Shown here: positions 1 to 40,283 of the stretch, piece after piece
Position numbering within the stretch: position 1 is the first letter of the stretch
Layout of the letters: every line of letters starts with the position of its first letter
Assembly: GCA_020630395.1 (NCBI GenBank)
Contig: JAHDBM010000025.1
Coordinates: forward strand, 1 to 40,283
Direction of reading: 5' to 3'
Origin: Flavobacteriales bacterium
GTDB taxonomy: Bacteria; Bacteroidota; Bacteroidia; Flavobacteriales_D; CAJJDF01
DNA: 40,283 nt
Program-made: the position numbers and the translations under genes
The notes under the pieces: generated by a model
What the model was told of the DNA's origin: nothing
Databases searched by the model: none
Seen by the model: only the letters and a program-made list of their open reading frames with translations

Positions 1-65
1 AATCTTTTTTGTGCTAGTTTTTTAAAGTCATATTCATCTTATTTAATAGTAGAATTACAGAAAAA

Positions 66-779
66 GTGATAAGAAAACTACTCCCATATAGCTTAAAACT
101 AAGAGTAAAACTTCTGCGTAGATGGTTACATGACATAGCTAACAAAAGAGATTTGTTATTTGCTGAAAAAATGAAAGTAGCTCGCCCTAAACCTTCCGTA
201 TTAACAACAGAGCAAGTTATTCGCAAAAGTCACCTTTATGAAAATAAAGTTCATAATTTAAAACTTGGTGCTTCTCAAATAGAGCAAGTTGTTATTAAAC
301 CAAACGAAACTTTTTCTTTTTGGAAAACATTAGGCAAACCCAGTGAGAAAAAAGGATATCGAAAAGGAAGAAATATAGTTGGGGGAGTATTAAGTGAAGA
401 TATTGGGGGTGGTTTATGTCAGTTATCGGGTATTACATTTTATACAGGAATTTTAGCTGGGTTAGAAATAAAGGAACGATTTAATCATACAGTAGATATT
501 TATCAAGAACACGAACGTCTATCACCATTAGGAACAGATGCAACAGTTGTTTATGGCTATAAAGACTTAAGGTTAAAAAATCCGTTTAATTTTCCCATTC
601 AATTTTCATTTGAGATTACAGATGAAAAGATCATTTGCAGGGTTTGTGCACCAGAGAAAATTGAAAAAAAGAGATTAGTAACGGATAGAAGAGACCATGA
701 TAAATCGAGTGAGGTTAAGCTGTTTTATGATGGGGAAGATAAATGTTTTTGTAAGTCTTACTACCTTAAACCAAGCTAG
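66..779 (+). CDS. VanW-like family protein
   Basis: A 237-residue protein without a clear signal peptide or membrane helix. The central part (about residues 75-190) has the VanW pattern: FSFW, then a KGYRKGRNIVGG stretch, a DIGGGLCQLSG glycine/cysteine motif, NHTVDIY, and GTDATV followed by a Y-x-DL segment. VanW proteins occur near vancomycin-resistance genes and in many genomes without them, and their biochemical role is unknown. I choose the GTG start at 66: the frame is closed by a stop at 15-17 and has no ATG between that stop and 66, and the N-terminal basic LLRRWLHD segment resembles other Bacteroidota members. The end overlaps the convergent hydroxylase gene by 14 bp. Family assignment is good; function unknown. 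Confidence 0.8.
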   Translation: MIRKLLPYSLKLRVKLLRRWLHDIANKRDLLFAEKMKVARPKPSVLTTEQVIRKSHLYENKVHNLKLGASQIEQVVIKPNETFSFWKTLGKPSEKKGYRKGRNIVGGVLSEDIGGGLCQLSGITFYTGILAGLEIKERFNHTVDIYQEHERLSPLGTDATVVYGYKDLRLKNPFNFPIQFSFEITDEKIICRVCAPEKIEKKRLVTDRRDHDKSSEVKLFYDGEDKCFCKSYYLKPS

Positions 780-1992
780 TTCTCCTAAAGTTTAATCCAG
801 CATAAATAATAGAAATAGCGGCTAATAAAACAGTAGAAAGCGTAAGGTAGCTCAAGAAATTGAAGCCATATTTATTATCGAGAATAATAACAATCCCAGC
901 AGCCATGCCTAATAGTCTAAAAACTTCCAGTGGTAACGCCCATTTTTTAGCAGATAGAATTCCACTCCAAGAGATAATCATTAAAAAGATAAGTCCAGAG
1001 AACAGGGATCGATCCAAAACCGATAGTTCATTTTTGGTGTTAATGGTTAAATACATAAAACCCAAACCAAGAACAAGATGAATAAACAAATACACCTTAC
1101 TTTTATGAAACGGCTTAGTTTCAAATTTAACTTGATCTTCAGGGTTTACACCAATACCTATTCCTTCATAAGGTTTTAATCCTCTAGGTCTCCAACCCAA
1201 GGGCATGAACCAAATTTTAATTTTATCTATAAAGTAAGGGGCATCTTTTGCATCCTTTATGAGAGCTTTCCATGTTTGGAAATATATATCTAGTGGGTTC
1301 CATGAAGAAACAGGTGAGGTAACACCATATAACACTTCTTCTTCCTCTTCTTGAAACGTACCAAACATCTTATCCCAAATAATAAGTAACTCTCCATAGT
1401 TTTTGTCTAAGTACTTCGTTTGTACACCATGGTGCACTCTATGATGAGAAGGAGTATTAAACCATTTTTCGAACCAACCTAATTTGGGTATTACTCTGGT
1501 ATGGTGCCAAAATCCACCTAATAAATGAAAAGCAGTCATAGCATAAATCATTTCAGGAGAAAATCCTAAAAGCGGAAGAGGCCAATAAAAGAAAAAAGAA
1601 AAAATCCTTTGGGTAACACTAGCCCTTAATCCAACCGCAAGATTCATTTCTTCTGATGAATGGTGAGGCATGTGAGCAGCCCACAAAACATTTATTTCAT
1701 GACCAAGTCTATGAAACCAATAAAAGAGAAAATCAATGGCAATTATTAATACAATAGCCCATAGCCAATTAAAGTCTATAGTAAAAAAACGATAGTGTTC
1801 GTAAATCCAACCATATAGTTTAAACACAACCACAGCTACAACAAGATTAACACATTGGTTACCTATTGCAGTGGCTAAGTTGGCAATAGTATCTTGAAAA
1901 TTGTAGTAGTTTTTCTTAGCAAATGAACAGTATAGTACTTCAAAAATTACTAGCGCTAAAATGATAGGGGTAATAAAAGCATATACATTCAT
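766..1992 (-). CDS. Sterol desaturase / fatty acid hydroxylase superfamily membrane protein (alkylglycerol monooxygenase-like)
   Basis: A 408-residue polytopic membrane protein with the eight-histidine di-iron signature: HRLGH (H94, H98), HMPHH (H107, H110, H111) and HHRVHH (H183, H184, H187, H188), plus a WHH at 163-164. Hydrophobic segments lie before the first His box (about 1-25, 45-62, 75-93) and in the C-terminal third (about 300-400). This family hydroxylates or desaturates lipids using O2. The length and extended C-terminal membrane part resemble alkylglycerol monooxygenase (TMEM195) relatives more than short sterol desaturases. It lies 9 bp downstream of the acyl-CoA dehydrogenase and is probably co-transcribed. 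The exact substrate cannot be read from sequence. Confidence 0.85.
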   Translation of the reverse strand: MNVYAFITPIILALVIFEVLYCSFAKKNYYNFQDTIANLATAIGNQCVNLVVAVVVFKLYGWIYEHYRFFTIDFNWLWAIVLIIAIDFLFYWFHRLGHEINVLWAAHMPHHSSEEMNLAVGLRASVTQRIFSFFFYWPLPLLGFSPEMIYAMTAFHLLGGFWHHTRVIPKLGWFEKWFNTPSHHRVHHGVQTKYLDKNYGELLIIWDKMFGTFQEEEEEVLYGVTSPVSSWNPLDIYFQTWKALIKDAKDAPYFIDKIKIWFMPLGWRPRGLKPYEGIGIGVNPEDQVKFETKPFHKSKVYLFIHLVLGLGFMYLTINTKNELSVLDRSLFSGLIFLMIISWSGILSAKKWALPLEVFRLLGMAAGIVIILDNKYGFNFLSYLTLSTVLLAAISIIYAGLNFRRTSLV

Positions 1993-2001
1993 AAGGGATA
2001 A

Positions 2002-3141
2002 TTATTTTAAAATGCCCCGCGAAATCACAATCTTTTGTACTTCACTAGTACCTTCATAGATTTGAGTGATTTTCGCATCACGCATTAATCGTTCAACATG
2101 ATATTCTTTAACGAAACCATATCCGCCATGTACTTGAACAGCTTCAACAGTTTGCTCCATTGCAACTTTACTAGCATAAACTTTTGCCATTGCACTAGAG
2201 TGATCGTAATTCAATCCTTGGTCTTTTTGCCAAGCAGATTTGTAAACTAATAATTTAGCAGCTTCTATTTCAGTTGCCATATCAGCTAATTTAAAAGCAA
2301 TGGCTTGGTGTTGACTAATTGGTTTACCGAAAGCTTCTCTTTCTTTTGAGTATGCTAAAGCTAAATCATAAGCTCCTCCAGCTATACCTAATGCTTGTGC
2401 AGCAATACCAATTCTACCACCAGATAATGTTTTCATAGCAAATTTGAATCCAAACCCATCTTCACCAATTCTATTTTCCTTTGGGACTTTTACATCTTGA
2501 AACATTAAAGTATGGGTGTCAGAAGCTCTAATGCCAAGTTTATCTTCTTTAGCTCCAATGGTAAACCCTTCCATTCCTTTTTCTACGATAAGGACGTTAA
2601 TGCCTCTGTGTCCTTTACTAGCATCAGTTTGTGCAATTACTAAGTAAGTATCAGCAGTACCACCATTAGTAATCCAATTTTTTGTCCCATTCAATATATA
2701 ATGATCTCCATTATCGATTGCAGTTGTTCTTTGAGATGTAGCGTCAGATCCTGCTTCAGGCTCTGATAAACAAAAAGCGCCAAGTTTTTCTCCTTTAGCA
2801 AGAGGAGTTAAATATTGTTGTTTTTGCTCTTCTGTTCCAAATGCCTCAAGTCCATAACACACTAATGAGTTATTAACCGACATGATAACAGAAGTAGAAG
2901 CATCTACTTTTGATATTTCTTCAATTGCAATAGCATATGAAATCGTATCCATTCCACTTCCTCCATATTTTGGATCAACCATCATTCCCATAAAACCAAG
3001 CTCACCAAGTTGTTTTACTTGTTCTGCAGGCCATGTTTGGTTAGTGTCTCTTTCGATTACTCCTGGCTTACAAACGTTTTGAGCAAAATCTCTTGCTGCT
3101 TGTTGTACGGCTAAATGTTCTTCTGTTAATACAAATTTCAT
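2002..3141 (-). CDS. Acyl-CoA dehydrogenase
   Basis: A 379-residue FAD-dependent acyl-CoA dehydrogenase of normal length. It oxidises an acyl-CoA to the trans-2-enoyl-CoA and passes electrons to electron-transfer flavoprotein in the cytosol. Visible signatures are FCLSEPEAGSD (about 130-140, FAD/substrate contact), the W-x-TNGG segment, GGRIGIAAQALGIA, and the C-terminal IYEGTSEVQ with the likely catalytic base Glu363. The overall pattern is like short- or branched-chain enzymes (butyryl-CoA or isobutyryl-CoA type), but chain length is not certain. A perfect -7 promoter element lies 27 bp upstream, and the hydroxylase gene follows after 9 bp. Confidence 0.93.
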   Translation of the reverse strand: MKFVLTEEHLAVQQAARDFAQNVCKPGVIERDTNQTWPAEQVKQLGELGFMGMMVDPKYGGSGMDTISYAIAIEEISKVDASTSVIMSVNNSLVCYGLEAFGTEEQKQQYLTPLAKGEKLGAFCLSEPEAGSDATSQRTTAIDNGDHYILNGTKNWITNGGTADTYLVIAQTDASKGHRGINVLIVEKGMEGFTIGAKEDKLGIRASDTHTLMFQDVKVPKENRIGEDGFGFKFAMKTLSGGRIGIAAQALGIAGGAYDLALAYSKEREAFGKPISQHQAIAFKLADMATEIEAAKLLVYKSAWQKDQGLNYDHSSAMAKVYASKVAMEQTVEAVQVHGGYGFVKEYHVERLMRDAKITQIYEGTSEVQKIVISRGILK

Positions 3142-3167
3142 ATGAGGTAAAGTTTAATATCTAAAAT

Positions 3168-3175
3168 CAAATTTA
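3168..3175 (-). promoter_or_regulatory. Putative Bacteroidota -7 promoter element for the acyl-CoA dehydrogenase unit
   Basis: The minus strand reads TAAATTTG, a perfect match to the Bacteroidota primary-sigma -7 consensus TAnnTTTG. It lies 26 nt before the start codon at 3141. No convincing -33 TTG at the usual distance was found, so this is a motif-only call. Confidence 0.45.
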
Positions 3176-3218
3176 CAGCTTTGAAACGTCAATACCTAGT
3201 TTATAAATTGACAAATTT

Positions 3219-5030
3219 TTATTGCTTTGGTATATAGAGTTTAGATTCATTTTTTTCATTCATATGAATAGTAATATTACTTGGAGCGTTATCAATAGTA
3301 TCAAAGTGTTCTACATCAGATGTGCCAAAGGATAATTGGAGTTTATGCCCTTCTGGAATAGTGTAAGAAATGGGTAAAAAATTAAATTCGGCTTCAAATA
3401 TTTCACCTTCTTTTACAGGCTCCATATCTTGTATATGAAAAGAATGATATACACCAATGTCTTTGTATGCTCTTTTTAGGGGATCACTCTTTTTTCTGTG
3501 CATAGCTCTAAACCAACCCTCTGTAATATAAGTTACTTTTCCACTAGGAGAAACATCTTCTAGGTATACAAATAGTTGTGTATCAGTAGAGTCACAACTA
3601 AGGTTTAGTTTAATAGATGGATGTCCGGTTATTTCTAATGCTGATGTTAATTTATCAGTATTAAATAAAACCATTTTTTTATTTTGTTCAGCCCTGTTGG
3701 TGTATATGATTTTACCATCTCTAAAGACAGGAGTAAGTGATCTCCATCTAGTTCCTTTACCTGTCGTTAAATCATAGATACAATCGTATTTAATTTTACC
3801 TGAAGTTTGTAATGAAGATGATAGAGAATGATCGGCATTTAAATTAAAAGTGGTTTCCTCTTGTTCTAATGACCATTCGTTTGTTTCAATGTATTCTTCT
3901 TTTCCAATATTATAATAGGTAAAAACAGGATCGTTATTTACTCCGTTTTCAATACCTTGAACATGGTAGTCTAAAAAACGAAGCATTTCACTGTAAACAT
4001 CAAACTTTAGTTTATTTGAATTAATGTTTGGACTAATATTTTCATTGGGACCATGATCCCATGGTCCGATAAGCACTTTTTTAGTATTTTTGGTATTCCA
4101 GTAGCCTTTTATTGCTGATTGCGATAAAGCTGCATCATACCAACCACTTATTCTATAGATAGGAACATTAGAAGCTTCTACCTCTTTCATTCTTGTATGT
4201 ATGCTAAAATCATCATTACACATATCGCCAAGACTACTTACTTTTTCATTTCTAGCTTCTAATTCGTATATCCCTTCAAATACATCAAAATTTTGGCTAT
4301 GTTCTTTAACAGCAGCACTTAACAGGTTTTTGTTTTTGTCTTGCTGTACTGGTTTTGCACCACTAATTATACTGTTGCCAAGTTTATGAAAAACTTTATA
4401 GTCACCAGTATCTAATGCTTCTATGGTTTTTTGCCAAGCATCAATAAAAGGAGCCTCTCTTAATCCACCAGGAAAATTCATGTCCTCATATAAATCGAAA
4501 ATGCTCGATCTTGGTATTGCCGCTTTTAATGAAGGATGATGAGATGTTAAAGCAAATTCGGCTGTGGTTCCAGTATATGACATTCCAGTTGTTGCTGTTT
4601 TTCCATTAGACCAGTTTTGAGATACAATCCAGTCCAAGATATCTGCCATGTCTTCTACTTCATCATTTCCAAACTCCATTTTACGATATCCAAATGATGC
4701 ACCTGACCCTCTTAAATCAACACAAACACATGCGTATCCTTTACGTGTAAAAAAATCAATTTCTTTCTTTTTTACTTGACCAAAACCTAGAGGTTTAATT
4801 AAGCTGAAAGGAAATTTTAAATCGAATTGCCTTGTATATCGCATAAAATATATAAGGGTAGGAAAAGAGTCTTGTTGTGAAGTTGATTTTGGGATATGGC
4901 AATCAATAGCAATGTTAGTTCCGTCTTTAACTTCAATGTATTGGGAGGTGTAAAGGCTTTTCTTATAGTTATTTGTGTTGTAACCCTGGTATTTTCCAAG
5001 AGAACTTATTTTTTCATTACCTTTAGCCAT
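3219..5030 (-). CDS. CocE/NonD family serine hydrolase (X-Pro dipeptidyl-peptidase S15-like)
   Basis: A 603-residue alpha/beta hydrolase of the CocE/NonD group, which includes cocaine esterase, glutaryl-7-ACA acylase and S15 peptidases. The triad is readable: nucleophile Ser151 in GMSYTG, Asp299 in SGWYDA and His326 in GPWDHG. The oxyanion-side DLRGSGAS motif (about 105-112) is present. The C-terminal jelly-roll domain (about 370-600) has the usual 'TEGWFRAMHR' and 'PEGHKLQLSFGTSD' pattern. No signal peptide is seen, so it is probably cytosolic. It is transcribed divergently from the TetR gene across a 63-bp gap holding two palindromes, so the repressor probably controls it. The substrate (ester, amide or peptide) is unknown. 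Confidence 0.9.
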   Translation of the reverse strand: MAKGNEKISSLGKYQGYNTNNYKKSLYTSQYIEVKDGTNIAIDCHIPKSTSQQDSFPTLIYFMRYTRQFDLKFPFSLIKPLGFGQVKKKEIDFFTRKGYACVCVDLRGSGASFGYRKMEFGNDEVEDMADILDWIVSQNWSNGKTATTGMSYTGTTAEFALTSHHPSLKAAIPRSSIFDLYEDMNFPGGLREAPFIDAWQKTIEALDTGDYKVFHKLGNSIISGAKPVQQDKNKNLLSAAVKEHSQNFDVFEGIYELEARNEKVSSLGDMCNDDFSIHTRMKEVEASNVPIYRISGWYDAALSQSAIKGYWNTKNTKKVLIGPWDHGPNENISPNINSNKLKFDVYSEMLRFLDYHVQGIENGVNNDPVFTYYNIGKEEYIETNEWSLEQEETTFNLNADHSLSSSLQTSGKIKYDCIYDLTTGKGTRWRSLTPVFRDGKIIYTNRAEQNKKMVLFNTDKLTSALEITGHPSIKLNLSCDSTDTQLFVYLEDVSPSGKVTYITEGWFRAMHRKKSDPLKRAYKDIGVYHSFHIQDMEPVKEGEIFEAEFNFLPISYTIPEGHKLQLSFGTSDVEHFDTIDNAPSNITIHMNEKNESKLYIPKQ

Positions 5031-5040
5031 AATTGTGTTT

Positions 5041-5060
5041 TTTAGAACATTTGATCTAAA
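5041..5060. promoter_or_regulatory. Putative TetR operator 1
   Basis: A 20-bp palindrome with arms TTTAGA and TCTAAA around an 8-bp centre; 8 of 10 half-site positions are symmetric. It matches a second palindrome 32 bp away. Possible -7 elements for both directions overlap it: AACATTTG on the plus strand (5046-5053) and TATCTTTA on the minus strand (5057-5064), each one base off TAnnTTTG. Binding here would block both promoters. Confidence 0.6.
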
Positions 5061-5072
5061 GATACTAAATAA

Positions 5073-5092
5073 ATTAGAACAAAAGGTCTAAT
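5073..5092. promoter_or_regulatory. Putative TetR operator 2, overlapping the translation start region of the TetR gene
   Basis: A 20-bp palindrome with arms ATTAGA and TCTAAT, sharing the TTAGA-aC...G-TCTAA pattern of operator 1 at a centre-to-centre spacing of 32 bp (about three helical turns). It ends one base before the TetR ATG at 5094 and contains the purine-rich AAAAGG (5081-5086) that could be a ribosome binding site. Confidence 0.6.
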
Positions 5093-5093
5093 T

Positions 5094-5735
5094 ATGAGTA
5101 AAACCAAAGAAAAAATCATTGAAAACGCACTAGTACTTTTTAATAAAGATGGAATAGATGCTGTAACAGTTAGGCATATAGCAGCAAAAATGGGTATAAG
5201 TCATGGTAATTTATGTTACCATTATCCTAATCGAGATGAGATTATTAAAGTATTGTATTATAAAATGCAAGAAGAGGTAGATGGGTTGTATAACGCATTA
5301 GATTTATCTTCAAAAGAAGTGTTAGGTGGAATAACAATATTAGAAAAGACATTTGATATTGTATATAATTACAGGTTTATCGTTTCTAATGCAAGTGAAG
5401 TTTTTGCCAGAATACCTGAAATAAAAAAACACTTTGCCTCTAATGTAGAAAACAGAAAAAATAGCTTAAAGGAACTAATACAAACGTTATCTAAAGAAAA
5501 ATTATTAAGAAAAAATGTTTCAGAAGAGAGGCTGGATTATTTGTATACACAAATAAGTTTAATAGCCGATTTTTGGGTTCCTTATGCTGAAATAGCGTTT
5601 AAAGGAACTAAAGCAGAAATGAAAAAGTATTTCATTGGTTTAATTGTTAATGCAATTTTTCCTTATCTTTCTTTAAAAGGAAAAGTACAAATTGCTAAAT
5701 ATCAAAAACGAAAAAAGAAGAATAGCAAAAAATAG
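5094..5735 (+). CDS. TetR/AcrR family transcriptional regulator
   Basis: A 213-residue repressor-type protein. Residues about 4-50 form the TetR DNA-binding domain: KEKIIENALVLFNKDG (helix 1), then TVRHIAAKMGISHGNLCYHYPNRDEI (helix-turn-helix and helix 4). The C-terminal two thirds is a helical ligand-binding/dimerisation region without identifiable ligand. It is the first gene of a tight operon: the sugar transferase starts 5 bp after its stop. Paired palindromes just upstream suggest it represses itself and the divergent CocE hydrolase. The inducing ligand is unknown. Confidence 0.93.
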   Translation: MSKTKEKIIENALVLFNKDGIDAVTVRHIAAKMGISHGNLCYHYPNRDEIIKVLYYKMQEEVDGLYNALDLSSKEVLGGITILEKTFDIVYNYRFIVSNASEVFARIPEIKKHFASNVENRKNSLKELIQTLSKEKLLRKNVSEERLDYLYTQISLIADFWVPYAEIAFKGTKAEMKKYFIGLIVNAIFPYLSLKGKVQIAKYQKRKKKNSKK

Positions 5736-5740
5736 AGATT

Positions 5741-6268
5741 ATGCTAAATAGATTTTTTGCTTTTTTGTTGCTCATTACTTGCTTGCCACTATTATTTACT
5801 ACATCCCTTCTATTACTTATTATTGATGGTACACCTATTCTATTTTTTCAAGATAGACTGGGATTAAATAAAACTATATTTCGAATATATAAGTTTAGAA
5901 CAATGAACGATAAAGGAATTACGTCTTTTGGAAGAATATTAAGAAGAACTGGAATTGATGAAATACCACAGTTAATTAATATTATTAAAGGAGATATGAA
6001 TTTTATTGGTCCAAGACCTTTAACAGAACAAGACGTGAAACGATTGGGGTGGGATGGTTTATTTTATGAGGTAAGATGGAATGCAAAACCAGGATTATCT
6101 GGCTTAGCTCAATTATCTCCAAGATGTCATAAAAAAATGTCTTTTTTTTTAGATTCATACTATGCTAGACATAGAAACTTATTGTTAGATTTGAAACTTA
6201 TAATTGTTTCTAGTTTGGCGATTATTATAGGTAAAAAAAGAGCAAAGAAGATATATTTTAACAGATGA
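5741..6268 (+). CDS. Small monotopic phosphoglycosyl transferase (bacterial sugar transferase family)
   Basis: A 175-residue protein of the PglC/WcaJ-type sugar transferase family, reduced to the catalytic core. One hydrophobic N-terminal segment (about 5-28, with Pro16 as in the re-entrant helix of PglC) is followed by QDRLG, YKFRTM (50-55), LRRTGIDEIPQL with the catalytic Asp73-Glu74 pair, KGDMNFIGPRPL (83-94) and KPGLSGLAQL. These enzymes move a sugar phosphate from a nucleotide sugar to undecaprenyl phosphate at the inner membrane. No glycosyltransferase gene follows, which is unusual. The stop overlaps the next start (ATGA at 6265-6268), suggesting translational coupling. Confidence 0.9.
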   Translation: MLNRFFAFLLLITCLPLLFTTSLLLLIIDGTPILFFQDRLGLNKTIFRIYKFRTMNDKGITSFGRILRRTGIDEIPQLINIIKGDMNFIGPRPLTEQDVKRLGWDGLFYEVRWNAKPGLSGLAQLSPRCHKKMSFFLDSYYARHRNLLLDLKLIIVSSLAIIIGKKRAKKIYFNR

Positions 6269-7263
6269 ATGTATTAGTAAATGGAGGGGGAAATATTGGT
6301 ACAACTCTTTGTGCTTTGTTAGTAGAATTCAAAGATTTACTTAGAATTGGTGAAATATATTTAAGAAAACAAACAAACTTTCCTTGGAGAATTGAGGATA
6401 ACGAGCGTTTAAAAAATAAAGGGATAAAGATTATATCTGGTTCAAAAGACCCTAGAGATTATTATCATTTTTTAGGTGAAATAGATTATGTTTTTGAGGC
6501 TACATCTAGCGGTATAGGATTAAAGAATAAAGAGTTTTATACAGGGATTAAAAGTTGTGCTCAGGGAAGTGAAAAAGGATTTGGCATTCCATATATGAGT
6601 GGTGTTAATGATGATAAAATTAAGAATTCATCACATGTTCAAGTAGTATCTTGTAATACACATGGAGCTGCATCTGTTTTGCAAGCTTTTAGTGATAATG
6701 ATTTTTCAAATATTAACTCAGCTGATTTTGTTGTAGTAAGAAGATCGGAAGATATTGGGAATCATGAACGATTAGTTTCAGCAAATGTTGTTGCTAGGCA
6801 TTTAGATGAAACAATAGGTACACATCATGCAATTGATGTAAATGATATGTTAAAAACAATAAACGTAAATTTTCCAATTACATCATCAGATATTACAACC
6901 CCAAGCCAATTAATGCATGCTACACGTTTTAATGTTGAGTTGAATCATGCCGTGTCGCAAAAAGAAATTCTAGATAGAATAACAGCCGCCAAATATATAG
7001 CTGCAACTAATAAGTTCGATTCAAATTTAGTTTTTGAATTAGGCAGAAGATATGGTTTTCATGGACGAATATTTTCTCATGCAATTGTTGTTACCAATAA
7101 TTTATTGATAGAAAACAACCGAATTAAAGGATGGGCGTTTATCCCTCAAGAAGGAAATTCACTAATATCTACAATACACGCTTTCTTATTACAAACAAAT
7201 AATAAAAATCAAGAAGATATTATGAGTACAATTCAAGAGGAATTATTAAACACGGAATGGTAG
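6265..7263 (+). CDS. Type II (archaeal-type) glyceraldehyde-3-phosphate dehydrogenase-like oxidoreductase
   Basis: A 332-residue protein with an N-terminal Rossmann motif (VNGGGNIG, 5-12). Its overall motif order matches archaeal type II GAPDH, not the bacterial type I enzyme: FEATSSGIGLKNK (78-89), a QGSEK segment (100-104), VVSCNTHG with the candidate catalytic Cys130, VVRRSED (157-163), GTHHAIDVN with paired His187-His188, and MHATRFNVEL. The bacterial ASCTTN motif is absent. The known family oxidises an aldehyde phosphate through a thioester using NAD(P). Here it sits in a TetR-controlled operon behind a sugar transferase, so central glycolysis is unlikely and the substrate is open. Homology was judged by eye only. 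Confidence 0.72.
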   Translation: MNVLVNGGGNIGTTLCALLVEFKDLLRIGEIYLRKQTNFPWRIEDNERLKNKGIKIISGSKDPRDYYHFLGEIDYVFEATSSGIGLKNKEFYTGIKSCAQGSEKGFGIPYMSGVNDDKIKNSSHVQVVSCNTHGAASVLQAFSDNDFSNINSADFVVVRRSEDIGNHERLVSANVVARHLDETIGTHHAIDVNDMLKTINVNFPITSSDITTPSQLMHATRFNVELNHAVSQKEILDRITAAKYIAATNKFDSNLVFELGRRYGFHGRIFSHAIVVTNNLLIENNRIKGWAFIPQEGNSLISTIHAFLLQTNNKNQEDIMSTIQEELLNTEW

Positions 7264-7269
7264 ATTCAA

Positions 7270-8994
7270 TTAGTGTTTAATGAGCTTTCTATAATAGTAA
7301 CCTTTGTCAGTTCTAATTTTAATAACGTAAGCTCCGTTCAATAAATGATTAACATCAACCTTACTTCTTTTAGATGAACCACTTTGGCTAATTAATAATT
7401 TACCATTATAATTCAATATCTCAATGTGTTGAATTAGCGAAATGCTTTCAACAATAAATGCTCCATTAGTAGGATTAGGATATATGTTAATATCATCTTT
7501 TTGAGTTACATCATTACTAATATCAGTAGTAAATTGATTAGGAATATACCCATTGTGTTTTTTGTTTATTAAAAAAAACGGATGTTGATTTTGTAGATCA
7601 TCATATAATAATGAAGACTCCCAAATGTTTAAAAAATTGTTACTAGCTGATTTTTCTTTACTTACTGTTACAGCAGAGGTTAACGAAGTATTATTTAAAT
7701 CACCAAAAACAAGAGGGGAAAAAAGGGTATTACCAATGGTGGTAAAACGCCAATTATCTATCATATTTAGATTATTATCTAAACCATAATAGTGACTTTC
7801 TAGGTTATACTCCATATTTCCGTTTACAAATAATTCAGGGTAGTTGTCATTGTTAATGTCTATGGCACTTATAGCTGTAATACCATAAAGACCTCCAGCT
7901 GAATCAATTCTATTACCATTATTATCAAATACATACAAAGAGCTTTTTGGCGAATTAGACTGATTAAAATCTCCAATAGCTATTTCATAGGTATTATCAT
8001 TATTCATATCTATAGGTAGGGCAGAAGCATATATCCAATTGGCTGTTTGTTGAGGCCAACCTGTTTTTTGAGCACCATAGCTATCAATCACATTTAAGAA
8101 TCCATTGTCATCATTATGCGAGCCAATAATTATTTCATGAAAAAAGTCATGGTCTAAATCTACCAAAATGGGAGAGCTGTAGGAGAATAATTCATTAGTA
8201 TGGCTAAGTTGGTAGGGAAAGCCGCTAAGTTGATTGCCTAACTTATCAATTGCATGCAATTGATTGGCGGTTGCAAACACAATGTTTGTATTACCATTAT
8301 TGTTAATATCACCAACAGCCGCATGAGTAGCTACAACTTGATTAACAGCATAAGGAAATCCATTAAGTATAGAACCATCACCTTTAATAACATAAAGTTT
8401 GCTTGTGCTATCAGTTTCATTTTCAGTTACAACAATTTCATTAATGTTGTTTCCATTTACATCATTTAGAGATTGTATAAACCTAATTTCTTTAAATGTA
8501 ATAGGAAAACCACTTACCAAAGATCCATTTATGTTGTATGCATATACTTTACTCACGGTATCATTGTATGAAGTAAACACAATATTTTCTTTACTATCTC
8601 CTGTTATGTCGCCAATACTAGGAGACCATTCAATAAATTCATTTACAGGTAAAGTTATAGGCCATCCAGGTAATGAAGTGTTGTCATTTTTATTTATAGA
8701 AACAAGGTTACAGCTGTGGTAAACAATTTCTTTTAAAGGATCAACATCTAAGTTTACATAAACTACTCCTCCTTTTGGAGAAGTAACACAAGTATTATTA
8801 CCATTAATTTCTAAAGGATGTTTAGGAGAATGATAAAAATCTAAATTAACTCCATCAACAGGAGGGAAAGCATTAAAAGATCCTAATTCGTAAGGAGGTA
8901 TGCTACCTTTAACATCTGGAATAAGAGTTTGTTGACTGTTAACGCTTAATGTGTACAGTAATAAAAATAATATATGTAAATAGGCTTTATTCAT
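7270..8994 (-). CDS. Secreted FG-GAP/VCBS-repeat protein with type IX secretion sorting domain
   Basis: A 574-residue exported protein. Residues 1-20 form a signal peptide ending near VNSQ. Several calcium-binding FG-GAP/VCBS-type loops follow at regular spacing, for example DVNGNNINEIVV, DINNNGNTNIVF, DLDHDFFHEIII, DMNNDNTYEIAI and DINNDNYPELFV, suggesting a beta-propeller. The last 75 residues are a type A T9SS C-terminal domain (IYPNPTNG... ending GYYYRKLIKH), so the protein should pass the outer membrane through the type IX system. Its start overlaps the stop of the upstream gene by one base. It ends 6 bp from the convergent GAPDH-like gene. Ligand or activity unknown. Confidence 0.85.
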   Translation of the reverse strand: MNKAYLHILFLLLYTLSVNSQQTLIPDVKGSIPPYELGSFNAFPPVDGVNLDFYHSPKHPLEINGNNTCVTSPKGGVVYVNLDVDPLKEIVYHSCNLVSINKNDNTSLPGWPITLPVNEFIEWSPSIGDITGDSKENIVFTSYNDTVSKVYAYNINGSLVSGFPITFKEIRFIQSLNDVNGNNINEIVVTENETDSTSKLYVIKGDGSILNGFPYAVNQVVATHAAVGDINNNGNTNIVFATANQLHAIDKLGNQLSGFPYQLSHTNELFSYSSPILVDLDHDFFHEIIIGSHNDDNGFLNVIDSYGAQKTGWPQQTANWIYASALPIDMNNDNTYEIAIGDFNQSNSPKSSLYVFDNNGNRIDSAGGLYGITAISAIDINNDNYPELFVNGNMEYNLESHYYGLDNNLNMIDNWRFTTIGNTLFSPLVFGDLNNTSLTSAVTVSKEKSASNNFLNIWESSLLYDDLQNQHPFFLINKKHNGYIPNQFTTDISNDVTQKDDINIYPNPTNGAFIVESISLIQHIEILNYNGKLLISQSGSSKRSKVDVNHLLNGAYVIKIRTDKGYYYRKLIKH

Positions 8995-10085
8995 TACAGT
9001 ACCTTTAATGCTATGAAATAATTATTTACCGAATTTCTTGGGATAATAAAAGGTACTAAAGGAGTTTGCGTATTTGCGTTAGTAGATGTTATGGTGTGAA
9101 TAACAGTAGATTCATCATCCCAATCAGCAGGATTAGCACTTGGTAACTGATATAGTGTTATATCATTTCCAGAAGAACCATCATTTTCAATTTTAAGTTT
9201 ATAAACGGTATTGGATGTAATTGCCTGCCCAGACCCTTGATTCCAATTAGTTCCATTAGTAGGTGAGCTACCATATAATCCCCAATAATTAGCAGTTCCA
9301 TTAAAATAAGATAAAACAGCACCTTGAATGTATTGCGCATTAGAATTTTCGTCAGTAGTTAATCCTCCGATTCCAATCATAAATGTATTGTCATGACTAA
9401 ATATCCATTCTACAGTTGTACCGCTTCCTCTTGTAAATTGACAGCTTTCAAATTTCACCCAGCTTTGCCAAGGGTTAGAACCAGTAAAATACATTCCATT
9501 TGCATTTCTAACTACATTCATTCCTGTTCTATAGCGTATATCATTACCTGCTCCATTGCCAGTAGTAAATGCATCTCCTCCTAGCCTCAAATCTTTCCAA
9601 GTAGAATTTAAAATTTGCAATCCATCTGTTATCGTATCACTTCCACAAGAGTTAGAAATAACAATATCAACAGTATCTGTAGTGGCAGCTGTTGTAATAT
9701 TAACGATTACCTCAGTATTATTTACTATAGTTGTATTATTAATAGTTACTCCTGATATTGAAACAGTTAATGAACTGCCAGTAAAGTTGTACCCTGTTAA
9801 TGTTAAATCAGTCGTAGAGGATATACCACTTTTGTATGTCTTATCGTTAATACTTGGCTTTAGTAAATCACAAACTGAAGATCCATAAGGAAATACTTTT
9901 CCTAATTTACCATGAGACAATCCAATGTAATATTGTTTATTAACTGTGTCTAAGTATAAATCACCTTCATAAGCTGCAGAGTTGGTTTCTATGGAGTCTA
10001 TTTCTAGTCCAGTAAAATACTGACTTCTAGAAAATGAAAACAGGAGAATAAGAAAAAAAAGTATACTATATTTCATTGCTATCAT
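8994..10085 (-). CDS. Exported protein with IPT/TIG-like domain
   Basis: A 363-residue exported protein. A signal peptide covers about residues 1-21 (MIAMKYSILFFLILL...SRSQ). An alternative ATG three codons in (10076) gives a more typical start. Residues about 70-160 look like an IPT/TIG immunoglobulin-like domain (TGYNFTGSSLTVSISGV, then TTIVNNTEVIVNI). The C-terminal 200 residues are rich in Gly, Asn, Thr and aromatics, like a beta-sandwich, but I do not recognise the family. No T9SS tag is visible, unlike its operon partner, with which it overlaps by one base. It may act as a cell-surface or adhesin-like partner; this is inference. Confidence 0.6.
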   Translation of the reverse strand: MIAMKYSILFFLILLFSFSRSQYFTGLEIDSIETNSAAYEGDLYLDTVNKQYYIGLSHGKLGKVFPYGSSVCDLLKPSINDKTYKSGISSTTDLTLTGYNFTGSSLTVSISGVTINNTTIVNNTEVIVNITTAATTDTVDIVISNSCGSDTITDGLQILNSTWKDLRLGGDAFTTGNGAGNDIRYRTGMNVVRNANGMYFTGSNPWQSWVKFESCQFTRGSGTTVEWIFSHDNTFMIGIGGLTTDENSNAQYIQGAVLSYFNGTANYWGLYGSSPTNGTNWNQGSGQAITSNTVYKLKIENDGSSGNDITLYQLPSANPADWDDESTVIHTITSTNANTQTPLVPFIIPRNSVNNYFIALKVL

Positions 10086-10171
10086 ATTTTACATAAGTAT
10101 ACGAGAAAACTAAGTAAATAGATTCATTTTAATTATAAATGAGCGTATATTAACTGATAAATAATAAGCTA

Positions 10172-11212
10172 ATGAAAAAATTAAACATAGTAGGATTAAT
10201 GTCTGGAACATCTTGTGATGGCCTTGATATAGCTTATTGTGAATTTAATTTCAATAATGAAAGGTGGAGTTTTAAGTTATTAGCAGCTCAAGAATATCCT
10301 TATGATGCTATATGGAATAATGAACTAATGAATGCTCATAAATTACCTAGTAAACAATTAACTCAATTGGACACTGATTTTGGGAGATTCTCTGGAAAAA
10401 TAGTAAATGAATTTATTAGCCAACATAAAATAGACAAAGCAAACATAGATGCGATAGCCTCACATGGTCATACTGTTTTTCATAAGCCAGAGGAGGGGTA
10501 TACTTTGCAAATAGGAAATGGAAACGAGATAAAGAAAATTACAGGATTAAAAACAATTTATGATTTTAGATCAAATGACGTCTCATTAGGTGGGCAAGGA
10601 GCTCCTTTAGTTCCAATAGGAGATAAATACCTTTTTTCAAGCTACGATTACTGTTTAAATATTGGAGGTATAGCCAATCTTTCCTTTGATGAAAATGGTA
10701 TAAGAAAAGCTATGGATGTTTGTTTCGTGAATATGATACTAAATAGATTATCAGCAAAAATAGGGATACCTTATGATAAAGGAGGGGAAATTGCTAGAAA
10801 TAGTATAGTAAACAAAGCGTTATTAAAACAATTACTTAACTTGGATTTTAAAGGAAAATCTCTAGCTATCGAACAATATGAAAAGATCATAAAGCCTATA
10901 CTAAATCATTCAAGTGATTCAATAGAAAACTTAATAGCTACAGTTACACGGTATGCAGCTATTAAAATATCTCAACAATTAACTAAAGGAAAAGTACTAG
11001 TTACTGGCGGAGGTGCTTATAATTTATATTTAATAGATCAAATCAAAGAGTTGTCTCTAGCAGATATAGTAATTCCAATTGCTAAAACAATTAGTTTTAA
11101 AGAAGCAATTTTGTTTGCTTTCTTAGGAGCATTAAAATTAGAAAACACCCCCAATTGTTTAGCGTCAGTGACAGGAGCAAGATATGATAATGTAGGAGGA
11201 GTTATTGCTTAG
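10172..11212 (+). CDS. anmK: Anhydro-N-acetylmuramic acid kinase
   Basis: A 346-residue AnmK of the hexokinase/ASKHA fold. It phosphorylates and opens 1,6-anhydroMurNAc to MurNAc-6-phosphate during peptidoglycan recycling in the cytosol. Visible motifs are GLMSGTSCDGLD (8-19), ASHGHTVFH, YDFRSNDVSLGGQGAPLVPIGD (ending near residue 150), the ATP-site CLNIGGIANLSF, the segment MDVCFVN carrying the candidate catalytic Asp, and LVTGGGAYN near the C-terminus. The length is normal for Bacteroidota. It is divergent from the IPT/TIG gene and separated from the following esterase gene by a likely promoter. Confidence 0.93.
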   Translation: MKKLNIVGLMSGTSCDGLDIAYCEFNFNNERWSFKLLAAQEYPYDAIWNNELMNAHKLPSKQLTQLDTDFGRFSGKIVNEFISQHKIDKANIDAIASHGHTVFHKPEEGYTLQIGNGNEIKKITGLKTIYDFRSNDVSLGGQGAPLVPIGDKYLFSSYDYCLNIGGIANLSFDENGIRKAMDVCFVNMILNRLSAKIGIPYDKGGEIARNSIVNKALLKQLLNLDFKGKSLAIEQYEKIIKPILNHSSDSIENLIATVTRYAAIKISQQLTKGKVLVTGGGAYNLYLIDQIKELSLADIVIPIAKTISFKEAILFAFLGALKLENTPNCLASVTGARYDNVGGVIA

Positions 11213-11236
11213 TAAAATACATTAGCCTTTTTGTTG

Positions 11237-11244
11237 TACATTTG
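11237..11244 (+). promoter_or_regulatory. Putative -7 promoter element for the secreted esterase gene
   Basis: TACATTTG is a perfect TAnnTTTG match 24 nt before the ATG at 11269, in the 56-bp gap after anmK. It suggests the esterase is not only read from the anmK promoter. This is a motif-only call. Confidence 0.45.
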
Positions 11245-11268
11245 TGTCATTAATTAATACTCCAATAA

Positions 11269-12486
11269 ATGAAAAAAGGATTGTCTCTTATGTTGGTGAT
11301 GATACTAGCGTTTTATGCTGGTTCTCAAAATGCTGCTTGTAATGGAACGCGTTATAAATCATATACATTTCCAAGTATTGATTCCACTATGGCAGTGCAA
11401 TACGGTAGCAACACAACAATAGGAAATAATAACAAAAACCTATCTATGGATATTTATTATCCTAAAAATGATGTAGCAACAGCTCGTCCATTAATTGTAT
11501 TTGCTTTTGGTGGTAGTTTTGTTTCAGGAAACAGGACAGACATGCAGCCAATTTGTAGGTATTTTGCTCATCAAGGGTATATAGCTGCAACTATTGATTA
11601 TCGCCTTATTGATGCTTTTATTACGGATTCATTTGCTTTAGTAGATGAAGTGATTAAAGCAACACATGATATGAAAGCAGCTATTCGTTATTTTAGAGAA
11701 GATGCACATACATCAAACATTTACAAAGTTGATACAAATTATATTTTCGCAGGAGGTATCTCATCAGGAGGTTTTATGGCCAATCATGTAGCTTATTTAG
11801 ACCCATCTGATAATATTCCGGCTTATATTCAAACTGCGATTAATAATAATGGTGGTTTTGAAGGAACAAGTAGTACAAATACACAGTACAGTAGCAAAGT
11901 TCATGGTGTCTTAAACTATTCGGGAGCAATAGGTAGAGCAGAGTGGATAGGAAGTAATAATCCGCCTTTGTATTCGGCTCATGATGATGGTGATGGGGTA
12001 GTACCTTGTCCAAAAGGACTTTCTCCAGGTAATTACCCGTTAAATGTGACAACTTACGGTAGTTGTGCTATGGAGCCGGCTGCAAATGCAGCAGGAATAA
12101 CCAATAGCTTTTATGAAATAGTTGGAAGCACAGGACATGTTTCTTATTTTTCTGGAGGTACAAATGCTGATGGTTTTGCTATTTTACAACAATCATCAGA
12201 TTTTTTATATGATATAGTGTGTGCTTCTGTAGGAGTTGAAGAATCATCAAAAAATGAATTGGCTATTTTTCCTAATCCCGCTAGTACTTCTTTCACGATT
12301 AACCCTAGTCATGAAGGAAATTACAACTTATCTATTTTTACTATTGATGGTCAATTAGTAGAAGCTAAAAATAATTTAAACGGCACTACCGATTATGATA
12401 TATCGCATTTAGCAGAAGGAGTATTTATAGTTAAAGCTGTTTTTAGCGATAAAATGGTTGCTACTACTAAGTTGATTAAAGAGTAA
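11269..12486 (+). CDS. Secreted alpha/beta-hydrolase (esterase-like) with type IX secretion sorting domain
   Basis: A 405-residue exported hydrolase. Signal peptide about 1-19. The esterase/lipase pattern is clear: PLIVFAFGGSF oxyanion segment (about 80-90), nucleophile Ser165 in GISSG, probable acid Asp242 in DDGDGVVP (the usual place before VVP) and His290 in STGHVSY. Residues about 325-405 form a T9SS C-terminal domain (IFPNPASTSF... ending TTKLIKE), so the enzyme should be secreted or anchored on the cell surface. Related Bacteroidota proteins are annotated as carboxylesterases or BD-FAE-like. The natural ester substrate is unknown. A likely promoter lies upstream and leuS follows from its own promoter. 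Confidence 0.85.
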   Translation: MKKGLSLMLVMILAFYAGSQNAACNGTRYKSYTFPSIDSTMAVQYGSNTTIGNNNKNLSMDIYYPKNDVATARPLIVFAFGGSFVSGNRTDMQPICRYFAHQGYIAATIDYRLIDAFITDSFALVDEVIKATHDMKAAIRYFREDAHTSNIYKVDTNYIFAGGISSGGFMANHVAYLDPSDNIPAYIQTAINNNGGFEGTSSTNTQYSSKVHGVLNYSGAIGRAEWIGSNNPPLYSAHDDGDGVVPCPKGLSPGNYPLNVTTYGSCAMEPAANAAGITNSFYEIVGSTGHVSYFSGGTNADGFAILQQSSDFLYDIVCASVGVEESSKNELAIFPNPASTSFTINPSHEGNYNLSIFTIDGQLVEAKNNLNGTTDYDISHLAEGVFIVKAVFSDKMVATTKLIKE

Positions 12487-12549
12487 AAGAATGTTTACAT
12501 TCATCATATATATCTATCAATCTTTAAAAAGGAACTAACAAAAATTCCA

Positions 12550-12557
12550 TACCTTTG
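12550..12557 (+). promoter_or_regulatory. Putative -7 promoter element for leuS
   Basis: TACCTTTG is a perfect TAnnTTTG match, followed by C as often seen in Bacteroidota promoters, 26 nt before the leuS ATG at 12584. A clear -33 TTG is not visible. Confidence 0.5.
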
Positions 12558-12583
12558 CATCCATTAGAAAACAACAATTTTCC

Positions 12584-15500
12584 ATGGATTACAATCACAT
12601 TGAATTAGAGAATAAATGGCGTAAATTTTGGGCAGAAAACAAAACATTTGCTGCGCAAGATAATAGCGAAAAACCTAAGTTTTATGCTTTGGATATGTTT
12701 CCTTATCCTTCGGGGGCTGGATTACATGTTGGTCACCCGCTAGGGTATATTGCAAGTGATATATATTCACGTTACAAACGTCATCAAGGATATAATGTAT
12801 TGCATCCTATGGGGTATGATTCTTTTGGATTACCTGCTGAACAATATGCTATCCAAACAGGTCAGCATCCTGCGGTAACAACTAAAACAAATATCGAAGG
12901 TGGAGTTGATAAAGCTGGAAATAAGATTGCTGGTTACCGAAATCAATTGGATATTATGGGGTTCTCTTTCGATTGGGATAGAGAAGTACGTACATCAGAT
13001 CCTAGTTATTATAAATGGACACAATGGATCTTTAAACAGATCTTTAATTCATGGTATAATAAGGCAACTAATAAGGCAGAAGATATTCAAGAATTAATTG
13101 CTGTTTTCGAAAAAGAAGGAAACGCAAATGTTAAAGCTGAAACATCTCAAGAAACCAACTTTTCTGCAGTTGAATGGAGTAATTATACGGATAAAGAAAA
13201 GAGCGATATATTAATGAATTATCGTTTAACGTTTTTAAGTGACACATATGTAAACTGGTGTCCGGCATTAGGAACGGTATTAGCCAATGACGAAATTAAA
13301 GATGGTGTAAGTGAAAGAGGTGGTCATCCAGTAGAGCGTAAATTAATGCGCCAATGGAGTATGCGAATTACGGCTTACGCGAATCGTTTAATTCAAGATT
13401 TAGATACAGTAGATTGGAGTGAGTCTATTAAAGAACAACAAAAAAATTGGATTGGAAAATCTAAGGGAGCTTCGGTAAAATTTAAGATCCTAACCCCAAC
13501 CCTTTCCGAAGGAAAGGGAGCCATTTATTCACCAGGCTATATGACTGGAGGAAATCATTCACATTTATTAATTGAAAAAGCTCAAGCCATGAGGGCCAAT
13601 CCTACTGAAGCAGAAGCTGCTTTGTGGACTAGGCTTATCAGTAAACAATTGGGAGTTAAAATTAGACAGCAACACTTAATAGAAAATTACATAGTTGATT
13701 TTGTTTGTCTATCTAAAAAACTGGTAATTGAAGTTGATGGAGAGATTCATAACCAACAAATCGAAGAAGACCAAGCAAGAACAAAAGTATTAGAAGAGAA
13801 AGGGTACAAAGTAATTCGTTTTACTAATCACGAAGTTATAGGTAATATAGATAAGGTTATAACAAAAATAAGATCAGAGATTGAAGGCAGAGCATCCATA
13901 ACAGATAATAAGGAACAAGTCCTTCCCAATGGGGAGGATTTAGGAGGGGATTATATTGAAGTCTTCACCACTCGCCCTGATACTATTTTCGGAGTTAATT
14001 TTATGGTGCTTGCACCAGAGCATGAGTTGGTTGCTAAGATTACAACCAATGAGTATAAGGCTGAGGTAGAAGCTTACCAACAAGCAGCTAAACTAAAAAG
14101 TGAACGAGACAGACAAGCTAATGTTAAAGAAGTTAGCGGTCAGTTTACGGGTGCTTATGCGCTACACCCTTTTACAGGAGAGAAAGTACAAATTTGGATT
14201 GGTGATTATGTGTTAGCAAGTTACGGAACAGGGGCAGTAATGGCTGTTCCTGCTGGAGACCAAAGAGATTGGAGCTTTGCTAAGCATTTTAATATTGAGA
14301 TAATAAATATTTTTAAAGATACTGATATCAGTGAAGGAGCATACGAAGGCAAAGATGCTGAACTTATTAATTCTGATTTTTTAAATGGTTTAAAAGCGAA
14401 GAAGGCAATTGGTGCATCAATAAAAGCGATTCACGAAAAAGAAGTAGGAAAAGGGAAAACACAATTTAGGTTACGTGATGCTATTTTCTCAAGACAGAGA
14501 TATTGGGGAGAACCATTTCCTATTTACTACAAAGACGAAATTCCATATGCTTTAGAAGATGATCGTTTACCAGTTGAATTACCTGAGGTAGATAAATACT
14601 TGCCTACCGAAGATGGAGAACCACCTTTGGCAAGAGCAAATAAACAAGACTGGAAGACTTTTGAAGGTGACAGAATGGAATACAATACTATGCCAGGTTG
14701 GGCAGGTAGTTCTTGGTACTTTTTACGTTACATGGATCCTAAAAACGAAACAGCCTTTGTTGCTAAAGAAAAAGCCGATTATTGGAACCAAGTAGATTTA
14801 TACATTGGAGGATCAGAGCATGCAACAGGTCACCTATTGTACTCTCGTTTTTGGTGTAAATTTTTATTTGATAGAGGATATATCGGTTTTAATGAGCCGT
14901 TCAAAAAAATGATTAACCAAGGGATGATCTTGGGTAGGTCTAGTTTTGTATATACTCTAATCGGAAGTGTGGTTTCTTTAACTGATCCTGAGGATGAATA
15001 TATTCCAGAAATTCCTATAGAAAAAGCTCCTAGATTATTTTTGACTTTCGAAAAAGCGAATGTTTTGCGAATTGCTAAAAAAATAAAGGCTTATAAAGTC
15101 GGTAGTGAAGAAGAAAAAATTGTTGGAGAAGCACAAAAAATAATTGAAGAAATAAATATTAAATCTCAATCCGTAGATTTTGAATTGAAAAAGAAATATC
15201 CCAATAGAATAGGAACTTTTGAGTATTCAACAATACCTGTTGCCTATCCAGTGGATATTAAATATGTTGATAATGATGTTTTAGATATTGAGTTAGCATC
15301 AAATGACCCATTATTTTCATATCTAAAAAATGCTGAATTCATAACGGAAGAAAGTGGAGATTACATCTGTGGACATGAAATCGAAAAAATGTCTAAATCC
15401 AAATACAATATACAAACCCCAGATGAATTAGTAGAAAAGTACGGAGCAGATACCTTAAGGTGTTACGAAATGTTTTTAGGCCCATTAGAGCAAGCTAAAC

Positions 15501-16066
15501 CTTGGGATACAAAAGGAATTAATGGGGTAAGTAATTTCTTACGTAAGCTTTGGAGATTGTTTCATCAAGGAGAAATCTTTAATGTAAATGAGGAAGAGCC
15601 AAGCAAAAAGGAATTAAAGGCATTACACACGCTTATTAAGAAAGCCAGTGATGATTTAGAGCGTTATTCCTTTAATACCATTGTTAGTGGGTTAATGATA
15701 GCTGTAAACGAGCTTACTGATCTTAAGTGCAACAATAAACAAGTATTAAGTGAATTGTTAGTTATTTTGTCGCCATATGCACCACATTTAGCTGAAGAAC
15801 TTTGGAGCAAATTAGGAAATACTGAAAGTATTTCTCAAGAGCCATGGCCAATATTTAATGCATCATTCTTAGAAGAAGATGCGTATGCTTATCCAGTATC
15901 ATTTAATGGTAAAATGAGGTTTAAATTAGAGCTTCCAACAAACCTATCGAAAGAAGATATTGAAAAGGAAGTATTAGCAGCAGAACAATCGGCTAAGTAC
16001 TTAGATGGAAAAGCACCTAAAAAGGTGATTGTGGTACCTAAGAAGATTGTGAATATTGTGGTTTAA
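12584..16066 (+). CDS. leuS: Leucyl-tRNA synthetase carrying an in-frame DUF559 insertion
   Basis: A class I synthetase charging tRNA-Leu. The HIGH-type motif is YPSGAGLHVGH (about 43-53). The CP1 editing domain has TTRPDTIFG (462-470) and YGTGAVMAVPAGDQRD. The KMSKS motif is EKMSKSKYN near 938-946, followed by the anticodon-binding and C-terminal domains. At 1160 residues it is about 200 longer than the 930-1000 usual in Bacteroidota. Two expansions explain this: about 154 residues at 303-456, a complete DUF559 nuclease-like domain in the loop just before the TTRPDT strand; and roughly 65-70 extra residues in the leucine-specific domain (about 795-885). All synthetase motifs are intact and the frame is open, so the enzyme is probably functional. 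Confidence 0.93.
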   Translation: MDYNHIELENKWRKFWAENKTFAAQDNSEKPKFYALDMFPYPSGAGLHVGHPLGYIASDIYSRYKRHQGYNVLHPMGYDSFGLPAEQYAIQTGQHPAVTTKTNIEGGVDKAGNKIAGYRNQLDIMGFSFDWDREVRTSDPSYYKWTQWIFKQIFNSWYNKATNKAEDIQELIAVFEKEGNANVKAETSQETNFSAVEWSNYTDKEKSDILMNYRLTFLSDTYVNWCPALGTVLANDEIKDGVSERGGHPVERKLMRQWSMRITAYANRLIQDLDTVDWSESIKEQQKNWIGKSKGASVKFKILTPTLSEGKGAIYSPGYMTGGNHSHLLIEKAQAMRANPTEAEAALWTRLISKQLGVKIRQQHLIENYIVDFVCLSKKLVIEVDGEIHNQQIEEDQARTKVLEEKGYKVIRFTNHEVIGNIDKVITKIRSEIEGRASITDNKEQVLPNGEDLGGDYIEVFTTRPDTIFGVNFMVLAPEHELVAKITTNEYKAEVEAYQQAAKLKSERDRQANVKEVSGQFTGAYALHPFTGEKVQIWIGDYVLASYGTGAVMAVPAGDQRDWSFAKHFNIEIINIFKDTDISEGAYEGKDAELINSDFLNGLKAKKAIGASIKAIHEKEVGKGKTQFRLRDAIFSRQRYWGEPFPIYYKDEIPYALEDDRLPVELPEVDKYLPTEDGEPPLARANKQDWKTFEGDRMEYNTMPGWAGSSWYFLRYMDPKNETAFVAKEKADYWNQVDLYIGGSEHATGHLLYSRFWCKFLFDRGYIGFNEPFKKMINQGMILGRSSFVYTLIGSVVSLTDPEDEYIPEIPIEKAPRLFLTFEKANVLRIAKKIKAYKVGSEEEKIVGEAQKIIEEINIKSQSVDFELKKKYPNRIGTFEYSTIPVAYPVDIKYVDNDVLDIELASNDPLFSYLKNAEFITEESGDYICGHEIEKMSKSKYNIQTPDELVEKYGADTLRCYEMFLGPLEQAKPWDTKGINGVSNFLRKLWRLFHQGEIFNVNEEEPSKKELKALHTLIKKASDDLERYSFNTIVSGLMIAVNELTDLKCNNKQVLSELLVILSPYAPHLAEELWSKLGNTESISQEPWPIFNASFLEEDAYAYPVSFNGKMRFKLELPTNLSKEDIEKEVLAAEQSAKYLDGKAPKKVIVVPKKIVNIVV
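13489..13518. repeat. Left terminal hairpin repeat of the DUF559 cassette
   Basis: CCTAACCCC is followed by a perfect 8-bp stem, CCCTTTCC-gaa-GGAAAGGG (13500-13518). This C-rich block stands out from the AT-rich surroundings and is translated in frame as LTPTLSEGKG. It resembles, in inverted orientation, the block at the other end of the cassette. Confidence 0.7.
13490..13951 (+). mobile_element. DUF559 endonuclease-like cassette inserted in frame in leuS
   Basis: About 462 bp (154 codons) interrupt the leuS editing domain between FKI (residue 302) and YIEVFTTRPDT (457 on). Its core (residues about 330-433) has the DUF559 pattern: MRANPTEAEAALWTRL, then GVKIRQQHLIENYIVDFVC, LVIEVDGEIHNQQ, EKGYKVIRFTNHEV and the final helix. 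The nuclease-like acidic residues Asp372, Glu383 and Asp385 and His389 are all kept; DUF559 belongs to the Vsr-like PD-(D/E)xK fold. Each end carries a GC-rich hairpin, and the ends are imperfect inverted copies, so I read it as a mobile or formerly mobile unit. The exact boundaries are estimated from the break in leuS homology. Confidence 0.8.
13920..13950. repeat. Right terminal hairpin repeat of the DUF559 cassette
   Basis: The stem TCCTTCCC-aat-GGGGAGGA (13920-13938, 7 of 8 paired) is followed by TTTAGGAGGGGA. Read on the minus strand it gives CCTAAATCC and then a C-rich hairpin, mirroring the left end. It is translated as LPNGEDLGGD within leuS. Confidence 0.7.
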
Positions 16067-16136
16067 AAACGTTAGTTTGATATAATGCAAAGGTTAAAGT
16101 CTTGGTTACATCAGTTTTGATCATTAAGTGTTTAGA

Positions 16137-16203
16137 ATTGTCATCCTGAACTTGATTCAGGATCTAAAAATGGTAGATTCCAAATCAAGCTTGGAATGAC
16201 AAT
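16137..16203. repeat. REP-like inverted pair of 26-bp hairpin units
   Basis: A 67-bp intergenic element bounded by ATTGTCAT and ATGACAAT. Each half contains its own stem-loop: CCTGAA-cttga-TTCAGG (16145-16161) and TTCCAA-atcaagc-TTGGAA (16178-16196). Read in the same orientation, both halves fit GTCAT-stem-cTTGAt-stem-ATCT, so they are inverted copies of one unit whose stems differ but still pair. The GTCATCCTGAAC... unit is a widespread bacterial repetitive sequence. Confidence 0.75.
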
Positions 16204-16225
16204 CACTAGTTTAAATTAAAATATA

Positions 16226-16277
16226 ACATCATAAAAAAGCCCATCAAGCAATTGCTTGATGGGCTTTTTTATGATGT
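16226..16277. terminator. Bidirectional intrinsic terminator, a perfect 52-bp palindrome
   Basis: The core GCCCATCAAGCAA pairs with TTGCTTGATGGGC, flanked by A6 on the left and T6 on the right. Symmetry is perfect over all 52 bases, from ACATCAT to ATGATGT. It lies between the convergent leuS (ends 16066) and the barrel protein gene (ends 16289) and should stop transcription from both. Confidence 0.92.
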
Positions 16278-16288
16278 ATTATATCGTG

Positions 16289-16897
16289 CTAAAACTTAGC
16301 GGTCAATCCAAATTGAAGAACTGCTTTTGCTAAACCAACTTCTGCATAAGCCCCTATGTTTTCTGTAAACATAAATCGAGTTCCAAAAGTCGCATCCATA
16401 CCAAAATTAAACGGATTTCTAATTTCTACCGAATTAAATTCTTGTTGAGGATCATTATTTCTTCCTTCCCATGATGCTGTTCTATACCCTAATCCAATGC
16501 CTATGTATGGATCTACCTTTTCATTTTCTCCAAGGTGCCAGTTAATTCTTAAAAGGGCACTCCATGTTTTCCAATCTAATGTTTCTTCTAATAATTTAGA
16601 ACCATCAGTTGTATATTGATCTCTATATAGGTAATCGGCAGTAGCTTGTGCATAAGCAACATTTAAGCCAACTCCAATTTTAGGAGCAAAAGCATATTCG
16701 TATTTAAAAAATAGTGGACCAACTCCCGAATATTTAAAATCAGCATCTGTTTCTTCACTTAGTTGAAAACTAGATTGAATTATATTACCTACGCCATATC
16801 CTACCGATACAAAATTTGCATCTTGATGCATTACCTGTGATTTACTTGAAAGCGAAAAGGCGCTTACTAAACCAATTGTTACTAATACCTTTTTCAT
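16289..16897 (-). CDS. Small outer-membrane beta-barrel protein
   Basis: A 202-residue exported protein. Signal peptide about 1-20 (MKKVLVTIGLVSAFSLSSKS). The mature part alternates polar and aromatic residues in strand-length blocks (for example FVSVGYGVGN, GVGLNVAYAQA, YIGIGLGYRTA, IGAYAEVGLAKA) and ends with the hydrophobic strand AVLQFGLTAKF, with a terminal Phe as in barrels. This resembles the OmpW/opacity-like porin group widespread in Bacteroidota. No specific ligand is suggested. It has a perfect -7 promoter element 49 nt upstream and shares the palindromic terminator with leuS. Confidence 0.8.
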   Translation of the reverse strand: MKKVLVTIGLVSAFSLSSKSQVMHQDANFVSVGYGVGNIIQSSFQLSEETDADFKYSGVGPLFFKYEYAFAPKIGVGLNVAYAQATADYLYRDQYTTDGSKLLEETLDWKTWSALLRINWHLGENEKVDPYIGIGLGYRTASWEGRNNDPQQEFNSVEIRNPFNFGMDATFGTRFMFTENIGAYAEVGLAKAVLQFGLTAKF

Positions 16898-16946
16898 AAT
16901 GTTTAAATTTTTAAATGTAATATTTTAATCATACCAACTTCTGTGC

Positions 16947-16954
16947 CAAAGATA
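16947..16954 (-). promoter_or_regulatory. Putative -7 promoter element for the small barrel protein gene
   Basis: The minus strand reads TATCTTTG, a perfect TAnnTTTG match, giving a leader of about 45 nt before the ATG at 16897. It lies just past the stop of the upstream PhyH-like gene, so the barrel gene is probably expressed independently. Confidence 0.5.
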
Positions 16955-16958
16955 TGAT

Positions 16959-17897
16959 TTAAGAGCATATAATATCCTTTTTTAGGGAGGGTCTTTCGGT
17001 TAATTCATGATAGCAAATAGCATCTTTAGTGTAATAATGAAACACCATGCTTTTTCTAGTGGTTGTATTGTCTATAACGGGTTCTCCGCCATGTAAAAGG
17101 TTGGCGTGCCAAATTAAAAGATCTCCTTTTTTAGCATGAAATTGTTCCTTTTTTAAATTAGAAGTTTTAATGATTTCTTCAATTTTATCTTCGTAATCTC
17201 CGTAAGATTTTTTTCCAAGAAATAGAGCAGAACCTTCATTTCCAAAATCTTTATTGAGTACATACGGCAATTTATGAGACCCAGGATAATAGTGTAGTGG
17301 ACCATTATTGGTATCAACATCTTCTAGTGCGATCCATATTGCAATTAAATTGCCTAATGGGTGTGTTGTCATGTGTATTGTATCGCTATGTGTCCTTTGT
17401 TGACTGGCATTAATAAAATTAATACTTTGAAAAAGCTCTACCTCTTTTCCCATTAAGGTGTTAAGAACAGTTAATATTGTATTATTAGTTCCTGCATTAC
17501 AAATTGGAGTGGAGTCATGACAAGCAAACATAATTCGGTTGCCAGTTCTCCATTTAGCTTTTTTGGTTTTTATAAGTCGTTCTACTTCACTATTAAAGGT
17601 GTCAATTTCTTCATTAGAAAAGAAATTAGAAAGGATAGCATATCCATCATTTCCCCAATTAGCTAATTGATCTTTAATGTTTTGATCTAACGAACTATTG
17701 GCTATATCTGTATTAACATCTTTGTTTTCGTATACTGCTGGGGTTAATCCTTCAACATCTTTACTAGATAAAGAAGAATAATACTTTTTTTTAATATTTA
17801 ACTGTTTAAATAAGGGGAGATTATGTTCTAGTTCTTTCTTTTTAAAGAAATTATAAATAGCATAACTAGGTTTAAATCTTTTGATAAAGTTTATCAT
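16959..17897 (-). CDS. Phytanoyl-CoA dioxygenase (PhyH) family protein
   Basis: A 312-residue Fe(II)/2-oxoglutarate-dependent dioxygenase. The facial triad is visible: His170 and Asp172 in THSDT, and His269 in LLHGGEPV, followed by a TTRKS segment suited to bind 2-oxoglutarate. Between them IWIALEDVDTNNGPLHYYPGSHK is the typical PhyH core. No signal peptide, so cytosolic. It lies 16 bp behind a polysaccharide-type membrane protein gene in a wzz/ligase operon, suggesting hydroxylation of a lipid, sugar or amino acid building block of the surface polymer. That role is inference; family members act on many substrates. Confidence 0.88.
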   Translation of the reverse strand: MINFIKRFKPSYAIYNFFKKKELEHNLPLFKQLNIKKKYYSSLSSKDVEGLTPAVYENKDVNTDIANSSLDQNIKDQLANWGNDGYAILSNFFSNEEIDTFNSEVERLIKTKKAKWRTGNRIMFACHDSTPICNAGTNNTILTVLNTLMGKEVELFQSINFINASQQRTHSDTIHMTTHPLGNLIAIWIALEDVDTNNGPLHYYPGSHKLPYVLNKDFGNEGSALFLGKKSYGDYEDKIEEIIKTSNLKKEQFHAKKGDLLIWHANLLHGGEPVIDNTTTRKSMVFHYYTKDAICYHELTERPSLKKDIICS

Positions 17898-17913
17898 AAT
17901 TAAAATTGGGTAT

Positions 17914-19308
17914 TTAAGTTCTATTTTTCAAAGAATTAAACCAAAATCTCTTAAGTAATTTTTTATGCATGATAATAAATAATGCTATACAAAAAGGCAA
18001 CAACCAACTAACTCTAGCTTGGAATCTATCGCAAACACACGATAAAAAAGCTACTACTAGAGCATTAAAAAAAATGGAGGAAACGGCAAAAACTAAAAGA
18101 TACAAAATGGTGTCATTTAGTTGTCGTACAATCTTTTTACTTGTAATGATTACCAATAAAAGAATAAAACTAAAGAAGTAAATAAATTTATAGCATATAC
18201 TAATGGTAGTAAAATCTAACGATTGTTTCCATAAATTTCCATTCTGTCTAGACCATCTGTAGGCATTTATTTCATGGTTAAAATATTGTTGAATACGCTT
18301 GTAAGTTGGACTATTAGGACTTCGATAAAAGTCGGATATAATACCCGATCCAATATCGTTTTGTAAAAGTTGAGAAAATGTATTGACAAGGGAATTTATA
18401 AAAAATGAACCAACATGCTTGGGAGAGGTGTATATCCCATTTAATATTTCATTGTATGGCTCTTTATTAGCCTCCCATCCTTTTTTTTGTAAAGGACTAT
18501 TGTTAGACCACATTAAGCTTCTGCTACTTTCGGGAAGAGAGTCTTTATATGGGCAAAGTACATAGTCGTTATCTTTACAGTTTTCATTTAAATATGACTT
18601 TAACACTCCAGTATCTATCATTCTTCCCATTAAAAAAACATGACTGGATTTACTTAACTGAAATTTACCCTCAACAGCATAATTTACTGTAAACACAATA
18701 AAAACACTTCCAATAATCATAGATAGAGGAAGTATAAACTGAACAAGATGTATGGAGTTAAAATACGGTTTAAATAGATATTTAATGAATAACATGAAAG
18801 TCATAGTACCTAATACTATTAGAGGATTTGAGAAGTGAACTACTAAGGCTATAAGTGTGATGACTATGGTTAATAAAAGATGTGTTTTGCTGTCGTTTTT
18901 GTTAGTTAATAAAATAATGCTTCCCATTATAGCAATAGGTGTAAATACATCTGGCATAATTTGACTACTATACCATCCTAAACCTGAAAAAAAGATTAAA
19001 GAACTGATAAGGATTAAAAACGTCACTTTTTTCATGTTGGGAATGAAAAGGTGAGTGAAACTTTTAAGAATATATAAAAGCATTAAGGATTGAAAAATGA
19101 TAACAAACCATAAACTAATATTTAAACTAAATATGCGAATAAACAAACCGTAAAAAATAGGCCTATCAATAGGAATATACAGCTCCATTCCGCTTTCTAT
19201 ATATGTGCCAGTATCTGAATATACAAGAGGGTAGCCATTATATAATGCTGGACTTATGAGAATAATAACACCCAATATCCAAAACCCAAATAATTTAATT
19301 TTCTTCAT
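17914..19308 (-). CDS. Polytopic membrane protein, GT-C-like
   Basis: A 464-residue protein with about 10-11 transmembrane segments. After the first helix it has an external loop with NGYPLVYSDTGTYIESG (about residues 24-40), whose Asp sits where GT-C glycosyltransferases carry their catalytic acid. A large soluble loop (about residues 220-330) holds several Cys and aromatic residues. I do not recognise a named family; GT-C-type lipid-linked sugar transfer or polymer modification is plausible from the fold pattern and from its place between an O-antigen ligase-like gene (14-bp overlap) and the PhyH gene (16-bp gap). Confidence 0.6.
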   Translation of the reverse strand: MKKIKLFGFWILGVIILISPALYNGYPLVYSDTGTYIESGMELYIPIDRPIFYGLFIRIFSLNISLWFVIIFQSLMLLYILKSFTHLFIPNMKKVTFLILISSLIFFSGLGWYSSQIMPDVFTPIAIMGSIILLTNKNDSKTHLLLTIVITLIALVVHFSNPLIVLGTMTFMLFIKYLFKPYFNSIHLVQFILPLSMIIGSVFIVFTVNYAVEGKFQLSKSSHVFLMGRMIDTGVLKSYLNENCKDNDYVLCPYKDSLPESSRSLMWSNNSPLQKKGWEANKEPYNEILNGIYTSPKHVGSFFINSLVNTFSQLLQNDIGSGIISDFYRSPNSPTYKRIQQYFNHEINAYRWSRQNGNLWKQSLDFTTISICYKFIYFFSFILLLVIITSKKIVRQLNDTILYLLVFAVSSIFFNALVVAFLSCVCDRFQARVSWLLPFCIALFIIMHKKLLKRFWFNSLKNRT

Positions 19309-20746
19309 TAAATTTCTTATTCGGTTTATAGTGATAAATATCTAGGGCAACAATAATTGCAATAGAAGACCAAACAGGAATTGAGGCTTTATCGGTATCT
19401 AAATAATTATTTAATAGTCCGTGCACAAAATAGGAGGTAAGCGCTAATATGATTCCCATTAATATTAGCTTTAGGTTTTCGTTTATGAGTTTAATGTATA
19501 GTATTGAAGCCCTGTAGAACACAAAAAACAGCAGTATAATAAACGATAATCCTCCTACTAACCCAGTTTCGGCAAAAGCTCCAAGGTATTCACTGTGAGC
19601 ATTACCTTTATTTCCAAAATTGGTGCTAATAACGGTTAGGTTATCAGAGTGTTGAAAACGTGCATATTCAAATGCATAAGTACCACCACCAAAACCAAAA
19701 ACAGGACGTTCTTGAAACATTTTTACAGCACAATCCCATCTGTTTATTCGTTCTAAATTAGAGGCATCAGTAGAAATGTTAGACATAGATTCAATGTGAT
19801 TTCCTAGGTTTTTAGTTGAATCGGTCTTGTTTTTACTTAGTGCGTAAGAAATTTCATTATAGAAACTTAAGCCTACAATAAGTGCTAGTATTCCTACTCC
19901 GGCTACATATTTAAACTTTATTTTAAACTTAAATAAGAAATAAACTCCAAGAGATGCTATTAAACTCAGCCATGCTGCTCGGGTAAAGGAATATATTAAG
20001 CCAATAGTTAATACAGTTAAAATAAAAAGTAAGGTAAACTGTATAATAGGAGTGTTTTCTTTTCTAAATAATAACGCTATAGTAATAGGAATATAAAAGG
20101 CAACAATAGCTCCATAAGAAGTATGATCTTTAAAAAAAGGAGACATAATCCAGTGGGCTATTTCTTGGTCGAACCCATAACCATAATGTCTAATAAGCGT
20201 AATGATAACAACAATGGTTAATGGGATTATATATAACCATTGAACAAGAAAAATATTCTTTTTTTCTTTAAATAAAATGGTTCCAAAAAGTAGAATAGGG
20301 ATAATAAACCAAAGCTTGGATATTAAAAACTTAAAAGACACCATTGGATACGCACTAGTGATAGAAGTAATTCCTAGCCAAGCTAAATAAAATAAAGCGG
20401 CATAGGTAATTGGGTGATTTAATATTGCTTTGTCATATGTTCTTCTATGTAGAAGTCTTAACACTAGTATAATAGTTAGTCCAAATAGTATGGGTTCGGT
20501 AGGGAGGTAAAAGCCAATGCTGGAACCAATATCCATACTTTCTAAATTAAGCGAAAAAGGGGTGCAAAATATAACAAAAAACAACAGTTGTTTTAAGTTG
20601 TAAAAACTCATGTAAACGATTGCTATGAAAGCAGGAAGTAATGAAAAGTAATAGTTGTTTTTGTAGATAAAATAAGCATTAACTAATACAAAAAGCGCGC
20701 TTAGCACATAGAGCCAAATGGAAGTATGTGTAGCTTTACTTTTCAT
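19295..20746 (-). CDS. O-antigen ligase / Wzy-type polymerase family membrane protein
   Basis: A 483-residue protein with about 12 transmembrane helices. The Wzy_C (O-antigen ligase) signature is visible: SFTRAAWLSLIASLGVYF (about 255-272), then a periplasmic loop (about 290-380) with FGFGGGTYAFEYAR and GNAHSEYLGAFAETGLVGG, the conserved His-x-Glu/Asn-x-x-L region. Such proteins join or polymerise undecaprenyl-linked glycans at the periplasmic face. Ligase and polymerase cannot be separated by sequence. It follows the Wzz-like gene by 12 bp and overlaps the next gene by 14 bp, so these are one operon. Confidence 0.87.
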   Translation of the reverse strand: MKSKATHTSIWLYVLSALFVLVNAYFIYKNNYYFSLLPAFIAIVYMSFYNLKQLLFFVIFCTPFSLNLESMDIGSSIGFYLPTEPILFGLTIILVLRLLHRRTYDKAILNHPITYAALFYLAWLGITSITSAYPMVSFKFLISKLWFIIPILLFGTILFKEKKNIFLVQWLYIIPLTIVVIITLIRHYGYGFDQEIAHWIMSPFFKDHTSYGAIVAFYIPITIALLFRKENTPIIQFTLLFILTVLTIGLIYSFTRAAWLSLIASLGVYFLFKFKIKFKYVAGVGILALIVGLSFYNEISYALSKNKTDSTKNLGNHIESMSNISTDASNLERINRWDCAVKMFQERPVFGFGGGTYAFEYARFQHSDNLTVISTNFGNKGNAHSEYLGAFAETGLVGGLSFIILLFFVFYRASILYIKLINENLKLILMGIILALTSYFVHGLLNNYLDTDKASIPVWSSIAIIVALDIYHYKPNKKFNEEN

Positions 20747-20758
20747 GATGATAAAAAA

Positions 20759-21748
20759 CTATGCTTTTGCGTTTAGCTCGCGTATTTTGTCTAATACTAA
20801 AAACAATACTATGCCAAATAAGAAAGTCGCAATAGTAGATATTGCTACAATTAACCACCTAACAGGATAAGCTTTTTTCTCGGCAGGATATGCTTTCTCT
20901 ACTACAAACTTATGCGAAAAAGATGAAGTAGCATCTGATTTGAGTTGCTCATAAACGGCATCTTTTGTAGATAAACGTACATTCATCCAATCTAATTGAA
21001 ACTCCATGTTAGCATATATACTTCCGTATTTATCAGTTGCATCAACTTTTTGCTGAATCATTTTCTTTGTAGTTACATCTTTAGCATTAACTAATGCCTC
21101 AATTAAAGAGGGTCGTGTTTCTTGATTCACAACTCCCATATTACTCAAGGTAGACATAGAATCTACAATCATTTTAATATCAGCTTTTAATTTATCTCTT
21201 TGTTGTTTCGCGACATATAGGGCTTGAGCAGAACGATCATTAATCATTCTGTTTTTAGCACTATCTATGTAGTTAGAAATATCGTTTGCTATGTTAGATG
21301 CAACAATAGGATCTTTATCCATAACCGATATTTCTACTGATCCATAAGCTGTTCTTCTGAATGAAATATTCTCGTTATATGTTAAGTTTAGATCCGTTAT
21401 TTTAGTTTTACTAGCGGTATCAATTTCATAATGATTGATTAAATCATATTTCCAAATAATTCGGTTTCTAACATCAGCAGATTTAAGTATTTGAATCATT
21501 TGTTCGGCTTGTTCTTCTTCACCAAATTGAGCCGAACTTTGTTCGGGTGTAATATCATCAGTGAAGGATACTGTACTTGCCATAGCAGGATACAAAGTTG
21601 CAACCGATTTAAATTTAGGTTGAATAATAAGCGAAACACCTGCCGATACTAAAGCAGCAATAATGGATATGATGATTAATGCCTTTCGTTTTTTCCAAAT
21701 AAATTGTAATAAATCGACAGCATTATTCTGGTTTTCTTGCATAGTCAT
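20759..21748 (-). CDS. Wzz-type polysaccharide chain-length determinant protein
   Basis: A 329-residue inner-membrane protein with the Wzz architecture. An N-terminal cytosolic stretch (VDLLQFIWKKRKAL) leads to a first helix (about 24-43); a long periplasmic helical region follows (about 45-290); a second helix lies at about 297-320 and a short basic tail ends the protein. A Pro/Lys-rich PAEKKAYPVRW precedes the second helix as in the family. No Walker kinase domain is attached. It regulates glycan length together with the ligase/polymerase gene that follows. The start at 21748 (MTM) or 21742 (MQE) cannot be decided. Confidence 0.85.
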   Translation of the reverse strand: MTMQENQNNAVDLLQFIWKKRKALIIISIIAALVSAGVSLIIQPKFKSVATLYPAMASTVSFTDDITPEQSSAQFGEEEQAEQMIQILKSADVRNRIIWKYDLINHYEIDTASKTKITDLNLTYNENISFRRTAYGSVEISVMDKDPIVASNIANDISNYIDSAKNRMINDRSAQALYVAKQQRDKLKADIKMIVDSMSTLSNMGVVNQETRPSLIEALVNAKDVTTKKMIQQKVDATDKYGSIYANMEFQLDWMNVRLSTKDAVYEQLKSDATSSFSHKFVVEKAYPAEKKAYPVRWLIVAISTIATFLFGIVLFLVLDKIRELNAKA

Positions 21749-21941
21749 TTCTTTTCGAGCCGTAAAAATAGCAATATCTTTTGTTATACCTATTACGTGC
21801 TCAAATTATCATAGGTTGGGATAGGGGGGTAACGTGTTTTTTATGTGATTATTTTAATCAATGAGGAATATCTAATTTCTCATTACTCGTGTAGAATAGA
21901 AAAGTTTAATTCCGTTATGATAATCAATATCCTAAGGGTGG

Positions 21942-22757
21942 TTAATTAAAACCTTTTCGCTCTTTAATTATTTCGTAAGCCTCTTGTATTTTTTTAAACT
22001 GTTCTTCAGCTTGTTGCTGCTCTATTGGTGTTTTATTTATTTGCTTATCTGGATGATAAAGTTGTACTAGCTTACGGTAAGATTTTTTTATTTCTTCAGT
22101 TGTGGCAGAGTCTTTAAGTTCTAATATGGTAAAATATTTTGAAAGTGATGAACCGGCATATTTTTTAACACTTTGTTGTCTATTCACATCTTCCTCAGTG
22201 TAGTAATTAAACATGGCAAGTAATGAGTTAAAAGCTCTTTGATCTATAGACCATTTGCTTCTAATTGTGTTAATAACATTAAATTCATCCTTCGCTAAAA
22301 ATTTATCTGTTAAAGCAATCCCTACAAGAAAATAAAGCCAATTGATTTCACTTTTTCCAACAAAATAATTTAAACCGGATGAATTAATGTTCTGCTTGAG
22401 TGTCTCTTTTATTTCTGTTAAAACATCATCAAGTTCAACTTCACTATTTAAGTATTCATTAAAAATTTGGAATTGATAACTAGCTTGTGATTTCTTTAAT
22501 TTTTTGTTTAGGTATTGTTTAACATAGTCTATTTCTTTTCTATCAATTTTCCCATCTGCTTTAACTATTATTGCAGCTAATTTTAGCAGGTTGTTGTTAA
22601 TGTTTTTAGTAGTAAATAAATCGTTTTTGGCATGTTTTTTTCTCAACACAAAATAAATAGCTCCAACAATAATCCAAACACCAAAAAAAACCACAGGAAC
22701 TATCCAAAAGCTTTTGTTTTCTTCTTCTTGTATTTGATTAATAATCAATAAAAGCAT
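21942..22757 (-). CDS. DjlA-like TerB/J-domain membrane protein (third copy)
   Basis: A 271-residue protein with one transmembrane helix (about 17-38), a TerB-like helical domain (about 52-190) and a C-terminal J domain (about 205-271) with HPD at 235-237. This is the DjlA order, in which the J domain recruits and stimulates DnaK at the inner membrane. The first acidic TerB motif is intact (IIVKADGKIDRKEI) but the second is altered (ALTDKFLAKDEF instead of ADGEIxxxE). It starts 4 bp after the second copy ends and is the last gene of the run. Its client is unknown; the adjacent protease-barrel fusion is a candidate by context only. Confidence 0.85.
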   Translation of the reverse strand: MLLLIINQIQEEENKSFWIVPVVFFGVWIIVGAIYFVLRKKHAKNDLFTTKNINNNLLKLAAIIVKADGKIDRKEIDYVKQYLNKKLKKSQASYQFQIFNEYLNSEVELDDVLTEIKETLKQNINSSGLNYFVGKSEINWLYFLVGIALTDKFLAKDEFNVINTIRSKWSIDQRAFNSLLAMFNYYTEEDVNRQQSVKKYAGSSLSKYFTILELKDSATTEEIKKSYRKLVQLYHPDKQINKTPIEQQQAEEQFKKIQEAYEIIKERKGFN

Positions 22758-22761
22758 AATT

Positions 22762-23595
22762 CTATTTTAAAGATAATGTATCATGAGCTTCCTGTATTTC
22801 TTGAAAGCGTTTTTTTGCCCATTCTTTGTTGGCTTTTTTTCCAATTTGTTTATCGGGATGATAGCGTTTAGCAAGCTTACGATAAGCACTTTTTATTTCC
22901 TCTAGAGTTGCAGTATTATCTAGCTCTAATATTTTGTAGTATCTGTCTTTACTAGCTGCAGTATATTGTTTAACTGTTTGTTGTTTATTAAGATCTTCTT
23001 CGTTTTGGTAGTTATGTCTTGCTAAGACTGCATCTAATGTTCTGTAGTGTATACCAACATATTTGCAAACCTTTCTTAAAACCGATAATTCTTCAATGGA
23101 TAAAAATTTATCTATGGTAGCTATTCTTATTAGAAAATCGAGTAGTTGAACTTTTCCTTTACCTTTTATTTTTCTTTTTAGCTTTAAGCAGGCCCATTTT
23201 AAACCATGTTTTTTTTGAATAAATAAAGAAATATTCTTGTTAAAGAAGATAATGTTTCTTTTATTAAACTTATCACACAGAGTATTAGTGTATAATTTAT
23301 ACCCTTTGCTTTTAGTGTTATTATCATTTAAAATAGAATGACTAATAATTGCTAAACATTTTCCATTTGTATAGTTTGGCTTGAGAGTTAAGAAGTAGTT
23401 ATCAGTTTCAGTATAAAAATCACTAGGTCTTTTTTTAAAGATTGCTCCTAAAAAAAAGATAATAAATAATGGAATACTATATAAAAGTTTATCAACACCA
23501 TTAAATTCAACTAATAAAACAGCAATTAAATAATAGAGTAAAAGTGTAAAGAGTATAATCAGTTCAATACGATATCTAAAAAGAAATTCTTTCAT
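22762..23595 (-). CDS. DjlA-like TerB/J-domain membrane protein (second copy, degenerate TerB)
   Basis: A 277-residue paralogue of its neighbours. Two closely spaced hydrophobic segments (about 10-30 and 35-50) precede a basic, Cys-containing middle region and a C-terminal J domain (about 213-277) with HPD at 246-248 and YRKLAKRYHPDKQ. In the TerB region both acidic motifs are lost: the KADGK position reads ISHSILNDNN, and the second reads TIDKFLSIEEL. The middle is strongly basic (LKLKRKIKGKGK). Between this gene and the fusion gene upstream lies a 36-bp remnant resembling the end of a J-protein gene. A working J domain is likely; the TerB part has diverged. Confidence 0.8.
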   Translation of the reverse strand: MKEFLFRYRIELIILFTLLLYYLIAVLLVEFNGVDKLLYSIPLFIIFFLGAIFKKRPSDFYTETDNYFLTLKPNYTNGKCLAIISHSILNDNNTKSKGYKLYTNTLCDKFNKRNIIFFNKNISLFIQKKHGLKWACLKLKRKIKGKGKVQLLDFLIRIATIDKFLSIEELSVLRKVCKYVGIHYRTLDAVLARHNYQNEEDLNKQQTVKQYTAASKDRYYKILELDNTATLEEIKSAYRKLAKRYHPDKQIGKKANKEWAKKRFQEIQEAHDTLSLK

Positions 23596-23631
23596 ATACT
23601 GTTTATGCTAATATTAGCTTTTTGTAACCAG

Positions 23632-23667
23632 TTATTTAATTCCTTTATACGTCTTGTAAATGGTTAT
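23632..23667 (-). pseudogene. Fossil 3' end of a J-domain protein gene
   Basis: Read on the minus strand this 36-bp stretch gives ITIYKTYKGIK and a stop, nearly the last residues of the intact first J-protein copy (TIKTHKGIK, stop at 28214). The final 17 nt (TTATTTAATTCCTTTAT on the plus strand) are identical in both places. No longer reading frame remains. It lies just downstream of the fusion gene, so an extra copy or the edge of a duplication was probably lost here. Confidence 0.55.
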
Positions 23668-23676
23668 GTTTAGTTT

Positions 23677-26600
23677 TTATAGACCAATATCAAATCCAAA
23701 TCGTATGGCGGGTTTAAATGATTGTCCATTCCCAATAGCTCCGGCAAAATCTACTCTAAAAAAATTAAAGATATTTTCTACCCCAAAATACAATTCGTAA
23801 AAACTATTATCTGGATTAATAACAGAGTTAAGTCCAGCAATAGATTGCATATTTAGTTTTCTTATTAAAGGGATTTTATTTAAAATAAATCCATTAAATT
23901 GATGTATAACATGTACTTCTAAGTATTCTCTATTTGTGCTATAATCGAAATACGGAAGCGTTTCGAATGTATTAGCCATTGGTACTAGTAAAAATGTTCT
24001 ATTGCCATTAAAGTGTTTGTAATCCCAAAATTGAATATCATTTGCATTAAAGAATTTACCAACTGTTGTATGGTAAGATAAATTTCCAATTTGCCCTAAC
24101 CTTATTTTTTGTTGAACACTAGCCTTTACTAAATCATAACCCGTTTCTTCATTAGAGATACCAATTCCTTTTGTATACACTGCAGAAATTATAGGAAGCT
24201 TACTTGGTACATTAAATTTATTATCAGGATATAATTCATATTTCTGATTAAATACATATTTTGCGCCAATGCTTATAGTTAATTGATCATGATCAATAGG
24301 ATCTATATTAGATGCTACTGCTGGGTAATTCGATTCATATTCTTTGCTTTTTTTTGTCCAACTAAGGCTAGAGTTATTTTGAAGATATTTTCTAGAAGCA
24401 ATTTCAATATTTGGATAAATAGTTAAACCATTTAGAATTTCACTTTTATAGGAGACTTTAGCATAAGTTTTTTGATTAATTTTCATGTAATTGCTTTTGT
24501 CTAAAAGACTATAATACATATTTAGTGGGCTAAAGTTTAGCGGATCAATAAATTTACCTCCAGAGAATGTAATACTCTCTGATCTCATTTTATTAAGTTG
24601 AACCCTAGCATCCAATTTTGCTCCCCAATTTTGTATTTCAAAACCATATCTTCCCGTACCCTTTACTTGAAAGTATTTTCCTTTTTTATTGAGTTTGGAA
24701 TATCCTAAGCTAAATTGAGAGTTCCAGCCTTCAACAGTATTGTAACTAATCATACCAGGTCTAATAATGCCAATTAGTGGTAATATATCTATCCAAGCTG
24801 AATCGGATTTTAACGTGAATCTTTTTCCTGAAATTAGAAAATTCCCAACTCCATATTTATTATCATTTTTCCTAACAGAATCTTTGTATGCTGGAGATTC
24901 ATATATTGCTTTTAGACTATCTTCTTTGTAATAATTTTTTCGCTCTTCATCAGTTAAAGAAATAGGACGATTATCTTCCCAATAAATGCTGTCCTTTTTA
25001 TTGGCCTCTTTCTTTATACTAAAGACTGCATTAGTAAAAAACTTTTTAGGAAACTCTCTATTTAATTTATAACCATTAAATATCCCAACTGAATTAAAAG
25101 TGGCCCCCATACCAAAAAGATCAATTTTACTGCTCAATTTTAGTGATCTTGGAACCCAAATATTATTAATATCGATATAACTTTGTTTAAAATTAAGGGT
25201 GTCGTAGAATTTAATTTGTGCATCTTTTGTTAGCATTAAATCTACACTGTGTATACTCCAAGTAGAGTCATTTATATACATGAAACCATGAAAAAGAGGG
25301 TCTCCTTTAATTCTTGGTCTAACCTTTATTTTATGAATTTGTTTTCCATTTTCGAATAATGTTCCTTCATAGCTATATCTATAAGTTAATAATGCACTTG
25401 ATGCTATTGGAGATTGAAATAATTTATCTGAAAAATTAGGGAGTTCTATTGAGTTTTTATAAAAATTAAATAATACATCATAGGTTCTATTAAAACTGTA
25501 ACCTTCATTATATCCAGCTACAACAGAAGCTTTCATTTCTTCTTTTATTTTATTAGGAGCTTTATAAAATACTTTCGAAGAGCTTTCTGATAAATAAACG
25601 AGTCCCAAATCAGTTGAATCTGGCATGTCTTCTTTTTTAATAAAGAATGGTTTTTTTTCAGGAAGTTTATCAAAACGAACAGTAGATTTTAAATAAATAT
25701 CCGCTTCATAAGAACTAACTTGTTTTAAGTGAAATTTTCTTTTTGCAATCGCATTTTTAATTATTCCATAAGCAGGATCTTTTGCATTAGCTTTCACCAA
25801 TACTTTATTCAATAGAACATCCTCTGTTTTTAGCGTAATATCAATGGTTTCTTGTTGATAGTTTTTTAAGTTTAGTGTTTTTGTCTTAAAACCAACACTA
25901 GAGAAAACTAACTCTTGAGGCTCATCATTTCTTACTACAAGTGAAAACTGACCATTAAAGTTAGATGCAGTTCCTTTTTGTGTTCCTTTAATGGTAATGT
26001 TTACAAAAGGTACTATCTCTTTGTTTTCGTCATATATAGTTCCAGTTATAGTTTTATAACTTTCTTTGATTCCAAGAGATTTAAATATAAAGGCATATTC
26101 AAAAGCTGTTTCTTTGAGAGCTTTATATCTTCCAGCAGACCCAAAATGACCGCTCTCCATATCTGTTTTGAGAATAAATATATTGGTGTCTGTTTTGTAC
26201 TCCCTCATTTTAGCTGCCCACTTTGTTGGAAGCCAATAAAAAACTCGAGGGTCATTATAGCCAGATAAAACTAACATATTAGGATAATTGGTTTTTCTAA
26301 TGTTTTGATAAGGATCCCATTTTAAAAAAGCACGGTATTGTTCTTCTATTCTGGGATTTCCAACTTCATCAAAATGCGCAATTGTACCAGGCATAGTTGT
26401 ATCTAACTGACCGTTAATTACATCAATATAAGGAACTCCAGGAACTACTGCTTGATATAGATCTGGACGCATGGTTACTATTGCTCCCATTAACATACCT
26501 CCTGCGCTTCTTCCAGTTATGGCTGTTTTAGAAGGTGAAGAGTAACCGTTATTATGTAAAAATTCAGTACACGAAATAAAATCGGTTACGGTATTTATTT

Positions 26601-28149
26601 TCTTTAACATTTTACCTTCATCATGCCATTTTTTACCAAAAAGTGATTCCCCTCTAGGGTGAGCTTGCGCATAAATAAACCCTCTGTCCATTAACATGAT
26701 AGTAGTAGAGCTTAATCCTGGAAATGTGTTTTGTCCATATGATGCATATGCCGTTAAATATAAAGGAGTATTTTCATTAATTTCAATGTCTTTTTTGTAT
26801 GCTATGTCAATAGGAACTTTTGTTCCATCTTTAGATGTACTCCAAATTCGTTTTGACGTATAGTTATCACTATTGTATCCTTTCGTTTTGTATATTCTTA
26901 AAACACTATCTTTTTTTGTTACTAAATCATACTCAAATACAGTAGGGTTTTTTGTATAGCTATCGGTATAATACCTGAACTTTTGTTGTCCATCCTTATA
27001 GTAGTATGTAATTCCTATGTTTTTAAGTTCTCCATCATTTTTTAAGTAATAACTATTCCCATTGTTTCTATTTATTATTTGAATTTGATTTAAGCCTCCT
27101 TCTAATTTATTTATGATAGCATAATCTTTAAACAAGTGATAGCCTTCAACTATGATGCTGTCAGAGGCTGGAATTACAACCTCCCATTGACCTTTTGTTA
27201 ACTCATTAAGTGAGTTTGCAGATAAAATTTTACCGTTTGGCGCATTTTCGTTAGTTTGTATTATAAACTCTCCACCTTTATAATGATCTACTCCATATTG
27301 TATTTCTGAACTTGTAGCTTTAACAAGTTGAAATTCTCCACTTTTATTTTTAATGTACACCTCAGTTTCTAAAAATGAACCAGTAGATATCATTACATAC
27401 TCTTTAGATGTAGATTTATAGATACTTGGGCCAAATTTTGATCTTTTTTCTTCAAATATTAATTTATCAGCTTTTTTAGATCCTAATTTGTGGCTGTATA
27501 TTCGATTTGATTTTTTAGTTTTTACATCTTTTAAAATGTAATAAATAGTTGTGTTGTTTTCATCCCACATAAACTGAGTTACGTTTTCTATTTTATCTTC
27601 TAATAGAGAATCATTTTTGATGTACTTTATAGATAATATGCCTTCTTCGCTTCCTTTAGAATCGACTACATATGCTAGCATTTTATGATTAGGACTTCTA
27701 GATATCCCAATAAGGTTAAAGAAATTATAGTTTGCTGCAAGCTTATTAATGTCGCAATAAACTTCTTCTTTAGCATTTAATGATTTGTATTTTCTACATA
27801 GTATAGAATAGTTTTTCCCTTTTTCACTTCTGCTGTAATAGTAGTAGTCGTCTCTTTTAATAGGAATCGTTTGATCTTGCTCTAGCATCTTATTTTTAAG
27901 CTCACTATATAGCTCGTTTTGAAGCAGTTTAGTGTTACTCATTATGTTTTCAGTATATGCGTTTTCAGCATATAAATAATTAATAAGATTAATATCATTC
28001 TTATTTTTCATCCAATTGTAATAATCAATTAATGTATCTCCATGTAGAAAAGTAGTGTCTACAACTTTTTTAGCCTTTGGGATATCAAAATGTTGAGCAT
28101 AGCAAATGCTAACTAATTGTATTACAGTTAAAAAAAGTGTTTTGTTCAT
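23677..28149 (-). CDS. Oligopeptidase B-like S9A protease fused to CarboxypepD_reg-like/DUF5686 outer-membrane barrel
   Basis: I place the start at 28149, giving 1490 residues with a signal peptide (MNKTLFLTVIQLVSICYA). The frame is open to 28248, but that start would bury the signal and overlap the preceding gene. Residues about 19-697 are oligopeptidase B-like: beta-propeller, then hydrolase with Ser548 (GRSAGG), Asp633 (NDPRV) and His668 (SGHFGSAGR). Their spacings, 85 and 35, equal those of E. coli and trypanosome enzymes. About 700-790 is a carboxypeptidase-regulatory-like beta domain (TGTIYDENKEIVPFVNITIKG). The rest is a DUF5686-type barrel ending FKPAIRFGFDIGL. DUF5686 proteins normally stand alone at about 830 residues, so this is a true fusion placing the protease on the periplasmic side of the outer membrane (inference). 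Confidence 0.88.
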   Translation of the reverse strand: MNKTLFLTVIQLVSICYAQHFDIPKAKKVVDTTFLHGDTLIDYYNWMKNKNDINLINYLYAENAYTENIMSNTKLLQNELYSELKNKMLEQDQTIPIKRDDYYYYSRSEKGKNYSILCRKYKSLNAKEEVYCDINKLAANYNFFNLIGISRSPNHKMLAYVVDSKGSEEGILSIKYIKNDSLLEDKIENVTQFMWDENNTTIYYILKDVKTKKSNRIYSHKLGSKKADKLIFEEKRSKFGPSIYKSTSKEYVMISTGSFLETEVYIKNKSGEFQLVKATSSEIQYGVDHYKGGEFIIQTNENAPNGKILSANSLNELTKGQWEVVIPASDSIIVEGYHLFKDYAIINKLEGGLNQIQIINRNNGNSYYLKNDGELKNIGITYYYKDGQQKFRYYTDSYTKNPTVFEYDLVTKKDSVLRIYKTKGYNSDNYTSKRIWSTSKDGTKVPIDIAYKKDIEINENTPLYLTAYASYGQNTFPGLSSTTIMLMDRGFIYAQAHPRGESLFGKKWHDEGKMLKKINTVTDFISCTEFLHNNGYSSPSKTAITGRSAGGMLMGAIVTMRPDLYQAVVPGVPYIDVINGQLDTTMPGTIAHFDEVGNPRIEEQYRAFLKWDPYQNIRKTNYPNMLVLSGYNDPRVFYWLPTKWAAKMREYKTDTNIFILKTDMESGHFGSAGRYKALKETAFEYAFIFKSLGIKESYKTITGTIYDENKEIVPFVNITIKGTQKGTASNFNGQFSLVVRNDEPQELVFSSVGFKTKTLNLKNYQQETIDITLKTEDVLLNKVLVKANAKDPAYGIIKNAIAKRKFHLKQVSSYEADIYLKSTVRFDKLPEKKPFFIKKEDMPDSTDLGLVYLSESSSKVFYKAPNKIKEEMKASVVAGYNEGYSFNRTYDVLFNFYKNSIELPNFSDKLFQSPIASSALLTYRYSYEGTLFENGKQIHKIKVRPRIKGDPLFHGFMYINDSTWSIHSVDLMLTKDAQIKFYDTLNFKQSYIDINNIWVPRSLKLSSKIDLFGMGATFNSVGIFNGYKLNREFPKKFFTNAVFSIKKEANKKDSIYWEDNRPISLTDEERKNYYKEDSLKAIYESPAYKDSVRKNDNKYGVGNFLISGKRFTLKSDSAWIDILPLIGIIRPGMISYNTVEGWNSQFSLGYSKLNKKGKYFQVKGTGRYGFEIQNWGAKLDARVQLNKMRSESITFSGGKFIDPLNFSPLNMYYSLLDKSNYMKINQKTYAKVSYKSEILNGLTIYPNIEIASRKYLQNNSSLSWTKKSKEYESNYPAVASNIDPIDHDQLTISIGAKYVFNQKYELYPDNKFNVPSKLPIISAVYTKGIGISNEETGYDLVKASVQQKIRLGQIGNLSYHTTVGKFFNANDIQFWDYKHFNGNRTFLLVPMANTFETLPYFDYSTNREYLEVHVIHQFNGFILNKIPLIRKLNMQSIAGLNSVINPDNSFYELYFGVENIFNFFRVDFAGAIGNGQSFKPAIRFGFDIGL

Positions 28150-28213
28150 TAGTGTTTTTGATTTGTTTTTTGGTAAGACGAAGAGGTAGCTTAAAAAGTT
28201 ACACTTAGAAATA

Positions 28214-29020
28214 TTATTTAATTCCTTTATGCGTTTTAATGGTTTCATAAGCGTCTTGTACTTTTTGAAACTTTTCTGTTGCTCCTTTTTGAAATTCTGG
28301 TCCTAGTTGAGCAACTTTATCGGGATGATACTTTATAGCAAGTTTTCGGTACGCTTTTTTTACCTCATCATTTGTAGCAGATGAGGAAAGACCAAGTATT
28401 TTGTATGAAGCATCAATTCTACCATGATTAAATTGACCAGTTTGTTCTTGGTAGTTGTTATGGTAATTACCCGATTGATAAAAAAACATAGCCAATATAG
28501 AGTCTAGTGTTCTTTTTGGTATATTAATAGAATGCGCAATTTTTCGAATAACCTGTAGTTCACTTTCGGATATTTCGCCATCTGCATTTGCTATACCTAT
28601 TAAGTATTGAAGTAATAATATTTTTGATGATCCATTTAAACTCTTTTCTATTTCCCAAGATACTTTTTCAACAGAGATATTGGTTTCCAGGTATTTCTTG
28701 AGATTTTTTACATGTGTTTTTGTACTAGCTTCTCCAAATTGTTTAATAAAATAAGACTTGACAAAATTAAGCTCCGATTTCATGGTCTTTCCATCTGCTT
28801 TAATAACGACAGATGATAGCATCATTAAATACCTGCCAAAGTCATGTTGATTCACTGGTCCACTTCTTGAAAACCTTCTTTTATTATTTTTACCAGAGGG
28901 GGAATTTGCAGTATCAAACATGGATCCAATGAAACCACCAATTACTGCACCCGCTATGCTTCCTTTTGTTAAAAAGAATCCAATAATTGCTCCTGCTATT
29001 GATCCAATCCCAATGTTCAT
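28214..29020 (-). CDS. DjlA-like TerB/J-domain protein (first copy, glycine-rich anchor)
   Basis: A 268-residue protein whose first 35 residues are a glycine/alanine-rich hydrophobic hairpin ([13 protein letters not shown], then [17 protein letters not shown]) like a glycine-zipper anchor. A TerB-like domain follows (about 60-180) with both acidic motifs intact ([14 protein letters not shown] and [14 protein letters not shown]), then a C-terminal J domain (about 202-268) with HPD at 232-234. This is the most complete of three paralogues here. Its start codon directly follows the stop of the DUF420 gene with no gap, so it belongs to the cytochrome oxidase transcript. It probably recruits DnaK to a membrane client. 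Confidence 0.87.
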
Positions 29021-29572
29021 TTAGTAAATGTAATAAGGAGATATCATGAGGTAAACAATAACTCCAGAAACTGCTACATATAACCAAAGCGGAAATGTAA
29101 TACGAGTTAATTTTTTATGTTTCTCAATGTCGCCCAACCAACCCCTAAGATAGGTGAAGCAAACAAATGGAGTCACTGATATACTTAATATGATGTGAGA
29201 GATTAATATAGCGTAATAGACATACTTTATAAATCCTTCTCCACCAAATTTAGTTGAATCGCTCGTAATATGATAGGCTACATACATAACTAAAAAAGCA
29301 ACAGATAATATTACCGCTATGTTGATAAACGTTTTGTGCAGCTTTACATTTTTATTTTTAATAGCTATTAATGCTAGTAGTAACACTATTGCAGTAATCC
29401 CATTTGTTGTAGCATATATTGGAGGTAAAAAATGGAGGTTTACTCCCTCAATTTTAATCCCAAATAAGGCAGCAACAGCCAAAGGCAATATAACAGAAAT
29501 GACTACTGCTATTTTTTTGTATTTAGCGTCTTTGTCTTTATCTAGTTTATCTATTTGATCAATTGTATTCAT
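29021..29572 (-). CDS. DUF420 family membrane protein (CtaM-like)
   Basis: A 183-residue protein with five transmembrane segments and the DUF420 histidines: LHFLPP (near 46), LHKTF (near 79), YHITS, SHIILS and the final KHKKLTRITFPLWLYV. In Bacillus and Staphylococcus the DUF420 protein CtaM is needed for function of heme A-containing oxidases, probably in assembly. Here it overlaps the Sco gene by 14 bp inside a cytochrome oxidase operon, supporting the same role. The assembly function is transferred from other phyla. Confidence 0.88.
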   Translation of the reverse strand: MNTIDQIDKLDKDKDAKYKKIAVVISVILPLAVAALFGIKIEGVNLHFLPPIYATTNGITAIVLLLALIAIKNKNVKLHKTFINIAVILSVAFLVMYVAYHITSDSTKFGGEGFIKYVYYAILISHIILSISVTPFVCFTYLRGWLGDIEKHKKLTRITFPLWLYVAVSGVIVYLMISPYYIY

Positions 29573-30176
29573 TAAATAGTATCTTAAGATCTTTAATTAG
29601 TTTATTCACTTCACTCTCACTTGTACCGTCATAGGCACCTCTTACATGTCTGTTTTTATCGATAAGAACAAATTGATCCGAATGTAAAAAACCACCTGGG
29701 GCAAGCACATCTTCTTGTGCTGCTAACATATAGTTAAATACTCCTGATTCGTATATCATCTGCTTATTCCCTGTGACAAAATTCCAGTTTTTGGTATCGA
29801 TATTTTTTTTCTTAATATAGGCTGCTAGCCTTTCAACTGAATCTCTTTCTGGATCAACAGTATGGGTTAATATCTGTATATCGTACATAACATCTGTAAT
29901 TTTTTGCAGCCTCTTTAACTGATCTGTCATGATAGGGCAGATAGATGGACAGCTAGTAAAGAAAAAGCTAACTACAGTAACTTTATTATCTAGATATTCT
30001 TGGGTAATTATTTCGTTATCTTGATTTATAAAAGCAAATTCTTGAACTTGGTGCTCAACAGAATCTTTTGTATCAGGGTTGTATTCTTTTTGTCCTAAAT
30101 AAGGAAGTTTTTCAGAACAACTTTGAGTTAGTAAAAGAATAAGACTACTTAAAGTAGCTAGAAAGAATAAACGCAT
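29559..30176 (-). CDS. SCO1/SenC family copper chaperone lipoprotein
   Basis: A 205-residue thioredoxin-fold protein that delivers copper to the CuA site of cytochrome oxidase or maintains its cysteines. It has a lipobox-like N-terminus (LLLTQSC, Cys20), the CxxxC motif TSCPSIC (Cys76 and Cys80) and the conserved metal His165 in FLHSDQFVLID; DPERDS is also present. All copper ligands are therefore intact. It lies 4 bp downstream of a second Sco-like gene and overlaps the DUF420 gene by 14 bp. Confidence 0.93.
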   Translation of the reverse strand: MRLFFLATLSSLILLLTQSCSEKLPYLGQKEYNPDTKDSVEHQVQEFAFINQDNEIITQEYLDNKVTVVSFFFTSCPSICPIMTDQLKRLQKITDVMYDIQILTHTVDPERDSVERLAAYIKKKNIDTKNWNFVTGNKQMIYESGVFNYMLAAQEDVLAPGGFLHSDQFVLIDKNRHVRGAYDGTSESEVNKLIKDLKILFNEYN

Positions 30177-30180
30177 GTTG

Positions 30181-30858
30181 CTATTTATTTTGAGGTGTTT
30201 TTTCTTTTGATTTGTATTCTCTTTCTAACACCCTAATTTCTTGATTTAATCGCTCAATCTCCATTGATTTGTCTCCTTGATAAATTCCCCTTACGTAGTG
30301 ATCTTTATCAACTAATAAGATCATTTTATAATATGTTTTTCCACCAACAACCACATCCTTTGGATTTTGATCCATTAAGTGAGCTTTTGGCATTTGGAAA
30401 TCATATATTGGATTGGTATTAGCTGTTACAATTTTCCAAAAATCAGCATTTACAGGTTGTTCTTCTGTAAATGCTTTAAGATCCACATTATTCCCAGTTG
30501 TATCTAATAAATGAGATATAATAACGAAATCTTTAAGTCTAGTTTCAGTAGAGATTTTATTGTAAATGAAGTTTCCTAATTGGCTTGATATGATGGGGCA
30601 TTTAGATGGACAAGAAGGGATGAGAGTAGTGATGATGAAAGATTTCCCTTTTAAGGTTTCTTTAGTAACAGCATTACTATCTACATCATAAAATAAGAAA
30701 TCATTTATTTTTTGTTTCCCTGTTTCTGATACTTCTTTGCCATAAAACTTTAGCCCTTGAACATTTGGGTCTCCTTGAGCAAGTATGTATAAAAAAACAA
30801 GAGGGATTCCAAAAAGTAATAAAAATAAGACTATTCTTTTTGTAATCCCTCCTTGCAT
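30181..30858 (-). CDS. Divergent SCO1/SenC-like protein lacking the metal histidine
   Basis: A 225-residue membrane-anchored thioredoxin-fold protein: helix at about 8-27, CxxxC in SCPSKC (Cys83 and Cys87). Compared with its neighbour, the copper-binding histidine is replaced: FLHSDQFVLID aligns with KTYYKMILLVD, putting Tyr176 at the His position, and the DPExDS segment reads DTTGN. It probably acts as a thiol-disulfide reductase or partner in oxidase assembly and not as a copper carrier. The alignment was done by eye; a nearby His could substitute. Confidence 0.82.
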   Translation of the reverse strand: MQGGITKRIVLFLLLFGIPLVFLYILAQGDPNVQGLKFYGKEVSETGKQKINDFLFYDVDSNAVTKETLKGKSFIITTLIPSCPSKCPIISSQLGNFIYNKISTETRLKDFVIISHLLDTTGNNVDLKAFTEEQPVNADFWKIVTANTNPIYDFQMPKAHLMDQNPKDVVVGGKTYYKMILLVDKDHYVRGIYQGDKSMEIERLNQEIRVLEREYKSKEKTPQNK

Positions 30859-30885
30859 GTTAAAGGTGTTATTTCTAATTAAACT

Positions 30886-31248
30886 TTAGTATGTGAATAC
30901 ATTAAATCCTTCATAAAGAAAAAGAAAGATCATGTATGCAATAAAGATAAAATAAGGGTATAAAATATATTTACGTAATGATTTTGTTTCATCACCTAAA
31001 TGCATAAATATTAATACTATATATGCTGCTTTAACAACTGTCATAATAATAAATGACCATTTAACATAAGGCCAAATGCCTGCTGCTCTATCACTTAAAA
31101 ATATACCCATTGCAATTTCAACAGCTGTAATAATAGAGAGTAGAGCTGTTACTTGCCAAATTTTCTTACGAATCTTAACGCCCTGCTCTTCGGTATGGTT
31201 AGCCATTGGAGCATAGCTGTCGTTTACTATTAAATCGTCTCTTTCCAT
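30886..31248 (-). CDS. Cytochrome c oxidase subunit IV family protein
   Basis: A 120-residue protein with three transmembrane helices (about 31-50, 57-80 and 90-118), the size and layout of the prokaryotic subunit IV (CyoD/CtaF-like) group. Motifs include KIRKKIWQVTALLSIITAVEIAMG and YIVLIFMHLGDE. It is a small accessory subunit of the heme-copper oxidase. It follows the subunit III gene by 19 bp. Confidence 0.87.
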   Translation of the reverse strand: MERDDLIVNDSYAPMANHTEEQGVKIRKKIWQVTALLSIITAVEIAMGIFLSDRAAGIWPYVKWSFIIMTVVKAAYIVLIFMHLGDETKSLRKYILYPYFIFIAYMIFLFLYEGFNVFTY

Positions 31249-31267
31249 GATAAATTATTCTAAAAAG

Positions 31268-31945
31268 TTAAACTAGGTAAAAGAATGTAAATACGAATAC
31301 CCAAACTAAATCTACAAAGTGCCAATATAATCCGATTTTTTCAACCATTTCGTAATGACCTCTTTCATGCATGACGCCTTTACGTACTTGCATCCAAATA
31401 ATAATGTTTATGATTACACCAGTAAATACGTGAAATCCATGGAATCCGGTTATGAAAAAGAAGTAATTGGCATATTTAATTTCGGGACTATAAGGGTTAT
31501 TGACAAGTGTTGCCATTTCTCCTTCAGCACCAGAGATAAATGTATACCACTCCCATGCTTGAGAACCTAAGAATATCGCTCCTCCAACTATTGTCCATCC
31601 AAGCCATTTGGTAACACCTTTCTTGTCCATTCTATGTCCTGCTTCAACAGCAAGTACCATGGTAACAGAACTTACAATAAGAATAAAGGTCATTAATGCC
31701 ACATAAATTAGTGGTAAATGGAAACTATGATCTACAAATGGGAAGTGATAAAATACTTCATCAGCTACTGGCCAAGAGTCTGCAGATGCCTTAGCAAACC
31801 CAAGGGCTACTAAAAAACCTCCAAAAGTAAGTGCATCTGATACTAGGAAAAACCACATCATCATTTTTCCGTAAGTTACATTAAATGGTGAGCGTCCACC
31901 TTCCCAAGCTTCTGCTGCGCTAACGTTTTCTACATGTCCTGCCAT
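31268..31945 (-). CDS. Cytochrome c oxidase subunit III
   Basis: A 225-residue subunit III with five transmembrane helices. Typical motifs are GKMMMWFFLVSDALTFGGFL (about 26-45), GSQAWEWYTF (the Q-x-x-EW signature), FFFITGFHGFHVFTGVI (about 161-177) and the C-terminal YWHFVDLVWVFVFTFFYLV. It is the compact, canonical copy of the two cox3 genes here. The catalytic subunits I and II are not in this window. Confidence 0.92.
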   Translation of the reverse strand: MAGHVENVSAAEAWEGGRSPFNVTYGKMMMWFFLVSDALTFGGFLVALGFAKASADSWPVADEVFYHFPFVDHSFHLPLIYVALMTFILIVSSVTMVLAVEAGHRMDKKGVTKWLGWTIVGGAIFLGSQAWEWYTFISGAEGEMATLVNNPYSPEIKYANYFFFITGFHGFHVFTGVIINIIIWMQVRKGVMHERGHYEMVEKIGLYWHFVDLVWVFVFTFFYLV

Positions 31946-31975
31946 AATAGTAATTGAATTATTCTTAGTGCAAGT

Positions 31976-32887
31976 TTAATGAATTAAATATAAAAACAAG
32001 AATAAATAGACCCATAATCCGCCTAGAAAATGCCAAAAATATCCTCCAAGTTTTATTTGTAAATAGTTGTCTTTTGAAAATTTCCCTTGCACTGTTTTGA
32101 AAATCATGAACAAAAGATACAATAATGTGAAGATTACATGTAATAAGTGAGCTACTGTTAATACATAAAAATAAGAAGCACTAACATTACCTTGATCTGC
32201 TAAATCGGCTTCTTGATTTGGGGTTAAATTTGTTTTAGCTAATACAACTGCAACATATTCTGTTTTTAATTTTTTTGTTTTTTTATCTTGAACTTCTCCT
32301 TTTTTTAATTCGATAAGTTTACTGCCAAATACCATTTCTGGTTTTGATTGCGAGTATTCATTATATTCTTCTTCATCAATTTCAATGGCTTTATTACCCA
32401 TGTAATAAAATTGATTGTTTTCGTATGTGAGTTCTTTTCCTCCATAAAATAGTGTAAAATCTTCGCCATATTTTCCTTTAACTTGAAATTCATCTGTATT
32501 TAATGGATTTAAGATGTTATCACTTAGGGTGTATCCTTTTTCATAAATCTCTCCCCAGCCTTTATACTGAAAAAAGCCAAAAAGTAGTCCTAGAACAAGA
32601 GTTGCGATTAAAAAAATACTGGATTGACTTGAATTATTCTGTTTAATGGCTCTAACTGCAAGAATCATGGTTATAGAACTAATGGCAATAGTTATAGTAC
32701 TATAAATTAAAGACGGAGGCAATTGAAGTGATACCCAAAATCCATCACCTCTTGATACTACAAAGGCACTTGTTAAACCTGCAAAAAACATCACTACAGT
32801 AAATACACCAAACCATAATAATGTGGTTTTTGCTTTTGCTCTAGCTTTCTCGTAAATTTTATTTTCGTGATTTAAATCTCTCTCCAT
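31976..32887 (-). CDS. Cytochrome c oxidase subunit III, long paralogue
   Basis: A 303-residue subunit III relative. Five helices are visible. Motifs at both ends are conserved: WFGVFTVVMFFAGLTSAFVVSRGDGFW at the front; ASYFYVLTVAHLLHVIF and GGYFWHFLGGLWVYLFLFLYLIH at the end. Between FQYKGWGEIYEKG (about 110) and SASYFYV (about 232) lies a charged loop of about 120 residues, where the short copy has about 20. Loop function is unknown. It is encoded between the heme O synthase gene (15-bp gap) and the short cox3 (30-bp gap). Confidence 0.87.
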   Translation of the reverse strand: MERDLNHENKIYEKARAKAKTTLLWFGVFTVVMFFAGLTSAFVVSRGDGFWVSLQLPPSLIYSTITIAISSITMILAVRAIKQNNSSQSSIFLIATLVLGLLFGFFQYKGWGEIYEKGYTLSDNILNPLNTDEFQVKGKYGEDFTLFYGGKELTYENNQFYYMGNKAIEIDEEEYNEYSQSKPEMVFGSKLIELKKGEVQDKKTKKLKTEYVAVVLAKTNLTPNQEADLADQGNVSASYFYVLTVAHLLHVIFTLLYLLFMIFKTVQGKFSKDNYLQIKLGGYFWHFLGGLWVYLFLFLYLIH

Positions 32888-32902
32888 TTGTGATTCAATT
32901 TT

Positions 32903-33832
32903 CTATAGCATTTTCATGATCCATACATCCAAAAAATAGAACAAGAATACTAATGGTAAATATGAAAAAGAGGCAAACATAAGTTTAACAGCATCTTCAT
33001 CTTTACATGATTTATATAGTGCAATAGCAGGTCTTAAAAAATAAAACCCCATAATTGTAACGAGTACCATAGAAACCCAACTTGTCATTCCAAATGCCCA
33101 AGGTAACATTCCTGCAGGTATGATAAACATGGTGTAAAACAGAATAATGAAAGCAGTTCTTTTACCCGTTTCTTGTCCATAAGGAAGCATTTTATATCCA
33201 CCTTTTTTATAATCTTCAGCTCCTTTCCAAGCAATAGCCCAAAAGTGAGGAAATTGCCAAACAAATTGAACAAAAAATAAAATACCAGGCTCTAATCCAA
33301 AGCTGCCACTACCTGCAACATATCCAATCATAGGAGGGATACTACCTGGAAATGCCCCAACAAAAACCGATAAAGGAGTGATTTTTTTTAATGGGGTATA
33401 GATAAAAGCATAAGATAGTAATGCTATTAGTCCAAGAACAAAAGCGGTCATGTTTATTGCATACAACAAATACAGTCCTAGTGCACCAATTATAACAGAG
33501 AAAATAATAGCTTCTAAAACCCCCATGCGCTTTGCTGCTAGTGGTCTGTTTTTGGTTCTTTCCATTAAAGCATCTGAATCTTTTTCAATAATTTGATTGA
33601 GTGCATTAGATGATCCCGTAACTAAAAAACCGCCTATTATGATGTATAAGAAAGTAGTCCAATCAAATTTGTTTAATCCAAGGTCTTTGGGGTCTAAAAG
33701 AGCAATTCCATATCCTAAACCAGCAGAATAAACGACTAGAGATGCTAATCTTAGCTTAGCTAACATGGCATAGTCCTTTAATCTTTGCTTAAAAGAATAA
33801 GAAGTTTTTATGGATATATCTTTTGAACTCAT
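32903..33832 (-). CDS. cyoE: Protoheme IX farnesyltransferase (heme O synthase)
   Basis: A 309-residue UbiA-type prenyltransferase with about nine transmembrane helices. It adds a farnesyl group to heme B to make heme O for the oxidase. The first Asp-rich motif is NQIIEKDSDALMERTKNRPL (about 81-100) and the second is AWKGAEDYKKGGYKMLP (about 201-217). It is also called ctaB in oxidase operons. It is the first gene of the oxidase run, with a perfect -7 element 38 nt upstream. Confidence 0.93.
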   Translation of the reverse strand: MSSKDISIKTSYSFKQRLKDYAMLAKLRLASLVVYSAGLGYGIALLDPKDLGLNKFDWTTFLYIIIGGFLVTGSSNALNQIIEKDSDALMERTKNRPLAAKRMGVLEAIIFSVIIGALGLYLLYAINMTAFVLGLIALLSYAFIYTPLKKITPLSVFVGAFPGSIPPMIGYVAGSGSFGLEPGILFFVQFVWQFPHFWAIAWKGAEDYKKGGYKMLPYGQETGKRTAFIILFYTMFIIPAGMLPWAFGMTSWVSMVLVTIMGFYFLRPAIALYKSCKDEDAVKLMFASFSYLPLVFLFYFLDVWIMKML

Positions 33833-33870
33833 TTAGTTTACAAAATTAGCTATTCTACATAGAAAGGATG

Positions 33871-33878
33871 CAAAAATA
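33871..33878 (-). promoter_or_regulatory. Putative -7 promoter element for the cytochrome oxidase operon
   Basis: The minus strand reads TATTTTTG followed by CA, a perfect TAnnTTTG match 38 nt before the cyoE start at 33832. The downstream genes are nearly contiguous, so this promoter could serve all of them through the first J-protein gene. No clear -33 TTG was found. Confidence 0.45.
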
Positions 33879-33919
33879 GCGTTTTTTATTCTAGAAGTCT
33901 GAGTTAATTTAGAATGTAT

Positions 33920-35137
33920 TTAAATAAAGACTTTTTCGCACCAAATAACAATTGGTTTGTTCTCTTTGTTTGTTGTGAAAAATAGTTGTTCATTACCTCC
34001 GTCTTTTATTTTCCATTTCTTTTTTAATTGATCTGGAGATTCTTTAAAGTTTCGGGTTGCAACATTAATTTTTTTGTTAGCTAGTATTTTTAACTCTTGC
34101 TTTTTATAAGGAAAGACTTTTTTTACTTTAAATGTTTTACCAGGAAAATCAACTTCAGGTAATTCTTTTGATGAAAATAGATGAGAAAAAGGATGGATTT
34201 TTTGTAAATGTTCAGTTGTTAATAGGTCAGTTCCTCCAGATTTTAAAATAGCAGCATTTGGTTCGTAAATATACGTTAAAACATCAGTTAATGAATAGTT
34301 TGTGTTTGTTTTATTACTCCAAATAAACTCAAAGTGTTGTTCGTTTTCTTGAATATTTGTTGTTATACAAAGTACTTTTGGGTTTTTTACTGCAGGGTTA
34401 ATCACCCATAAGAGCTCTTTTACTTCATTTTTAATAGCAACAACATGAATTTCAGTAACCTGTTTAAGTTGTTTTAGTCCTTGAGCAATATCCATCATGG
34501 GAGATGTTTTTATCATGATGTTATTACACTTTTTAAGATATAAATCTTGTAAATCAAGTATGTTGGGTAAACAATCTTCTAATAAAAAGACTTTTCCTTT
34601 TTTGTCATCTCTTCTAGCAGGATCGATATAGAGCCAGTCAACTTGTTTCGATAGATTGTTTAGAACATCAATTCCATCTTTATAAATACATGTTATGTTT
34701 TGAGCATTTAAAATATCTAGGTTATGCTGTGTTAGTTTAGATAATGAGTTGTTTAGTTCGCAGTGGGTAATTTGTGGTATTTTTTTAGAAAAAAAGTAAG
34801 CATCTACTCCCATTCCTCCTGTAATATCTATTAATGTATTTCCTTTAACTAGGTTTGCCTTATATTGAGCAGTAATTTCTGAGGAGGATTGTTCAACTGA
34901 TAATGTTGGAGGATAAAAAATTCTCTTAGCTGAGTACCAAGATGGAAGTTTGTTTTTGCATTTACGTTTTGCTAATAGTTGATTTGCCAATTCGGCAGCT
35001 GTAACATGCTCAAAAGGGCTACCTTTTAGGATTAATCTATTTACATCATCATGCTCATGCTCTTTAAGCCATTCTTGAACATCATGCTCTAAAATATGTG
35101 AATTAAACTCCATTTGATGTAAAGATAATGCTTCCAA
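33920..35137 (-). CDS. Class I SAM-dependent methyltransferase, THUMP-like family
   Basis: A 405-residue cytosolic protein. An N-terminal helical part (about 1-90) precedes a Rossmann methyltransferase domain with motif I LIDITGGMGVDAYFFSKK (102-119), an acidic HCELN after strand 2 and YIDPARR (about 170-176). The C-terminal 130 residues contain the THUMP-like region typical of this Bacteroidota family, ending with a KIKDGGNEQLFFTTN segment. The substrate is unknown; RNA is suggested by the THUMP-like part. The ATG at 35137 or 35113 could be used. The first overlaps the divergent gene if that also uses its earliest ATG. Confidence 0.83.
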   Translation of the reverse strand: MEALSLHQMEFNSHILEHDVQEWLKEHEHDDVNRLILKGSPFEHVTAAELANQLLAKRKCKNKLPSWYSAKRIFYPPTLSVEQSSSEITAQYKANLVKGNTLIDITGGMGVDAYFFSKKIPQITHCELNNSLSKLTQHNLDILNAQNITCIYKDGIDVLNNLSKQVDWLYIDPARRDDKKGKVFLLEDCLPNILDLQDLYLKKCNNIMIKTSPMMDIAQGLKQLKQVTEIHVVAIKNEVKELLWVINPAVKNPKVLCITTNIQENEQHFEFIWSNKTNTNYSLTDVLTYIYEPNAAILKSGGTDLLTTEHLQKIHPFSHLFSSKELPEVDFPGKTFKVKKVFPYKKQELKILANKKINVATRNFKESPDQLKKKWKIKDGGNEQLFFTTNKENKPIVIWCEKVFI

Positions 35138-35160
35138 AATTATTGGTTAATTTCGTGCTT

Positions 35161-36972
35161 ATGTTAAGTAAAGCGTTAAATAACATTCTCAATCCTTTTT
35201 TCGAGACAATTCGAAAAATGCCATTGGTGATGTTTACACTATTGTTATTAGGTGTTTTTGCGTTTACTATCACTAAAAGCTTGTCATGGAGTAAGGTAAG
35301 TGATAATGGACAATTACAGGCAATTAATAGTGATGGAAAGGGTTATTATGAATATTTAGCTAGTATTTTTAATAAAGAAAACTTTGATGCTCAAACTGTA
35401 GATAACCGATATATTCTGGAAACGAAAGATGGGAAGGCTTACAATAAATATTATTGTGGTACTGCAATAGCCATGAGTCCATTTTTTGGAATTTCTTATT
35501 TGACAGCTTTTAGTGGAGATCCTTATGCTAATGCTTATCAAATAGGTATAAGTTGGGCAGGATTGTTTTATTTTTTAGCGGGATTATATTTTTTAGCTAA
35601 ACTACTGTTCAGTTACCATTTAAATCAATTTAACATAGCTGTTATTCTTGTGGCTATTGGTATTGGAACAAATTTATTTGCTTATGCAACCATAATGCCC
35701 TCTATGTCTCATGTGTATTCGTTTGCTTTTATAACAGGCCTATTATATTATGTAAGAAGCATGTTTACAGTGCCAAAGAACAGTCATTTTTATGTTGTTA
35801 TATTCTTGTTGGCAATGGTTATATTAATTAGACCTTTAAATGGAATTGTAGTGCTGTTATTTCCATTTTTAGTAAATAATAAAGAACAAGTTAAGCATAC
35901 AATAACAACAATATTAACTCCACTTAATGTTATTGTTGGGCTGGTGCTTTTTTTAGGGCTTTTATTTATTCAACCTTTATTGTGGTATATACAAACAGGT
36001 GATTTTTTCTTGTGGACCTATAATAATGAGGGCTTTTACTTTAGTAGTCCACAGTTTTTAGAAGTGTTATTTGGCTATAGAAAAGGTTGGTTTATTTACA
36101 CGCCAATTGCGTTTATTAGTCTGTTGGGATTAATATTTGTGTATAAAAAAAGCAAGTTTAGGTTTTTATTTGCAGCCTTTTTTGTAATGATATTAATTTA
36201 CATTACTAGTTCATGGTGGAACTGGTATTATGGACCTTCTTTTGGACAAAGACCTTTTATAGATTATTATGCTTTTTTAGGTCTCTTGCTAGGATTTGTT
36301 CTTGTTGAAATTAATAATGCCATAAAAAAAGGGGTGATGGTTTTATTGTCTCTTTTAGTGATAGTTAATTTGCTTCAAACTTATCAATATTCTGAAGGAA
36401 TTATTTCTTCATGGAATATGAACAAAGCCAAATACCAGTATACTTTTTTAAAATTAGATAGTAGTTATAAAAATTGTTTGGGAGGTAATCATGATATTGT
36501 CCCTTATAAAGCAATTAAGGAACCCGTATTATCAACACTAATCTCGTTTGATTCCATATTTCCTAATGTGGAGAATAAAAAACAATTTGTTGAGGAAAAC
36601 AATGTTGTTTCAGATTATATAAATGAGGAATTTAATTTTAATTATAATGCTCCAATACGACTTAAAGAGGAATCAACAAGAGGAATGTTTATCGAGTTAA
36701 GTTTAAAAAGAAAACAATTGAGGTATTATGCTTGTGAAAATGTGATGTTGGTGTTAAGGATTAAAGGTGAAGATGAATATTCTTCGGAAATCTCATTTAA
36801 AATAGATGATATTCCCACCAAGGCTAAGGATGTTTGGGAGAAAAGAAATTACCAAATAGAAATTCCTGATTTTAGAGGAGCTAAAGCAGATTTAACTTGC
36901 TTTTTATGGAATCAAAATGAGTCTCCTTTTTATTTAGATGATGTGGAGATTAAAGTGTTTAATATTAAGTAA
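35161..36972 (+). CDS. Polytopic membrane protein, GT-C glycosyltransferase-like
   Basis: I prefer the ATG at 35161 (603 residues). An in-frame ATG at 35128 would add 11 residues and overlap the divergent methyltransferase gene. After the first helix a periplasmic segment has NSDGKGYYEYLASIF, with an Asp placed like the catalytic acid of GT-C enzymes, and a YNKYYCGTAI stretch. About ten further helices follow, including a central FGYRKGWFIYTPIAF and SSWWNWYYGPSFGQRPFIDYY. A soluble C-terminal beta domain (about 450-603) ends the protein. It probably transfers a lipid-linked sugar, but no specific family is recognised. It is flanked by genes on the other strand. Confidence 0.7.
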   Translation: MLSKALNNILNPFFETIRKMPLVMFTLLLLGVFAFTITKSLSWSKVSDNGQLQAINSDGKGYYEYLASIFNKENFDAQTVDNRYILETKDGKAYNKYYCGTAIAMSPFFGISYLTAFSGDPYANAYQIGISWAGLFYFLAGLYFLAKLLFSYHLNQFNIAVILVAIGIGTNLFAYATIMPSMSHVYSFAFITGLLYYVRSMFTVPKNSHFYVVIFLLAMVILIRPLNGIVVLLFPFLVNNKEQVKHTITTILTPLNVIVGLVLFLGLLFIQPLLWYIQTGDFFLWTYNNEGFYFSSPQFLEVLFGYRKGWFIYTPIAFISLLGLIFVYKKSKFRFLFAAFFVMILIYITSSWWNWYYGPSFGQRPFIDYYAFLGLLLGFVLVEINNAIKKGVMVLLSLLVIVNLLQTYQYSEGIISSWNMNKAKYQYTFLKLDSSYKNCLGGNHDIVPYKAIKEPVLSTLISFDSIFPNVENKKQFVEENNVVSDYINEEFNFNYNAPIRLKEESTRGMFIELSLKRKQLRYYACENVMLVLRIKGEDEYSSEISFKIDDIPTKAKDVWEKRNYQIEIPDFRGAKADLTCFLWNQNESPFYLDDVEIKVFNIK

Positions 36973-37035
36973 ACAAAATTTGAGGTGTAATCATATTTAG
37001 AGATTTTTATTTCTATCAAGATGACAAATAAAAGT

Positions 37036-37692
37036 TTACTTTTTAAATGATGTTAGGTTTAATATGGTGTCGTTAAAAACAATTTCATTTTCAATAGTAG
37101 TAATTAATTTTCGAGATTGAGTAAGTGGGTGTAAAGGAAATCTACTGTCGTAGATAACCTCTTCAGATTTATTCATTAACGTGCCCTGAGAAATGTCTTT
37201 TTGGTACGGGTCACTTTCCCAATTTCCATATCCTTTCTTTTGAAGTGTAATGATTTTATTTCTCAGTAATTTACGTTTAACAAATTCTTCTCTGTTTTTG
37301 ATGTTAACTGTTTCATTAGCTACTAATCGAATAACAAAACTAGCGCTATTAAATGGAATTGTTATGGAGGTAATGTAAGTGGTCCCGTTATCTTGTTGAG
37401 GTATTTTCACTATTGTTTTAGCAGCAGAAAATGATTTGATTTTAATTAAATCACATTCAACAAGTCCACCATTACTTTTTATCGCCATTTCACGATAAAA
37501 AGCTCTAATGAGATTTTCATTTTTAATAGTTGGAATATCTGGGTCAACATCAAAATATAGTATAGATAAAGCAATGGTTTGTTTTGGGTTTAACCATTGC
37601 TTTTCTTTTTTTGTATTTAGGTTTAATTCCCAGTCAAAATAGGGAATAGAGATGTCGTTTATAGTTGGTCGTTTTCGGTTAAATAATCTCAT
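37036..37692 (-). CDS. Hypothetical cytosolic protein
   Basis: A 218-residue protein that I do not recognise. It has no signal peptide or membrane helix. It starts with basic MRLFNRKRP; conspicuous segments are PYFDWELNLN, NPKQTIALSILYFDVDPDIP, TSITIPFNSASFVIRLVANE and GNWESDPYQKD. The alternating pattern suggests a mixed alpha/beta fold. It begins 3 bp after the stop of the OmpA-family gene, so the two are very likely co-transcribed and a link to that envelope protein is plausible. Confidence 0.6.
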   Translation of the reverse strand: MRLFNRKRPTINDISIPYFDWELNLNTKKEKQWLNPKQTIALSILYFDVDPDIPTIKNENLIRAFYREMAIKSNGGLVECDLIKIKSFSAAKTIVKIPQQDNGTTYITSITIPFNSASFVIRLVANETVNIKNREEFVKRKLLRNKIITLQKKGYGNWESDPYQKDISQGTLMNKSEEVIYDSRFPLHPLTQSRKLITTIENEIVFNDTILNLTSFKK

Positions 37693-37695
37693 TAT

Positions 37696-40047
37696 TTAGT
37701 AATGGAGTTTCATCATTCTAACCTCTACTCGTCTGTTTTTAGATTTATTTTCTATTGTATTATTACTTTCAGCAGGTTTTTCTTCACCATAGTTTTTAAT
37801 AACTAATCTATTCTCAGGTAACCCTAATCTCATCAATACTTTTTTAGTAGCATTAGAACGTTTAGCAGATAATTTTTTATTGTAGTCAATACTTCCATCA
37901 CTATCTGTATGTCCTAGAATTAGAATAAGTGTATTAGGATTTTGATTAACTTTTACGACAAACTCTTCTATTGGTTTACTGTACTGCGTTTGAATTTTAT
38001 CTTTATCAGTTTCAAAATAGATATTTAAGTAGTCGATAGTAGTCATTTCTTCCAGGGTTTGTTTGACCGTTTTTTGTTCAATTTCTACTTTCTTCTCATT
38101 AAGTATTTTGTCGAGTTTTTCTTTTTTAATTTTTTCGTACTCAATTTTTTCCTTTTTCTTCTTTCTTTTTTCTGGGCATCCATTATTTATTGCAGGACCA
38201 GCTTCATATTTACAAGAGTCGATTCTATCATTTATTCCATCTCCATCACTATCTGTACAACAAGATTCGGGTTCTTCCATAGGGCAACCATTATTTTCCC
38301 AAACACCAGGAATATCTGGACATCTATCAGCAGTATCAATAATACCATCTTTATCTCTGTCTGGACAACCTTTATTAGCTCTTAATCCTTTGTCATAAGG
38401 GCAGTGATCTTCATAATCTAGTATGCCATCTCCATCACTATCAGGACATCCATTATACTTTTTAGGGCCTGCTGAGTAAGGGCAGAAATCTTTATAATCA
38501 GGAATTTTATCACCATCAGCATCAGGACAGCCTTTCATTTTATATCCTCCAGAGTCAGTTGGACACATATCTTTATCATCAGAAATTAAATCACCATCAA
38601 TATCAGATGGTTTTCGGTACATTCTTCCAATTGCTATTCCAGCATATATATTTGCATTATACGTTCTTCTTTGACCTAATAGGTTATTAATATTGTTGGC
38701 TCCTACAAAAAGTGTCCAACTATTTTTTCGAATTGTTCTTGGTCTAGTTTTTCTCCAAAAATCTTGCGGCCTTCTTCGATCTTCAGCTCTCCAAGCAGCA
38801 TATAAACCAACATTAACTTGTCCGTTTCTTTGAAAAGTTACAGGTATACCAGCAGATATATTACGAGACTCATAACGTCCGGTAAAGGTATGCGTCATAA
38901 TATCATGCACTTTGCTTTTATCACTTCTTAACCAAATAGGAATTGACCCAGCATAATTTCCATAAAAATTAGGAGCAATTTGATAATCGAAAGTGGCATT
39001 TATAGTTGTTGGCAAACTCATTCTAAAAGTAGATTGATCATCTGGACTTCTTTGCATTAATGGTATTACAAAAGATTCGATATAAGAACTGTTCATACCT
39101 GCTTGAAACAAACCTCTAGCATCTACCGCTACATTGTTGTTATTAATAAAATCGTAAGTACTAGAATCTTTTGTGAATTTTATTCCTCCAATGTTAAGGA
39201 TTGAAGCGCCAATTTTGTATTTGTATTTGTTAAGGTGTGTACTAGGATTTTTTCTTTTTCTATCCATTTCATAATAGAATGTTTTATGTTTTGGTCTAAA
39301 TTCATAAGTAGCACCAAGGTCTAAACCAACACCAACATTATCATTGTTTAATTGATTACTTTGGTCTGCTTTTCCATAGCTAAATTCCATACCATCAGTT
39401 TCTACTAAGCCATTGCTGTTAAATTGAACATTGCCACCTTTAGTATGAAATTGATGCGCATCTATTCCATTTAATAGTTTTAACCCTATACCAGCCTTAA
39501 TTACTCTATCTTTATCGTCAATTACTGTTCTAGCATAGCTAAAGGTGTGTTCTGTCCATCTCATAAATTGATAGCTAAGTGTACCTTGGTCAAATGCGAT
39601 TCCTGCATTAGGAATTCCTGTAAAACTATTAAAGTCTAATTCTGCTAGTTCATCTTCTATACCATCATAATTAGTGAAATTTCTATTTCTCCAACTATAG
39701 CCTACAGCATCTCTTGGTGTTATTTGAATCATTAAAGAAATTGGCATAGTTTCAAATCCTCTATTGTAATAGCCTTTACCAACAGGTTTTCTAAAAGCAC
39801 TTTGTTGGTTTTCTACTCCATAAACGAAATAATTAAAGTTATTCCCAATATAGTTATTACTTGCCCCGTAGTTTCCTCCAAGTGTTACATTCCATTTGTA
39901 ACGATTATCAACTAAAGATGCAGGTTGAGAAATTACGCCAACAGTACCTGAACGATTATCTTGAGAAAATCCAGTATAATGAGACTGAGAATAAGAAGCA
40001 ATAGATGTTCCTATAATAATGAAAGTAACCAGTAGTTTGTGTATCAT
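37696..40047 (-). CDS. DUF5723-like barrel with thrombospondin type 3 repeats and OmpA domain
   Basis: A 783-residue envelope protein. Signal peptide about 1-20. Residues about 22-475 look like a DUF5723-type outer-membrane barrel (start HYTGFSQDNRSGTVGVISQPASLVD). About 479-626 holds five calcium-binding thrombospondin type 3 repeats of the form DxDGDxxxDxxDxCP...GCP. A Lys/Glu-rich coiled-coil-like linker follows (about 628-665). The OmpA peptidoglycan-binding domain is about 667-780, with GHTDSDGS, KRSNATKKVL and KNRRVEVRM. It should link the outer membrane to peptidoglycan. The small gene behind it is 3 bp away. Confidence 0.87.
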   Translation of the reverse strand: MIHKLLVTFIIIGTSIASYSQSHYTGFSQDNRSGTVGVISQPASLVDNRYKWNVTLGGNYGASNNYIGNNFNYFVYGVENQQSAFRKPVGKGYYNRGFETMPISLMIQITPRDAVGYSWRNRNFTNYDGIEDELAELDFNSFTGIPNAGIAFDQGTLSYQFMRWTEHTFSYARTVIDDKDRVIKAGIGLKLLNGIDAHQFHTKGGNVQFNSNGLVETDGMEFSYGKADQSNQLNNDNVGVGLDLGATYEFRPKHKTFYYEMDRKRKNPSTHLNKYKYKIGASILNIGGIKFTKDSSTYDFINNNNVAVDARGLFQAGMNSSYIESFVIPLMQRSPDDQSTFRMSLPTTINATFDYQIAPNFYGNYAGSIPIWLRSDKSKVHDIMTHTFTGRYESRNISAGIPVTFQRNGQVNVGLYAAWRAEDRRRPQDFWRKTRPRTIRKNSWTLFVGANNINNLLGQRRTYNANIYAGIAIGRMYRKPSDIDGDLISDDKDMCPTDSGGYKMKGCPDADGDKIPDYKDFCPYSAGPKKYNGCPDSDGDGILDYEDHCPYDKGLRANKGCPDRDKDGIIDTADRCPDIPGVWENNGCPMEEPESCCTDSDGDGINDRIDSCKYEAGPAINNGCPEKRKKKKEKIEYEKIKKEKLDKILNEKKVEIEQKTVKQTLEEMTTIDYLNIYFETDKDKIQTQYSKPIEEFVVKVNQNPNTLILILGHTDSDGSIDYNKKLSAKRSNATKKVLMRLGLPENRLVIKNYGEEKPAESNNTIENKSKNRRVEVRMMKLHY

Positions 40048-40065
40048 GTTTTCTATAATAAGTTG

Positions 40066-40073
40066 TAAAGGTA
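40066..40073 (-). promoter_or_regulatory. Putative -7 promoter element for the OmpA-family gene
   Basis: The minus strand reads TACCTTTA, one base off TAnnTTTG, 18 nt before the start at 40047. The 189-bp gap (40048-40236) is otherwise AT-rich without a recognisable gene. Confidence 0.35.
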
Positions 40074-40207
40074 TTATTTATAATTATATGCTGGAAATAC
40101 AATCAAAAATTAAGCCATATATTATTGTTAAGACAATTAAAATAATAAATACCCCTATTAAAAAGGATAATATATTAACGATAAATAAAACTTTCATTTC
40201 AAAACCC

Positions 40208-40215
40208 TACCTTTG
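40208..40215 (+). promoter_or_regulatory. Putative -7 promoter element for the gene entering at the window end
   Basis: TACCTTTG, followed by CA, is a perfect TAnnTTTG match identical to the leuS element, 21 nt before the ATG at 40237. Confidence 0.45.
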
Positions 40216-40236
40216 CAACTTCTAAAAGCAAAGTAA

Positions 40237-40283
40237 ATGAAGTCTATTTTTAACAGTTTTACATTTAATCCTAAAGATGATAT
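40237..40283 (+). CDS. Start of a gene truncated by the window end
   Basis: An ATG opens a frame of 15 codons (MKSIFNSFTFNPKDD) that runs off the window. A good -7 promoter element lies just upstream. Too little is visible to name it. Confidence 0.5.
   Translation, partial: MKSIFNSFTFNPKDD

Follow-up and report, generated by a model that had tools for sequence, protein, structure and literature searches.

A single gene on the minus strand of the window (by which we mean the whole stretch of 40,283 nucleotides analysed) joins a putatively exported S9A peptidase resembling oligopeptidase B (OpB) to a CarboxypepD_reg domain and a complete DUF5686 domain with a predicted C-terminal barrel (Table 1), and this fusion is genuine, not an accident of assembly. 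The reading that we favour, with some reserve, is that of a periplasmic oligopeptidase anchored by its barrel and organised like PlpD, i.e. an oligopeptidase that seems to have exchanged a lipid anchor for a barrel and would join the few enzymes fused to Omp85-like barrels. No published description of the fusion, and no mention of DUF5686, was found in the literature searched.

Table 1. Features of the fused gene and its flanks (positions of the window)
Feature	Residues	Positions	Strand	Basis
Whole fused gene: OpB-like S9A peptidase, CarboxypepD_reg and DUF5686	1490 aa	23677-28149	-	
Signal peptide, predicted cut between YA and QHF, Gln at +1, no lipobox	1-18	28096-28149	-	sequence
Beta-propeller, Peptidase_S9_N	25-417	26899-28077	-	Pfam, 250 bits
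Alpha/beta-hydrolase catalytic domain, Peptidase_S9	480-693	26071-26712	-	Pfam
Triad serine	S548	26506-26508	-	alignment
Triad aspartate	D633	26251-26253	-	alignment
Triad histidine	H668	26146-26148	-	alignment
Position of S1 glutamate (Glu576 of Salmonella OpB)	H592	26374-26376	-	alignment
Junction peptidase/CarboxypepD_reg	694-700	26050-26070	-	Pfam borders; join identical in homologues
CarboxypepD_reg-like (CarbopepD_reg_2)	701-785	25795-26049	-	Pfam
DUF5686	796-1457	23779-25764	-	Pfam
Predicted 16-stranded barrel	about 1130-1486	23692-24762	-	low-to-moderate-confidence models
djlA-like TerB-DnaJ gene upstream, flank of inferred insertion		28214-29020	-	Pfam, genome comparison
djlA-like TerB-DnaJ gene downstream		22762-23595	-	Pfam, genome comparison
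Direct repeat copy 1, 3' end of upstream djlA-like gene		28214-28244	-	
Direct repeat copy 2, immediately downstream of fused gene		23632-23665	-	

The frame opens with an ATG at 28149 and closes with a stop codon ending at 23677, with no internal stops. An alternative in-frame ATG lies upstream at 28248 but would run into the djlA-like gene; the start at 28149 agrees with the signal peptide. The first-pass annotation had read the locus as one uninterrupted frame carrying a signal peptide, a complete S9A enzyme, a CarboxypepD_reg domain and a full DUF5686 domain. Both the frame, which lies on the minus strand (a point omitted there), and the parts list are borne out by the sequence and the order of the Pfam matches, and no stop or frameshift is present near 26050-26075, where a break had been allowed for. 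The (A/S)-Q cleavage pattern recurs in all 13 fused proteins with a readable start, and Gln at +1 after the signal peptide is known as the Q-rule of Bacteroidetes (PMC10653852); export of the fused protein is supported at this level of sequence.

The enzyme half has the full-length layout of oligopeptidase B, an S9_N propeller followed by the S9 catalytic domain, and its nearest solved structures are those of Serratia oligopeptidase B (E about 1e-129 over residues 20-689), with prolyl oligopeptidases ranking behind. The Ser-Asp-His triad is kept in 14/14 fused proteins (13 in one alignment, plus that of Aureibacter), and the enzyme half is hence under selection; here the triad spacing of 85 and 35 residues is that of oligopeptidase B, as had been claimed at first sight. 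What does not carry over is the name oligopeptidase B in its sense of a trypsin-like enzyme. The S1 glutamate (Glu576 in Salmonella, Glu607 in T. brucei), which determines the Arg/Lys P1 specificity of oligopeptidase B (PMC3778648), is present in 59 of 61 standalone OpB homologues by alignment; this position is His in 11 of the 14 fused proteins, His592 in the present one, and Glu in the other three, all from family f15. The score against the NCBIfam OpB equivalog NF007511 stays far below its cut-off (445 bits versus 1313), and the P1 specificity of the fused enzyme is probably no longer strictly Arg/Lys.

The search of other genomes for the same architecture, proposed in the first-pass annotation, revealed it in identical form in at least 13 other Bacteroidota species at 33-42% identity: eight in family f9, three in f15, one in f17, and the isolate Aureibacter tunicatorum, in which the fusion lies on a complete plasmid and is annotated only as 'DUF5686 family protein'. 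An alignment-based scan of genome contigs gave eight fused loci, a direct scan of the contigs with a single protein as query gave none, and the join between peptidase and DUF5686 falls at the identical place in independent genomes. DUF5686 was matched in most of the Bacteroidota genomes searched; the fusion is patchy and absent from most Bacteroidota. For the OpB tree, the likelihood was better with all fused halves constrained together than without the constraint (AU 0.646), and several independent fusions are not needed. The DUF5686 tree unites the fused halves with support of 99/99, the only other proteins in this group being standalone members of f2 and f7; a grouping restricted to fused proteins is rejected (AU 0.009), which indicates that f2 subsequently lost the enzyme half. 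The trees of the two halves fit one old fusion followed by patchy retention or transfer.

At the present locus the fused gene was probably gained, since the two djlA-like genes are directly adjacent, with no fused gene between them, in the genome of a sister species (G001), and a direct repeat flanks the gene (31 of 34 columns aligned, one 3-base gap). Similar direct repeats were not found around other fused genes, nor was a conserved operon partner of these genes seen. The base composition of the gene (GC 29.8%, GC3 20.1%) is inside the range of its neighbours, with no foreign signature in either measure.

DUF5686 (PF18939) matches over its whole model (profile 1-669 of 669) at 663.9 bits, against a curated cut-off of 39.2. 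The CarboxypepD_reg domain ahead of it resembles the N-terminal extension (NTE) of SusC/RagA/TonB-dependent receptors (SusC NTE 9hfj, TMt 0.88) and occupies the place of a POTRA domain, for which the fused protein has no Pfam match. Two AF2 models of the barrel, with mean pLDDT of 45.7 and 60.7, have 16 strands. The 50 Foldseek matches listed for the barrel model all belong to the Omp85 superfamily (best E 1.5e-7), and its closest folds are BamA/TamA/Sam50 (Z up to 17.0; VIA Z 17.0 over 298 residues), with the non-Omp85 porin OpdO also reaching Z 14.8 against this low-confidence model. Profile-profile comparison with local BamA barrels found nothing, PF01103 has no Pfam match in the fused protein, and viral contigs yielded no relatives for a deeper alignment. 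The models, of low confidence, place the DUF5686 C terminus closest to 16-stranded Omp85 barrels and not to a peptide channel; the 'channel' of the first-pass annotation is not upheld, as the class that the barrel model resembles is not known for general peptide channels.

The nearest standalone DUF5686 genes often lie upstream of a secreted M16 peptidase pair, one member of which has the active-site motif while the other lacks it. No M16 gene lies directly beside the fused genes; the window contains no M16 match, and in the vicinity of the fused genes the sole match, at locus L163, lies at a distance of about 5.6 kb. The operons next to standalone relatives strengthen the idea that DUF5686 barrels work with peptidases, and the recurrence of so rare a combination across species suggests that these barrels act together with peptide-degrading enzymes. 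The fusion is in this sense a Rosetta-stone clue: taken with the M16 operons, it connects the DUF5686 family with the breakdown of peptides in the periplasm and opens the function of the family to direct test. Tentatively, and with the chances against it, DUF5686 may be an undescribed Omp85-like branch with the general task of holding periplasmic oligopeptidases at the outer membrane, in some lineages an M16 heterodimer encoded in the same operon and in the present one a fused S9A enzyme, barrel and enzyme jointly forming a peptide-processing gate; if true, the gate would couple peptide passage or release to cleavage.

By a rough rule, 42 of the 61 standalone OpB homologues, mostly from Bacteroidota, have a lipobox-like N terminus. 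With about two-thirds of them apparently membrane-tethered, the premise that OpB is normally a free enzyme is not supported, and because most of the standalone relatives in this phylum resemble lipoproteins, the barrel of the fused protein probably replaces a lipid anchor. The earlier proposal of a membrane-tethered peptidase at an outer-membrane barrel keeps its true fusion, its export and its predicted C-terminal barrel, and finds no support for oligopeptidase B in a trypsin-like sense, for a normally free enzyme or for a channel. We infer the topology, activity and substrate of the fused protein as follows. Sec would export it and signal peptidase I would cut before Gln19; the Omp85-like DUF5686 barrel would insert in the outer membrane, with the CarboxypepD_reg domain facing the periplasm and the S9A propeller-hydrolase suspended from this domain in what is reasonably taken to be the periplasm. 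There the enzyme would cleave short peptides, held by the barrel, in place of a lipid anchor, at one outer-membrane site.

Other arrangements of the same parts were considered. In the one put forward by the first-pass annotation, peptides enter by way of the barrel, which acts by itself or with partners, and the enzyme trims them as they come in; the standalone relatives adjoining secreted M16 pairs agree with this, as do known systems of a receptor and a periplasmic M16 protease, FusA/FusC and YddB/PqqL (PMC6793856). We nevertheless think it unlikely, given that the barrel model is Omp85-like, neither a TonB-dependent receptor nor a porin, and that no conserved uptake genes were seen beside the fused genes. 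Transport of the peptidase across the outer membrane by the DUF5686 barrel, in the manner of an autotransporter and leading to surface display or release, could draw on the TpsB members of the Omp85 superfamily, which translocate proteins, but is rather improbable: CarboxypepD_reg domains of the SusC/RagA type, which this one matches, sit on the periplasmic side, and a propeller-hydrolase of 75 kDa, once folded, makes a poor passenger. PlpD was originally described in such terms (PMC4104836), but newer work finds that its enzyme domain remains in the periplasm under the Omp85 barrel (PMC11116518). We give slightly less credence to envelope quality control, with the barrel helping to assemble proteins or lipids of the outer membrane and the peptidase clearing peptides released there. 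Oligopeptidases favour short products of other proteases, and this preference, the Omp85-like fold of the model and the link of the family to unrelated peptidases would all suit such a role, but the patchy distribution of the fusion speaks against a core assembly function. That an assembly or sequencing error merged two ordinary genes has next to no probability and is rejected: the draft genome behind the window is indeed fragmented, with 138 contigs, but the identical join occurs in many independent assemblies and on the complete plasmid of an isolate, no second signal peptide was found at the DUF5686 half, and no free OpB gene was found elsewhere in the host genome.

The barrel-anchored periplasmic oligopeptidase that we favour can be set beside PlpD, the patatin-Omp85 protein of Pseudomonas aeruginosa, in which an N-terminal hydrolase and a C-terminal Omp85-type 16-strand barrel likewise form one chain. 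PlpD is a lipase, whereas the fusion has a peptidase, with CarboxypepD_reg and a middle region in place of POTRA, and the barrel kinship comes from a low-confidence model; Pfam gives no patatin match in the fused protein, its enzyme being S9A, and the likeness to PlpD and type Vd is one of layout only. The protease-associated import systems FusA/FusC and YddB/PqqL also link an outer-membrane barrel genetically to a periplasmic peptidase, but as separate proteins, a TonB-dependent receptor and an M16 protease, an arrangement to which only the standalone DUF5686 loci are similar. Standalone DUF5686 proteins share the full-length domain with CarboxypepD_reg ahead of it, yet those examined start with a signal peptide of their own and lack an enzyme domain. 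Oligopeptidase B (Serratia 7zjz/7ywp, T. brucei 4bp8) has the propeller, the alpha/beta-hydrolase, the triad and its spacing in common with the fused protein, which differs in having His592 for Glu576, in its predicted export and in its barrel. The lipoprotein-like OpB of Bacteroidota shares the peptidase fold and is apparently membrane-anchored too, but it keeps the S1 Glu and a lipid anchor where the fused protein has a barrel.

The fused gene runs from 28149 to 23677 on the minus strand as one stop-free frame of 1490 residues, which bears out the sequence and coordinates of the first-pass annotation, where the strand was unstated. The triad spacing of 85 and 35 residues noted there also holds, the residues being S548, D633 and H668. 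By sequence, the solved structure nearest to the enzyme half is oligopeptidase B (OpB; Serratia, E about 1e-129), with prolyl oligopeptidases behind.

Domains of the fused protein, and loci with the reverse domain order
Feature	Position	Strand	Remarks
Signal peptide	N-terminus of fused protein, ahead of Peptidase_S9_N		
Peptidase_S9_N	residues 25-417		Pfam
Peptidase_S9	residues 480-693		Pfam
CarboxypepD_reg	residues 701-785		Pfam
DUF5686	residues 796-1457		complete profile, 664 bits
Reverse architecture	L174 2742-6344	-	family f4
Reverse architecture	L175 1609-5217	+	family f4
Reverse architecture	G038:C23		family f4

The architecture is rare, patchy and real, as its occurrence across order, class and phylum samples and on a plasmid demonstrates. 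The same join is found in 8 further genomes among 399 sampled from the order (f9/g57 and f9/g59), in 4 more from the class sample (three in f15, one in f17) and in the isolate Aureibacter tunicatorum NBRC 107587, where the gene, annotated 'DUF5686 family protein', lies on a complete 615-kb plasmid (33% identity at 98% length coverage). The phylum sample (395) held no fused gene besides the window's own at the strict threshold used, and the total is 14 species, the window counted. An assembly artefact is ruled out by recurrence of the join in the order and class samples and on the complete plasmid of an isolate. Contig ends truncate three homologues (G326, G350, G675) and remove the N-terminus of a fourth (G327), and the G382 homologue has one internal TAG. 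The f9 contigs carrying the gene are also on record as named freshwater MAGs, several of whose species names look unreliable.

A tree of DUF5686 places the fused halves in one supported group (99/99), which the Aureibacter half joins (support 98) and which also contains standalone f2 and f7 proteins, with 18 other standalone relatives outside it. The OpB tree has its best likelihood with the fused halves constrained together (AU 0.646), the Aureibacter enzyme half being too divergent for placement. A single old fusion would be the simplest reading, some lineages having later lost the enzyme half, with loss or transfer in others.

Within the window's genus, the two TerB-DnaJ (djlA-like) genes that flank the fused gene are directly adjacent in the sister genome G001, with about 38 bp between them, and two further family members keep the upstream djlA-like gene and the order of the genes preceding it and lack the fused gene. 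The upstream djlA-like gene has its 3' end repeated downstream of the fused gene (31/34; score equalled or beaten in 2/400 Markov shuffles), and the stretch beyond this second copy resembles the G001 spacer. This is the trace expected of insertion at the djlA-like 3' end and argues that recent gain is likelier than loss, as far as a comparison of two genomes within one genus allows. The fused gene has an ordinary base composition; no other OpB-like gene was found in the window's genome, and G001 has no OpB match among the matches listed. The block of genes that starts with 32903-33832 and passes through two SCO1-like genes (29559-30858) to the djlA-like gene (28214-33832 in all) has the same order in G001, G004 and G005. 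Three TerB-DnaJ paralogues cluster here, one before the fused gene (28214-29020) and two after it (21942-22757, 22762-23595). In the distant families f17 and f9, the fused gene is immediately preceded by one that by eye resembles a DEAD-box helicase (L163 4449-5876, L171 4149-5405), perhaps a relic of the ancestral location.

At position 592 of the fused protein, the aligned residue of Salmonella OpB is Glu576, a register verified by a count on the Serratia sequence from the catalytic serine (Ser532). This Glu alone essentially defines P1 specificity in T. brucei OpB (PMC3778648). At this position the window's protein, that of Aureibacter and nine other fused proteins derived from MAGs have His; the three from f15 have Glu, as do 59/61 standalone enzymes. 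Glu595, the equivalent of a stability-relevant residue in trypanosomes, is kept in 13 aligned fused proteins and lost in Aureibacter. Because residue 592 is His rather than Glu, the enzyme half should be named OpB-like and not oligopeptidase B, with which the unreached NCBIfam cut-off agrees (445 vs 1313 bits).

The leader is hydrophobic and ends in (A/S)-Q in all 13 fused proteins with a readable start, a predicted instance of the Bacteroidetes Q-rule, under which cleavage by signal peptidase I leaves an exposed Gln that later becomes pyroglutamate (PMC10653852). By eye, none has a lipobox before that Gln. Among standalone OpB homologues (a comparison set mostly of Bacteroidota), lipobox-like N-termini occur in 42/61, an approximate count since the rough rule used misassigned 2/11 fused proteins. 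Our reading is that in this phylum the OpB-like enzyme may usually be tethered, and that a barrel would take the place of the lipid anchor in the fused protein.

No solved structure was matched by sequence in DUF5686, the CarboxypepD_reg part excepted, which matches N-terminal extensions of SusC, RagA and TonB-receptors. For residues 691-1490, AlphaFold2 with nine sequences gave a poor model (mean pLDDT 45.7); the C-terminal strands of this low-confidence model placed the Omp85 superfamily first in both Foldseek (BamA, TamA; best E 6e-7) and VIA-align (Z 16.3). Residues 1115-1490 alone gave a better model (mean pLDDT 60.7, 16 strands), for which the 50 Foldseek matches listed were Omp85 proteins (best E 1.5e-7) and Z reached 17.0 over 298 residues in VIA-align, an unrelated porin scoring Z 14.8 against the barrel model. 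PF01103 had no match in the fused protein, and a profile comparison with local BamA barrels found no similarity. The models, which cover strands of the C-terminal part and leave region 780-1110 without one, suggest that the C-terminal barrel of DUF5686 is probably 'Omp85-like'.

Peptidases also accompany standalone DUF5686 genes. In 5/22 such loci surveyed (L143, L145, L146, L148 and L150, from families f53, f32 and f49), two M16 peptidase genes lie directly downstream on the same strand at gaps of 7 to 103 bp, and in L144 the pair is 1.2 kb away. Within a pair only the first gene has the HxxEH motif, usually along with a clear signal peptide, a split-clamshell layout as in M16 heterodimers. 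An M16 gene adjoining DUF5686 in L158 was left out of the count as it has no obvious signal peptide. Since peptidases of two unrelated types are linked to this barrel family, one through an operon and the other through fusion, a functional tie between barrel and peptidase is likely. Import systems that pair an outer-membrane barrel with a periplasmic M16 protease are known (PMC6793856), although their barrel is a TonB-dependent receptor. In f53 loci a DUF4159 protein gene lies close upstream of DUF5686 (L143 3151-3894; similar in L144, L145, L151 and L159). The reverse architecture of family f4 consists of CarboxypepD_reg, ~365 residues without Pfam match and a C-terminal, complete OpB-like S9A domain (about 1200 residues in all).

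The best-supported reading, from the barrel models and by analogy, is that the oligopeptidase would reside in the periplasm, with an Omp85-like barrel tethering it beneath the outer membrane. The first-pass annotation had proposed import-coupled trimming, in which the barrel admits peptides and the enzyme trims them; this is less probable than the periplasmic reading, and Omp85-like barrels are not known to act as peptide channels. Surface display of the peptidase is a less likely arrangement. DUF5686 is not mentioned in the literature searched, most subscription journals lying outside it, and a search there for OpB fusions in Bacteroidetes outer membranes gave only a general classification paper; within this literature the fused architecture is undescribed. 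The passages of Heinz and Lithgow on Omp85 proteins list patatin, metallo and WD40 N-termini, with no S9 peptidase among them (PMC4104836). A peptidase held under an outer-membrane barrel would resemble PlpD, whose lipase is held in the periplasm under its barrel (PMC11116518).
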